Source of the DNA: Chloroflexi bacterium bin125
Lineage (GTDB): Bacteria > Chloroflexota > Dehalococcoidia > Bin125
Assembly (NCBI GenBank): GCA_002239025.1
Contig: MPNM01000001.1
Span: 124,001-188,000, forward strand
Direction of reading: 5' to 3'
Length of the DNA: 64,000 nucleotides
Part shown: positions 1 through 64,000 of the stretch, in pieces
Position numbering within the stretch: the stretch's first letter is position 1
Layout: each line of letters opens with the position of its first letter
The notes under the pieces: generated by a model
Told to the model about the DNA's origin: nothing
Database searches by the model: none
The model's input: only the letters and a program-made list of their open reading frames with translations
Program-made: the position numbers and the translations under genes

Positions 1-198
1 GGCATGCATTTCGCCTGGGCCGGACCGGTCCAGAACGGGGAGCCGCACTACTATCGGATTCACGGCGGCAATTTCCTGGTCGAATTCGACAATCGCCAGA
101 ACGGCGCCAACCATATCCATTCCGTCTGGCGTGATGTCGAGAACGACTTCGCCAACGATGTCCTGGGCGAGCATCTGCTCTTGTACCACGTGCTCTAA
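1..198 (+). CDS. DUF3500 family protein, C-terminal fragment
   Basis: The reading frame is open from the first base of the window and ends with TAA at 196-198, so this is the 3' end of a gene that starts outside. The visible residues carry the conserved end of the DUF3500 family: HFAWAG, then GEPHYYRIHGGNFLVEFDN, then NGANHIHSVWRD and a final EH pair. The function of the family is unknown. The ATG at 4 lies inside the conserved block and is not a likely start. The next gene begins 20 bases downstream on the same strand, so it may be co-transcribed. Confidence 0.75.
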   Translation, partial: GMHFAWAGPVQNGEPHYYRIHGGNFLVEFDNRQNGANHIHSVWRDVENDFANDVLGEHLLLYHVL

Positions 199-218
199 AT
201 GAATGAGGCGCCGGGCTG

Positions 219-509
219 ATGTTTCACTACGAACGCGAAAGTCGGACGGCGCACTCCGAGTGCTACGTCGTCGAGAATGAAGCCGGTTCGCGCGGCCGGA
301 TCGACCTGCATTTCGCTGCGCCCCTGGTCTACGCCACGCTCTGCGTGCCGGAATCTTGGGCTGAGGAAGATATCCAGGACGTGATCGCCGATGTCGACGA
401 TCGCTGGGCGTTGACCGCCGATCCGTTGCGGGACGACTTGATCGTCACGGTCTGGCGTGGTCAGGAAGTCGGCGTGTATTCACAAGAAGATGGAGGGGCC
501 AATGACTGA
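219..509 (+). CDS. Small hypothetical protein
   Basis: This 96-residue acidic protein has no recognised motif. It starts at an ATG 20 bases after the DUF3500 stop, with a weak GAGG about 10 bases upstream, and its end overlaps the start of the next gene by 8 bases. That packing suggests translational coupling in one operon running from DUF3500 to the HAD gene. Residues 30-70 alternate hydrophobic and charged positions and look like a small alpha/beta domain. No function can be assigned. Confidence 0.6.
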   Translation: MFHYERESRTAHSECYVVENEAGSRGRIDLHFAAPLVYATLCVPESWAEEDIQDVIADVDDRWALTADPLRDDLIVTVWRGQEVGVYSQEDGGAND

Positions 510-987
510 CGAAGATGTCGCTGTGGACGAGGCTCAGACAGAGGCAGAATCGGCGGACGCGCTGCAACAACTCTTCGAGGGGCACGTCGATGTGATGCTG
601 CCGCCGGAGGAAATCGAGGAGTTTCACGACTTCATTCGCGAAGAGGCGCTGATGCGGCGTCGTTTCGCGGTCTCGTTCCGTCTCGAGTGTCGTTGTCTGG
701 CCTGGATTGGCTACTCGCTGTCCAACGTGGTCACGCACGAAGACGGCATCGAGTTCGCGGCCAGGCCGATGCAGACGTATGTGCCTGACCACGAGCCGGA
801 AGTGGAGCATCCTGAGGGCGCGACCGAAGATCCGCCGGAGCAGTTCCTGGACTGGCCGATCTGGCCGCTGGAGATCTACCAGGACGAGCTGGACGAAGAA
901 CTGGACGAAGAACTGGACGAAGAACTGGACGAAGAACTGGACGAAGAACTGGACGAAGAACTGGACGAAGACGGGGCCGAGGAGTGA
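502..987 (+). CDS. Acidic hypothetical protein with C-terminal LDEE repeats
   Basis: This is a 161-residue, very acidic protein of unknown function. The ATG at 502 is chosen because GGAGGGG lies just upstream at 492-498. A longer in-frame reading from 457 would run deep into the preceding gene. Residues 1-120 look folded, with FEGHVDVMLPPEEIEEF near residue 27 and Cys residues in LECRCLAW. The tail, about residues 130-156, is almost only repeated Leu-Asp-Glu-Glu encoded by a perfect 12-bp tandem repeat. The stop overlaps the GTG start of the HAD gene. The tail may be disordered or helical and may bind cations or basic partners; that is inference. Confidence 0.6.
   Translation: MTDEDVAVDEAQTEAESADALQQLFEGHVDVMLPPEEIEEFHDFIREEALMRRRFAVSFRLECRCLAWIGYSLSNVVTHEDGIEFAARPMQTYVPDHEPEVEHPEGATEDPPEQFLDWPIWPLEIYQDELDEELDEELDEELDEELDEELDEELDEDGAEE
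889..970 (+). repeat. 12-bp in-frame tandem repeat (LDEE)
   Basis: The unit CTGGACGAAGAA is repeated six full times plus ten bases with no substitutions. The unit is a multiple of three, so changes in copy number keep the frame and only change the length of the acidic tail. The identical copies suggest recent slippage or homogenisation. Confidence 0.95.
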
Positions 988-1724
988 GCGGGCAAACCAG
1001 AAGTAGCAACGGGCGCTTCGCGGCTGTCTTCTTCGATCTCGACGGGACTCTGGTCAGCGAACGCACTGGTGTGCGCGAAGCTCGTACGGCGGTCGGGGCC
1101 AAACTGATCGAACTCGGACTCTACGAGAAGCCGGCCTCCGCCTTCGCCGACACCGTCGAGATCGTGATCGGCGGGATCATGGAGGACAACGACTGGCAGT
1201 GGCCGCTCTGGCTGCACGCCGAGGAGTGGATGAAGCGAAGTCTGGCGGTCAGCGGTGTGAAGGTCGGCGAGGATGAGTTCCGGGAGCTGAACCGGGTTTA
1301 CCGCGACGAACGCAGCGACCGGGCAGCCGCCATCGACGGTTGGCAGGAAGTGCTCGCCGCAGCGCGGGCACACGGTCCGATCGGGCTGATCACGAACTTC
1401 AACGACGGAGCGATGCAGCGAGAGAAGATCCGCGGCGCTGGCCTCGAAGGCCAATTCGACGGCATCTACATCTCGGGCGAGGTGGGCGTGTGGAAGCCGG
1501 AGCCAGGGATCTTCGAGCATGCCGCTGAAGACCTCGGTGTTGCGCCGAGCGATTGCGTACACATCGGCAATAACATTCAGTCGGATGTCGAGGGGGCGAT
1601 CGCTGCCGGGATGCAGGCTGTGCTGGTGGAAGAGGATGATCGACCGCGGCCGCCAAGTCTGAACGGCGACGTCGTCTGGTGTGAGGACCTCTACGGCGTC
1701 ACTAACTGGTTGCAAGGTGGTTGA
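984..1724 (+). CDS. HAD-superfamily hydrolase
   Basis: This 246-residue haloacid-dehalogenase-type phosphohydrolase carries the nucleophile motif FFDLDGTLV near residue 17. Motif II is GLITNF near residue 135, the motif III lysine is in VWKPEPGIF, and the motif IV acidic pair region is VHIGNNIQSDVEGA. The helical cap lies between motifs I and II (C1 type), as in YjjG/phosphoglycolate-phosphatase relatives. The substrate cannot be told from sequence. The GTG start overlaps the stop of the acidic protein gene, and the end overlaps the toxin remnant by 8 bases. Confidence 0.85.
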   Translation: MSGQTRSSNGRFAAVFFDLDGTLVSERTGVREARTAVGAKLIELGLYEKPASAFADTVEIVIGGIMEDNDWQWPLWLHAEEWMKRSLAVSGVKVGEDEFRELNRVYRDERSDRAAAIDGWQEVLAAARAHGPIGLITNFNDGAMQREKIRGAGLEGQFDGIYISGEVGVWKPEPGIFEHAAEDLGVAPSDCVHIGNNIQSDVEGAIAAGMQAVLVEEDDRPRPPSLNGDVVWCEDLYGVTNWLQGG

Positions 1725-2057
1725 CGAGCGGCCTCGGCCGACTGAGAAGCTGACAATCTCTCCAAGCGGGTTACTCAAGATTGCGGAGAGGGGTTACGAC
1801 CTTGATGATGCCCAAGCCGTGCATGATCGCAGTCCAGCCTGGATTTGGCAGGATGCCCGAGTACGCCGTGATGAGTTAGGACGGTGGGATGCGCGACCGG
1901 CACGATGGAGGCTAATCGGGCGAGGACGAGGCGGAGAGATACTGGCTGTAATCATCGAGTGCCCGAACAGGATGGTACATCGGAGGTTGTCTCCATCTAC
2001 GAGGCGTCCCCGCGAGACAAGAGTCGTTACGCTGAGTTGGTGAGGAGGACGCGGTGA
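1717..2057 (+). pseudogene. BrnT-like toxin, frameshifted
   Basis: From a GTG at 1717 the first frame reads a toxin-like fold: GLLKIAERGYDLDDAQAV, then RWRLIGRGRGGEILAVIIEC. The natural ending is found in another frame: TSEVVSIYEASP followed by DKSRYAEL and stop TGA at 2055-2057. Adding one C to the CCC run at 1962-1964 joins the two into a continuous protein of about 114 residues with the strand-helix order of BrnT RNases. The restored stop would overlap the antitoxin GTG start as GTGA, the usual coupling. As it stands the frame runs on to 2043 with an unrelated tail, so the toxin is probably inactive. A sequencing error in the short C run is the other explanation. Confidence 0.6.
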
Positions 2058-2371
2058 CCGATTCTCAGCAGGTCTGGCTGGAGTCTCTCGATCCGCGCGT
2101 TCGTGCTGAGGTCGAGGCCGAAATCGCTGACTACGAGGATCCAGACAACTCGGAGTGGGTCGATGTTGATGAGGACTGGAAACCGCCTGAGGGTTCCGGT
2201 ATGGGGCTGACAGTTGAGTTCAGCGGTGAGGAAATCAAGACGCTGACGAAGGCGTTTGGTGCATCTGTGGAGATGTTCGAGATTATGCACGACGCGTTGA
2301 TGGAGCGGGCGCAGACTGTATTGGTGAAGCGCGAGGATGCCGATTCGGACTCGGTCGCCGCTGCGGACTAG
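2054..2371 (+). CDS. CopG/BrnA-like antitoxin
   Basis: This is a 105-residue acidic protein. The C-terminal part, about residues 52-90, reads LTVEFSGEEIKTLTKAFGAS followed by a helix MFEIMHDALMERA, the pattern of a ribbon-helix-helix DNA-binding domain. The N-terminal acidic half could wrap a basic toxin. It starts with GTG overlapping the restored stop of the toxin frame, which fits the toxin-first, antitoxin-second order of BrnTA modules. The partner toxin is frameshifted in this sequence, so this may be an orphan antitoxin. Family assignment is from pattern only. Confidence 0.5.
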   Translation: MTDSQQVWLESLDPRVRAEVEAEIADYEDPDNSEWVDVDEDWKPPEGSGMGLTVEFSGEEIKTLTKAFGASVEMFEIMHDALMERAQTVLVKREDADSDSVAAAD

Positions 2372-2386
2372 CGCCTGAGCCGAAGG

Positions 2387-3340
2387 CTACTTCCGGGCGA
2401 TGGCCCGCTTTGCCGCTTCGACGACCGACTCAGAGGTCAGGCCGTACTCGTTGAGCAGCGCGGTCCATGGACCCGATTGACCGAACGTGTCATCGATGCC
2501 GACCTGTTCCATGGGCGTCGGGCAGTGCAGCGCGAGCGTTCTCGCTACCGCTGAACCCAGGCCGCCGATCACGTTGTGTTCCTCGGCGCAGACGATGGCG
2601 CCGGTCTCTTCTGCGGCGCGGACGATAGTTGCTTCGTCGAGCGGTTTGATCGTGGCCATATTGAGCACTCGCGCGGAAATGCCTTCCTGGGTCAGCGAAT
2701 CTGCGGCTCGGAGGGACGGTTCCAGCATCAGACCGCAGGCGATCAACGTGACGTCTGTACCGTATCGGAGCTGATCGGCCTGACCCAGCGTGAATGACGG
2801 ACCATCTGTGTAGATGATCGGCAGTTTGGGTCGGCCGAGGCGGATGTACCAGGGATCATTGTCCTCGGCGGCGCTGCGGATCATTGCGTCGGCTTCGACC
2901 GCGTCTGAGGGTACGACGACGTTCATCCCCGGCAGCGATGTCATCAGGGCGAGATCTTCGATGGCCTGCGCCGATGCGCCGTCCTCGCCGACTGAGATGC
3001 CTCCGTGAGAGGCGATCAGTTTGACGTTCATGCGTTGTTGGGCGATTTGCACGCGAATCTGGTCGAAGCAGTGACCGGGCATGAACACCGCGAACGAAGC
3101 AGCGTAGACAGTCTTGCCGGTCGAGGCGAGGCCCGCCGCGATGCTGATCAGGTTGGCCTCAGCCGCGCCGACGGTGAACCATCGCTCCGGGAACGATGCA
3201 GCGAGTTTGTTGCCACCCGTTGAAGCAGAGAGGTCGGCATCCAGCGCGACGATGTCGTGGCCGGCTTCAGCCAGTTTGACCAGCGCTGGCCCGTAGGCCT
3301 CGCGCGTTGCCGCCGGCGGTGGCGCAGAGGTCGTGGTCAT
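2387..3340 (-). CDS. Transketolase, C-terminal subunit
   Basis: This 317-residue protein holds the pyrimidine-binding and C-terminal domains of transketolase. It has GAAEANLISIAAGLA, ASHGGISVGEDGASAQAIED and a final transketolase C domain with CAEEHNVIGGLGSAVA. With the upstream subunit it would transfer two-carbon units between ketose and aldose phosphates, using thiamine diphosphate, in the non-oxidative pentose phosphate pathway. The Glu of GAAEAN is the cofactor-activating glutamate. Its start overlaps the end of the N-terminal subunit by 4 bases, so the two are co-translated. Split transketolases are common in archaea and several bacterial phyla. Confidence 0.93.
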   Translation of the reverse strand: MTTTSAPPPAATREAYGPALVKLAEAGHDIVALDADLSASTGGNKLAASFPERWFTVGAAEANLISIAAGLASTGKTVYAASFAVFMPGHCFDQIRVQIAQQRMNVKLIASHGGISVGEDGASAQAIEDLALMTSLPGMNVVVPSDAVEADAMIRSAAEDNDPWYIRLGRPKLPIIYTDGPSFTLGQADQLRYGTDVTLIACGLMLEPSLRAADSLTQEGISARVLNMATIKPLDEATIVRAAEETGAIVCAEEHNVIGGLGSAVARTLALHCPTPMEQVGIDDTFGQSGPWTALLNEYGLTSESVVEAAKRAIARK

Positions 3341-4197
3341 GAGAGGCCTGCCTCGATCTCATCCAGGGCTTGCGCCAGTTGTTCGTCTGAGGGTCCTTTG
3401 CCGTGCCAGGCGCCCGGATTGCTGGCCATGAATGAGACGCCGCGTCCCTTGACCGTTTCGCAGATCACGACCTGCGGCGCGTCCGTTCGTGCGCGAGCGG
3501 TGAGCAGGGCGGCGCGGACGGCGGTTACATCGTGACCGTCAACGTGCTGCACACCCCAGCCGAAGGCGGACCACTTGTCACCGACGGGATCGATTCGCAT
3601 GATCTCGTCGCCGGGGCCGTCGTTCTGGAAATGGTTGCGGTCGAGGACGGCGGTAATCCGGTGCAGGCCGAAGTGGGAAGCCGACATGATCGCCTCCCAG
3701 TTCTGACCCTCGTTCAGTTCTCCGTCGCCAACAACTACGAAGATCTGCCCCTCATCGTCGTCGAGGCTGTCGAGTTCGTGTCCTAGCGCGATACCGACGG
3801 CGAACGAGAGGCCCATACCCAGCGCACCGCCCGACATTTCGACGCCGGCCGGCTTGTTGCGCACCACGTGTCCCTGCAGCTGGGTCCCGAGCGAGCGGAA
3901 GGTGGGGATCAGCTCCGTGCTGAAGTAGCCAGCCTCGGCCAGCGTGGCATAGACGACCGGGGTCGCGTGTCCCTTGCTCAAAATCACCCGGTCGCGGCGA
4001 TCCCACTGCGGGTTGGCAGGGTCGTGCCGGGCCACGCCGCCGAAGTAGAGCGCGGCGAAGATCTCAGTCGAGGACAGCGATCCCCCGGGATGGCCCGACT
4101 GCGCGGCGTGGGTCATCTCCACGATGTGCCGTCGGATCCGTTTGCAGACATCAAGCAGGGCGTCAGTATCGGCAGCCGACGCGGTGGAAGTGGTCAT
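3337..4197 (-). CDS. Transketolase, N-terminal subunit
   Basis: This 286-residue protein is the thiamine-diphosphate-binding half of transketolase. It shows SGHPGGSLSSTEIFAALYF near residue 38, the metal- and diphosphate-binding GDGELNEGQNWEA near residue 160, and KGHATPVVYATLAEAG. It is the first gene of a two-gene operon with the C-terminal subunit (4-base ATGA overlap). A 131-base gap separates its start from the divergent ThpR gene and must hold both promoters. No clear -35/-10 pair was found there. Confidence 0.93.
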   Translation of the reverse strand: MTTSTASAADTDALLDVCKRIRRHIVEMTHAAQSGHPGGSLSSTEIFAALYFGGVARHDPANPQWDRRDRVILSKGHATPVVYATLAEAGYFSTELIPTFRSLGTQLQGHVVRNKPAGVEMSGGALGMGLSFAVGIALGHELDSLDDDEGQIFVVVGDGELNEGQNWEAIMSASHFGLHRITAVLDRNHFQNDGPGDEIMRIDPVGDKWSAFGWGVQHVDGHDVTAVRAALLTARARTDAPQVVICETVKGRGVSFMASNPGAWHGKGPSDEQLAQALDEIEAGLS

Positions 4198-4328
4198 ATC
4201 GCTCTGGATTTCACTGGCAGCTAGGCACTTCTGGAGCGCACGATCATGCTAGTGGCGGATCGAGATTGCTGATAGCAATGTGTAAGAAACGTGAGTCGCG
4301 TCAGGATCCAGACGAGGGGAGGCTGGTT

Positions 4329-4901
4329 GTGAGGTTGTTCATTGAAGCTGTGATGGACGACTCCGTCCTGGATGCCGTCTGGCAGGTTGGCGAGCGGATG
4401 AGACGTGAGGTGTCGTTTCCCGAGTCGGCAATGCGTTGGGTCAAGCGTGATGCGATGCATCTCACACTTCGCTTCCTGGGTGAAGTGGAGGAAGCAGGAT
4501 TGGTTCATGTCATTGAGGCGATGACGACTCTCGAAGGCAGCGGTCGCCTGCGAGTCCGGCTGGACAGAGTCGGTGCGTTCGGCGGACGCCGTCCGCGCGT
4601 CATCTGGGTCGGGATAGCAGAGGATGAAGGGCTGGAGAAACTCCGCGGCGTTCGAACGCAACTCGACAAAGCGTTGGCAGTCGCCCAGTTCGAGGCGGAG
4701 TCCGGGCCCTACCGACCACACCTGACCCTGGGACGCGTGCGGTGCCAGGCGACGAAGCCTCAGCTCGCGTCGATTCGGTCAACCGTTGATGCCGCTCCTG
4801 CTTTGAGTATCGAATCAGTCGTGGCGCGCGTGGCGTTGGTCGAGTCGACCCTGTTGAAAGATGGACCTCGATATCGGCGTCTGGCGATGATGGAGTTGTA
4901 A
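4329..4901 (+). CDS. thpR: RNA 2',3'-cyclic phosphodiesterase (ThpR)
   Basis: This two-histidine (2H) phosphoesterase acts on cyclic phosphate ends of RNA and related ligation reactions. Both HxTx motifs are present: HLTLRFLG about residue 44 and PHLTLGRV about residue 130. The start GTG at 4329 gives VRLFIEAV, the usual family N-terminus, with GGAGG at 4318-4322 six bases upstream. An upstream ATG at 4266 would add about 21 residues with no family similarity. The length of 190 residues is normal. It is followed 53 bases later by a SWIM protein, possibly in the same transcript. Confidence 0.85.
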   Translation: MRLFIEAVMDDSVLDAVWQVGERMRREVSFPESAMRWVKRDAMHLTLRFLGEVEEAGLVHVIEAMTTLEGSGRLRVRLDRVGAFGGRRPRVIWVGIAEDEGLEKLRGVRTQLDKALAVAQFEAESGPYRPHLTLGRVRCQATKPQLASIRSTVDAAPALSIESVVARVALVESTLLKDGPRYRRLAMMEL

Positions 4902-4954
4902 CATTCGGGTGTACCATTGCCTGCCCGGCGGCAAGCATTCGAGGGAGTTGAGCG

Positions 4955-5215
4955 ATGCAGAGCAGCCTCATCTCGAAGATTGAGAAGGCGCGGATCTACG
5001 CGGAAGAGCTGGAGCGATTCCAGGTGCTGTCACTGCGCTGCGACGTACGCGGCGACTCGACGACGCACACGGCTGAGCTCGGCTCGGATGGCTGGAACTG
5101 CGACTGTCACTTCTTCCAGGACGCAAAGACCTGCTCGCATACGATGGCGCTCGAACGAGTGCTCGACCAGATGCTCCCTGAGCGATATCGCCCGGCCTTC
5201 TCCAGCGGCAAATAG
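4955..5215 (+). CDS. Small SWIM-type zinc finger protein
   Basis: This 86-residue protein is built around CDCHFFQDAKTCSHTMALE, a CxC-x(n)-CxH pattern typical of SWIM zinc fingers. Two further Cys (SLRCDV and WNCDC) are nearby. SWIM domains are usually part of larger proteins and take part in DNA or protein binding; here the domain stands alone with a short N-terminal helix. The start ATG has GGGAG seven bases upstream. A stretch of palindromic repeats follows. Function is unknown beyond probable zinc binding. Confidence 0.7.
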   Translation: MQSSLISKIEKARIYAEELERFQVLSLRCDVRGDSTTHTAELGSDGWNCDCHFFQDAKTCSHTMALERVLDQMLPERYRPAFSSGK

Positions 5216-5261
5216 CTGCCAACCTACAGCCGCGCTCGTCATTGCCGGGCTTGTCCGAGGG

Positions 5262-5392
5262 TTCCCTCTCCCATTGCGGGGGAGATGTCACGGAGTGACC
5301 GAGGTGGGTCGGCCGGGATTGACCTGATGGTGTTGCGATGAGGGAACCCCCTCGGCCTGCGGCATCTCCCCCGCAAGGGGGGAGAAGGGGAG
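5262..5392. repeat. Family A palindromic element (copy A1)
   Basis: This intergenic inverted repeat has arms of the form CTCCC-ATTGCGGGGGAG and CTCCCCCGCAAGGGGGGAG. The left arm is flanked by the signature GATGTCACGGAGTGAC and the right arm by CTGCGGCATCTC. The same element recurs at 29457, 40330 (inside valS), 43187, 45183, 56268, 57989 and 63661. It lies between the SWIM gene and the 3' end of fabF, so it could act as a transcript end for both; a fragment of family B sits just before it (5237-5250). No gene is seen in 5216-5460. Confidence 0.85.
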
Positions 5393-5460
5393 TTTGTCAG
5401 CAGCCTGCTGGCGGTGTCACGGAGAACCGTGGGTGGCGCCTTGCTTTGATCATGCTGCTA

Positions 5461-6729
5461 CTAAATTCGGCGGAAGACAAGGCAGGCGTTTTGACCGCCG
5501 AAGCCGAACGAGTTCTTCAGCACTGCGTTAACTTCGGCGTCTCGAGACTTGTTTGGGACGTAATCGAGGTCGCAGTCGGGGTCCGGCGTGGTGTAGTTAA
5601 TCGTCGGGTGCAGCTTGCCGTCCGTGATTGATTTAATCGCCGCGATCGACTCGAGTCCGCCCGCGCCGCCGAAGATGTGACCGATCATTGACTTGGTCGA
5701 CGAGATCGGCGTGTGGTGTGCTGCTTCGCCCAGGGCGATCTTGAGCGCCCGGGTTTCGGATGCGTCGTTGAGCGGCGTCGACGTGCCGTGAGCGTTGACG
5801 TAGTCGATGGCTTCCGGCTCGATGCCGGCGTCTTCCAGGGCCCAATTGATCGCTCGGATCGGTCCAGCGCCGTCGGCGTCGGGCATGACCAGGTGGTGAG
5901 CGTCGGCTGAAGAGCCGAAGCCGGCCAGTTCGACGGCGTAATCGACGCCGCGACGCCGGGCAGATTCTTCAGACTCGAGAATGATGATGCCCGCGCCCTC
6001 GCCGGGGACGAATCCGTCGCGGTCGGCGTCGAAGGGACGTGATGCAGCAGTCGGTTCCTCGTTTCGCCCCGACAGGGCGCGCATGACAGCGAAGCCGCCC
6101 AGACCGAGCTGACAGAAGCCGGCTTCGGTGCCACCGGAGATGACGATGTCGGCCTGGCCGTTGCGGATCACGTTGGCGGCGTCGCCGAGTGCCTGGGTAC
6201 CTGCGGCGCAGGCGGTGACGACGGTCGTGTTGTAACCCAGCAGTCCGAATTGCATCGCGATGTTGGCGGCGGCCATATTGGGCAGCACTTTGGGCAGGAA
6301 GAGCGGATCGAGCCGCATCCCACCACGGTCGAAGAGCTTGCTCGCGGCCGCCTGGATTTCGGGGTAACCGCCGGCGCCATTGCCGAGCACGACGCCGATC
6401 CGGCTGCGGTCAAGCGCGTCGAGATCGAGCTGCGCGTCCTCGATCGCTTCGCGCGCGGCAGCGACTGCGAACTGTGTAAAGCGGGCCATGCGGCGAGCCG
6501 ACTTGCGTTCGATGAAGTCGCGCGCGTCGAAGTCGCGAATCTCGCCGCCGATCGTGCAACTGAATCCTGAGACGTCAAAGTTCTCAATCGGCTTGATCGC
6601 GCTCTCGCCGGCGAGCAGATTGTTCCACATCAGATCGACGCCGGTTCCGTACGGAGAGACCGCCCCCATGCCGCTGACGACCACTCGGGTTCTCGCGGAT
6701 CGGTCTGGGGCGGTCTCTGATTCGGTCAT
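5461..6729 (-). CDS. fabF: 3-oxoacyl-[ACP] synthase II
   Basis: This 422-residue condensing enzyme elongates acyl chains with malonyl-ACP in type II fatty acid synthesis. The active-site Cys174 lies in VVTACAAGTQ, with catalytic His314 in NAHGTST, Lys346 in STKSMIGH and His351 in IGHIFGGAGG. Length and motif spacing are normal. It follows folC with a 4-base overlap on the minus strand, so the two are translated together. No other fab gene or acyl carrier protein is adjacent. Confidence 0.95.
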   Translation of the reverse strand: MTESETAPDRSARTRVVVSGMGAVSPYGTGVDLMWNNLLAGESAIKPIENFDVSGFSCTIGGEIRDFDARDFIERKSARRMARFTQFAVAAAREAIEDAQLDLDALDRSRIGVVLGNGAGGYPEIQAAASKLFDRGGMRLDPLFLPKVLPNMAAANIAMQFGLLGYNTTVVTACAAGTQALGDAANVIRNGQADIVISGGTEAGFCQLGLGGFAVMRALSGRNEEPTAASRPFDADRDGFVPGEGAGIIILESEESARRRGVDYAVELAGFGSSADAHHLVMPDADGAGPIRAINWALEDAGIEPEAIDYVNAHGTSTPLNDASETRALKIALGEAAHHTPISSTKSMIGHIFGGAGGLESIAAIKSITDGKLHPTINYTTPDPDCDLDYVPNKSRDAEVNAVLKNSFGFGGQNACLVFRRI

Positions 6730-8186
6730 AGGGTGGGATCCTCGGCTCGGCGGACGATGTGTGTCTCCAGGGGGGCGCTTAACAGGCGTCGCGCGTCTGC
6801 GGCAAGAGAGAGGGATCCGAGCACGAGGATGACATCACCGGCATGCGCCGACTGACCTGCAGCGCTGAGCGCAGCGTGGGGTTCGTCGAGAACAGCGATC
6901 TCGCCGTCCCAATCGGCGTCGGCAAATGCCTCGGCGACCTGCTGTGGCGGACGAGCCCGAGGATGATCGGAGGTGGTCGCATACACGCGATCGCTTCGCG
7001 TCTGGATGATGTTGGCCATGTCTTGCAGCGCCTTGTCGCCAAGAACGCCGAAGATGACATGAAGTTGGTTGTGGGGGAAATACTCACGGCAAGCGTCGAG
7101 CGCTCGCTGCACCGACTCGGCATTGTGAGCGCCGTCAATCACGACGGTCGGCGCACCACCAGGGTCGTTCGAGGTCAGTGTTTCGGGAAGCTCAAACGAC
7201 TCAAGTCGTGCCGGCCAGGCGACGGTGGCGAGACCCTTGTGCAGCGCTTCGGATGGGACCGCGACGACGCCTGACGCATTCAGCGAGTCAATCGTGGCGA
7301 TTGCGGTCAGCGCATTGTCAATCTGGTGACGGCCCAACAGCGGCAACAGGTGCATCGCGCGCGGCTGCTCGCCGGGCCTCGGATTACGCCGACCGATGCG
7401 GAACCACTGCCCCCAGGGCTCGACGCCGGCAATCTCAGACAGGTAGTCGCCCCCCACGTCGATCAGCGGTACGGGTACGTCGTCGGCTGCGTTGCGGACC
7501 ACATCCGCTGCCTCGGAGTAGCGCTGTGGCGCGAGGATCACGGTCTGGCAGGCGGCACTGATGATGCCGGCCTTTTCCGACGCGATCTGTGTGATCTTGT
7601 CGCCCAGGATGTCGGTGTGTTCGTGTGAGAGGGATGTGATCACGGCCGCGTCGGTGCGCGAGAACACGTTGGTGCAATCGAGCCGCCCGCCCAGTCCGAC
7701 CTCGACGATCTGTACATCGACATCGTTCGCGTGGAAGGCGTGAAAGCTGAGCGCAGTGAGAATCTCAAACGTGCTGATGTGGCCGGGATCTTCAGCCTGT
7801 TCGGCCTCGATCACATGACGCAGTTGCTCGCAAAGGCGGGCGAATTCAAAGTCCGGTAGCGGCGCGCCGAGAATGCGGATGCGCTCGGTGAAGTCGTGCA
7901 AGTGTGGGCTGGTGAACAGACCGGTGCGGAATCCTGCGGCACGCAGCACCGACTCGATCATCGCGGCGGTCGATCCCTTGCCCTTACTGCCGGCGATATG
8001 AATCGTGATCCGGCCGTGCTGAGGATCGCCCAGGCGGCGCAGGATCGATCGGATCCGGTCGAGCGCGAAGTCGCCCATGGCCCGCCGTGGTCCCGATCCG
8101 CGCTCAAAGTCGGCAAACGACATCAGCCAGTCGACTGCGTCGCCGTAGTTTGACAGTGGTTTGCCGCTGTTGGCAGTTGACGACAT
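6726..8186 (-). CDS. folC: Folylpolyglutamate synthase / dihydrofolate synthase
   Basis: This 486-residue Mur-ligase-type enzyme adds glutamate to dihydropteroate or to folates. The ATP loop is GSKGKGSTAAMIES near residue 67, the substrate Omega loop is SPHLHDFTERIRI, and the central metal site is GLGGRLDCTNV. The C-terminal domain contains VIDGAHNAESV. It is somewhat longer than the usual 420-450 residues, with a longer N-terminus. It is the first gene of folC-fabF. Upstream on the minus strand a TACGAT hexamer lies at 8305-8310 (complement), matching other -10 elements of this window but without a clear -35. Confidence 0.93.
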   Translation of the reverse strand: MSSTANSGKPLSNYGDAVDWLMSFADFERGSGPRRAMGDFALDRIRSILRRLGDPQHGRITIHIAGSKGKGSTAAMIESVLRAAGFRTGLFTSPHLHDFTERIRILGAPLPDFEFARLCEQLRHVIEAEQAEDPGHISTFEILTALSFHAFHANDVDVQIVEVGLGGRLDCTNVFSRTDAAVITSLSHEHTDILGDKITQIASEKAGIISAACQTVILAPQRYSEAADVVRNAADDVPVPLIDVGGDYLSEIAGVEPWGQWFRIGRRNPRPGEQPRAMHLLPLLGRHQIDNALTAIATIDSLNASGVVAVPSEALHKGLATVAWPARLESFELPETLTSNDPGGAPTVVIDGAHNAESVQRALDACREYFPHNQLHVIFGVLGDKALQDMANIIQTRSDRVYATTSDHPRARPPQQVAEAFADADWDGEIAVLDEPHAALSAAGQSAHAGDVILVLGSLSLAADARRLLSAPLETHIVRRAEDPTL

Positions 8187-8444
8187 GTGCTCGCTCGTCG
8201 ATCCGCTTCATGACATCGTGGTCGGGCTCGTGGTCCGGATCGCAGGCCGGCAAGACGGACACCGAATCTGCGAGCAGAACCTCGATTCCGAGCGTGGTTG
8301 TTTCATCGTACGCCACTCAGTCGAGTGGTAGTCCCCCGGCACTTGATCAGGCGCGTGCGGGCTGCGACGATCCGCCCAACAGTAAAACTGCGCGGCCACT
8401 TCGAAACAACCGCGGTGCAGCAGCGCAGAACGGGCGGGATCTCC

Positions 8445-9422
8445 ATGGCGGACGCGGGCAACGCAGTGCAAACCCTGGCAGACGTAATCGCAGAAACGGC
8501 GCCGGCCGAGTTGGTCGGCGATGGTTTTCTGACCGTCGTCGGCGCAATCGCGGACGGCGCCAAACGCGTCGATGGACTCACACGTCGCGCCGCCTTGGCC
8601 GGCGTGCTAGGCGACACCGGAGAAATGAACGTGCAGGGCGAGATCGTGCAAGTGCTCGATGCCGCCGGCACCGACGCCTTCGTCTCCTCTTTGCGCGATT
8701 GCGGAGCGGTCGCGGCGCTCGCCTGTGAGGAGCTAGAGGAAGCCGTGTTTGTCTCCGACGCGGCCGACCATCCCTACATCGCGTTGTTTGATCCGGTTGA
8801 TGGTTCGTCAAACATCGACGTCGCCGTGACGATTGGCTCGATCTTCGCGATCTACAAGCGCACCGATGATGCGCCCGTCACTGAGACGACGCTGCTGCGA
8901 CCGGGACGCGAACAGTGCGGCGCCGTCTACGTCGTTTACGGCTCGTCGACGGTGCTCGTCGTCGCGACCGAGGGTCGCGTGGACGGCTTCACGCTTGATC
9001 CGGTATCGGGCGAGTTCCTGCACTCGCACAACGAGATTCGTATTCCGTCGAAGTGCGCGGCGTACTCCGTCAATGAAGGCAACCAGGGCAACTGGCATCC
9101 TGAGATGCAGGCGGCAGTGGCCGATCTGCGCGATGCTTATGGTCTGCGTTATGTGGGCTCGCTGGTCGCCGATTTCCACCGCGATCTACTCAAAGGCGGC
9201 ATCTTCCTTTACCCGGGCGACGTGAAGTCGCCGGCCGGCAAGCTGCGGCTGGGCTACGAGGCGAATCCACTCTGTTATGTAGCTGAGCAGGCCGGTGGCG
9301 CGGGTACGACTGGCGTTGAGCGCATCCTCGATGTGCAGCCCGAGTTGCTGCACCAGCGCACGCCATTGATTGTGGGCAACGCCGACGTGGTCGAACGCGT
9401 CGTTGCGAAGTTGGCCGAGTAA
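8445..9422 (+). CDS. fbp: Fructose-1,6-bisphosphatase class I
   Basis: This enzyme hydrolyses fructose 1,6-bisphosphate to fructose 6-phosphate in gluconeogenesis. The 325-residue sequence shows the metal site FDPVDGSSNIDV, the substrate-binding RYVGSLVADFHRDLL and GGIFLYPGD, and the family end NPLCYVAEQAGG. The ATG at 8445 is chosen because the upstream in-frame extension from 8298 is basic, low in similarity and likely non-coding. The gene is divergent from folC with a 258-base gap in which no other gene is seen. It is followed after 64 bases by the class I aldolase, making a gluconeogenic pair. Confidence 0.93.
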   Translation: MADAGNAVQTLADVIAETAPAELVGDGFLTVVGAIADGAKRVDGLTRRAALAGVLGDTGEMNVQGEIVQVLDAAGTDAFVSSLRDCGAVAALACEELEEAVFVSDAADHPYIALFDPVDGSSNIDVAVTIGSIFAIYKRTDDAPVTETTLLRPGREQCGAVYVVYGSSTVLVVATEGRVDGFTLDPVSGEFLHSHNEIRIPSKCAAYSVNEGNQGNWHPEMQAAVADLRDAYGLRYVGSLVADFHRDLLKGGIFLYPGDVKSPAGKLRLGYEANPLCYVAEQAGGAGTTGVERILDVQPELLHQRTPLIVGNADVVERVVAKLAE

Positions 9423-9486
9423 ATCGGGCTGGCAGGCGACCCAGAGGTCTGCCACCGAAGTCAGAGCACCCGAGAGGCGATCACGA

Positions 9487-10497
9487 ATGACGAACGAACT
9501 GCATGAAACCGCGCGCGCATTGGTCGCGCCGGGACGCGGCATCCTGGCCGCGGACGAGTCGAGCCCGACGATCAAGCGCCGGTTCGACACCATCGGGCTG
9601 GAGTCGACAGAGACGAATCGCCGTGACTGGCGCCAGTTGCTGTTCACCTCCGAGGGCATCGGCGACTGGATCTCGGGCGTCATCCTGTTCGAGGAGACGC
9701 TGGCCCAGAATGCGTCGGACGGTCGCTCGATCGTGGAAGTGCTGACTTCCAACGGCGTGATTCCCGGTGTCAAAGTGGACAAGGGCGCGAAGGACCTGGC
9801 CGGATCGCCGAACGAGAAGGTGACCGAGGGGCTGGACGGGCTGCGCGAGCGGCTCGAGGTTTACCGCGAGCAGGGCGCTCGCTTTACCAAGTGGCGCGCG
9901 GTGATCGACATTGCCGAGGATCGACCAACTGCTTACTGCCTTGACGTGAACGCGCATGCGCTAGGCCGCTTCGCGGCGCTGTCGCAAGAGGCGGGGCTGG
10001 TGCCAATCGTCGAGCCTGAAGTGTTGATGGACGGTACACACGACGTTGCCGCCTGCGCCGCCGCGACCGAGGCCGCGTTGCACGCCACATACGCCGCGTT
10101 GGCCGTTCAGAATGTCGACCTCGAAGGCACGCTGCTCAAGCCGAACATGGTGCTCTCGGGCAAGAGCGCTGAGAATCGCGCTTCCGCAGAAGTCGTCGCC
10201 TCAGAGACACTGCGGGTCTTCGCTAACACGATTCCAGCCTCGGTGCCCGGCTGCGTCTTCCTCTCCGGCGGTCAGTCGGATGAAGAAGCGACGGTCAACC
10301 TGAACGCGATCAACCAGGCCGCCGCCGGATCGTCGTCCGCGCCCTGGGAGCTGAGCTTCTCCTACGGTCGTGGACTGCAGGCGACGCCGCTCTCGGTCTG
10401 GGGAGGCAAGCCGGAGAACGTCGCGGCGGCGCAAGCAGCCTTCCAGGAGCGGGCCAGTCTGACCTCGGCAGCTCGCAAGGGCGAGTACGTCGGCTAG
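9487..10497 (+). CDS. Fructose-bisphosphate aldolase class I
   Basis: This 336-residue aldolase interconverts fructose 1,6-bisphosphate with two triose phosphates through a Schiff base. The predicted Schiff-base Lys218 is in GTLLKPNMVL; GRGILAADESSPTIKRRF, FTKWRAVIDI and FLSGGQSDEEAT are class I signatures. The sequence is of the animal/plant-like class I type, which is uncommon in bacteria compared with class II. The ATG at 9487 has GAGAGG about 9 bases upstream; the longer in-frame reading overlaps fbp. It sits directly after fbp, consistent with joint use in gluconeogenesis. Confidence 0.93.
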   Translation: MTNELHETARALVAPGRGILAADESSPTIKRRFDTIGLESTETNRRDWRQLLFTSEGIGDWISGVILFEETLAQNASDGRSIVEVLTSNGVIPGVKVDKGAKDLAGSPNEKVTEGLDGLRERLEVYREQGARFTKWRAVIDIAEDRPTAYCLDVNAHALGRFAALSQEAGLVPIVEPEVLMDGTHDVAACAAATEAALHATYAALAVQNVDLEGTLLKPNMVLSGKSAENRASAEVVASETLRVFANTIPASVPGCVFLSGGQSDEEATVNLNAINQAAAGSSSAPWELSFSYGRGLQATPLSVWGGKPENVAAAQAAFQERASLTSAARKGEYVG

Positions 10498-10558
10498 CGA
10501 CAAGTGCGCCGTCAAGCGATACCTACGCGCGAAACTGCCCAGCGCAACGAGGTAATGA

Positions 10559-10683
10559 CTCCCTCTCCCTCTGGGAGAGGGCCGGGGTGAGGGTCCCGGA
10601 GTCCTTCTATCTGGTGGGAGTCGACCCTTGCCCAAGCCTGGCCCTCACCCTAACCCTCTCCCTCAGGGAGAGGGGACCGGAAG
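10559..10683. repeat. Family C inverted repeat (copy C1)
   Basis: The left arm reads CCTCTCCCTCTGGGAGAGGG followed by CCGGGGTGAGGG. The right arm is its complement, CCCTCACCCTAACCCTCTCC then CTCAGGGAGAGGGGACCGG. The half from about 10598, with TCTATCTGGTGGGAG, is closely repeated at 13192-13276. It occupies most of the gap between the aldolase and rdgB. A stem this long could end transcription, but no T-tract follows. Confidence 0.85.
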
Positions 10684-10744
10684 CAGGCTGCAGGTGCTTT
10701 ACGCTCAGTTCCTCCAAACGAGGAAGCGCTAGGGACAACAATCC

Positions 10745-11374
10745 GTGGCCCACCGACTACTGATCGCTACGGGAAATCCCGGCAAAATCCGCGAGTTTCG
10801 CGCGCTATTCGACGCTCACGTCGAATCGGAGTGGGAGTTGGTAGCGCCTGCCGACGTCGGGCTCAAGGACTTCACTGTCGTTGAGGACGGCGACACCTAC
10901 GCCGAGAATGCGGGGCGTAAAGCTCGCTCTTATGCGAATGCGGCGGGTTTGCCGGCGCTGGCCGACGATTCCGGCATCGAGGTCGATGCGCTCGATGGCG
11001 CGCCCGGCCTGTATAGCGCTCGGTATGCTGGTGAGGACTCGGACGACGCGGCCAATCGCGCGAAGATGCTGCGCGAACTGGCCGATGTACCTGCCGAGCG
11101 GCGAGCCGCGCGATTTCGATGCGTCATCGCGCTCGCCTTTCCCTATACGACCAACCTGCGGCTGGGCGAGGGTGTGGTGGAAGGATCGATCGCGATGGAT
11201 GAGCGTGGAGACCTCGGCTTCGGCTATGACCCGCTCTTCGCTTTGTCCGACGGTCGGAGAATGGCGGAGCTAGACGTGGACGAGAAGAACCGGATCTCAC
11301 ATCGCGCTCGCGCGCTGGCCAACGCGGCCTGGGCGCTCGATGCGATGTCGAAGACGCTGGACAAGTCGACATGA
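10745..11374 (+). CDS. rdgB: XTP/dITP diphosphatase (RdgB/HAM1)
   Basis: This 209-residue enzyme removes non-canonical purine nucleoside triphosphates (dITP, XTP) by releasing pyrophosphate. It has the N-terminal ATGNPGKIREF, the metal-binding DDSGIEVDAL, GLYSARYAG and the C-terminal GFGYDPLF. The start is GTG at 10745. Its end overlaps moaA by 4 bases (ATGA), so it leads an rdgB-moaA-moaC operon. Confidence 0.94.
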   Translation: MAHRLLIATGNPGKIREFRALFDAHVESEWELVAPADVGLKDFTVVEDGDTYAENAGRKARSYANAAGLPALADDSGIEVDALDGAPGLYSARYAGEDSDDAANRAKMLRELADVPAERRAARFRCVIALAFPYTTNLRLGEGVVEGSIAMDERGDLGFGYDPLFALSDGRRMAELDVDEKNRISHRARALANAAWALDAMSKTLDKST

Positions 11375-12402
11375 CCGACGCAACTGATGCACCGGTCGAC
11401 CGACTGGGTCGTCGCTTTGCTGATTTGCGGGTGTCGGTCACCGATCGCTGCAACTTCCGCTGCCCCTACTGCATGCCCAAGGAGATCTTTGGCCCGGGAT
11501 ACGAGTTTCTGCCCCGCGACGCCATCTTGACCTTTGAAGAGATTGTCCGGGTGGTCAACGTGTTTGGCCGGATGGGACTGCGCAAGCTGCGTCTGACCGG
11601 TGGCGAACCGACGGTCAGGGCCGAGTTGCCCACGCTGATTCGCATGTTGCGAGACTCGCTACCCGATATCGACATCGCACTGACCACCAACGGGTCACGG
11701 CTGGTCTCGATGGCAGACGAACTGAAAGATGCCGGGCTCGACAGAGTCACAGTCAGCCTCGATTCGGTCGATCCGGAGATCTGCAAGGAGATGAATGGCG
11801 TTGATTTCCCGCCCGAGCGCGTGCTCGAGGGAATCGATGCAGCGGCTGCAGCCGGCCTGGGACCGATCAAAATCAATGCGGTCGTCAAGCGCGGCGTCAA
11901 CGACGAAGGCATCGTCGACATGGCCCGCCACTTCCGTGGCACTGGACACATCGTCCGCTACATCGAGTACATGGATGTCGGCGCGACCAACGGCTGGAAG
12001 CTGGACGAAGTCGTGCCGGCCCGCGAAATCATCGAGCGGCTGGAACAGGTCGAAGGACTGGAGCCGGTCGAGGCGGCCTACCAGGGCGAGGTCGCCAAGC
12101 GCTGGCGTTGGACCGACGGCTCGGGCGAGGTTGGCGTGATCACGTCGGTCACCGAGCCATTCTGCGGCGACTGCACCAGGGCTCGGCTATCGGCCGAGGG
12201 TTCGCTCTACACCTGCCTGTTCGCCTCGGTTGGCCACGACCTGCGCGCGCAGTTGCGCTCGGGCGCCAGCGATGAGGAGTTCTACAACCGCATCGCCGGA
12301 ATCTGGACCGTGCGTGAAGACCGCTACTCGGAGCTGCGAGCGGCGATGACCGACGACCTGCCGCGCATGGGTCGCGTGGAAATGTCGCACATTGGCGGAT
12401 GA
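11371..12402 (+). CDS. moaA: GTP 3',8-cyclase (MoaA)
   Basis: This radical SAM enzyme turns GTP into 3',8-cyclo-GTP, the first step of molybdenum cofactor synthesis. The SAM cluster motif is CNFRCPYC near residue 30. The second cluster is CGDC...TC ([19 protein letters not shown]). The protein ends in Gly-Gly, the C-terminal motif needed for catalysis in this family. The length of 343 residues is normal. It overlaps rdgB by 4 bases and moaC by 11 bases. Confidence 0.96.
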
Positions 12403-12895
12403 AACAGCCTCACCCGAGCAGACCGAGCTGAGCCACATTGACGCGCATGGTCGTGCGCGAATGGTGGATGTCGGCGAGAAGGATGTGACCGAGCGTCGCG
12501 CCGTGGCCGAGGGTCGGGTGCTGATGCAACCTGAAACGCTGGAGCTGATTCGCAACAACGCCCTCAAGAAGGGCGACGTTTTGACGACCGCCGAAATCGC
12601 TGGTGTGATGGCGGCCAAACGCACCCACGAGCTAATCCCGCTCTGTCACCCGTTGATGCTGAACAAGGTCCTGGTCGAGCTCAGCCTGGTCGACGAACCG
12701 CCCTCGGTTGCAATCCGGGCTGAAGTCACGTGCTCGGGCAAGACGGGCGTCGAGATGGAAGCGCTGACCGCCGTCTCCGTCGCCGGGCTGACGGTCTACG
12801 ACATGGCCAAGGCGGTTGATCGGGGGATGAGGATCGACGCCGTCAGGCTGAGGGAAAAGGACGGCGGCCGCTCAGGGTCGGTGCGGTTGGATTAA
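12392..12895 (+). CDS. moaC: Cyclic pyranopterin monophosphate synthase (MoaC)
   Basis: MoaC converts the MoaA product to cyclic pyranopterin monophosphate. Motifs seen are [32 protein letters not shown], the catalytic region [20 protein letters not shown] and KDGGRSG at the end. It uses a TTG start inside the end of moaA. No ATG lies upstream of the conserved region, so the start is set by the overlap and the normal length of 167 residues. No other moa or moe gene is nearby. Confidence 0.94.
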
Positions 12896-13027
12896 CTTCT
12901 GCCTCGATAACGCCTGGGGTGCACTCACAAGTGAGACTCTTGTATGAGTCTGCTCAGCGGGAAGAGAGTCACTCCCTTTCCCCCCCGCAGACCTGAAGCA
13001 ACACCGTCTCAGGTCGTTCTGAGCACC

Positions 13028-13121
13028 TGTAGGGGCGACCCTTGTGGTCGCCCGCGCTGAGCATGGCAAGGCCGACCAGATAGAACCTACAGATCGGGCG
13101 ACCACAAGGGTCGCCCCTACA
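13028..13121. repeat. Family D perfect 27-bp inverted repeat
   Basis: Two 27-base arms at 13028-13054 and 13095-13121 are exact reverse complements and enclose 40 bases. The arms begin TGTAGGGGCGACC and contain CTTGTGGTCGCCC. A shorter related palindrome is at 29354-29379. It lies in the gene-free stretch 12896-13333, where no reading frame looks real; the rest of that stretch is family C and related debris (CTCCCCCGGGAG at 13161). Confidence 0.92.
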
Positions 13122-13191
13122 ACCTGGTCGAAGTCGTCCCGACCAGACTTCGTACAGGTCTCCCCCGGGAGATGGCTTGGAAAAGGGTGGC

Positions 13192-13276
13192 GGAGTCCCG
13201 TTATCTGGTGGGAGGCGGTCATTGCCCAGGCCCGGCCCTCACCCTAACCCTCTCCCACGGGGAGAGGGGACCGGAA
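13192..13276. repeat. Family C half-element (copy C2)
   Basis: This block, from GGAGTCCCGTTATCTGGTGG to GAGGGGACCGGAA, is a diverged copy of the right half of the element at 10559-10683. It keeps GGCCCTCACCCTAACCCTC and the short hairpin CTCTCCCACGGGGAGAG. It lies next to the 3' end of the TPR gene and could form a transcript end. The left half is missing, so this copy is truncated. Confidence 0.8.
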
Positions 13277-13333
13277 CCAGAGCTGCGCGGACGTCTCCGT
13301 TGGGCGTGCAACGCCGGATGGGAGAAACCTGGC

Positions 13334-14512
13334 TTAGCCGCCGGGGTTGACCAGTGCTTCGAAGCTCTGATTGCCTCGCAGGCTGTCGAAGTGATCGTCG
13401 GTCTTTGCGGCTTCGGCGTAGCGCGGGTTGAGCGAGGTCGCCTGGCGCAGCGCGACGACGGCTTCGTCAGCCTGGCCCATCTTGGCCGCGGCCGAGGCGA
13501 GTCCGTAGTGCGCTCCCGGCTGCTCGGGCTCGAGCCGCACGGCGGCCTGGAACGACTCCAGCGCCTCCTGGGCGCGGTCCTCGTAGAGCAATGTCAGGCC
13601 AAGGTTGGTGTGTGCCGCGCCGTCCTCAGGCCTGAGGCGCAGCGCGTGGCGGAAGTCGCCCTCGGCGGTGTCGAAGTCACGGCCGAACAGACGCAGCAGA
13701 CCACGGTTGACGTAGATGTCCGGGTCGTCCGGGGCGAGCTCGATTGCGCGCTCGTAGTCATTGGCTGCTTCTTCGGTGCGGTCCAGGCGGACCAGCGCGT
13801 TGGCCCGGTTGTAGTAGGCCGCGGCGGAGTTGGCGTCGAGATCGATGGCGCGGGCGTACTGGTTGACGGCGGCGTCGTAGTTGCCGGCCCCGAAGTAGGC
13901 GTTGCCCTCGTCGAGATGTGAGGCCGCGCTACGGTCGGCGGGAATCGTCGGCGCAGCATCTTCGGCCGGTGCCGGGGCCATAGCCGGAGCCGCGGCTGGG
14001 GCAGGCGGAGCAGGAGGCGGCGCGGGCGCAGCCGCAGGAGCCGCGGCCGGAGCAGGTGCGGGTACTGGTGCAGGCGCCGGAGCTGGAGCCGCAACCGGCA
14101 GCGCGGCAGCCGGTGGTTCGGGAGCGGGAGGTGGCGGCGGAGTCGCGGCGGGAGCAGGCGGAGTCGGCGGCGCTGGAGGAGTCGGCGGAGCGGGCGGCGG
14201 CTGAGGCGCGCGAGCTGCCGGAGCCGGTACTGGTCGTGCAGGCGCTGGAGAGGGCGGCGCGGGAGGCGCAACAGCCGGGACGGAGGCCATCGGCGCGTCG
14301 CCCGCCGATCCGGTCGCCTGCGCGATCTGGCGGGCCATCAGCTCGGCCTGCTCGCGTCGCGATCGCTCGTTGTTGAGCTGCAACTCGAGGTGATCGATGC
14401 GCTCTTCAGTCAGCTCGCGCTCAAGACGCTGCTGCGATTGCAGGGCGCGGTAGATCCAGACGATCGCGGCCCAGGGCAACAGGACGCGTAAGACGGTGGC
14501 CAGGAATTGCAA
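13334..14512 (-). CDS. Membrane-anchored TPR protein with Pro/Ala-rich linker
   Basis: This is a 392-residue protein. Residues 3-22 form one transmembrane or signal-anchor helix (FLATVLRVLLPWAAIVWIY), followed by a charged coiled-coil stretch to about residue 65. Residues 75-195 are almost only Pro and Ala, a stiff disordered spacer. Residues 200-375 hold five tetratricopeptide repeats (GNAYFGAGNYDAAVNQYARA, YYNRANALVRLDRTEEA, YVNRGLLRLFGRD, HTNLGLTLLYED, HYGLASAAAKMG). It probably scaffolds other proteins at the membrane. The start is TTG with a strong GAGGAG six bases upstream. A small unknown gene lies 48 bases upstream. Confidence 0.85.
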   Translation of the reverse strand: MQFLATVLRVLLPWAAIVWIYRALQSQQRLERELTEERIDHLELQLNNERSRREQAELMARQIAQATGSAGDAPMASVPAVAPPAPPSPAPARPVPAPAARAPQPPPAPPTPPAPPTPPAPAATPPPPPAPEPPAAALPVAAPAPAPAPVPAPAPAAAPAAAPAPPPAPPAPAAAPAMAPAPAEDAAPTIPADRSAASHLDEGNAYFGAGNYDAAVNQYARAIDLDANSAAAYYNRANALVRLDRTEEAANDYERAIELAPDDPDIYVNRGLLRLFGRDFDTAEGDFRHALRLRPEDGAAHTNLGLTLLYEDRAQEALESFQAAVRLEPEQPGAHYGLASAAAKMGQADEAVVALRQATSLNPRYAEAAKTDDHFDSLRGNQSFEALVNPGG

Positions 14513-14560
14513 GGGGTGCTCCTCTGCTATGCGGTGACGTCCGGAAGGCGGCTACGTCCC

Positions 14561-14992
14561 TCAGGCCGATTGTTGTTCGAGCAACGTGCTCACCGCGTCG
14601 AGTCCGTTGATGGCCAGCGTGAGCCGATCCTGGGCGGACAGTCCTTCAAGTTCAACCAGCGTTTCATCGCGCATCGACACCGGGTCGTTCGCGCCGAGTA
14701 TTGCTGCCGGTCCTTCGTCGTCGAACGACAGTTGCAGTTCCCGCAGCGCGCCCTCTTCGGTCACGACCACGCATCCGATGTTCTTGTCCTGCACGCCGTC
14801 GGGTTCGACTTCTACGCCCATCGTAAAGAAGGCCCCCGGAAAGGGAGGAAACGGGCGTAGCTCCAGCGCCGCTTCGCGCAACAACGCCTCCACCTGATCC
14901 GCCGCCGCCGACAGCGCCTCATCGGCCAGACGCCGCCGTAACTGATTGCGAACCGTTCGCTGGGTCGCAGCGGCCTGGTCGGAATCGGACAT
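14561..14992 (-). CDS. Hypothetical protein upstream of the TPR gene
   Basis: This 143-residue protein has no recognised domain. An N-terminal helical region (about residues 1-45) is followed by a beta-rich middle (FFTMGVEVEPDGVQDKNIGC, ALRELQLSFDD) and a C-terminal helix. It reads well from ATG with GAGAG just upstream and is probably co-transcribed with the TPR gene. The 261 bases upstream (14993-15253) hold an AT-rich inverted repeat, ATTTCA-N6-TGAAAT near 15039, and no gene. Confidence 0.65.
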   Translation of the reverse strand: MSDSDQAAATQRTVRNQLRRRLADEALSAAADQVEALLREAALELRPFPPFPGAFFTMGVEVEPDGVQDKNIGCVVVTEEGALRELQLSFDDEGPAAILGANDPVSMRDETLVELEGLSAQDRLTLAINGLDAVSTLLEQQSA

Positions 14993-15253
14993 CGCTCTCG
15001 CTCGTGTGATCTACTTGCAGGACCGGCGTGCGCCAAAGAATTTCAAGTAGATGAAATATGAGTATACGCAGGGTCTGCAGATCGAGCCGCCGTGCAGGTG
15101 ACAGGCGAGCTGCCAATCAGCCGCCCAAATGCCGTAACGAGGCGGCGATTTGCAAGACCGCCATTCCGGCCGAGCGCCGGTGAGTGGGTACGATAGAGCA
15201 GGCGCGTGCGGAATGGTCAGCTCGAATGACAGCTCGAACGACAGGGCGAATGG

Positions 15254-17707
15254 ATGACTGAGCCGAACGAGATCTGGAGTTCACAACTGCGGATCGTGGC
15301 GGGCCGGGCGGTGGAGGACGCACCACAGGTGGGCTTCGCCGAACGCGTGGATCAGTTGGGACGGATGGTGCGCCTCTCGATCCTGGCCGAACCGGCGGCC
15401 GATGGCGCCGAAGCGTTCATGGACCAGTTCGTGCGGCGAATCGGCGAGCTGTTTGATCCCGCCGCACGTTCGCTGACCGGCGCGCTCAAGCTCGCCGTCG
15501 AAGCCGCGCATGAAGAGTTGCGCGCCTGGAATCGGCAGCGCCTCCCAGCCGAACATGCCATGTACGGCCTCTCCTGCCTGATTCAACGTGAAGACCAATC
15601 GGCAGTGCTGGGTCAGGTGGGTCCGTCCGCTGGACTGCTGGCCGGCGATGCCGGTCTGGCCGGCTTGCGCTCGACCACGCTCTACTCGCACCTGCCTCGG
15701 AGCACTGATCCGGTCGCCGCCGCGATTGGAGGATCAGACCCGATCCACCTGGAGTTTGCCGCTGGCCCCGACGCCGGCGACGGCTGGGCGCTGTTGCTGT
15801 CCTCGAATGCGGCATCGCTGCTCGACGCCGAACGGCGCGTCCGGCTGAGTCGCATGGCCGTCGATGAGACGCTGCGCGAGCTCTATCCCTCGATGGTCAA
15901 TCTGCGTGATACGGCCGGACTGGTCGTCAGTCTCTCCGGACTCGGCAGCCCAGATCAGCCCCCACCGGCGGATGCGGAGCGGGATGCCCCGACAGATGAG
16001 TTTGAACCGGATGACGTCGAGCCCGACCTGTTCGATCCTGCCGAAACCGACCATACCTTCGAGCCGGACGAAGCCGATGCCGCCGACGACCGGCAATCGT
16101 CGCGCGCGAGTCTGAACGCGCTGCAAGCGAACATCGAGCAAATTCGAGCCGGCCATGAGCCGTCCGATGCTCCGCACGCGAGCCCGCAAGAGCGCCCCCA
16201 AGCCCGCTCCCAAGCCCGCCGCTGGGACTTCTCATTCGAGCCCGCACCGGTGCCCGAACTGGCTGAGCTTGAAGTGGTCGGATGGCCGGTCAACCCGTTC
16301 GCCGCGCCGCAGATTCAACAGATCGAGACTCTGAATCCGGCCCGGCCCGCGCCGATGCCGCGCCTGACCCGGCCGATCATGGACCTGGGCCAGGCCATTC
16401 CCTCGTTGCTGGAACGGCGCGACGAGCCGGCAGTCGAGCGTCCCCGGATTCGCACCAGGGATCCGCGCGTCCGCGGCGCCGCCGCACGGCGCGCCGGACT
16501 CGTCCTGCTCGGCATGCTGGTGCTCCTCGCCGGCGTCGCCGCTGCGCTGCTCGGCCCGTCCCTGCTCCGATCCGAAGACGACCAGTTCCGTTCCCGCGTC
16601 GAACGGTCCCGCAACGCCCTGGCTGCCTCGCAACTGGCGTCGACCACAGAGGCCTCGCGCCTGGCGCTCCTGGATGCCCGTAGCGAGGTCGAGGCGGCGC
16701 TGGCGATCAATCCGCTCGCGCCAGACGCGCTGCAGTTGCAGGAAGAGATCGAAGCCGTGTTGGCCGAACTGAATCTGGTGCAGTCGCCGGGCGCACTGAC
16801 GGTCGTAGCCGACCTGAGCCGCTTTGGACCATCGATCGCGTTGGGGTCCGTCCGATTTGGGGGCGGTCTCGCATTCGTGCTCGACGACGCCGGCGGACGC
16901 GTGTTCTCGGTCAATGCGGACGGCGCCGTGACGTTGATCTTCCTCGAGGGCGAGCTGCTCGGTCTGGGCAGCCAGCTCCGAGCGGGCCGGCCGATTTCAA
17001 TCGCCTGGCAGTCAGCGGCGCAGTCAACGGCGCAGGCAACTGCGCAATCGACAGGGTCGGGCCAGTCAGGAGCGACAGACTCGGCAATCTCGAGCGCTCA
17101 GCCACTGGAAGACGCGTTATGGATCCTGGATTCCCACGCCAGGCTCTATCGCTGGACGGCTTCGGGCGTGCTGCTCGTGCCGATTCCGGATCAGATCCTG
17201 CTTGGGTCGGTGGACGCCGTGGCCGCCACCTCGGGCAGCGTCTACCTGCTCGACCAGGCCGGCGGCGCGATCTGGCGTTTCCCTGTGGAGCGCTCCGAGC
17301 TAAGCGAGCCGTCGCGAGCCGTCGGGCGCACCGACCTGCTCAATGCCGAGGAGTTCGCCGCCGTGGTCAATGCGTCCGGTGAGATTGAATTCCTGGTCGC
17401 ATCAAGCGACGGACGTCTGCGCCGCTACAGCGCCGAGGAAGAACTACCACTCGCGCTTGACCTGGAGCGCGAGCTACTGGCCCCTGCGTCGCTGTCGCTG
17501 GGCGCCCAGTCGGGCCTGGTCTACGTGGTCGATCGTGGTCAGGGCCGGATCATTGCCGTCGGACCAGACGGCGGAGTCGTCAGCCAGATTCAATCGGCCG
17601 AGCTGGCCGATCTGCGCGGTGCCTGGGTCAACGAGCAGACGGGCCAGATCATCTATGCGCTGCCTGACTCGATCCTCTCCGGGCGGCTGCCCGGCGGTCA
17701 GGAGTGA
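15254..17707 (+). CDS. Membrane protein: PP2C-like pseudo-phosphatase plus beta-propeller
   Basis: This is an 817-residue protein. The N-terminal third (about residues 10-230) has the layout of a PPM/PP2C phosphatase-like domain, including MYGLSCLIQREDQSAVLGQV. However, the metal-binding Asp residues are missing: the GDS position reads VGPSAG. An acidic linker follows to about residue 340. One transmembrane helix is at about 416-438 (GLVLLGMLVLLAGVAAALL). The C-terminal half has repeated strand motifs such as ALWILDSHARLYRW and GLVYVVDRGQGRIIAVGPDG, as in NHL-like propellers. The topology suggests a cytoplasmic sensor-like half and an external propeller. A TACGAT at 15189 is a possible -10. 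Confidence 0.65.
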   Translation: MTEPNEIWSSQLRIVAGRAVEDAPQVGFAERVDQLGRMVRLSILAEPAADGAEAFMDQFVRRIGELFDPAARSLTGALKLAVEAAHEELRAWNRQRLPAEHAMYGLSCLIQREDQSAVLGQVGPSAGLLAGDAGLAGLRSTTLYSHLPRSTDPVAAAIGGSDPIHLEFAAGPDAGDGWALLLSSNAASLLDAERRVRLSRMAVDETLRELYPSMVNLRDTAGLVVSLSGLGSPDQPPPADAERDAPTDEFEPDDVEPDLFDPAETDHTFEPDEADAADDRQSSRASLNALQANIEQIRAGHEPSDAPHASPQERPQARSQARRWDFSFEPAPVPELAELEVVGWPVNPFAAPQIQQIETLNPARPAPMPRLTRPIMDLGQAIPSLLERRDEPAVERPRIRTRDPRVRGAAARRAGLVLLGMLVLLAGVAAALLGPSLLRSEDDQFRSRVERSRNALAASQLASTTEASRLALLDARSEVEAALAINPLAPDALQLQEEIEAVLAELNLVQSPGALTVVADLSRFGPSIALGSVRFGGGLAFVLDDAGGRVFSVNADGAVTLIFLEGELLGLGSQLRAGRPISIAWQSAAQSTAQATAQSTGSGQSGATDSAISSAQPLEDALWILDSHARLYRWTASGVLLVPIPDQILLGSVDAVAATSGSVYLLDQAGGAIWRFPVERSELSEPSRAVGRTDLLNAEEFAAVVNASGEIEFLVASSDGRLRRYSAEEELPLALDLERELLAPASLSLGAQSGLVYVVDRGQGRIIAVGPDGGVVSQIQSAELADLRGAWVNEQTGQIIYALPDSILSGRLPGGQE

Positions 17708-17766
17708 GCAACGACTTCGAGCGGCAGTAGATCACACAGATGGAGTCGTAATAGTCTGACCCAGGG

Positions 17767-17856
17767 CTCCGTCATTCCGGCCTGTGCCGAGTTGAGTTCG
17801 CACGCCATTCCAGGATGCAGCGAGATTGCCGCGCCGGAGCGCGGCAATGACGGAGG
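17767..17856. repeat. Family B palindromic element (copy B2)
   Basis: The element starts CTCCGTCATTCC and ends GGCAATGACGGAG. It contains GAGATTGCCGCG and the complementary GCGCGGCAATG. Relatives lie at 29622, 32048, 59816, 60761 and 63860. It fills the gap between the propeller gene and tsaD, leaving only the tsaD ribosome binding region. Confidence 0.85.
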
Positions 17857-17878
17857 ATGCGCGACCGAGAGGTGAATC

Positions 17879-18928
17879 ATGACATTTCGGGTGTTGGCGT
17901 TGGAGTCCTCCTGCGATGAATTCGCAGGCGCAGTGATCGAAGACGGAATCGAAGTACTGGCCTCGGTTGTGGCCTCGCAGGCAGGGATCCATGCTCGCTA
18001 TGGCGGTGTGGTGCCCGAAGTGGCCGGACGCGAGCATTTGCGCAACCTCGCCCCGGTGATGCAGGCGACACTCGAATCGGCCGGACTGGGCTGGGACGAG
18101 CTGGATGCGATCGCCGTGACCCAGGGTCCGGGATTGGGTGGCTCGTTGCTGGTCGGCGTCAATGCCGCCAAGACGGCCGCCTGGGCCCGCGGGTTGCCGC
18201 TGATCCCGGTGCATCACATCGCCGGTCACCTCTACGCCAACTGGTTGCGTCCATCGCGGGACGAGTGGGATGATGCGCCGCCGCCGTTCCCACTGATGGC
18301 GCTGGTTGTCTCGGGTGGCCACACCGAACTCTTCTGGATGGAAGATCACGAGCGCGTCGAACGCATCGGTCAGACTCGCGACGACGCGGCCGGAGAGGCG
18401 TTCGACAAGGTCGGCCGCCTGCTCGGCCTGCCCTTTCCCGGCGGACCCGAGATTGAACGGGCTGCCAGGGATGCCTCGCCCGAAGCGATCGCAGCGCTCA
18501 AGCCACTGCCGCGTGCCTGGTTGCCGGGCACGAACGACTTCTCCTTCTCCGGACTCAAGACGGCTGTGCTCAACCGCGTACGACAGGCCGAACGCGCCGG
18601 TCAACCGGTCGATGTGCCTGCGATGGCCGCGCGTTTCCAGGAGTCGGTCGTCGACGTGCTGTCCCAGAAGACCGCCCGCGCGGCCGAGGCACGCGGAGCC
18701 GCTTGCGTGATCGTGGCCGGCGGAGTCGCCGCCAACGGCGCCCTGCGTCAAGCCTTGCGCGAGCGTTGCGACGAGATCGGCTTGCCGGTTCGTGTACCGC
18801 CGCCCCGGCTCTGCACCGACAACGCAGCGATGATCGGCGCAGCCGCCTGCTACCGGCGAAGCGAGGCAGAGCTCGACATCGACGTGTTTTCGACGTCAGG
18901 TCCGGCGGTCTTCTCGCCCGGCTCGTGA
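17879..18928 (+). CDS. tsaD: tRNA N6-adenosine threonylcarbamoyltransferase (TsaD)
   Basis: TsaD transfers threonylcarbamoyl to A37 of ANN-decoding tRNAs. The 349-residue protein starts LALESSCDE, has the iron-binding HHIAGH near residue 111, VSGGHTELFW, FDKVGRLLGLPFPGGPEIE and the C-terminal GGVAANGALR and CTDNAAMIG motifs. GAGAGGTG precedes the ATG. Its last 33 bases overlap the 3' end of the convergent DUF2851 gene. Confidence 0.96.
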   Translation: MTFRVLALESSCDEFAGAVIEDGIEVLASVVASQAGIHARYGGVVPEVAGREHLRNLAPVMQATLESAGLGWDELDAIAVTQGPGLGGSLLVGVNAAKTAAWARGLPLIPVHHIAGHLYANWLRPSRDEWDDAPPPFPLMALVVSGGHTELFWMEDHERVERIGQTRDDAAGEAFDKVGRLLGLPFPGGPEIERAARDASPEAIAALKPLPRAWLPGTNDFSFSGLKTAVLNRVRQAERAGQPVDVPAMAARFQESVVDVLSQKTARAAEARGAACVIVAGGVAANGALRQALRERCDEIGLPVRVPPPRLCTDNAAMIGAAACYRRSEAELDIDVFSTSGPAVFSPGS

Positions 18929-20077
18929 GCTGAGCCCGACTGCCGCCAGCGGACAGATCCTGCAGGCCCAATGCCGGCAGCGCGTCTGCTCGAGTTCCAG
19001 CAAGGCCTGCGTGTGCGGGTGCCGCCAACCGCCGGGTATGGCGAAGCCGTCATCCGGCCGATCCACTCCATCCGCCCCATCCACCCCATCGAGGCGGGCG
19101 CGAAGTTCGTCGGTGCGCTGATAGCGAGCGCCTGGCAGCGCCAGCCAGCGGGACCAGGCCAGGGTCAGCGGATAGACCGCGTCGGCCAACAGTTGAGTGG
19201 CGCGCACTCGGCCCAGCTGGTTGGCGATGTGCAGTTCGCCGACCGCATCACGCCAGCCGCGTGAGCTGAGATGTCCGAAGACCAGCGATGGACTCAGCGG
19301 CTCGACTGTCCAGCGCTCGAGCAGTGTCGTCAGCACGAGTATGAACCCGGCCGGCGTGCCCAGCGCGCCTCGGCCCCGACGCCAGCCAGCGCGATCGGCC
19401 GCATCAAACTGCATATCAACGTCGTCCCAGCGCTCCCGACCCTCGAGCGCTCTCCCGGCGGCGAGCAGGGCAAGTGCGGCATTGTGCGGTTGTCCCAAGG
19501 CACGCGCCGCAGCCAGCCAAGCCCGCCGATCGGTCTCGGAGCCGGGACCGGGTGGCACCGGCATCGCCTGGAGCTCGCGCGCCTTGCGCTGGAAGCGACG
19601 CAGCGCGATGCGCTGCAAGCGCGCCTCGACCGCCGCCACGCCGGCCCGCTGCACAATGTCGGAGCAGGGCAGCGCATCGGCTGGCTCCGAAGTCAGCGTG
19701 AGCTGTGGCGCAGCCGATATCGGTGGCAAGCGGGTGGCGTCGGGAATCCGGGGGTCGCTTGCGTCGATTCGGCCCGCCGAGCGCTCGACTATGTGCAGCA
19801 GCACACGGGCGTAGGCTGGGTCGTCGTCATGGCCGTGCTGCAGCCAGGCGCGTGGTTCCAGGTGCAGCTCGACATCGCCGCGCCGGGCACGGCCGTCGCT
19901 GTCGAGCAGCTGCGCGCCGCGAAAGTCCGGTCCCGGACCATGATTCCAGCGGCCCGGCGAAATCACGCGGACAAATCGGTCTGGTCCGGTGTGCAGGAAC
20001 GGCGCCGGCCAGTGCGACTCGGCCCAGCGGCGCTGCAGATCCTGTTCGGACCCGGCTGTTTGGACCGGCTCAGTCAT
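18896..20077 (-). CDS. DUF2851 family protein
   Basis: This 393-residue protein of unknown function carries the DUF2851 core SPGRWNHGPGPDFRGAQLL, GDVELHLEPRAWLQHGH and DDPAYARVLLHIV. The C-terminus is Cys-rich (CRHWACRICPL), as in a metal- or cluster-binding site. The ATG at 20077 is chosen because it lies just before MTEPVQT and overlaps the stop of the upstream XRE gene by 8 bases; the longer frame would cross that gene. The PDF and ELH residues recall restriction-endonuclease-like folds, an idea not proven here. It converges on tsaD. Confidence 0.8.
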   Translation of the reverse strand: MTEPVQTAGSEQDLQRRWAESHWPAPFLHTGPDRFVRVISPGRWNHGPGPDFRGAQLLDSDGRARRGDVELHLEPRAWLQHGHDDDPAYARVLLHIVERSAGRIDASDPRIPDATRLPPISAAPQLTLTSEPADALPCSDIVQRAGVAAVEARLQRIALRRFQRKARELQAMPVPPGPGSETDRRAWLAAARALGQPHNAALALLAAGRALEGRERWDDVDMQFDAADRAGWRRGRGALGTPAGFILVLTTLLERWTVEPLSPSLVFGHLSSRGWRDAVGELHIANQLGRVRATQLLADAVYPLTLAWSRWLALPGARYQRTDELRARLDGVDGADGVDRPDDGFAIPGGWRHPHTQALLELEQTRCRHWACRICPLAAVGLSSRAGREDRRT

Positions 20078-20408
20078 GCTCGCCGTCGACGCGTTCGTTG
20101 CTCGGTTCAGACGATTCCTCCGACTCCCTTTGCTTGCCAGGCTTGCCAGGCTTGTCGGGCTCGTCGAGTTGGCTGGGCTCCCCCGCCTCAAAGGGAAACT
20201 CGACATCTTCGGCGACCCTGGTCAGCAGCCGCGCCGCCGTGCCGCGTGGTTCGTAGGCGCCCCGTTCCCATTCAGAGATCGTCTGTTGGCGGGCGTTCAA
20301 TTCCTCCGCCAGTTCGCGCTGGCTCAGGCCGGCGTGCCGGCGCAGCCGGCGCACGTGTTCGGCGTCCCAGCTCTCGTCGCGGCGGCGTCTGTCTTCTGCG
20401 ATACCCAT
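20070..20408 (-). CDS. XRE-family transcriptional regulator
   Basis: This 112-residue protein has a Cro/C1 helix-turn-helix at residues 16-75: HVRRLRRHAGLSQRELAEEL, then NARQQTISEWERGAYEPRG. The C-terminal tail is acidic and Pro/Lys-rich (DEPDKPGKPGKQ). The ATG at 20408 is preferred; a TTG six codons upstream (20426) is possible. A perfect 18-bp palindrome lies 46 bases upstream, a likely autoregulatory operator. Its 3' end overlaps the start of the DUF2851 gene, so the two form one unit divergent from rpoB. Confidence 0.88.
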   Translation of the reverse strand: MGIAEDRRRRDESWDAEHVRRLRRHAGLSQRELAEELNARQQTISEWERGAYEPRGTAARLLTRVAEDVEFPFEAGEPSQLDEPDKPGKPGKQRESEESSEPSNERVDGEHD

Positions 20409-20453
20409 CCGGTTCCGCCCAACCAATCCCTACAGCCGATCAACCACCTCACT

Positions 20454-20471
20454 GTACACGGTACCGTGTAC
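20454..20471. promoter_or_regulatory. Perfect palindromic operator upstream of the XRE gene
   Basis: GTACACGGTACCGTGTAC reads the same on both strands. It lies between the XRE regulator (start 20408) and the rpoB promoter (20572). Dimeric XRE regulators commonly bind such sites near their own promoter, so autoregulation is the simplest inference. Confidence 0.6.
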
Positions 20472-20571
20472 CGATCGCTACCGTCAGGCCCGTGTTGGCC
20501 CAATCGGGGCTTCCCAGGCCTGGGGCATTGGGAAGTTCGCTCAATTCTCGTCGCAGCGCGGTGGATTGCCA

Positions 20572-20600
20572 TTGACGCACACTCGGCCACGGCATACGAT
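20572..20600 (+). promoter_or_regulatory. Sigma70-type promoter for rpoBC
   Basis: TTGACG at 20572-20577 and TACGAT at 20595-20600 are separated by exactly 17 bases. The expected start is near 20607, giving a leader of about 254 bases before rpoB. The same TACGAT -10 occurs in the groES and nuoA promoters. Confidence 0.7.
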
Positions 20601-20606
20601 GAGGTC

Positions 20607-20860
20607 TCAACCTATGCCCCAGATCGTCACTGCAACCGCAAGTAGCGTGCTGACCGGTCATGGGCGGCCTGCCAATGGTCGCTCAGGATCGACGTGGACG
20701 CGCGCCCTGACAACGTAGCCATGTTGGCTTCGTTGACTGCCGGAGGCCGATGGCCGCAGATCCGGCAGTTGACTTCGCCAGTGCTGCACGGTTCGTGCTG
20801 CCGGTCTGACTGACTCCGCTACTGGCGGAGACGTATCCAGCATGTGGAGGAGGTTCGCTG
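20607..20860 (+). promoter_or_regulatory. rpoBC leader with hairpins and a possible 34-codon ORF
   Basis: This long untranslated leader contains an ATG at 20614, seven bases after the predicted start. It opens a 34-codon frame ending at TAG 20718 (MPQIVTATASSVLTG at its start). A 9-bp stem pairs 20736-20744 with 20761-20769 and holds a GGCC-GAT-GGCC inner hairpin. A second stem pairs CTCCGC at 20814 with GCGGAG at 20825. The rpoB site GGAGGAGG follows at 20846-20853. The structure suggests control after initiation of transcription, but this is inference. Confidence 0.4.
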
Positions 20861-29327
<8,467 letters not shown>

Positions 29328-29353
29328 ACCGGCCAATCCAGGCACTCTCGACA

Positions 29354-29653
29354 TAGGGACGCCCCTTGTGGGCGCCCCTCGTCGTTGCATCTCCCTACGG
29401 AATCCCTCGCAACAATCTCAGGCCCTGTTTCCCCCCGTTCGACGACCGACGCATTCCTCCCCATTCCCTTCTCCCCCCCTTGCGGGGGAGATGTCACGGA
29501 GTGACAAAAGGGGGCGGCCAGCGACGAACGGTCAGGAGTGGGAACAGAGGAACTCCCCTCATCTCCGGCTTGCTATGGATATGCCCATGATCCGAGCACG
29601 GACGTCGGTGCTGGATGCGACGAGATTGCCGCGTCGGGCGCGGCAATGACGGA
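29354..29653. repeat. Cluster of D, A and B repeat fragments after rpoC
   Basis: The 469-base gap between rpoC and groEL has no gene. It holds a short family D palindrome (29354-29379, GGGACGCCCC...GGGGCGCCC-like), a half family A element with TTGCGGGGGAGATGTCACGG (29457-29519), and a family B palindrome GAGATTGCCGCG...CGCGGCAATGACGG (29622-29653). The three families lying side by side suggest that this gap is a landing site for such elements. Confidence 0.8.
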
Positions 29654-29737
29654 ATCGGTGCTGTCGCAGAGGCTTCCGCGATAGAGGAAAGGGAACAGGC
29701 ACCGAGAGCAGGTGGTTCTTCACAGCTCTAGACACAA

Positions 29738-29770
29738 CGAAGCCCCCGACGATTACCGTCGGGGGCTTCG
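29738..29770. terminator. Bidirectional-looking terminator between rpoC and groEL
   Basis: A 13-bp GC-rich stem (CGAAGCCCCCGAC with GTCGGGGGCTTCG) encloses a 7-base loop. It lies 26 bases after the groEL stop on the minus strand and faces rpoC on the other side. The T-tracts are poor on both sides, so termination is inferred from the stem and its position between convergent genes. Confidence 0.8.
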
Positions 29771-29796
29771 GATGTTGCTCTGGAGAGCGGCTGGAG

Positions 29797-31470
<1,674 letters not shown>

Positions 31471-31497
31471 TCATCTCATTCACCCCAGGGGGGCGAA

Positions 31498-31794
31498 CTA
31501 AACGATCAACTTGGCCAGGACCTCGCGCTCTTCGAGCACGATCAGGTCCTCGTTGTCGATCTGGATTTCCTGGCCGGTGTACTTCTTGTAGAGGATGCGG
31601 TCGCCCATCTCGATGTCGAGCGGGACGCGGTTGCCATCGTCATCACGCTTGCCCGGGCCGATGGCCACGACTTCACCCTGCTGCGGCTTTTCCTTGGCCG
31701 AGTCGGGGATGACGATGCCGGAGGAGAGCACCTGCTCCTGCTGGAGCGGCTTGATCACGATGCGGTCATTGAGCGGCTTGAGCTCGGTTGCCAT
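31498..31794 (-). CDS. groES: 10 kDa co-chaperonin GroES
   Basis: This 98-residue lid subunit of the chaperonin starts MATELKPLNDRIVIKPL and contains the mobile loop (EQVLSSGIVIPDSAKEKPQQ) and the family end NEDLIVLEEREVLAKL. The ATG at 31794 fits the usual length; an in-frame ATG five codons earlier (31809) is possible. It leads the groES-groEL operon. The transcript starts near 31872 inside the CIRCE region. Confidence 0.96.
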   Translation of the reverse strand: MATELKPLNDRIVIKPLQQEQVLSSGIVIPDSAKEKPQQGEVVAIGPGKRDDDGNRVPLDIEMGDRILYKKYTGQEIQIDNEDLIVLEEREVLAKLIV

Positions 31795-31844
31795 AGCGCT
31801 GAAATCCATTCTCTGCTGTGTTGCTGATTTCCTGTAATCGGACA

Positions 31845-31871
31845 TTAGCACTCACAGCCTGCGAGTGCTAA
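31845..31871. promoter_or_regulatory. CIRCE operator (HrcA binding site)
   Basis: TTAGCACTC-N9-GAGTGCTAA is present with both 9-base arms identical to the CIRCE consensus. It directly follows the -10 of the groES promoter on the minus strand, so bound HrcA would block initiation; heat would release it. It predicts an hrcA gene elsewhere in the genome. Confidence 0.95.
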
Positions 31872-31878
31872 CGAGTGC

Positions 31879-31907
31879 ATCGTAGGCAAGGATCACGAGT
31901 GTCGCAA
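31879..31907 (-). promoter_or_regulatory. Promoter of groES-groEL
   Basis: On the minus strand TTGCGA (31907-31902) and TACGAT (31884-31879) are 17 bases apart. The predicted start lies at about 31872, at the edge of the CIRCE element, which is the expected layout for HrcA control. Confidence 0.7.
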
Positions 31908-32047
31908 GCAAGCCGCCGTAACCGAAGCAGCCATTACGTCGCCAGCGCGTCCCTGCAACGCCCCTGCGTAATCCACTGCACTAAGCACCCTCGGTTATCA
32001 AGTCATCTGCCGCACGACAGACCAGCTCCGCCAAGAGCGAGCCCACG

Positions 32048-32149
32048 ATTCCGTCATACCCCCGCTTGCCGCGGGTATCTCGCCGGGTCAAGAGCAAACA
32101 CAGGAGCACGACGCTGCGAGATTGCCGCGACAAGCGCGGCAATGACGGA
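32048..32149. repeat. Family B elements (copy B4, two palindromes)
   Basis: One palindrome reads CCGTCATACCCCCGCTTGCC followed by GCGGGTATCTCG (32048-32082). A second reads GAGATTGCCGCGACAAGCGC followed by GGCAATGACGGA (32116-32149). Together they form a larger inverted structure in the groES-prs gap. No gene is seen between 31872 and 32288. A TTGACA at 32200 lacks a matching -10 at the usual distance. Confidence 0.8.
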
Positions 32150-32288
32150 TGTGGATCGATGGCTTGGCGAGTCTTCCACCGCCCGCTCGTGCAAAGCCTT
32201 GACAACTTCGATGAGAAACTGCCCCAGACCGATCCGTCGGTTAACGTGACTCCGTACTCCAGAGCAGGCAACCTTGGAGAGCGTTCCG

Positions 32289-33236
32289 ATGAGTCGGTAT
32301 GTCGGCGATCCGGTGGTGTTCACGGGCAATGCCCACCCGCAACTCGCGCGCGATGTGTGCGCGGCGCTGTGCGTCGAGTTGGGCAAATCGAACGTCTTCG
32401 ACTTCGCCAACGGCAACACGTTCGTCCAGTTCCTCGATAACATCCGCGAGCGCGATGTCTTCCTGGTCCAACCGGGCGCCAAGCCGGTCAACCATCACCT
32501 GGTCGAGCTGCTGATCATGATCGACGCTGCCCGCCGCGCCTCGGCCGGGCGCATCACTGCGGTCGTGCCCTACTTCGCCTACGGACGCTCGGACAAGAAG
32601 GACCAGCCGCGCGTGCCGATCACGGCGCGCCTGTTCGCCGATCTGATCCAGACCGCCGGCGCCGACCGGATGCTGACCATGGACCTGCACGCCGGACAGA
32701 TCCAGGGTTTCTTCCATATCCCCACCGACGAACTGACCGGCCAGCGCCTGCTGATCGACCACTTCGTTGAGCAGGAGTTCAACGGAGTCGTCGTCGCGCC
32801 CGATCTCGGGTCGGCCAAGCGAGCCCGGACCGCCGCCGACCGCCTGCACATGCCGCTCGCGATCGCCGAGAAGCGCCGAAGCGGCAACGAGGACCAGGCC
32901 GAGGTGATGCAACTGATCGGCGAGGTCAAGGGCCGCGACGTGCTGATCATCGACGATGAGATCGACACCGCCGGCACCGTGGTCCAGGTGGCCGAGCTGC
33001 TACGCGAAGAGGGCGCGCAACAAATCTACGGGGCCGCCACCCACGGAGTGCTCTCCGACCCGGCGCTCGATCGCCTCTCAGACAGCCCGATCAGCAAAGT
33101 GGTCGTGACCGACACACTACCGCCAATCAACGACGGAGCAGGCTGCGGCCTGGAGATCGTCTCCATCGCGCCGCTGCTGGGTGAAGCCATCCGTCGGATT
33201 CACGAGGGCGACTCGGTGGGTGCGCTGTTCACGTAG
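32289..33236 (+). CDS. prs: Ribose-phosphate pyrophosphokinase
   Basis: This enzyme makes PRPP from ribose 5-phosphate and ATP for nucleotide, His and Trp synthesis. The 315-residue protein has the flexible-loop region YFAYGRSDKKDQPRVPITAR, MDLHAGQIQGFF and the PRPP-binding LIIDDEIDTAGTV. The ATG at 32289 is chosen over an upstream TTG at 32274 because GGAGAG lies seven bases before it. Its substrate comes from the pentose phosphate pathway, which the transketolase of this window serves. Confidence 0.95.
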   Translation: MSRYVGDPVVFTGNAHPQLARDVCAALCVELGKSNVFDFANGNTFVQFLDNIRERDVFLVQPGAKPVNHHLVELLIMIDAARRASAGRITAVVPYFAYGRSDKKDQPRVPITARLFADLIQTAGADRMLTMDLHAGQIQGFFHIPTDELTGQRLLIDHFVEQEFNGVVVAPDLGSAKRARTAADRLHMPLAIAEKRRSGNEDQAEVMQLIGEVKGRDVLIIDDEIDTAGTVVQVAELLREEGAQQIYGAATHGVLSDPALDRLSDSPISKVVVTDTLPPINDGAGCGLEIVSIAPLLGEAIRRIHEGDSVGALFT

Positions 33237-33302
33237 GGTCAGACCTGTTCGTCACTCCGGGTAAGGCGAAGATCGCGCGAGTCAACGGGATACAGTCGGA
33301 GC

Positions 33303-34580
33303 ATGGCCGTCGCGCTGTCTGCCGTCGCTGTGCTCTTCGCACTCTTGGCCGCGCTGTGGGGTGGGGCTGAGCGGGGGTCGCCTCCGCTGACCGCACGCTT
33401 CGACTGGCATACGGTGCCGATCTCGCTCTATCCCGCCGATTCTCTGGAACAGTTCGCCATTGGCGGGGTACGTTGGGCGCAGTGGAGCGAACACCGGACC
33501 ATCTACGTGCATGGGCGCTCCGCAGACTCTCGTTGGGTCGCGCTACGGCACTACGGTTTCCGGCCCCCTTTGATCTGGGCGCCCGCCTCGACGGTCTGGC
33601 TGGCCCCGCCGCTCGAGACACTGCCTGTGCTGGTCGGCACCGGCACGGAACTGATCGGTCCCGACGGTGCGTTTCGGGCTTATCCGCGCAGCAGAGCCGG
33701 TTGGCTGTGGCGCAGCGACAGGACCGTCCTTCTGGCCGATCATCGGGGCATATGGCTCGTCGACCCGGATCTGTCTCAGCGGCGGCTGGTCATGGCGGCG
33801 GAGGGCTGGAGCTGGCACACGATGCATGCCTTTTCGCCCGATGGGCGCTATGCGGCCACGGCCGTCGCCGGGCTTGACTCCGATGGCGTTCTCGACTGGG
33901 GTATCCCACGCCGCATCCGGATTGTCACCATTGAGGACGGTAGTTGGGTTGAGTTTGACCAGGTCAACCGCTTTCGCTTCACGCATCAATCCGGGGACCC
34001 ATCACTGACCTGGAGTCCAGACAGCAGCCAGTTACTCTCTTCGCTTGCTCCAGATCCTCGCGACGATCTGGGAGGTTTGTTCATTCTGACTCCGCATGGC
34101 GAGAGGCGTGCAATCGGGACCGATGATCGGCCGACCTGGTGGGCGCCTTTCCGGGAGCGCGTAGGACCCGAGCGCTGGAGTCCTGACGGCGCGCGTTACG
34201 CCGTAGGTGCGCGGTTCACGGGTGCCGCCGAGGCCCAGCCTCTGTGGATCGTCGAGGCCGAATCAGACGAATCCGTGCGGGTCGAACAAGCGGACGGTGC
34301 GGTGCCTTTAGAGTGGTCTCCTGACGGCGAACGGTTGATTGCCATCGTCCACCGCACCAGCGACGAGTTTGACTCCCGCGGGATCGCCACTTTTCGTCAG
34401 AATGCGGGCAATTCGCCAGGCGAGTGGGGCTACAACGAGTTCCTCGTCATCAACCGAACGGGCGAGATTGAACAGGTCTACCGCGCCTATACCGACGGCT
34501 GTTACGACCATTCCACCGCCGCGTGGTCGCCCGATGGCGAATGGCTTGCCGTAGGCGCCGGACGCTGGGGTTGTGACTGA
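33303..34580 (+). CDS. Secreted or anchored beta-propeller protein (TolB/WD40-like)
   Basis: This 425-residue protein has an N-terminal hydrophobic segment (about residues 2-20, VALSAVAVLFALLAALWGG), a signal peptide or anchor. After it come at least four propeller blades of the type FSPDGRYAATAV, WSPDSSQLLSSL, WSPDGARYAVGA, WSPDGERLIAIV and WSPDGEWLAVGA. The last blade breaks off six residues after its signature, so the protein may be truncated at the 3' end. Ligand and function are unknown. It lies between prs and secA without close spacing to either. Confidence 0.7.
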   Translation: MAVALSAVAVLFALLAALWGGAERGSPPLTARFDWHTVPISLYPADSLEQFAIGGVRWAQWSEHRTIYVHGRSADSRWVALRHYGFRPPLIWAPASTVWLAPPLETLPVLVGTGTELIGPDGAFRAYPRSRAGWLWRSDRTVLLADHRGIWLVDPDLSQRRLVMAAEGWSWHTMHAFSPDGRYAATAVAGLDSDGVLDWGIPRRIRIVTIEDGSWVEFDQVNRFRFTHQSGDPSLTWSPDSSQLLSSLAPDPRDDLGGLFILTPHGERRAIGTDDRPTWWAPFRERVGPERWSPDGARYAVGARFTGAAEAQPLWIVEAESDESVRVEQADGAVPLEWSPDGERLIAIVHRTSDEFDSRGIATFRQNAGNSPGEWGYNEFLVINRTGEIEQVYRAYTDGCYDHSTAAWSPDGEWLAVGAGRWGCD

Positions 34581-34683
34581 TCCTGCCAACGAACATACGC
34601 TGAGGCACAACAGTCACACCTGGCTCGCGGCTATGATGGACGTGTATGCCCTGCACGAGGGCTGACCGATTGGGGACTGCTGG

Positions 34684-37392
<2,709 letters not shown>

Positions 37393-37404
37393 GGCGGATT
37401 GACG

Positions 37405-38301
37405 ATGGCGACCACGAACTCGGCAGACACCGACGACATTCCGATTCCGCACCTGGCCGATCGACAGGGCCAGGAAGGACCGGTCGAAACCGGCTTCGCA
37501 CCCGACATCGATCCTGATGACGAGCGAACCGTAGACGCCGAGTTGATGGAAGTCGGCCCCGAATCGCTGCTGGCCACGTTCCATGCGCAACTGCACGCCG
37601 GACGTCCCTGGTTCGACGCGATGCTCGACTGCATCAGCGAGTGGGATGTCCCCCGCGAAACCATTGACGGTCGCGAGTACGTCTACCTGATCGAACACGA
37701 GGCCTTCGACTGGCTGCTGCTGGCCGAGCGCATCTGCGACTCGGCGCCGCCAGGCCTCTTGCCGCGGCATGAGGTCGAAGACCTGCTGGTTGAGGAGTCG
37801 CCGCCGGTCGCGCTGAGTGAGATCGAGTTCCAGGAGCGCCTGGGCACCGCCAAGTACTGGGCCCATCTCAACTTCCTCTACGGCGTCCGTGTGGAACAAG
37901 CCCTGCACCTGGCCATGGAACGCATCCTGCAGAAAGAGCGCAGTGGACTGTCGTTTTCCCACACCCGACAGGAACTCGACTCCGACGTGTTTGGCCGGAT
38001 TTACGGCTCACGACAGGCCGACCTGCTGCGAGAGTTCCGCGCTTATGCCAATCGCCCCGATGCCGATCCCGAGAGGATCGAACACGCCGAGTGGCAGGCC
38101 TTCACGTACTGGCTCTTCCGCCGCCGGCTCGAGCGTCAGGACCCGGCTCGCGTCGCATCGGATACGCGTCAGGGACTGGAAATGCTCTATGAGCTGGAAG
38201 CGGCCAAGCAGCGGCGCCTGCGGCGATTGCAATCCAGCGAGGCGAAACGTCCGCTTGATGAATCGGAAGTCATAGACGGCGTACTCGTAGCCGTAGGCTA
38301 G
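37405..38301 (+). CDS. Hypothetical protein downstream of secA
   Basis: This 298-residue protein is acidic at the N-terminus (about 45 residues) and helical further on. Notable runs are WDVPRETIDGREYVYLIEHE, FDWLLLAERICDSAPPGLLP and EWQAFTYWLFRRRLERQDPA. No signal peptide, membrane helix or catalytic motif is seen. The ATG at 37405 has GGGCGGA just upstream; a TTG two codons earlier is possible. It begins 12 bases after secA and is probably co-transcribed with it. I do not recognise the family. Confidence 0.65.
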   Translation: MATTNSADTDDIPIPHLADRQGQEGPVETGFAPDIDPDDERTVDAELMEVGPESLLATFHAQLHAGRPWFDAMLDCISEWDVPRETIDGREYVYLIEHEAFDWLLLAERICDSAPPGLLPRHEVEDLLVEESPPVALSEIEFQERLGTAKYWAHLNFLYGVRVEQALHLAMERILQKERSGLSFSHTRQELDSDVFGRIYGSRQADLLREFRAYANRPDADPERIEHAEWQAFTYWLFRRRLERQDPARVASDTRQGLEMLYELEAAKQRRLRRLQSSEAKRPLDESEVIDGVLVAVG

Positions 38302-38417
38302 GTTCGGCGCGCGCCACCACCGACGAAACAGCCAGAGCGCGCCGGACCCGAAACTCTCTCCTATTCAGCCAAGTACTTCAGCCAGACACCGATCCAACCA
38401 TCTCACGGAGTTCAGCT

Positions 38418-41285
38418 GTGAACACCACTGAATTCGATCTGTCAATCCTGCACGACCTGACCGGCGCGTACGACGCCTCGCAGGTCGAAGATCCGATCTA
38501 CGCATTCTGGGAGGACAACGGCTGGTTCCGTCCAACCGAACCAGCCGAAGGCGAGCCGGATCCGTTCACGGTGATCATGCCACCGCCCAACGTGACCGGC
38601 GTCCTGCACCTGGGCCACGCCGTGACCCTGACCATCGAGGACATGCTGATCCGCTGGCATCGAATGCTGGGCGAACCGACGCTCTGGTTGCCCGGACTGG
38701 ACCACGCCGGGATTGCTACGCAGAGCGTCGTCGAAGGACAGCTTGCGAAAGAGGGCATGACTCGCCACGACCTCGGGCGCGACGCGTTTGAGGAGCGCGT
38801 CTGGGACTGGGTCGGCGTCACGCGCCCGCGGATCACGGCGCAGGCTCGCCGCATGGGCGCATCCTGTGACTGGGAACGCACCGCCTTCACGCTCGATCCC
38901 ACGCCGCGCGACGCCGTGCGCAAAACGTTTGTCGATCTGTTCAACGACGGCAAGCTCTATCGCGGCGCACGGATCATCAACTGGGATCCGCAGATGTTGA
39001 CTGCGCTCTCCGACGTCGAGGTGGAGTACCGCGAGGAAGAGGGCAAGCTCTGGCACGTGCGTTACCCATTCGTCGACGAGCGCGGCAACGAACTCGACGA
39101 CGGCGTCGTGATCGCAACGACGCGTCCGGAGACCATTCCAGCGGACGTGGCAATCGCCGTCCATCCCGACGACGAACGCTGGCAACCGCACCTGGGCCGC
39201 CACGTGCGCCTGCCGCTGCGCGGATTTGACCGCCTGATTCCGCTGGTCGCCGACACCGGAGTCGATCTTGAGTTCGGTACTGGCGCACTAAAGATCACAC
39301 CTGGACACGACCAACTCGACTTTGAGATTGGCGAACGTCACGGCCTTGAGCCAATCCGCGTGGTCGATTGGGACGGCACGCTGACGGCGGAAGCCGGACT
39401 CTACGCCGGCATGGACCGGGACGAGGCGCGCACGTTGGTCGCGCAGCACCTCGAGGAAGATGGCTACCTGCTCAAGACCGAGACGCATATCCACAATGTC
39501 GGACACTCGCAACGTTCGGGCGTCGTGGTCGAGCCGCTCGTCTCGAACCAGTGGTTCGTCGACACCGATGACATGGCCGCCGAAGCGGCCAGGGTTGTGC
39601 GCGAGGACGAAGTTCGCATCGTCCCCGAGCGCTCGAAGAACGTCTACCTGCAGTGGATGGACAACATTCGACCCTGGTGCATCTCGCGCCAGCTCTGGTG
39701 GGGACACCGCATCCCGGCCTGGTACTGCTCGGTTTGCGACGCCGACGCCATCATCACCGGCGACGACGGTGAGATCACGATCGACGAAGGCTCGCACCCA
39801 ATCGTCGAGTTGACCGATCCCGCCACCTGTCCTACCTGCGGCGGTTCCGAACTGGTCCAGGATCCCGACGTGCTAGATACCTGGTTCTCGTCAGGACTCT
39901 GGACTCACTCGACCCTGGGTTGGCCCAATACGACCGACGATCTCTCGCGCTTCTATCCCTCCTCAGTCATGGAGACCGGCTACGACATCCTCTTCTTCTG
40001 GGTCGCGCGGATGATCATGCTGGGTTGCTACAACATCGGCGAAGCCCCGTTCCACACGGTCTACCTGCATGGATTGGTGCGCGACGCCGAGGGTCGGAAG
40101 ATGTCGAAATCGCTCGATAACGTCATCGACCCGCTGGAAAAAGCCGATCAGTACGGCATGGACGCGCTGCGCTTCACCCTCGCCACCGGCTCAACCCCCG
40201 GCAACGACATGCGTCTCACCGACGAGAGGCTGGAAGGCTCCAGAAACTTCGCCAACAAACTCTGGAACGGAGCCAAGTTCGTCCTCGGCGAAATCTCCAG
40301 CGCAAATCACAACACCGGCGCTCCTGATTTTTCCTCCCCCTTGCAGGGGGAGGTGCCGAAGGCGGAGGGGGTCCCTCCGGCCTCCTCACCGAGGCCTCTC
40401 AATCCCGCCGTGACAGCTCCCCTAGTGGGAGAGCGCTTGGGAAACAATCCCCTCGAAGACCGCTGGATCCTCTCCCGACTGCAAGCCGTCACCGATTCTG
40501 TCGACGAACTTCTGAGGCAGTTCCAGCTCGGCGAGGCCGGTCGTCAGATCCAGGACTTCCTCTGGGGCGAATTCTTCGATTGGTACGTTGAAGCCAGCAA
40601 GGTGCGCCTGCGCAACGGCGATCTCACACCTTTGCCCGTCCTGACCAAAGTGCTTGACGACGGACTGCGACTGCTCCACCCGTGGATGCCCTTCATCACC
40701 GAAGCCATCTGGCAACAGCTTCGACCGCACCTCGCAGAAGCGGCCGATGTCGACGCCTTGATCGGTGCGAGATATCCCCAGCCAGGCGATGCCAACCGCG
40801 ATCTCCAAGCAGAGTCAGAGTTCAGCGCCGTACAAGATGTTGTCACCGCCGTGCGCCAGGTTCGTGCTGATTATCGCGTGCAGGCCGGACAGTTTGTCGA
40901 GGTCTACGTCCGACCACAGGATGATGTGGCCAGCGCCGTCAGTGCGTCAGCGCCAATCGTCGAAGTACTTGCGCGAGCTCGACCGCTGGCCATCGTCAGA
41001 GACCGTGCCGAAGCTCCGACCGAGCAGATCGCCTCAGCCGTCCTGCCCACGGCCGAGATCATCCTGCCCCTGGGTGGACTCGTCGATCTTGACCAAGAAC
41101 GGGCCCGGCTGAACAAGGACCTCGACAACATCGTCAAGCGTCTCAAGGGAGCCGAAGCGAAGCTCGCCAACGAGGGCTTCCGTTCCAAAGCCCCCGCCGC
41201 CGTCGTGCAACAGGCTGAGGAACTAGCAGCCGACCTCCAGCGCCAACAAGCCGACCTCGAATCGAGGATCGGAGCGCTCGGCTAG
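38418..41285 (+). CDS. valS: Valyl-tRNA synthetase with an inserted palindromic element
   Basis: This class I synthetase charges tRNA-Val. The 955-residue protein has the HIGH motif (PNVTGVLHLGH, about residue 64), the editing domain with WDGTLTAEAG, the KMSKS motif (GRKMSKSLDNV, about 561) and a C-terminal coiled coil (about 890-955). Between the catalytic core (RNFANKLWNGAKFVLG) and the anticodon domain (EDRWILSRLQAV) lies an extra piece of about 45 residues. It is encoded by a copy of the family A intergenic repeat (40330-40436). The frame is kept and the piece falls at a domain border, so the enzyme is probably active. Confidence 0.95.
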   Translation: MNTTEFDLSILHDLTGAYDASQVEDPIYAFWEDNGWFRPTEPAEGEPDPFTVIMPPPNVTGVLHLGHAVTLTIEDMLIRWHRMLGEPTLWLPGLDHAGIATQSVVEGQLAKEGMTRHDLGRDAFEERVWDWVGVTRPRITAQARRMGASCDWERTAFTLDPTPRDAVRKTFVDLFNDGKLYRGARIINWDPQMLTALSDVEVEYREEEGKLWHVRYPFVDERGNELDDGVVIATTRPETIPADVAIAVHPDDERWQPHLGRHVRLPLRGFDRLIPLVADTGVDLEFGTGALKITPGHDQLDFEIGERHGLEPIRVVDWDGTLTAEAGLYAGMDRDEARTLVAQHLEEDGYLLKTETHIHNVGHSQRSGVVVEPLVSNQWFVDTDDMAAEAARVVREDEVRIVPERSKNVYLQWMDNIRPWCISRQLWWGHRIPAWYCSVCDADAIITGDDGEITIDEGSHPIVELTDPATCPTCGGSELVQDPDVLDTWFSSGLWTHSTLGWPNTTDDLSRFYPSSVMETGYDILFFWVARMIMLGCYNIGEAPFHTVYLHGLVRDAEGRKMSKSLDNVIDPLEKADQYGMDALRFTLATGSTPGNDMRLTDERLEGSRNFANKLWNGAKFVLGEISSANHNTGAPDFSSPLQGEVPKAEGVPPASSPRPLNPAVTAPLVGERLGNNPLEDRWILSRLQAVTDSVDELLRQFQLGEAGRQIQDFLWGEFFDWYVEASKVRLRNGDLTPLPVLTKVLDDGLRLLHPWMPFITEAIWQQLRPHLAEAADVDALIGARYPQPGDANRDLQAESEFSAVQDVVTAVRQVRADYRVQAGQFVEVYVRPQDDVASAVSASAPIVEVLARARPLAIVRDRAEAPTEQIASAVLPTAEIILPLGGLVDLDQERARLNKDLDNIVKRLKGAEAKLANEGFRSKAPAAVVQQAEELAADLQRQQADLESRIGALG
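40330..40436 (+). repeat. Family A palindromic element inside valS
   Basis: The bases CCTCCCCCTTGCAGGGGGAG followed by GTGCCGAAGGCGGAGGGGG match the left side of the intergenic copies at 43187 and 56268. The end GTGACAGCTCCCCTAGTGGG resembles the right side with GTGACATCTCCCC. It is read in frame as SPLQGEVPKAEGVPPASSP and on to LVGERLG. The copy has drifted at several bases, as expected if it must stay open. Confidence 0.8.
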
Positions 41286-41377
41286 TGCCTCCGCATGCCG
41301 ACAGTGCATTAGGACCCGCAGTTAACCGCTTGTGCCGCCGATGAGAGGGTGTTTGACAAGTCCCCTGGTCAGTTAAG

Positions 41378-41484
41378 TCCCAGTCCCCGCTTTACGCGGG
41401 GACCCGCTCGGGCGGCACGAGCTTACTGGCGGTGAAGTCCTCTGTGGGAAAGGAGCAGGTCCCCGCGTAAAGCGGGGACTGGGA
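41378..41484. repeat. Family E perfect 26-bp inverted repeat
   Basis: The left arm begins TCCCAGTCCCCGCTTTACGC at 41378, and the right arm at 41459-41484 is its exact complement. The 55-base centre holds GTGAAGTCCTCTGTGGG. It occupies the convergent gap between valS and the VanZ-like gene. Related pieces frame the composite elements at 45077 and 56235. Confidence 0.9.
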
Positions 41485-41553
41485 ATTTCACAAAAGAGAC
41501 AATTGGTTGATGCACGGTCTGAAGGGGTCAGGCTCCTGGCTCAGCCCAAACAA

Positions 41554-42102
41554 TCACGCCCGTCCCCGACGCCGCACTGCGGCCAGCAATAGTCCGGCGC
41601 TGACCGTTGTCACCGCTGCCAGCGTGTTGAACAGCAGGTCCTCTGGATCGAACACCCGATGTGGCAGCGCCAGTTGGATCGATTCGTCCAGCAACCCGAC
41701 CAGCGCAACCGCGCAGATGGTGAGCAGCGCCGGCACTCGCACATGGCGCCCCTGTTCCGCTCGTTCTGTCAGCGCAGCGTGGATGAACACGGCCAGTACG
41801 CCGTATTCAATCAAGTGAGTGCGCTCGGCAAGCGTGAGCCGCAGCAACAGCATCAGGAGCACGGCGGCAATCCCAAACGCAACGGCGATCTCCGCACCGC
41901 CCGGATTCGACTGCAGTCCCTGGGTCAAGACAGCAGCACTGACCAGCAGCAGAGCCACTCCGAACACGACTGCGGCGACGTTGTCGTCGGTGAGTAGATC
42001 GACCAAACTCCCGCTGAATCCGAGCGAGGCGAAGATCGCTGTGAACACGGCGACTGCCCACAGCCAGAGCCGCCGTTCTCGTCGAGAACTGAACAAGTTC
42101 AC
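41554..42102 (-). CDS. VanZ-like membrane protein
   Basis: This 182-residue protein has four or five transmembrane helices (LWLWAVAVFTAIFASLGF, NVAAVVFGVALLLVSAAVL, IAVAFGIAAVLLMLLLRL, ALLTICAVALVGLL, LFNTLAAVTTVSAGLLLAAV). The VanZ signature is present: DESIQLALPHRVFDPEDLLFN. The start is uncertain; GTG at 42102 is used because it directly precedes the first helix and because everything upstream runs into the SIS gene. Function of the family is not settled; VanZ itself gives low-level teicoplanin resistance. Confidence 0.7.
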   Translation of the reverse strand: MNLFSSRRERRLWLWAVAVFTAIFASLGFSGSLVDLLTDDNVAAVVFGVALLLVSAAVLTQGLQSNPGGAEIAVAFGIAAVLLMLLLRLTLAERTHLIEYGVLAVFIHAALTERAEQGRHVRVPALLTICAVALVGLLDESIQLALPHRVFDPEDLLFNTLAAVTTVSAGLLLAAVRRRGRA

Positions 42103-42130
42103 CTGAAATGAGTCGACGGACTGCAGTTTG

Positions 42131-43177
42131 TCAGAGCGACAGTTTGGACAACGCCGCGAGGAACTCAGGCACGTCGGTGCGAAAGTCGTCGGCGTTGACA
42201 TCGTCGTTGGCAGCCAGGTGACCGGCCAGCAACTGAGCAGGGACGATTGCCGGCAACGATTGCAGCTCGGGCGACAACTCGTCCAGGACCAGATGTCGCG
42301 ACGACTCGGGCGCGGGCACACTTTCCGGCGCGACCCATGCCGCCGCACAGCCAAGGTCGACCACAAACTGCGTGATCTCGCGCGTGCGCTCTGCGGACGC
42401 GTCGTTGGCCGCGAAGGTCAGGATCCGATCCGAATCGGTCAACTGCACGGCGGGTCCGTGCAAGAACGACTCCGGTTCCTGATGTCGAATCGCGCGTCGC
42501 GAGGCCTCGGCGATCTTGATGTGCGCCTCCTCGGCCGCGGCCAGCATCGGCCCCGCCCCCAGCGCGATCAACGCACCTGACGACCACTCAGCCGCCAGCT
42601 CAGCCACCTCGGCTTCCAAACTCAGCGCAGACGCCAGCGACGACGGGATTGCCGATATGTCACCTACAGATCCCGGCGAAACGAGGTCGGCAATCATCGC
42701 CGCAGCCATCATCGCCGTGGTGTGCGAGATCGTGTACATCGACGACGGATCCTGCGTAGTCGTGTGCAGCACCGTGACGCTGTCGGGCAACGACGCGAGG
42801 TCGAAGCCCGTGTCCACTTTGGTGATCAGCACGACGGGAATCCCCCGCTCGATACAGAGCTCAAGCGATTTGCCGCTAAACGTCTTGCGACCCGTGTGCG
42901 CGAATAGCAGTACGGCTTCGCCTTCGGCAACGACGGGATACGTCGCAAACTCAGAGCTGGTCAGCGGTCGCGCCTCAAGTCCTGCAGCGCGCAGCATCCA
43001 ACTCGCGGCGTTGGCCGCGTTGAACGAAGTGCCAATGCCAACCGTCCACACCCGAGACGCCTCGGCCAGCGTCTGCGCAGCCCGTTCAAACGGCTGCACA
43101 CTACTCAGAACCTTGGCACACTCCGAGGGCTGCGCCTGAATCGCGGGGTACAGGCGGTAGTCGGTGATCGAGCCCAT
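42131..43177 (-). CDS. SIS-domain sugar-phosphate isomerase-like protein
   Basis: This 348-residue protein resembles the double-SIS isomerase half of glucosamine-6-phosphate synthase without the glutaminase domain. The first SIS domain has VGIGTSFNAANAASWMLRAA and LLFAHTGRKTFSG. The second has ALIALGAGPMLAAAEEAHIK and EASRRAIRHQEPESFLHGP, the family's catalytic Glu/His region. Proteins of this kind include AgaS-type deaminases and transcription-linked sugar sensors. The usual SGET of the sugar site reads AHTG here, so the substrate may differ. The VanZ-like gene follows after 28 bases. Confidence 0.75.
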   Translation of the reverse strand: MGSITDYRLYPAIQAQPSECAKVLSSVQPFERAAQTLAEASRVWTVGIGTSFNAANAASWMLRAAGLEARPLTSSEFATYPVVAEGEAVLLFAHTGRKTFSGKSLELCIERGIPVVLITKVDTGFDLASLPDSVTVLHTTTQDPSSMYTISHTTAMMAAAMIADLVSPGSVGDISAIPSSLASALSLEAEVAELAAEWSSGALIALGAGPMLAAAEEAHIKIAEASRRAIRHQEPESFLHGPAVQLTDSDRILTFAANDASAERTREITQFVVDLGCAAAWVAPESVPAPESSRHLVLDELSPELQSLPAIVPAQLLAGHLAANDDVNADDFRTDVPEFLAALSKLSL

Positions 43178-43186
43178 TTGGCATCA

Positions 43187-43325
43187 CTCCCCTTCTCCCC
43201 CCTTGCGGGGGAGATGCCGGAGGCAGAGGGGGGCTCCCTGCCTGTCAATCGCATCAAGTCGTCACTACAAGGCCACTCCTCTGTCACTCCGTGAAATCTC
43301 CCCCCGCAAGGGGGGAGAGGGGACT
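43187..43325. repeat. Family A palindromic element (copy A4)
   Basis: The arms CTTCTCCCCCCTTGCGGGGG and CTCCCCCCGCAAGGGGGGAG are separated by about 70 bases. The left side continues AGATGCCGGAGGCAGAGG and the right side is preceded by TCTGTCACTCCGTGAAATC. It fills the gap between the AMACR stop and the SIS start on the minus strand. Confidence 0.88.
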
Positions 43326-43351
43326 GGGTGAGGGCCCGGCGGGAGAAGATT

Positions 43352-44494
43352 CTAGGCAACTGCCCCAGCCGTCTTCAGCTCCTCACCCTTCGACCCATTC
43401 AGGCCAATCTCGGCGAGAATCTCGTCGGTGTGCTCGCCCGGATAGGCTGGCGGACCCTGGATCGTCGACTTGGTCCGGCTGAAGCGCGGGGCGGGCGCGG
43501 GTTGCACGACTCCCGCGACCTCTTCGAACGCGCCGCGCGCCTTGGCGTGTGGGTGATTCGGCGCTTCCCAGGGCTCAAGCACCGGACCGAAGCAGACGTC
43601 CGATCCCTCGAAGATCGCTTCCCATTCCGCCCGAGTCTTCGTGCGGAAGATGTTCGTGACGCGATCCTTCAGCTCCGGCCAGCGGGTGTTGTCCATCTGA
43701 CGTGGCAGCTCTTCGTTCTCGAGACCCAGCAGATGCAGCAACTCGGCGTAGAACTGCGGTTCAATGGAGCCGATCGAGACGTACTTGCCGTCCAGTGTTT
43801 CGTAGGCGTCATAGAAGTGTGCGCCAGTGTCGAGCACGTTGGCCGCGCGACCTCGTCGCCAGCCGCCTGTCGCGAGGCCGGCGTGGACCGAGGTGATCAG
43901 TGACGACGCACCGTCGACCATGGCCGCGTCCACAACCTGTCCCTTGCCCGAGCGCTGCGCTTCAATCAACGCGCCCAGCATGCCCACAGCGAGGTACATA
44001 CCGCCGCCACCGAAGTCGCCCACCAGGTTGAGCGGCGGCACCGGAGCCTGGCCCTTGCGCGCGATCGGCGCGAGCGCACCGGCCAGCGAGATGTAGTTGA
44101 TGTCGTGGCCGGCCATCTGCGCATAGGGACCTTCCTGGCCCCAGCCGGTCATTCGTCCGTAGACGAGCTTCGGGTTGCGCTTGAGGCAGACATCCGGGCC
44201 CAGGCCCAATCGTTCCATCACGCCGGGGCGGAAACCCTCAAACACCGCGTCCGCGCCTTCGATCAGTTTCAGCGCGACCTCGACGCCCTCCGGGTTCTTC
44301 AGGTCGAGCGCAATCGAACGCCGGCCGCGAGCCAGCAGGTCGCCGGGCGGATCGGCCGGCGCTTCGCCAGGCGCGTTCGACGCTCGGTCGATGCGCACAA
44401 TGTCGGCGCCCATGTCGGACAGGATCATGCCGCAGAACGGTCCCGGTCCGATGCCCTGAAGTTCAATAATCCGAATGCCGCTGAGCGGTCCCAT
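43352..44494 (-). CDS. Alpha-methylacyl-CoA racemase (CaiB/BaiF family)
   Basis: This 380-residue family III CoA-transferase-type enzyme is of the racemase group, which changes the configuration of 2-methylacyl-CoA. The racemase residues are visible: His in AGHDINYISLAGAL, Asp in NLVGDFGGGGMYLAVG and Glu in GSIEPQFYAELL. The true start is the ATG at 44494 (MGPLSGIRIIELQGIGPGP) with GAGGAG nearby. The open frame extends about 150 codons further but that part is the antisense of the GNAT gene. It is divergent from GNAT with a 69-base gap. Confidence 0.9.
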   Translation of the reverse strand: MGPLSGIRIIELQGIGPGPFCGMILSDMGADIVRIDRASNAPGEAPADPPGDLLARGRRSIALDLKNPEGVEVALKLIEGADAVFEGFRPGVMERLGLGPDVCLKRNPKLVYGRMTGWGQEGPYAQMAGHDINYISLAGALAPIARKGQAPVPPLNLVGDFGGGGMYLAVGMLGALIEAQRSGKGQVVDAAMVDGASSLITSVHAGLATGGWRRGRAANVLDTGAHFYDAYETLDGKYVSIGSIEPQFYAELLHLLGLENEELPRQMDNTRWPELKDRVTNIFRTKTRAEWEAIFEGSDVCFGPVLEPWEAPNHPHAKARGAFEEVAGVVQPAPAPRFSRTKSTIQGPPAYPGEHTDEILAEIGLNGSKGEELKTAGAVA

Positions 44495-44563
44495 ATCGTG
44501 CTCCTCACGTGCCTGATCGACGTGTCGCGATCGTTGTCGTCTTGAGCAGCAGAGTAACGCGCC

Positions 44564-45049
44564 ATGACCTTCCAGATTGAACCAGCCGGTCACGAACACG
44601 CGCCGGAGGTGATCGAGCTGATTCACCGCGTCTTCGACGAGTACAAATTCATCTGGGATCCGGTTGACGAGTTCTGGGATCTGCTGACCGAGCAGCAGGC
44701 ATTTCCGTATCGGTCGCCCATCGGCGGGATGTGGGTCATGCGCGATGACGAAGGCACGGTCGTTGGTTCGATTGCCGCCGAACGAGTCGATGGGCCGACG
44801 GTCGAGCTGCATCGGCTCTACCTGGACGCACATTTGCGAGGTCAAGGACTGGGACGCAAGCTGTTTGAGACCGGCGTGGAGTGGGCAAGAGAGCACGGAG
44901 CCTGGAGAATCGAACTCTGGTCGGACACCCGCTTCGAAGACGCCCATCGCCTCTACGAACGCCTCGGTTACGTCAAGACCGACACGCGGGAGCTCGACGA
45001 CGTCAACAACACGGTCGAGTTCAAGTATGAGCGTGAAATCGACCGATAG
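44564..45049 (+). CDS. GNAT-family N-acetyltransferase
   Basis: This 161-residue GNAT enzyme has the acetyl-CoA-binding motif LYLDAHLRGQGLGRKLFE (RGQGLG loop). The motif B region is ELWSDTRFEDAHRLYERLGY, typical for small-molecule acetyltransferases. The N-terminal region VIELIHRVFDEYKFIWDP is less usual. The substrate is unknown. It is followed by almost 600 bases of repeats. Confidence 0.88.
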   Translation: MTFQIEPAGHEHAPEVIELIHRVFDEYKFIWDPVDEFWDLLTEQQAFPYRSPIGGMWVMRDDEGTVVGSIAAERVDGPTVELHRLYLDAHLRGQGLGRKLFETGVEWAREHGAWRIELWSDTRFEDAHRLYERLGYVKTDTRELDDVNNTVEFKYEREIDR

Positions 45050-45076
45050 CCACTTTCCGTCATTGTGAGCGTGTCG

Positions 45077-45495
45077 CCCAGTCCCCGCTTCACGCGGGGA
45101 CCTGCTCCTTCCCTGCCCAGGGGCTCGCTACATGTGAGGTGGTTCCCGCCGAGCGGGTCCCCGCGTGAAGGAGACCTTTGAACACTCCCGACTCCCCTCT
45201 CCCCCCCTTGCGGGGGGAGATGTCACGGAGTGACAGAGGGGGGCGGCAGATGATGACCAGATAGGACTCCCGAACAGCGGACCCCCCTCTCCCCCCCGCG
45301 CGGGGGGGGGGCAGGCGCGGGAGGGGAGGGCGGGGGGCGGCAGATGATGACCAGATAGGACTCCCGAACAGCGGACCCCCCTCTGCCCCCGGGTCAAGCC
45401 CGGGGCAGGCTTTCGGCATCTCCGCCGCAAGGGGGGAGAAGGGGAGTTTTCAAAGGTCTCCGTGAAGCGGGAACCGGGGCTACGCCCCGCCGGAT
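45077..45495. repeat. Composite repeat: family A nested in family E
   Basis: Family E arms (CCCAGTCCCCGCTTCACGCG at the left, GTGAAGCGGGAACCGG at the right) and an inner pair GGAGACCTTTGAA / TTCAAAGGTCTCC surround a family A element (about 45183-45450). That element has CCCCTTGCGGGGGGAGATG and CTTTCGGCATCTCC. The inner pair suggests insertion of A into E or joint evolution of one long palindrome. The centre holds a duplicated 50-bp block and a hairpin GCCCCCGGGTCAAGCCCGGGG near 45385. No gene is seen between 45050 and 45642 apart from the nuoA promoter at 45557. Confidence 0.85.
45241..45384. repeat. Exact 50-bp direct repeat within the composite element
   Basis: The 50 bases at 45241-45290, from GGGCGGCAGATGATGACC to CGGACCCCCCTCT, are repeated exactly at 45335-45384. 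Between them lies a C/G-only run. The same block is found inverted and diverged at about 56311-56358. Exact identity suggests a recent duplication or an assembly effect. Confidence 0.9.
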
Positions 45496-45556
45496 CCCGT
45501 CAATCGGTGCGGGGAGAGCCATCTCACCTCTCCGACCACCAACGCACAACCAAACA

Positions 45557-45586
45557 TTGACCCTGATCACACCACGCGGGTACGAT
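45557..45586 (+). promoter_or_regulatory. Promoter of the nuo operon
   Basis: TTGACC at 45557-45562 and TACGAT at 45581-45586 are 18 bases apart. The predicted start near 45593 leaves a leader of about 50 bases before the nuoA GTG. The -10 is identical to those of rpoBC and groES. Confidence 0.65.
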
Positions 45587-45642
45587 CTGTTCGCACTGGG
45601 GAATCTGGTGCACGTCAACAGAGCGGGTGACGGCAGGTCAAC

Positions 45643-46032
45643 GTGTCTGAACTCTTCGAGAACTACGGCGCCGTTCTAGTCGCCATTCCGGTCGGCGTGA
45701 TGCTGGTCTTGACCGCGTTGCTGGCGACAAAGTTGCTCGCTCCCCAGCGTCGCACCGCGCTCAAGGGCCAGGTGTATGAGTGCGGCATGCTGCCGATTGG
45801 CCGCAATTGGGCGCAGGTCCACGTCCGCTACTACACCTACGCGCTGCTGTTCCTTGTCTTCGACGTGGAAGTAGTCTTCCTCTTCCCCTGGGCCGTCTCC
45901 TTCCTCGGACTGATGGGCGAGCCCGACTGGGGTAAGGTCATCCTCTGGCAGATGGTCCTGTTCATCGGCACGCTGCTGGTGGCGCTCGCCTACGCTTGGC
46001 GTAAGGGCGTGTTCGACTGGCAACGGAACTAG
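45643..46032 (+). CDS. nuoA: NADH-quinone oxidoreductase subunit A
   Basis: This 129-residue membrane subunit of complex I has three transmembrane helices (about 8-30, 64-86, 97-117). It has the conserved [20 protein letters not shown] between helices 1 and 2 and the acidic [15 protein letters not shown] in helix 2. It starts with GTG. It is the first gene of the operon nuoABCDHJKLMN. Confidence 0.96.
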
Positions 46033-46073
46033 CTCAACATGAATTTCGTAGGGCAGGAAACGAGACGGGGCGC

Positions 46074-46646
46074 ATGACGACCTCCCAACCACCACACATG
46101 GGCGATCCAACGCCCGTCATCATTTCCCCCGAGTCGCTGCGGCTGCAAGCGATCGACGATCAGCCGCCAACTGTGCCCTACAAGATGGTGCTGCCGGGCG
46201 TGATGCAGGCGCCGGCCGAGGCGCTGATCTCCGCCGCGCGCAAGTCCTCGCTCTGGCCCATGACCTTCGGCTTGGCCTGCTGCGCGATCGAGATGATCGC
46301 CACCTATATGGCCAACCACGACCTCGACCGCTTCGGCATTGTGCCCTGGCCCTCGCCACGACAGTCCGATGTGATGATCGTTGCCGGCACTGTGACCAAG
46401 AAGATGGCCCCGGCCGTCAAGCTGCTCTATGAACAGATGCCGCATCCCAAGTGGGTCATCTCGATGGGCGCCTGCGCGACAAACGGCGGCCCCTACACGC
46501 AGTACGACCGCGTCGTGCAGGGCGTCGACAACATCGTCCCCGTCGATGTATACGTACCCGGCTGCCCACCCCGACCGGAAGCGCTGATCGACGGACTCCT
46601 GGCCCTCCAGGAAAAGATCGTCGAAGAACGAGCGCGGGGTTACTAA
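46074..46646 (+). CDS. nuoB: NADH-quinone oxidoreductase subunit B
   Basis: This 190-residue subunit holds the last iron-sulfur cluster, N2. Its four Cys ligands are visible in [19 protein letters not shown] and [14 protein letters not shown]. The first 35 residues form a non-conserved extension. It is 41 bases after nuoA and 6 bases before nuoC. Confidence 0.97.
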
Positions 46647-46652
46647 GCAACC

Positions 46653-47648
46653 ATGACATCCCGACGCACGCCCGTCGCCCCCGAGGAACCGCCGAGCAAC
46701 GAGCCGCCTCCCGGCTCGATCGCCGATACCTATCGTGAGGTCATGCCGCTGATCGACATCGACGCGGCCATGACCAAGGGTGACGACGTCGCGCTGACCA
46801 TCCCGTCCGACACAATCCATGAGGTACTGGAGCGCAGCCGCGACGACCAGCGTCTGCAAATGAACTTGTTGCGCAACCAGACCGCCGTCGACTGGGAAGA
46901 TCGCGGACTCGAGATCGTCTACCACCTCTATTCGATTCCGCTCCGGCAAGCAGTGACGATCAAGTCCTGGCTGCCCTCGGATGGCGCAGTCGTTGAGTCG
47001 GTAGCCGACCTCTACGAGATGGCCAACTGGGCCGAGCGCGAATGTCGCGAGATGTTCGGGATCGAGTTCATCGGCCATCCCGACCCGCGCAACCTGCTGC
47101 TCGACGAAGACCTTGACATCCATCCGCTGCGCAAGAGCCATCCGCTCGCGCCGATCGAGATGGAGCAAGGCGTCGACGTGGCGTTCTTCACCAAGGAGTA
47201 CCCGCCACCCGAGCCGGAGGAAGAAGCGGAAGAGGCCCCCACGGCCGCCGCTGCTCCGACGCGCAAGCGTGTCGAGGACATGACCGAGGAAGAACGGGCC
47301 GAGCGCCAGGCCGAGCAGGCCGAACGTGTCGCCCGCGCCCGCGAACTGGCAGCGGTCCGTCGCGCCGAACGTCTGGCCGGCGCTCCGCCTGCCGGTGGTC
47401 CTCGCAAAGAGGGCGCCGCGCCGCCTCCAACGCCTGCGGCAGCGCCCGCAGCCGCTCCTGCTGCATCCGCAGCGCCGGCTGCTGCGCCCGTGCAGGACGA
47501 TCGGCCGCCCGCCCCGCCGCCGCCTGAGCTACCAAGCATTCCCGACGCCGAAGAGGACCCGGAAGGCCGCGCCGAGGCGCTCGCCGAACGCGTCCGACTC
47601 GGTCGTGAGTTGGCCGCTGCTCGCCGCGCTCAGTTGCGCGGCGACTAA
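46653..47648 (+). CDS. nuoC: NADH-quinone oxidoreductase subunit C with a long C-terminal tail
   Basis: Residues about 30-185 are the 30 kDa subunit domain with AVTIKSWLPSDGAVVESVAD and WAERECREMFGIEFIGHPDP, ending near LRKSHPLAPIE. The tail of about 145 residues is not part of the usual family. It holds a charged helix (EERAERQAEQAERVARAREL), a Pro/Ala-rich spacer and a second, related helix (EALAERVRLGRELAAARRAQ). Similar AER-RARELAA-RRAERL patterns at both ends suggest an internal duplication. The total of 331 residues compares with about 150-200 for normal NuoC. Confidence 0.93.
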   Translation: MTSRRTPVAPEEPPSNEPPPGSIADTYREVMPLIDIDAAMTKGDDVALTIPSDTIHEVLERSRDDQRLQMNLLRNQTAVDWEDRGLEIVYHLYSIPLRQAVTIKSWLPSDGAVVESVADLYEMANWAERECREMFGIEFIGHPDPRNLLLDEDLDIHPLRKSHPLAPIEMEQGVDVAFFTKEYPPPEPEEEAEEAPTAAAAPTRKRVEDMTEEERAERQAEQAERVARARELAAVRRAERLAGAPPAGGPRKEGAAPPPTPAAAPAAAPAASAAPAAAPVQDDRPPAPPPPELPSIPDAEEDPEGRAEALAERVRLGRELAAARRAQLRGD

Positions 47649-47723
47649 GCGATTGGATTCGGTCGCAACGATGGCCCGCTGCCAGCAGGTGACGGGCAGG
47701 ACGAGGAGCAGGGAGTAGACCGC

Positions 47724-48887
47724 ATGGTCCAGCGAACCTTCGAAGGTGAAGTACTCACTGAGCCCGTCGTCGTCGAGCGCGAGTTCGAGACCGTCGACAT
47801 GAACATCAACATTGGGCCGCAGCATCCCGCGACCCACGGCGTCTTCCGCATGGTCCTGACCGTTGACGGGGAGATCGTCAAGGACGCCATTCCCTACATC
47901 GGCTACATGCACCGCGGTGGCGAAAAGCTCTCCGAGAGCCTCGACTATCGCGGCGCGCTCGGCTACCAGGACCGCACCGACTACCTGGCCGCGTTCAACT
48001 CCGAGTGGGTTTACGTCAACGCAGTCGAGCGCCTGGCCGGAATCGAGATTCCTGAGCGTGCCGAGTACATCCGTCTGATTCTGGCAGAGTTCAACCGGCT
48101 GCTCTCGCACTTCATGTTCATGGGCGCGTTCGGCACCGACGTCGGCTATTTCGGCACCGCGTTCACCTGGACGTTCAAGGAGCGCGAGCGCATCCAGGAC
48201 CTCTTCGAAGCCGTCTGCGGCGACCGGATTATGTACAACTACTTCCGCGTCGGCGGCCTCGCCTGGGACCCCCATGAGACCTTCGTCGAGGACTCGCACT
48301 GGGTGCTGGACATGGTCGAGACCGGCATCGGCGACGTCGATGACCTGATGACCGACAACGAAGTCTTCGTCGCTCGTTGCCGCGACGTTGGCGCGATGAC
48401 CGCTGATGAGGCGATCTCCTACGGCGTGACCGGACCGATGCTGCGCGCCTCGGGCGTGCCCTTCGACCTGCGTGTTGACGAGCCGTACTCGATCTACGAC
48501 CGCTTCCATTGGGAAATCCCCGTGGGCGAGCGCGGCGACGTGTACGACCGTTATCTCGTTCGGCTGGAAGAGATGCGCCAGTCGGTCACGATCCTGCGCC
48601 AGGCGCTGGATCAGATGCCGACCTCGGGTCCGATCATGCCCGAGCGCATGCCCGCCCGACTGCGCCCGGAACCCGGCGAAATCTACATGCGTCAGGAGAA
48701 TCCGCGCGGCGAATACGGCATATACATGGTCTCCGATGGAACCGACCAACCCTGGCGTGTGAAGATGCGCTCGCCATGCTTCCACAACCTTTCGTCGCTC
48801 AAGCCACAAGTGCTCAACTCGTATCTCGCCGACGCGGTAGTCGCCCTTGGATCGATCGATATCGTCCTCTGCGAGGTTGACCGCTAA
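47724..48887 (+). CDS. nuoD: NADH-quinone oxidoreductase subunit D
   Basis: This 387-residue 49 kDa-type subunit forms the quinone site with NuoB. Motifs are NIGPQHPATHGVFRMVLTVD (with the quinone-contacting His), PYIGYMHRGGEKL and the C-terminal ADAVVALGSIDIVLCEVDR. The ATG has GGGAG upstream. A 75-base gap to nuoC and 116 bases to nuoH contain no other gene. Confidence 0.97.
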   Translation: MVQRTFEGEVLTEPVVVEREFETVDMNINIGPQHPATHGVFRMVLTVDGEIVKDAIPYIGYMHRGGEKLSESLDYRGALGYQDRTDYLAAFNSEWVYVNAVERLAGIEIPERAEYIRLILAEFNRLLSHFMFMGAFGTDVGYFGTAFTWTFKERERIQDLFEAVCGDRIMYNYFRVGGLAWDPHETFVEDSHWVLDMVETGIGDVDDLMTDNEVFVARCRDVGAMTADEAISYGVTGPMLRASGVPFDLRVDEPYSIYDRFHWEIPVGERGDVYDRYLVRLEEMRQSVTILRQALDQMPTSGPIMPERMPARLRPEPGEIYMRQENPRGEYGIYMVSDGTDQPWRVKMRSPCFHNLSSLKPQVLNSYLADAVVALGSIDIVLCEVDR

Positions 48888-49003
48888 TGCTGTTCGAGCG
48901 CGCATGCCACCACCCCAGGTTGGAGGGCGCCCACTTGATGGGTGTAAGCCTGACTGCGTGTAACCTGCGTGAGCAGCCGAAGCAGCCAAAGGTGATGCGC
49001 TAA

Positions 49004-50212
49004 ATGGTCTTGAGCGAGTTCGCCGGCATCAGCATGCCCGACTGGATTGACGCGATTATTCGCGTCATGTTCATCGTCGCATTGATGACGATCATCGCAT
49101 TTGCACTGATCTACCTCGAGCGCAAAATCCTGGCTCGCTTGCAGGCTCGCGTCGGCCCGACCCGCACCGGCCCGATCGGCACGCTGCAGTCAATTGCCGA
49201 CGCACTCAAGCTTGTCACCAAAGAGGATGTCCGCCCAATCACGGCAGACCGCTGGGCTTTCGAGCTCGCGCCCTACATGGCGTTCGTCCCAGTCTTCCTC
49301 GTCTTTGTGCCGATGCCGTTCACCGAGACCTGGTTCATCCGCGACCTCAACCTGGGACTGCTCTTCGTCTTTGGCGTGCTTGGACTGAACATTGTCGGCG
49401 TCGTGATGGCTGCTTGGGGCTCCGACAACAAGTACGCGCTGCTTGGCGGCGTGCGCGCTGCGGCGCAAGCTATCTCATACGAGATTCCCATGCTGCTGAT
49501 CATCGTCGCCGTGGTCATGGTCGCCGCTAGCCGCCTCGCCATCGACGGCGACGCCTCCGCCGCTGGCTCGATCAACGCGATCGTGGGTGATCAAACCACG
49601 ACGCCATACCTGTTGCTGCAGCCGCTCGGCTTCGCCATCTTCCTGATCGGCATGCTGGCCGAGCTGCACCGACCGCCCTTTGACATGCCGATCGCAGAGT
49701 CGGAAGTCGTCGGCGGCTACTTCGTCGAATATTCCGGCATGCGCTGGGGCATGTTCTTCCTCGCCGAGTACACCGCGCTCTTCCTGCTGGTCGTGCTCGC
49801 TTCCTCGCTCTTCCTTGGTGGTTGGAACTGGCCCTTTGGCGCAGATGTCGGACTCGGCCTGCAGATTGTGCTGACGTTCGTCAAAACCTCGGTGATGATC
49901 GTGCTCGTGATCGGATCGCGCGCGCTCTTCCCGCGGCTGCGGATCGACCAGCTCATGGCGTTCTCCTGGAAGGTCCTGCTCCCCTTCGCCATCGTCCAGG
50001 TCCTCGCCAACGGCATCATCCTCGCCTACGGCGGCGCCGACTGGGTCGTCGGACTCGTCTCCTTCGCGCTGCTCGTGGCGCTGGGCGGACTGGTCTACTA
50101 CCTGATGAACCAGAAGAAGGGCGCAGGCACCCGCACCGTACAGACCACGCCGGCCACGCCGCGCGTGATCACCGCCCCCGAAGTCACCCCGGTCGAAGCC
50201 GGCGGCGACTAA
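49004..50212 (+). CDS. nuoH: NADH-quinone oxidoreductase subunit H
   Basis: This 402-residue membrane subunit links the quinone chamber to the proton channels, with eight or nine helices. Signatures are YLERKILARLQARVGPTRTG, the quinone-site loop ADALKLVTKEDVRP and AELHRPPFDMPIAESEVVGG. AGGTGA precedes the ATG. A short cytoplasmic tail (about 370-402) is extra. The gene normally next in order, nuoI, is absent; nuoJ follows after 30 bases. Confidence 0.97.
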   Translation: MVLSEFAGISMPDWIDAIIRVMFIVALMTIIAFALIYLERKILARLQARVGPTRTGPIGTLQSIADALKLVTKEDVRPITADRWAFELAPYMAFVPVFLVFVPMPFTETWFIRDLNLGLLFVFGVLGLNIVGVVMAAWGSDNKYALLGGVRAAAQAISYEIPMLLIIVAVVMVAASRLAIDGDASAAGSINAIVGDQTTTPYLLLQPLGFAIFLIGMLAELHRPPFDMPIAESEVVGGYFVEYSGMRWGMFFLAEYTALFLLVVLASSLFLGGWNWPFGADVGLGLQIVLTFVKTSVMIVLVIGSRALFPRLRIDQLMAFSWKVLLPFAIVQVLANGIILAYGGADWVVGLVSFALLVALGGLVYYLMNQKKGAGTRTVQTTPATPRVITAPEVTPVEAGGD

Positions 50213-50242
50213 GCAGTACAGCAGTAGAGGAAGAGGAGCCCC

Positions 50243-50761
50243 GTGGAGGACGGCGTCACCGCGACTCAGGTGGTCTTCTGGATCCTGGCAGTGGTCATGC
50301 TGGTCTCTGCGATCGGCGTTGTCACCGCAGGCAACATCGTCTACGCGGCGTTGTTCTTCATCGCCGCGCTGGCCGGTGTGGCCGGCATTTATCTGATTCT
50401 CACGGTCGAATTCCTCGCCCTTGTCCAGCTCCTCGTCTACGGCTCAGCCGTCGTCATCCTGATCCTCTTCGCGCTCATGCTCACCAGAGCCCGTGAGCGA
50501 CCACAGGCGCTCTTCGGACGCTCCCGACCTATCGGGATCGCTGCCTCCCTGGGTCTGCTCGCCGCCCTGATCGGCGGCATCGTCGCCACGACCTGGACGA
50601 CGCCGGCGACCTCTTCTGCGATTCAGCCAGTTGGTCTGCAGACCATCGGCGATGCCATCTTCACCATCTGGATCGTCCCCTTCATCATCGTCGGCGTACT
50701 GCTCTCGATTGCGCTGGACGGCGCGATCATGCTCGCCTCACCTGACGAGGACGACAACTGA
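50243..50761 (+). CDS. nuoJ: NADH-quinone oxidoreductase subunit J
   Basis: This is a 172-residue membrane subunit with five helices; the family core AALFFIAALAGVAGIYLILT and FLALVQLLVYGSAVVILILF is clear. It starts with GTG after GAGGAG and ends in an acidic SPDEDDN. Its TGA overlaps the nuoK ATG by one base (TGATG). Confidence 0.95.
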   Translation: MEDGVTATQVVFWILAVVMLVSAIGVVTAGNIVYAALFFIAALAGVAGIYLILTVEFLALVQLLVYGSAVVILILFALMLTRARERPQALFGRSRPIGIAASLGLLAALIGGIVATTWTTPATSSAIQPVGLQTIGDAIFTIWIVPFIIVGVLLSIALDGAIMLASPDEDDN

Positions 50762-51075
50762 TGCCACCGCTTGACCACATCCTGATTGTCAACGCGGTGC
50801 TCTTCGCGATCGGCGTGATGGGCGTCCTCACGCGGCGTAACGCCGTGCTGATCCTGCTCTCGGTCGAGCTGATGCTCAACGCCGTTTCGCTCAACATGGT
50901 CGCGTTTGCGGTCTATGGCCACGTCGACTTCGGCAATATCACCGGAATCGTCTTTGCCTTCTTCATCATCGTCATCGCGGCCGCAGAGGTCGCGCTGGCG
51001 CTTGGTATCGTCGTGCGGACCTTCCGCAACCGAGCCACCGCCAATGTCGATGAAGTGAACCTCCTCAAGTGGTAA
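50761..51075 (+). CDS. nuoK: NADH-quinone oxidoreductase subunit K
   Basis: This is a 104-residue membrane subunit with three helices. The conserved Glu residues of the proton path are in LLSVELMLNAVSLNMVAF and AAAEVALALGIVV. It overlaps nuoJ by one base and is 16 bases before nuoL. Confidence 0.96.
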   Translation: MPPLDHILIVNAVLFAIGVMGVLTRRNAVLILLSVELMLNAVSLNMVAFAVYGHVDFGNITGIVFAFFIIVIAAAEVALALGIVVRTFRNRATANVDEVNLLKW

Positions 51076-51091
51076 CCGGGAGCATGCACCG

Positions 51092-53026
51092 ATGATCTGG
51101 GCTGACCACGCGTGGATTTTGCCGGCAATCCCGGCCCTGGCGTTCCTCGTGCTGTTCGCATTTGGACGCTTCCTGCCACGCGGCGGCGACTTCATCTCCG
51201 TGGGCGCGGCGCTGGCCGTGTTCGTGCTCTTCTTCTTCGTGCTCGAGTCGCATCTCGATTGGCTCGGCGCAGGCCTCGGCGGGATTCGCAACGTCGGCAC
51301 TGACTGGATCAACTTCGACAACTTCGTTGTCCGGCTTGGCTTCACCGTCGACTCCATCGCCATCGTGATGGTCTTCGTCGTCTCAACGGTGGCGCTGATG
51401 GTCAACCTGTATTCGACCAACTACCTGCGCCATCATGGCAAGCCCGAGCCGCGCTACTGGTGGTACTTCGCAGTGCTGTCGCTGTTCGTCGCGGCGATGC
51501 TAACGCTGGTCCTGGCCGACAACCTGTTGCTCATGTTTGTCGCCTGGGAAGGCGTCGGTCTCTGCTCCTTCCTCCTGATCGGCTTCTACTACGAGCGCCG
51601 TTCAGCCGTCGAGGCGGCCAAGAAGGCGTTCGTCACCACTCGACTTGGTGATGTCGGCCTGTTCATCGGCATCATCCTCTTCTGGCGCGCGACCGGTTCC
51701 TTCCAGATTTCCGACATCATCGCCGCCGCCGAGGCGGGCCGCGTCAACGACCTGCCACAGGTCATGGGCGACGGATATCTCACGCTCTCAACTCTGATGC
51801 TCTTCCTGGGTGCCGCCGGCAAGTCGGCGCAGGTGCCATTCCACGTCTGGCTGCCCGATGCGATGGAGGGCCCGACGCCGGTCTCCGCGCTGATTCACGC
51901 CGCCACGATGGTCGTCGCCGGCGTCTACCTGGTCGCCCGACTGCTGCCCGTCTTCGAAGTCACTCCTGGCGCATCCAACGTCGTCCTCGTCGTCGGCCTG
52001 ACCACCGCATTACTCGCCGGAATCATGGCGCTGGCCCAGAACGACATCAAACGGGTGCTCGCCTATTCCACTGTGTCGCAACTCGGATTCATGTTCGTCG
52101 CTCTGGGGGTCGGCGCCGTCGGCATTGCCATGTTCCACTTACTCACGCACGCCTTCTTCAAGGCCTGTCTCTTCCTGGGCTCGGGATCCGTGATCCACAT
52201 GACCGAGGAGCAGGACGCGCGAAAGCTCGGCGGACTCTGGTGGCGCATGCCTGTGACGGCATCGACCTTCATCATCTCGTCAATCGCGTTGGCCGGGATC
52301 CCACCATTGTCCGGATTCTTCTCCAAGGACGAGATTTTCGTCGCCACGGTTGGCGGCGCGAACACGATCGTCGCAATCCTGCTCGGCGTGGCCGCATTCC
52401 TCTCCGCGCTCTACATGGCGCGACTGGTGATCATCACCTTCTTCGGTCCGCCCAAGGACATCGCCGTGATCAAGCGCGCCCGCGAGGCGCCTCCGACCAT
52501 CCTGATCCCGCTCGTGTTCCTGACCGTCCTCACCTTCCTCGTCGGCTTCGTCGCATTCGACCAGGTCGGCGATGCGCTCGGATTCCCCGGTGGCATCAAC
52601 AACTACATCTACTTCCCCCAGCCGCACGACTTCCACTTCTCCAACTCGATTGCCGCCGTGACCGGCACGGTCTCGCTGCTCGGATTCCTCACCGCCTGGT
52701 GGTTCTTCTGGGGCCGCAACTCGCACCGAGCCAAGGCGGTCCGCGACTTCCAGCCGAGACTGGTTGCCGTCGTCGAGAACAAGTTCTACTTCGACGAGGC
52801 CTACCAGTGGGGCATCGACCGCGCCATGCTGCCGCTGGCCCGGATTGTCGCCTGGTTCGACCGCATGATCGTCAACGACACCGGCATCAACGCGCCCGCC
52901 GACGCCACGCGCTACGCCGCCTACTGGCTGCGCTACCACGTCACTGGACGCATCCCCGACTACGCGTTGCTGATGGTTATCGGCATCGCACTGGCCGGCG
53001 GCCTCGCATTCTTGTTGCGCGGCTAA
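51092..53026 (+). CDS. nuoL: NADH-quinone oxidoreductase subunit L
   Basis: This 644-residue antiporter-like proton pump subunit has about 16 helices. It shows LLLMFVAWEGVGLCSFLLIG, the key Lys/His region GKSAQVPFHVWLPDAMEGPT and LAYSTVSQLGFMFVALG. The long lateral helix and C-terminal helix region follow (after residue 500), as expected. CGGGAG precedes the ATG. Confidence 0.96.
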   Translation: MIWADHAWILPAIPALAFLVLFAFGRFLPRGGDFISVGAALAVFVLFFFVLESHLDWLGAGLGGIRNVGTDWINFDNFVVRLGFTVDSIAIVMVFVVSTVALMVNLYSTNYLRHHGKPEPRYWWYFAVLSLFVAAMLTLVLADNLLLMFVAWEGVGLCSFLLIGFYYERRSAVEAAKKAFVTTRLGDVGLFIGIILFWRATGSFQISDIIAAAEAGRVNDLPQVMGDGYLTLSTLMLFLGAAGKSAQVPFHVWLPDAMEGPTPVSALIHAATMVVAGVYLVARLLPVFEVTPGASNVVLVVGLTTALLAGIMALAQNDIKRVLAYSTVSQLGFMFVALGVGAVGIAMFHLLTHAFFKACLFLGSGSVIHMTEEQDARKLGGLWWRMPVTASTFIISSIALAGIPPLSGFFSKDEIFVATVGGANTIVAILLGVAAFLSALYMARLVIITFFGPPKDIAVIKRAREAPPTILIPLVFLTVLTFLVGFVAFDQVGDALGFPGGINNYIYFPQPHDFHFSNSIAAVTGTVSLLGFLTAWWFFWGRNSHRAKAVRDFQPRLVAVVENKFYFDEAYQWGIDRAMLPLARIVAWFDRMIVNDTGINAPADATRYAAYWLRYHVTGRIPDYALLMVIGIALAGGLAFLLRG

Positions 53027-53057
53027 CGAAAGAACGAAGTAGAGAGAGGCACACAGC

Positions 53058-54578
53058 GTGGACGCAGGCGAAGCACTACTGCTGCTCTTGCTGATCCCTG
53101 GCGGCGCCATGCTGCTGACCTTGTTCGTGCCCTCGCGGCACGTGAACGTCGTGCGCTACATCGCGCTGATCACGACCATCGCAACGCTGATCGATTCAAT
53201 CTGGATCTTCGCCGTCTACGACTTCGCGGAAGGCGGCTACCAGTTCGATCTGCAATACCCGTGGATTGAGAACATCGCATTCCTCGGCGAGAACGGCATT
53301 TCCCTCCACCTGGCTGTCGACGGCATCGCCGCGCCGATGGTCCTGCTCAACGGTCTCGTCGGCTTTGCCGGTGTGCTGGTCTCCTGGAAGATCACGCACC
53401 GGGTGAAGGACTTCTTCATTCTCTTTATGGCGCTGTTCACAGGTGTCTACGGCGTCTACATCGGCCAGGATCTGTTCTTCTGGTTCTTCGCCTACGAGCT
53501 CGCCGTCCTCCCGATGTACCTCTTGATCGTGATCTGGGGTTCGACCAACAAGGAATACGGCGCGATGAAGCTGACCATGGTCCTGGTCGGCGGCTCCGTG
53601 TTGATCTTCATCGGCATATTCGCCGTCTTCGCCGAGGCCGGCGCCGGCACCTTCGACATGGCGGTCCTTCGAGAAGTCAACTTCGGCCGCAGCTTTGCCA
53701 ATACCTTCTTCCCCTTCTTCATGATCGGCTGCGGCATCCTGGCCGGCCTGTTCCCCTTCCATACCTGGTCGCCCGACGGCCACGTCGCCGCCCCGACTGC
53801 CGTCTCTATGCTCCACGCCGGCGTCCTGATGAAGTTGGGCGCATTCGGCATCATTCGGCTGGGTATGGAGATCCTGCCGGCCGGCACCGACTTCTGGATG
53901 CCCGTCCTGCTCGTACTCGGCGGCGTCGCTGCGGTCTATGGCGCAATCTCCGCCATCCACCAGACTGACCTCAAATTCGTGATCGGCTATTCGTCTGTGT
54001 CCCATATGGGCTTCGTCCTGATGGGATTGGGGACGATGAATAACATCGGCGTCAACGGCGCGGTGTTGCAAATGTTCTCCCACGGCGTGATGACTGCCCT
54101 CTTCTTCGCCATGGTCGGCGGACTATACGACCAGGCGCATACCCGCGACATCCGCGTCTTCGGCGGACTCGTGCGCAAGATGCCGCTGTTTGTGATCTTC
54201 TTCGGTATCGCCGGACTGACATCGCTCGGCTTACCCGGACTGTCAGGATTCGTCGCCGAGTTCCACATCTTCGTCGGCGCGATCGATACCTTCCCGCTCT
54301 TTGCAGCGCTGGGCATCCTCTCGGCGGCGCTGACCGCGATTTACGTGCTGCGACTCATGGGTCGCGCCGCCCTCGGTCCGTTCAACCCGCGTTGGGAGAG
54401 CCTCAAGGACCTATCGCGCTGGGAGATTGCCGCAGCCATCGTGCTGATCGCACCGATCATCGCGATGGGTGTCTGGCCCGACCCGTTCATTGACCGTATC
54501 GCGCCCACAGTGGCCGACTTGCCCCAGGTTGAGCAGATCGGCAATCTGTTCACTCTCAGTTCGCTGACCGGACGGTGA
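53058..54578 (+). CDS. nuoM: NADH-quinone oxidoreductase subunit M
   Basis: This is a 506-residue proton pump subunit with about 14 helices. Conserved pieces are FFWFFAYELAVLPMYLLIVI (pump Glu), LFPFHTWSPDGHVAAPTAVS and FVIGYSSVSHMGFVLMGLG. It starts with GTG after AGAGAGG and overlaps nuoN by 4 bases. Confidence 0.96.
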   Translation: MDAGEALLLLLLIPGGAMLLTLFVPSRHVNVVRYIALITTIATLIDSIWIFAVYDFAEGGYQFDLQYPWIENIAFLGENGISLHLAVDGIAAPMVLLNGLVGFAGVLVSWKITHRVKDFFILFMALFTGVYGVYIGQDLFFWFFAYELAVLPMYLLIVIWGSTNKEYGAMKLTMVLVGGSVLIFIGIFAVFAEAGAGTFDMAVLREVNFGRSFANTFFPFFMIGCGILAGLFPFHTWSPDGHVAAPTAVSMLHAGVLMKLGAFGIIRLGMEILPAGTDFWMPVLLVLGGVAAVYGAISAIHQTDLKFVIGYSSVSHMGFVLMGLGTMNNIGVNGAVLQMFSHGVMTALFFAMVGGLYDQAHTRDIRVFGGLVRKMPLFVIFFGIAGLTSLGLPGLSGFVAEFHIFVGAIDTFPLFAALGILSAALTAIYVLRLMGRAALGPFNPRWESLKDLSRWEIAAAIVLIAPIIAMGVWPDPFIDRIAPTVADLPQVEQIGNLFTLSSLTGR

Positions 54579-56140
54579 CACTGATGGATCTTGAATATCA
54601 GCTGATCATCCCCGAATTCGTCATGGCTGGCTTGGCCGTGGTCGTCATCGCCGCTGCATTGGCGTTTCGTAACGTCGACCAGAAGTGGTTCGGCTATGCC
54701 ACCGCCGCCGCGCTGGGCATCATCGCGGTCGTCACTGCCATCGCCTACTGGAACACCCACGACGACTTCGGCAACGTCCTCGCGGTCGACCACTTCACAG
54801 TCCTCTTCCGCGTCTTCTTCCTCGGCATCGCCTTCTTCACGGTCCTGGCCGCCGTCCAGTTCGCCGGCGACCGGCTCAAGAATCACGCCGAGTTCTATGG
54901 CCTGATTGTCTTCGCGACGCTGGGCATGATGCTCCTCGCTGCTTCGCGCGAGCTGCTCACGGCATACCTATCGCTCGAGCTGCTCTCGTTCAGCTTCTAC
55001 ATCCTGGTCGGATTCAACAAGCTCAATCCCTTCTCCAATGAGGGCTCGCTCAAGTACATGCTGCTCGGGGCGTTCTCCTCAGCCCTAATGCTCTATGGCA
55101 TCTCACTGATCTACGGCGTTACCGGCACGACCCTGTACTCCGGCATCGAGCCGGACGGTGTCGCCGCCGGCCGCAACATTGCCGACCAACTCGCCTCGTT
55201 CGGCGGATTCGGCGGCGGCGTCGACCCCGACGGCGCCCGTCCCGGCCTGTTGATCGGACTCGTGCTGATCACCGCAGGTCTCGGATTCAAGGTCTCGGCA
55301 GTCCCCTTCCACCAGTGGACGCCCGACGCCTACCAGGGTGCGCCCCTGCCGATCACCGCATTTCTCAGCGCCGGCGGTAAGGCGGCAGCCTTCGCCTTCT
55401 TCCTGCGACTGTTCACCGAGGCCTTCCTGCCCGCCGCCAACGAATGGGTCTGGTTCGTCGGCATCCTCGCCGCATTGACCATGATCGTTGGCAACTTGAT
55501 GGCACTGCAGCAGACCAACTTCAAGCGACTGATGGCATATTCGTCGATCTCGCAGGTCGGCTATCTGCTCGTCGGCATCGTGGCCCTGAACGCGACCAAC
55601 ATCGCCCAATCGCAGGACGCGGCCTCGGCCCTGGTGTTGCACCTGATCGGTTACGTCACAACCAACATTGCCGTCTTCGCCGCGATCATTGCCTTCTACA
55701 ACCGGACTGGACGCGACGACATCGTCGACCTCCGAGGACTGGCCGAACGTCAGCCGTTCCTGGCATTCTCGATTGCCGCGGCATTGTTCTCGCTAGCTGG
55801 GATGCCTCTGTTCGCCGGGTTCGCGACCAAGTTCATCATGTTCCAGGCGGCCTTCAACAACGGCTTCCTCTGGCTCGGCGCAATCGGTGTGACCGCCTCG
55901 TTCGTCTCGCTCTACTACTACCTGATGGTGATCAAGCAGATGTACCTCTACGAGCCGGAAGGCGCCGATCGCGAGCGCTTCCACGTTTCACGACCATTGG
56001 CGGGCGCGCTGGTTGTCCTGGTTGCCGGAGTTCTGTTCATCGGCCTCTACCCAACCCCGCTCTTCGACGTCATCCACAGCTCAACTGAAAGCCTCTTCGA
56101 ACAGGCCGCCGCATTGTCGGCGGCCGCCGTCGGTAAGTAA
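54575..56140 (+). CDS. nuoN: NADH-quinone oxidoreductase subunit N
   Basis: This is a 521-residue antiporter-like subunit, last gene of the operon. It has LLTAYLSLELLSFSFYILVG, KVSAVPFHQWTPDAYQGAPL and LMAYSSISQVGYLLVGIV. GTG at 54575 overlaps the nuoM stop (GTGA); an ATG three codons later is possible. After it comes a repeat-filled gap that may end the transcript. Confidence 0.96.
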   Translation: MTLMDLEYQLIIPEFVMAGLAVVVIAAALAFRNVDQKWFGYATAAALGIIAVVTAIAYWNTHDDFGNVLAVDHFTVLFRVFFLGIAFFTVLAAVQFAGDRLKNHAEFYGLIVFATLGMMLLAASRELLTAYLSLELLSFSFYILVGFNKLNPFSNEGSLKYMLLGAFSSALMLYGISLIYGVTGTTLYSGIEPDGVAAGRNIADQLASFGGFGGGVDPDGARPGLLIGLVLITAGLGFKVSAVPFHQWTPDAYQGAPLPITAFLSAGGKAAAFAFFLRLFTEAFLPAANEWVWFVGILAALTMIVGNLMALQQTNFKRLMAYSSISQVGYLLVGIVALNATNIAQSQDAASALVLHLIGYVTTNIAVFAAIIAFYNRTGRDDIVDLRGLAERQPFLAFSIAAALFSLAGMPLFAGFATKFIMFQAAFNNGFLWLGAIGVTASFVSLYYYLMVIKQMYLYEPEGADRERFHVSRPLAGALVVLVAGVLFIGLYPTPLFDVIHSSTESLFEQAAALSAAAVGK

Positions 56141-56234
56141 GTTCCAAGAGCTCACACGTTGGATATCTGCACGTAATCGTTCCCCCTCCCCTGCTCCTGG
56201 GAACGTCTCAGAAGCTCACTTCCATTCGCGGACT

Positions 56235-56450
56235 CCCAGTCCCCGCTTTACGGAGACCTTTGAAAACTCCCCTTCTCCCCCCTTGCGGGGGAGATGCCGA
56301 AGGCAGAGGGGGGGTCCGCTGTTCGGGAGCCCTATCTGGTCATCATCTGTCGCCCCCCCCCCTCTGTCACTCCGTGACATCTCCCCCCCTTGCGGGGGGA
56401 GAGGGGATTCGGGAGTTATTCAAAGGTCTCCCGAAAGCGGGGACCGGGAT
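56235..56450. repeat. Composite repeat A in E (copy after nuoN)
   Basis: Family E ends (CCCAGTCCCCGCTTTACGG and GAAAGCGGGGACCGGGA) and the inner pair GGAGACCTTTGAAAACTCC / GGGAGTTATTCAAAGGTCTC frame a family A element (about 56268-56405). That element carries the inverted form of the 50-bp block found at 45241. The architecture is the same as at 45077-45495, so the composite has moved as a unit or formed twice. No gene is seen in 56141-56577. Confidence 0.85.
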
Positions 56451-56577
56451 GGTGGAGTTCTGAGACACCCTACGGTTCCCCGGGCAGACGCAGGGACTGG
56501 GATTAGAGATATGCATAGGACTTTGCGAGAGGAGCGTGGTTCGCGGGCCGGGATCCAGCAAGAAAAGTCTGAACCGC

Positions 56578-57927
56578 CTACAGGACCGCCAGATACCGCC
56601 GGAGCTCGTAGTCCGTCACTTGCGAGCGGTACTCGTCCCACTCCATGCGCTTGTTTTGCAGCACGGTGGACCAGACGTAGTCTCCGAGCACAGTCTTCAT
56701 CAACTCCGAGGACGAGAACGCGTCAATCGCGCGTCCCTGCGTGGTCGGCATCTCGATGATGTCCCGCTCGGCCCGCTGTGCTTGGGTGAGCTCGAAGACG
56801 TTGTCTTCAGCAGCCGGCGGCGGCGTCAGACCCTCATCGATGCCGCGCAAGCCTGCGGCGAGGAACGCAGAAAACGCCAGGTAGGGGTTGGTCGCTGAAT
56901 CCGCCCCGCGATACTCGAGCCTGGTCGACTCCGAGTCGCTCGGATCGTATTCGGGAATCCGCACGAGGTCAGATTGGTTGGCGTGTGACCAGGTCAGGTA
57001 GACGGGCGCCTCGGTACCCGGGGCGAGCCGCTTGTAACTGTTGGACCACTGGTTGGTGATCAACGTGAACTGTGGGGTGTACGCCAGCAGCCCGGCGAGG
57101 AAGGAACGAGCGATTTCGGACAGGCCGCCGCCCGCTTCATAGAACAGATTCTGCTCGTGATCCCAGAGCGAGAGGTACACATGCATTCCCGACCCGTTCA
57201 CACTATTGAGCGGCTTGGGCATGAACGTTGCGTGGACGCCCTGCTTGATCGCGACCTCCTTGACGACCAGGCGTGTGGTCATCACCTGGTCCGCCATGGT
57301 CAGCGCGTCGGTGTAGCGCAAGTCGATTTCGTGTTGCGACGGCGCTGCCTCGTGGTGCGAGGATTCGACCGCGATGCCCATCTCTTCTAGCGTCAGCACG
57401 GTTTCGCGACGCAGATCGGTCGCAGTGTCGAGCGGGGAGAGATCGAAGTACCCGCCGGAGTCCAGCGGCGACGGATCATCGGGCGCCTTGAAGTAGAAGT
57501 ACTCAATCTGCGGCGCCACGTAGAAGGTGTAGCCGCGTTGCTGAGCCGATTCGAGCTGGCGGCGCAGTATGCGTCGAGGATCGCCCTCAAACGCCTCGCC
57601 GTTGCGACGCCGAATGTCACAGATCATCCGCGCAACGCGGTGCTGCTGAGGACGCCAGGGCAAGACAACGAACGTATCCGGATCGGGCAGCGCCACCATG
57701 TCGGACTCGTCGTGCCGTGCGAACCCCTCGATCGACGCGCCGTCAAACTCGACGCCCTTCTCCAACGCTTTGGGCAGTTCGTCGATCGTGATTGCCACAG
57801 ACTTGAGCTGGCCCAACAGGTCGGTGAACCACAAGCGGACAAAACGAACGTCGTGTTCGCGGCAGGCGTTCAGGACGTGCTGGTGCTCGCTGGGTGGGGC
57901 GTTAAGGTCGGAGTCGAGGGTGGTCAT
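56578..57927 (-). CDS. glnA: Glutamine synthetase type I (short form)
   Basis: This enzyme makes glutamine from glutamate, ammonia and ATP. The 449-residue protein has VEFDGASIEGFARHDESDMV, the metal site ESSHHEAAPSQHEIDL, ATFMPKPLNSVNGSGMHVY and NSYKRLAPGTEAPVYLTWSH. The adenylylation-site region of the beta type is not seen, so it is closer to the GSI-alpha group found in Firmicutes, Thermotoga and archaea. It lies 211 bases downstream of a second, different GS gene on the same strand. Confidence 0.92.
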   Translation of the reverse strand: MTTLDSDLNAPPSEHQHVLNACREHDVRFVRLWFTDLLGQLKSVAITIDELPKALEKGVEFDGASIEGFARHDESDMVALPDPDTFVVLPWRPQQHRVARMICDIRRRNGEAFEGDPRRILRRQLESAQQRGYTFYVAPQIEYFYFKAPDDPSPLDSGGYFDLSPLDTATDLRRETVLTLEEMGIAVESSHHEAAPSQHEIDLRYTDALTMADQVMTTRLVVKEVAIKQGVHATFMPKPLNSVNGSGMHVYLSLWDHEQNLFYEAGGGLSEIARSFLAGLLAYTPQFTLITNQWSNSYKRLAPGTEAPVYLTWSHANQSDLVRIPEYDPSDSESTRLEYRGADSATNPYLAFSAFLAAGLRGIDEGLTPPPAAEDNVFELTQAQRAERDIIEMPTTQGRAIDAFSSSELMKTVLGDYVWSTVLQNKRMEWDEYRSQVTDYELRRYLAVL

Positions 57928-57988
57928 CGTGGGAGCCAGTTTCCGGTTGCCTGATCGCCGACAAGCGGTGTCCTACGTTGTTCCTCGT

Positions 57989-58090
57989 CGCAGAGGGAGC
58001 TGTCGCGAAGCGACTGAGGGAGGCTCGTCTCGCTGGGGCAAGACCCCCCTCTGCCTTCGGCATCTCCCCCCGCTCCGCGGGGGGAGAAAG
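57989..58090. repeat. Family A palindromic element (copy A7)
   Basis: The left arm is the diverged AGAGGGAGCTGTCGCGAAGC; the right arm reads CTGCCTTCGGCATCTCCCC followed by the hairpin CCCCGCTCCGCGGGG. It lies between the two GS genes and may separate their transcripts. Confidence 0.8.
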
Positions 58091-58138
58091 AACTCGCGCC
58101 GGCGAATCAGAGTGCCGAAGGCCGGATAATGCTGCCGC

Positions 58139-59557
58139 CTAGATGTGGTAGTAGTGGAAGAACTCCGCTGCGACCGGGTGCATGAAGATGTCTCGCGACT
58201 CGGTCAGTTTGAAGTCCTGGTACTGGTCGATCAGGTCTTGCGTGAAGACTCCGCCTGCCATCAGGAAGTCGTGATCGGCAGCCAGCGCTTCCAGTGAACC
58301 CTCGAGCGAGTGCGGCACCGATGGGATGCCGGCCGCCTCTTCGGCGCTCAGCTCGTAGATGTCGGTGTCGACCGGGTCGCCCGGCTCGATCTGGTTGCGG
58401 ATTCCGTCCAGGCCGGCCATCAGCATCGCCGAGAAGGCCAGGTAGGTGTTGGCCGAGGCGTCCGGCGGTCGGAACTCGAGTCGCTTGCTGTTCGGTGACG
58501 TCTCATACGTGGGAATGCGGACCGCCGCGGAGCGGTTTCGCTGCGAGTACGCGAGGTAGATCGGCGCTTCGAAGCCCGGCACCAGGCGCTTGTACGAGTT
58601 TGTCGTCGGCGCGCAGAACGCCAGCAGCGCCGGGCCGTGCTTGAGCAGACCGCCGATGTAGTGGCGAGCGGTGTCCGACAGGTCGGCGTACTGGCCGGCC
58701 TCGTAGAAGAGCGGCGCGCCGTCCTTCCACAACGACTGGTGACAGTGCATCCCAGTCCCGTTGTCGCCGTAGAGCGGCTTGGGCATGAAGGTCGCCGACT
58801 TACCGTGCGCCTTGGCCACGTTGCGCACGATGTGCTTGTACCACTGGGTCTCGTCCGCCTTGTGCTTCAACGTGTTGAAGCGCGTGGCGATTTCGCCCTG
58901 GCCGCCGGTCGCGACCTCATGGTGATGGACTTCCATCTCCATGCCCACGGCGTTCATCGCATCGGACATCTCCCAGCGAATGTCGCTGAGCGTGTCGAAC
59001 GGCGCAGTAGGCGAGTAACCCTGCTTGGGCGGAATCTTGTAACCGAGGTTGCTTTCGTCTTCGTCGCGACCGCTGTTCCAGTCGGCCTCATCCGATTCGA
59101 CAACGTAGAAGGCCTGGTTGATTGACATCTGGAACTGGACGTGGTCGAACAGGAAGAACTCAAGCTCGGGGCCGAAGAAGGCCTGATCAGCGATGCCTGA
59201 GTCGATCAGGTGCTGCTCGGCCTTGGTTGCCACGTAGCGCGGGTCGCGACTGTAGCGGTCGCCGGTGACCGGGTCGTGCACGTCGCAGATGAACTTCAGG
59301 GTTGGCACGTTCTCGGTTGGGTCGATGCGTGCCGTGTCGAGGTCGGGGCGCAGCAGCATGTCCGATTCGTCAATGCTCTGGAAGCCGCGCAGCGATGAGC
59401 CGTCAAAGCCCTGGCCGCGCTCGACCAGGTCCTCGTCGACCTTCGACGCCGGAATGCTGAAGTGCTGCCAGCGACCGATCAGGTCAGTGACCAACAGGTC
59501 GACGCGGCGAATGCCCTGATCCTGGATCAGCGCCTGAATCTCACCAAGGGTTGCCAT
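58139..59557 (-). CDS. glnA: Glutamine synthetase type I (long form)
   Basis: This is a 472-residue GS of the beta-like type. It has GFDGSSLRGFQSIDESDMLL, GPELEFFLFD, EVHHHEVATGGQGEI, TFMPKPLYGDNGTGMHCHQS and NSYKRLVPGFEAPIYLAYS. Near the end DTDIYELSAEEAAGIPSV aligns with the adenylylation tyrosine region of enteric GS, so covalent control is possible; no adenylyltransferase gene is in the window. The ATG at 59557 follows GAGAGG. A promoter and a GlnR-like direct repeat lie about 105-160 bases upstream. Confidence 0.94.
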   Translation of the reverse strand: MATLGEIQALIQDQGIRRVDLLVTDLIGRWQHFSIPASKVDEDLVERGQGFDGSSLRGFQSIDESDMLLRPDLDTARIDPTENVPTLKFICDVHDPVTGDRYSRDPRYVATKAEQHLIDSGIADQAFFGPELEFFLFDHVQFQMSINQAFYVVESDEADWNSGRDEDESNLGYKIPPKQGYSPTAPFDTLSDIRWEMSDAMNAVGMEMEVHHHEVATGGQGEIATRFNTLKHKADETQWYKHIVRNVAKAHGKSATFMPKPLYGDNGTGMHCHQSLWKDGAPLFYEAGQYADLSDTARHYIGGLLKHGPALLAFCAPTTNSYKRLVPGFEAPIYLAYSQRNRSAAVRIPTYETSPNSKRLEFRPPDASANTYLAFSAMLMAGLDGIRNQIEPGDPVDTDIYELSAEEAAGIPSVPHSLEGSLEALAADHDFLMAGGVFTQDLIDQYQDFKLTESRDIFMHPVAAEFFHYYHI

Positions 59558-59662
59558 GGGCTCATGCCTCTCTATGCTCGCTGCTGCATGGGTCTCGGGG
59601 CCGGTTGGAGTCGCGCGCGAGCACTGCCGCCAGCCACGCAGCATCAATGATTGCTGGCAATC

Positions 59663-59690
59663 ATCCTATGACCAGCAACGCTTGCGTCAG
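59663..59690 (-). promoter_or_regulatory. Candidate promoter of the long glnA
   Basis: On the minus strand CTGACG (59690-59685) and TAGGAT (59668-59663) are 16 bases apart. The -10 sits inside an inverted repeat TTGCTGG-N14-CCAGCAA (59651-59678). Support is moderate because both hexamers deviate from consensus. Confidence 0.4.
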
Positions 59691-59695
59691 ACGCT

Positions 59696-59716
59696 CCTGA
59701 GTTACACCTGAGTTAC
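59696..59716 (-). promoter_or_regulatory. Direct repeat resembling a GlnR box upstream of glnA
   Basis: CCTGAGTTAC occurs twice with an 11-bp period (59696-59705 and 59707-59716). On the minus strand this reads GTAAC-N6-GTAAC, the half-site and spacing known for GlnR boxes and usual for OmpR-type dimers. It ends six bases upstream of the candidate -35, a position suited to activation. The GlnR-like gene itself lies 400 bases away. Confidence 0.55.
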
Positions 59717-59815
59717 GCGCCGCTGAGAGGCGCGCATCAGTCGCACTCTGTATCCGGCTTGTCTCTCCACAAGGCAAACTGGCAGGTCTCCCCATGGAAA
59801 CCGTCGATAAGCCCT

Positions 59816-59941
59816 CTCCGTCATTGCCGCGCTCCGCCGCGGCAATCTCGCAGCGTTCGGCGCCGACGTGTCCGTTGGAATCAGCGAGATACCCCCGTTC
59901 AAGCCGGGGGCAGGCTCCGCGACAAGCGCGGGTATGACGGG
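59816..59941. repeat. Family B elements (copy B5, two palindromes)
   Basis: The first palindrome is TCATTGCCGCGCTCCGCCGC followed by GGCAATCTCG. The second part runs GAGATACCCCCGTTCAAGCC to GCGGGTATGACGG. The two together mirror the arrangement at 32048-32149. It fills the gap between the GlnR-like gene (3' end) and the GS control region. Apart from the control sites, 59558-59960 holds no gene. Confidence 0.82.
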
Positions 59942-59960
59942 GAAATTCGTGTGTCAACAG

Positions 59961-60623
59961 TCAGCGCAGCGGCAAGGCAAACCGATAGCCCACGTTGCGC
60001 ACCGTCTCGACGTAGCGCTGGCCGCCCGACTCCAACTTCGACCTCAACCGCCTGATGTGTACGTCGACCGTCCGCGAGCCACCGTAGTAGTTGTAGCCCC
60101 AGACTCGGTTGAGCAGCGTCTCTCGCGTGAACACCTGCTGATTGTGGGTCATCAGGAAGCGCAACAGCTCGAACTCCTTGAACGTCAGCGAGATCGAGCG
60201 ACCGCCCTCGAACACCTGGTAGTTGGAGGTATCGACCACCAGGTCGCCGGCCTCCAGCGTGTTTCGGGTCAGCGCCCGGCCATGACGCCAGAGCACGAGT
60301 TGCACCCGAGCCACAAGCTCGGCGTCATGCACCGGAGCGAGGACGAAATCGTCGAGTTCCTGGGTCGGACCGAGCAGCTGCGTGTCGGCCGGTCGCAAGG
60401 CGGCAAGCCGCATCGCCTCGGGCCAAGCCAGGACCTCAGCCGGCCGAGCCGCCGGCACCGCGTGACGCCAGTCCAGGAGGAGCACGTCGGGCGCAGCTGC
60501 TGGATCTGGCTCGTTGCCTTCAGCCGGAATGAAGCGCACCACCTGCAGGCCGGCGCGTTCGAGCGGCGGCTGAATCGGCGTGATGAAGTCGTCATCAACC
60601 GTCGACACTGTCAATCGGAACAT
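59961..60623 (-). CDS. GlnR-like OmpR-family response regulator
   Basis: This 220-residue regulator has a receiver-like domain (1-110) and a C-terminal winged helix (about 125-218). The winged helix contains SLTFKEFELLRFLMTHNQQV, FTRETLLNRVWGYNYYGG and TVDVHIRRLRSKL. Asp51 (VLLLDWR) is at the phosphorylation position, but the switch Lys is replaced by Ala96 (DDFVLAPV). The receiver therefore probably does not use normal phosphorylation, as in actinobacterial GlnR, whose general pattern (LLLDWRHAVP, LDDFVL) it shares. No histidine kinase is next to it. Its place beside two glnA genes supports a nitrogen role. Exact orthology is inferred. Confidence 0.8.
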   Translation of the reverse strand: MFRLTVSTVDDDFITPIQPPLERAGLQVVRFIPAEGNEPDPAAAPDVLLLDWRHAVPAARPAEVLAWPEAMRLAALRPADTQLLGPTQELDDFVLAPVHDAELVARVQLVLWRHGRALTRNTLEAGDLVVDTSNYQVFEGGRSISLTFKEFELLRFLMTHNQQVFTRETLLNRVWGYNYYGGSRTVDVHIRRLRSKLESGGQRYVETVRNVGYRFALPLR

Positions 60624-60760
60624 ATATGCACCATAGAGCAGCCTCGATGCACTCCGCCCGACCTAGTGAAGATGTCTATACGTCAAGCCTTTTTCAATCG
60701 AACGTCCGCTCACGCACGCAGGATGCAGAGACTCAATCCCATGACTGAACCGAAATCGGC

Positions 60761-60792
60761 GAGATTCTCGCGTCAAGCGGGGGAATGACGGA
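60761..60792. repeat. Family B short palindrome (copy B6)
   Basis: GAGATTCTCGCGTCAAGCGG followed by GGGAATGACGGA is a single family B palindrome in the gap between the GlnR-like gene and the tRNA gene. Confidence 0.75.
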
Positions 60793-60898
60793 GCGGATGC
60801 TTGCGCCGGACCCGCAAATGGACAAGCCCTGTGGAGACTGGCTGTTCAGCCGATCTCGCATGGTTGCGATACGCTCTGCATCGTGTCCTTTCGGACGG

Positions 60899-60973
60899 GC
60901 CGGCGTAGCTCAGAGGTAGAGCAACGGTTTCGTAAACCGTAGGCCGAGGGTTCGAATCCCCCCGCCGGCTCCA
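60899..60973 (+). tRNA. tRNA-Thr (anticodon CGT)
   Basis: The cloverleaf is complete: acceptor GCCGGCG/CGCCGGC, D arm GCTC-AGAGGTA-GAGC, anticodon arm ACGGT-TTCGTAA-ACCGT with CGT at 60931-60933, and T arm with TTCGAAT. The discriminator is T and CCA is encoded at 60971-60973. The T stem has one A-C mismatch. It decodes ACG and is a predicted TsaD target (A37). Confidence 0.95.
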
Positions 60974-61005
60974 GCATTCCTTTCCCAGACTCCGGTCAAC
61001 ACTGC

Positions 61006-61338
61006 CTAGCTAGTGGCCTGTCCCGGCAATGGCTCCGAAGTCTGTTCGACGTCGTCTCCATCGCTGCGACCCTGCAAATGCGATATCGGCACGGCCGGCA
61101 TCGTCGTCACTTCTCCGCGAATCTTGGCGCCAAATGCGATCGACCAACGTGCCGCCGCATCGTTGTCGGGCGCGTCAATGATCGCTGTGAAGTCATACGG
61201 ACCGAGCACGGCATAGATGCCCAATGCGCTGACACCTGGTATCGAGACGTTCTGTTCCGCCTCCAATGGCGCGCGCGGATTCGCGAGTGTCGCGTCAAGT
61301 CCCTCGGGCGAAAGCCGCACCAGCAGGATGTATTGCAT
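61006..61338 (-). CDS. GYD-domain-like small protein
   Basis: This 110-residue protein starts MQYILLVRLSPEGLDATL and has the ferredoxin-like beta-alpha-beta pattern ALGIYAVLGPYDFTAIIDAP, DNDAAARWSIAFGAKIRGEV and TTMPAVPI. This matches the GYD family (LG-YDF signature). Its role is unknown; relatives are stress or sensor-like small proteins. The ATG at 61338 follows GGAG with six-base spacing; a longer reading frame adds 15 unlikely residues. The C-terminal 25 residues are polar and probably disordered. Confidence 0.75.
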   Translation of the reverse strand: MQYILLVRLSPEGLDATLANPRAPLEAEQNVSIPGVSALGIYAVLGPYDFTAIIDAPDNDAAARWSIAFGAKIRGEVTTMPAVPISHLQGRSDGDDVEQTSEPLPGQATS

Positions 61339-61520
61339 GGGCTTCTCCAATCCCTTCAGCGAGGCCGTCCGACTCTGATTCACTCTCAGTATCGCGCTTC
61401 ATGTGACGGGTTGTGAACCCGGACGTGGGATACAATCCGATAACAATCCCTGTGGGTGATGAGGGTTGAGACGCCGCTCAGGCGCCGTCCAGCCGAGCCG
61501 CGACAGCGACGGGAGCCGAG

Positions 61521-63530
61521 ATGAATGTATCCATGCTGACCGAGGGTCTGCACCGTCGCGGACTGTGGTTGTTCGCGCTACTCGTCTCTGCAGCGCTCGT
61601 GTTAAGCGCCTGCGATCTCGTCGGCAGCGATACCGAGGATGATGAGCAGGACCAGCAGTCCAAGCAAGAGCAGGGCCAGCAGGAGCAGCAAGCTGCGCCG
61701 GCTGCAGCGCCGGCCGCCGCCGCACAACCTCCTCAGGAGGATGCAGGCCCTGAGCCTCCGCCCGAGGCCGCCGGTGGCGGCGAAGGCGCCACGGCGTACA
61801 GCATCGTGTTCCCCAGCCTGGCGCTCGTCTTGACCGACAATTCTGCCGCCACTGGCCTGGTGATTACCGACGGATACGTCATGGTCGATGAACGCTCACT
61901 CGGAGGCGCCATGTCCGCCGACGTGCTGCTGTCCAATGGCGACATCCTGGAAGACCTGCCGATCGTCGGTCGTGACCAGTTCACCGGCATCGCCTACCTG
62001 GGGCCGGTCGATGGCAATCTCGTACGACGGCTGCCAGGCGCTCGACTTGGCGACGGCGAGGGCATCCGGCCCGGTTCCTCGGTCTTCACCATCGGCTACA
62101 GCCCAGCCGACATGGCTGACGCAATTCCCGCCGTCTTCTCCGGCGTCCTCAGCGGGACCGAGGAGTGGGAAGCGGGACAGCGCACATTCCTGCGCACCGA
62201 CGCGCAACCGTATGGCGCGACCGCAGGCATGATCCTCGTCGACGGCGGCGGAACGGTCATTGGCATCGCCTCGGCGGCGATGGTGCAGCTCGGCTGGTAC
62301 GTCTCCGCCGGCGACCTGGCGCGCAGCCTGCCTCCTGCTGCGATTACTCCGGCGCGCACGCCCGACCCGGCCAGCGCGTCACCGGAACACCTGCTCATTG
62401 TTGACTCATCGCAGCCGTCGACTGAGCTGTTCCTCGGCGACGACGCGACCGGGCAGACGGTCTCGCTGTCAATCTCCACCAATGTGCCGGCGCTGTTGCA
62501 GTTGATTGACGCCGACGGTCAGGTCCTGCAGGACTCCACGCTGATTGCCGGTTCAACGATCATCAGCCTGGCGCCGGACACGGTCGGTCCCTACCGCCTG
62601 TTGATTTCACCGGAACCGGCCATGATGGGCGACGGGGATGAAGAGCCGGTCGCGGCCATGGCCTACGAGCCGACCTTCGAGATCAGCTCGAGCGCTCCGT
62701 TGATGTCGATGGCGGAGGCCGACGCGACCATGCCGCTTGAGATCAATGTGCCGTTCGTGGGTACGATCGACGTCCCCGGCGATGCTGACAGCTTCAACCT
62801 GGCCCTCCGCGCCGGAGCGACCTACGAAGTCCAAGTCCAGAGCCTGCTCTTCGACACCGTCCTGCTGGTCCAGGGCAGTGGTCTGGATGCAGTCGATGAC
62901 GACACCGGCGGCGGCCCGTTCGGTACCGATTCGGCTCTGACGCTGGAGCCCGCCGAAGACGGAATCGTCAGCCTGACTGTCAAGGACTACGCCGACGAGA
63001 ACACCGGCCCTTACGTCTTGACCGTTACTCAGACCGGTGGCGAACCGCCGGCCGAGGACACCGCGATGGAGGAAGATTCAGCGATGGCGATGGGCGTCAC
63101 GCTGCCCACTCCGCTCGGCGACCTCAGTCTGCGCGGCGAGATCACCGAGGACGGCCTGGTGCCCACGCTCCTCGGCATCGGCAGCGAAATCGGCGAGAAC
63201 GGCTCGCTCCTCGTCGGTGACAACGACGGCATCTTCGAGATCGTTGCCTCGATCGTGGGCACGGACTCCAGCACCGCGCGTCTGTTCGTCTTCGACAGCG
63301 AAGGCCAGATAGTGGTCTCGGGCCGAGTCATCCTTAACTGCGCGAGCGCCGATCCCTGCCTGGCCAGCGCCGTCTTCATCACACCCGAAGACGCACCGGG
63401 TCCAGCCGGAGTCTGGAGCGTACTGCTCCAGCCTGAGGGCGCTGGCACGGGCATCACCGAGTGGCAGATCGAAGTCCACCTCTACGACGACGCCCCCGAG
63501 GCGATGGAGGAAGAGTCCGAAGAGCAGTAA
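61521..63530 (+). CDS. Lipoprotein with a degenerate trypsin-like domain and PPC-like domains
   Basis: This 669-residue lipoprotein has a signal peptide with lipobox LVLSAC (Cys about residue 33). It is followed by a Gln/Glu/Ala/Pro-rich spacer to about residue 90. Residues 95-280 follow the HtrA/trypsin layout (GLVITDGYVMVDERSLGG, DQFTGIAYLGPVDGN, VFTIGYSPADM), but the serine loop GNSGGP reads YGATAGMIL and no catalytic His is seen. Residues about 295-370 and 410-520 look like pre-peptidase C-terminal beta-sandwiches (GTIDVPGDADSFNLALRAG, TGPYVLTV). GGAG lies before the ATG. It is probably a binding protein of the cell envelope. Confidence 0.75.
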   Translation: MNVSMLTEGLHRRGLWLFALLVSAALVLSACDLVGSDTEDDEQDQQSKQEQGQQEQQAAPAAAPAAAAQPPQEDAGPEPPPEAAGGGEGATAYSIVFPSLALVLTDNSAATGLVITDGYVMVDERSLGGAMSADVLLSNGDILEDLPIVGRDQFTGIAYLGPVDGNLVRRLPGARLGDGEGIRPGSSVFTIGYSPADMADAIPAVFSGVLSGTEEWEAGQRTFLRTDAQPYGATAGMILVDGGGTVIGIASAAMVQLGWYVSAGDLARSLPPAAITPARTPDPASASPEHLLIVDSSQPSTELFLGDDATGQTVSLSISTNVPALLQLIDADGQVLQDSTLIAGSTIISLAPDTVGPYRLLISPEPAMMGDGDEEPVAAMAYEPTFEISSSAPLMSMAEADATMPLEINVPFVGTIDVPGDADSFNLALRAGATYEVQVQSLLFDTVLLVQGSGLDAVDDDTGGGPFGTDSALTLEPAEDGIVSLTVKDYADENTGPYVLTVTQTGGEPPAEDTAMEEDSAMAMGVTLPTPLGDLSLRGEITEDGLVPTLLGIGSEIGENGSLLVGDNDGIFEIVASIVGTDSSTARLFVFDSEGQIVVSGRVILNCASADPCLASAVFITPEDAPGPAGVWSVLLQPEGAGTGITEWQIEVHLYDDAPEAMEEESEEQ

Positions 63531-63556
63531 CCGACGACACCGCAGCTAACACAACA

Positions 63557-63584
63557 CAAGCGCCGGGAGCAATCCCGGCGCTTG
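63557..63584 (+). terminator. Intrinsic terminator after the lipoprotein gene
   Basis: A 12-bp stem CAAGCGCCGGGA / TCCCGGCGCTTG with loop GCAA lies 26 bases after the stop and is followed by TCGTTCT. The T-tract is weak but the stem and position are typical. Confidence 0.85.
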
Positions 63585-63660
63585 TCGTTCTGCCCCATTG
63601 TCATATGCACGCTCTGACGTGCGTAACTCACGGCAAAAGGCCGTTACATCACGCTCTAGT

Positions 63661-63892
63661 CCCCTCTCCCCCCCAAGGGGGGGGAATGTCACGGAGTGGC
63701 AGTGGGGGGGGTCGGCGGGTGACGAGCAGACAGGGTTAGCAGCCAGGGAGACCCCCCTCTGCCCCCGGGTCGAGCCCGGGGCAGGCATGCGGCATCTCCC
63801 CCGCAAAGGGGGGAGAAGTGGAATCGAACGTGGCTTTCAACCAGTGTGCAACACGCGTCGAGATTCCCGCGGCGGAGCGCGGGAATGACGGA
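63661..63892. repeat. Family A element (A8) followed by a family B palindrome (B7)
   Basis: The A part (63661-63822) has CCCTCTCCCCCCCAAGGGGG then GAATGTCACGGAGTGGC, a hairpin CCCCCGGGTCGAGCCCGGGG as in the copy at 45385, and CGGCATCTCCCCCGCAAAGG. The B part (63860-63892) is GAGATTCCCGCGGCGGAGCG followed by CGGGAATGACGGA, then two short echoes of GGCGGGAATGATGG. Nothing else is seen in 63585-63934. Confidence 0.82.
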
Positions 63893-63934
63893 GCTACGGC
63901 GGGAATGATGGATCTACGGCGGGGATGAGGACCG

Positions 63935-64000
63935 CTAGCGGATAGCCGACTTTTGCGGTCTGGCCAGGACCATGTGCAGCGCGACACCGAGCATCCGGCG
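63935..64000 (-). CDS. 3' end of an unknown gene (partial)
   Basis: On the minus strand the frame is open from the window edge to TAG at 63937-63935, giving about 21 residues (RRMLGVALHMVLARPQKSAI). The gap of repeats stops just here, which supports a real gene end. The product cannot be told from this piece. Confidence 0.35.
   Translation of the reverse strand, partial: RRMLGVALHMVLARPQKSAIR

Follow-up and report, generated by a model that had tools for sequence, protein, structure and literature searches.

The control of nitrogen assimilation by GlnR has so far been described in Actinobacteria. The 64-kb stretch of DNA analysed here (the window), whose relatives are annotated as Dehalococcoidia or Chloroflexi MAGs, carries a short direct repeat in front of glnA and, nearby, a gene for an OmpR-type regulator. 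Is this repeat the operator of that regulator, and does the pair extend the GlnR switch to a second phylum? No GlnR-type system of Chloroflexi or Chloroflexota is described in the titles and abstracts of the open papers searched, subscription literature being outside the scope of this search. The comparisons presented below indicate that the adjoining GlnR-like regulator very probably binds at this box.

A conserved repeat in the glnA promoter

The original prediction described a 10-bp direct repeat with an 11-bp period, just upstream of a candidate -35 of glnA, whose half-sites are spaced as in known GlnR boxes. The repeat is indeed exact: on the minus strand, GTAACTCAGGT GTAACTCAGG is read from 59716 down to 59696, and the ATG of glnA lies 159 bp downstream of the start of the box (Table 1). 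Its N6 spacing, or 11-bp period, agrees with the published consensus, which is GTnAC-n6-GTnAC in S. venezuelae and t/gTAAC-n6-Gc/aAAC in M. smegmatis (PMC10704036). The window contains a single GTAAC-N6-GTAAC and 100 dinucleotide shuffles yielded none, the chance expectation for the window being 0, and a pattern search found it only once in the whole 3.68-Mb genome. A second gene of the glutamine synthetase family stands in tandem after glnA, an arrangement that is kept across the genus; its substrate may be ammonia or an amine, and no box was found upstream of it. Apart from one tRNA, no riboswitch or other RNA family was found near glnA.

Table 1 Features around the box, in window coordinates
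Feature	Position	Strand	Remarks
GlnR-type box, two GTAACTCAGG half-sites, 11-bp period	59696..59716	minus	Proposed operator of the neighbouring regulator
-10-like hexamer TAGGAT (context CATAGGATGA)	59663..59668	minus	Spacing of 37 bp to the G of the second GTAAC
glnA, type I glutamine synthetase, 472 aa	58139..59557	minus	TIGR00653, 633 bits (cut-off 429); Gln-synt_N and Gln-synt_C
Second glutamine synthetase-family gene, in tandem after glnA	56578..57927	minus	TIGR00653, 449 bits (cut-off 429)
Orphan OmpR-type regulator, 220 aa, degenerate receiver and winged-helix DNA-binding domain	59961..60623	minus	Nearest solved relatives are actinobacterial GlnR

The search of 15 genomes of the genus returned 18 matches to GTAAC-N6-GTAAC, of which 14 lie before glnA, and the box is kept at glnA in 14 of the 15 genomes. 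The one genome without it (G003) is a fragmented assembly in which the regulator was likewise not found. When the upstream regions of glnA are aligned, GTAACTCAG[GC]TGTAAC is almost invariant amid diverged flanks and is followed by CATA[GC]GAT. The gap between regulator and glnA ranges from about 0.2 to 2.3 kb in the genus, yet the box still adjoins glnA, and in G013, where glnA is on the opposite strand, the box is nevertheless found beside it. Because the box stays with glnA through these changes of gap and strand, it is part of the glnA promoter and not a tail of the regulator gene. Similar inverted-repeat elements of a dispersed kind (GTCATTCCCGC...GCGGGAATGAC type) lie in the intergenic stretches 59780-59950 and 63850-63920 of the window and may be the cause of the variable gap in the genus.

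In each of the 13 genus glnA promoters measured, 37 bp separate the second GTAAC (counted from its G) from the TA of the -10. No conserved -35 was found between box and -10 in the genus glnA promoters compared, most of the intervening sequence not being conserved. This corrects the prediction in one point: what is conserved of the core promoter is the -10 hexamer and not a -35.

Related sites at amtB1-glnK

Similar sites were expected, if the prediction was right, at orthologous glnA promoters and before other nitrogen genes, and both turned up: besides the glnA sites described above, the same genomes carry a GCAAC-N6-GAAAC box at the amtB1(-glnK) promoter, usually preceded by extra half-sites at 11-bp steps. 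Genomes of the genus encode one or two ammonium transporters each, in most cases closely followed by a P-II gene. In the genome of the window, amtB1-glnK is on a contig other than that of glnA (C29, with the promoter around 85,660), and the array consists of the successive 11-mers GAAAT-GCAAC-GAAAT-GCAAC-GAAAC. The amtB1 array is followed by CATAGGTT, and 26 bp separate its last half-site from the -10 TA, exactly 11 bp less than at glnA.

The 15 genus genomes were scanned in full with patterns and with a sequence-only profile made from the glnA and amtB1 sites. At E<=0.014 the profile gave 27 matches, 14 at glnA and 13 at amtB1, and none elsewhere, the best other match having E=0.23. A match is a matter of course for those sites from which the profile was made, and the informative part is the absence of other matches; placement of the box is near-exclusive to these two promoters.

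No GlnR-type box was found at the amtB2 promoters of the genus, which instead hold a conserved GTAACCAGT...ACTGGTT element. At amtB2-glnK (L094-L108) it takes the form AATTCATA...CGTAACCAGT...ACTGGTTC, with inverted AACCAGT/ACTGGTT, beside a divergent SDR-like gene, and is perhaps the site of another regulator.

The extra GTAAC-N6-GTAAC matches in G003, G005, and G007 are not at glnA or amtB and were set aside as due to chance or to another regulator; the gene names given for their surroundings are a reading of translations. In G003 (L075:1480-1540), three GTAACTCGNCG repeats with an 11-bp period are located between divergent cysH-like and Rrf2-type regulator genes, followed by a cysK-like gene, which looks like an operator for a sulfur regulator whose half-sites are similar by coincidence. 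Another match lies between genes resembling two subunits of a 2-oxoacid:ferredoxin oxidoreductase, and a third at the 5' end of an uncharacterised ORF.

The regulator resembles GlnR

The gene about 400 bp upstream of glnA, on the same strand, had been taken for an OmpR-type regulator with GlnR-like features, and the protein comparisons agree. Pfam recognised a strong Trans_reg_C domain and no receiver domain in this protein, and its best sequence relatives among solved structures are GlnR (8hig, 130 bits; 8hih, 121 bits; 8hml, 107 bits), followed by RegX3 (93 bits) and PhoB (89 bits). Reciprocally, GlnR finds the window regulator as its best match among four OmpR proteins of the genome, the three others being canonical. 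An AlphaFold2 model (pLDDT 89, pTM 0.55) comprises a receiver-like fold and a winged helix, whose relative orientation is unsure given the pTM. The winged helix matches the DNA-binding domains of GlnR at 52-54% identity, but PhoB and VicR match it too, so the fold alone does not discriminate GlnR. The DNA-binding domain of the window protein is 51% identical to that of E. coli PhoB versus 51-55% to GlnR, and the PhoB recognition helix (RTVDVHIRRLR) is nearly identical to its own; among the linked relatives of the class, the mean identity of this domain is 54% to GlnR versus 41-47% to other OmpR proteins.

In the receiver, D51-W52-R53 aligns with D50-A-R52 of GlnR, and neither the canonical Lys nor the canonical Ser/Thr is present. 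The pseudo-receiver of GlnR has a charge network of Asp50 and Arg52 (and Thr9); the window protein has a T8 close to its N terminus, which is not aligned with Thr9. The receiver Asp of GlnR stabilises an unphosphorylated dimer (PMC10704036). Many class relatives are missing the Asp or the Arg, and the pair is not conserved across the class. No ORF with a HisKA motif was found at the 83 class loci analysed or in the window between 54 and 64 kb, and the same test was positive at the locus of the canonical paralogue L157, where a kinase is nearby.

A quick tree of full-length sequences grouped the regulator relatives and GlnR against seven other OmpR proteins (SH-aLRT 99). Trees of the DNA-binding domain, based on a short alignment with long branches, neither rejected nor showed a GlnR clade (p-AU 0.455); they also joined E. 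coli PhoB, doubtfully, to the window protein and were dropped as a proof of orthology. We regard strict orthology to GlnR as likely.

No autoregulatory box was found before the regulator gene in the window. Boxes occur at this position in 6 of 81 class loci, five of which belong to one genus of family f33 (L227, L229, L231, L233, and L241); there, an identical box, GTAACCCGCCGGTAAC, 34-61 bp upstream of the regulator start, suggests autoregulation.

Proposed mode of action

A box located upstream of a -10 with no conserved -35 is the usual layout of OmpR/PhoB-type activators, and at glnA and amtB1 the boxes occupy a fixed helical phase (37 and 26 bp, respectively). The direction of control is not readable from sequence, and actinobacterial GlnR has also been reported, in the title of one paper, to repress some genes (PMC7886694); it is therefore conceivable, although unlikely, that the regulator represses glnA and amtB1, for instance when nitrogen is in excess. 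However, Streptomyces glnA is activated by GlnR (PMC10704036). In the complex of GlnR with RNA polymerase, four DNA-binding domains are bound head-to-tail on four sites, and S. coelicolor GlnR requires two boxes at glnA and three at amtB (PMC10704036). Because the phased half-sites, their upstream position, the lack of a conserved -35, and the ammonium import and assimilation targets fit this picture, we read the sites as activator sites.

We hold it to be highly probable that the repeat is the operator of the neighbouring GlnR-like protein and that this protein is a GlnR-type activator of ammonium assimilation. The regulator would be an orphan member of the OmpR family, and phosphorylation is probably not what switches its pseudo-receiver. 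At least two of its winged-helix domains would bind head-to-tail on GNAAC half-sites 11 bp, or one helical turn, apart, at a fixed phase relative to the downstream -10. Once bound, the regulator would most likely help to recruit RNA polymerase at glnA and amtB1-glnK, and we propose that glnA and the amtB1-glnK operon are in this way switched on when nitrogen is short.

Association of regulator and site across the class

A relative of the regulator was detected in 178 of 244 genomes of the class (E<=1e-33), most of the genomes compared being MAGs, and in a phylum-wide sample 38 of the 40 regulator matches fell within Dehalococcoidia. Among 83 sampled loci of regulator relatives, 35 have the regulator directly upstream of amtB (27) or glnA (8) on the same strand. 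GNAAC pairs at 11-bp spacing are present in 20 of these 35 linked gaps (mean 0.16 and maximum 2 in shuffled gaps) and pairs with a 22-bp spacing in 17, whereas no other spacing from 6 to 23 reaches more than 2; the perfect pair is absent from 15 linked gaps. No 11-bp pair was found on the other strand of the linked gaps. The best -10 candidates tend towards 15+11n bp from the last half-site, a weaker observation.

An independent test used amtB promoters of genomes in which the regulator lies elsewhere: 20 of these 30 carry the 11-bp pair (other spacings, 22 excepted, at most 4). A further 20 amtB promoters came from genomes with no detected regulator, 9 of them outside the class. Four within-class promoters of this set carry the 11-bp pair; a more divergent copy of the regulator was perhaps missed there, because related genomes of the same families have a detectable one. 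This recurrent link of regulator, box, and nitrogen gene in Dehalococcoidia supports the predicted nitrogen control module outside the Actinobacteria, but the module is not fully self-contained, since amtB1-glnK, on another contig, shares it.

The same counts bear on which protein binds the box. Direct repeats of 11 bp are typical of the whole OmpR/PhoB family, the genome encodes nine Trans_reg_C proteins, and, with a recognition helix so close to that of E. coli PhoB, the binding protein could be another OmpR-family member, such as a PhoB- or RegX3-like phosphate regulator, the neighbouring gene being incidental. We find this quite improbable, as none of the 48 control gaps beside unlinked regulators contains an 11-bp GNAAC pair, none of the 9 amtB promoters outside the class (regulator undetected) has a box, and the profile sites of the genus are confined to glnA and amtB1. 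One short repeat could arise by chance, but a functionless 10-bp duplication has a negligible probability and is already refuted statistically by the conservation of the box in relatives, amid diverged flanks, with its constant -10 spacing and class-wide 11-bp recurrence.

Implications and comparison with known systems

Because the regulator-and-site pair recurs across a class of Chloroflexota, the GlnR-type switch appears to be present in a second phylum. The chances seem to us evenly balanced that the GlnR regulon is ancestral to most Dehalococcoidia, with pseudo-receivers degenerate to the point that many have lost the phospho-acceptor Asp. If this is true, GlnR control predates, or moved between, Actinobacteria and Chloroflexota, and the nitrogen signal of GlnR cannot be phosphorylation of that Asp. 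To our knowledge, this signal is unknown even in Streptomyces, and a divergent branch whose targets are adjacent and whose receivers in part lack the Asp is for this reason a natural comparison in the search for it. For a mostly uncultured class, the system also offers a testable ammonium-assimilation circuit with a readable operator code.

The GlnR of Bacillus and other Firmicutes, of the MerR family, has a role in nitrogen control too, but it is an unrelated protein family with which the name alone is shared. OmpR regulators of the PhoB/RegX3/MtrA type share the domain architecture and likewise have operators made of 11-bp direct repeats, located upstream of the -10. Unlike the window regulator, they keep the phospho-receiver residues, as exemplified by the L157 paralogue of the genome; RegX3 and PhoB also score below GlnR against the window protein (89-93 versus 130 bits), and a further difference is that the profile scan of the genus found sites at glnA and amtB1 only. 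With actinobacterial GlnR (S. coelicolor, S. venezuelae, M. smegmatis, and M. tuberculosis), the regulator shares the winged-helix motifs GGxRTVDVH[VI]RRLRxK and TVRNVGY, a degenerate receiver with no partner kinase, and 11-bp-phased GNAAC/GTNAC half-sites, often in arrays, with glnA and amtB-glnK as targets, putative ones in the present case (PMC10704036). It differs from it in its phylum, in a receiver that is even more divergent, with many relatives lacking the Asp, in having a strong box at only two promoters in this genus, and in often adjoining amtB or glnA.
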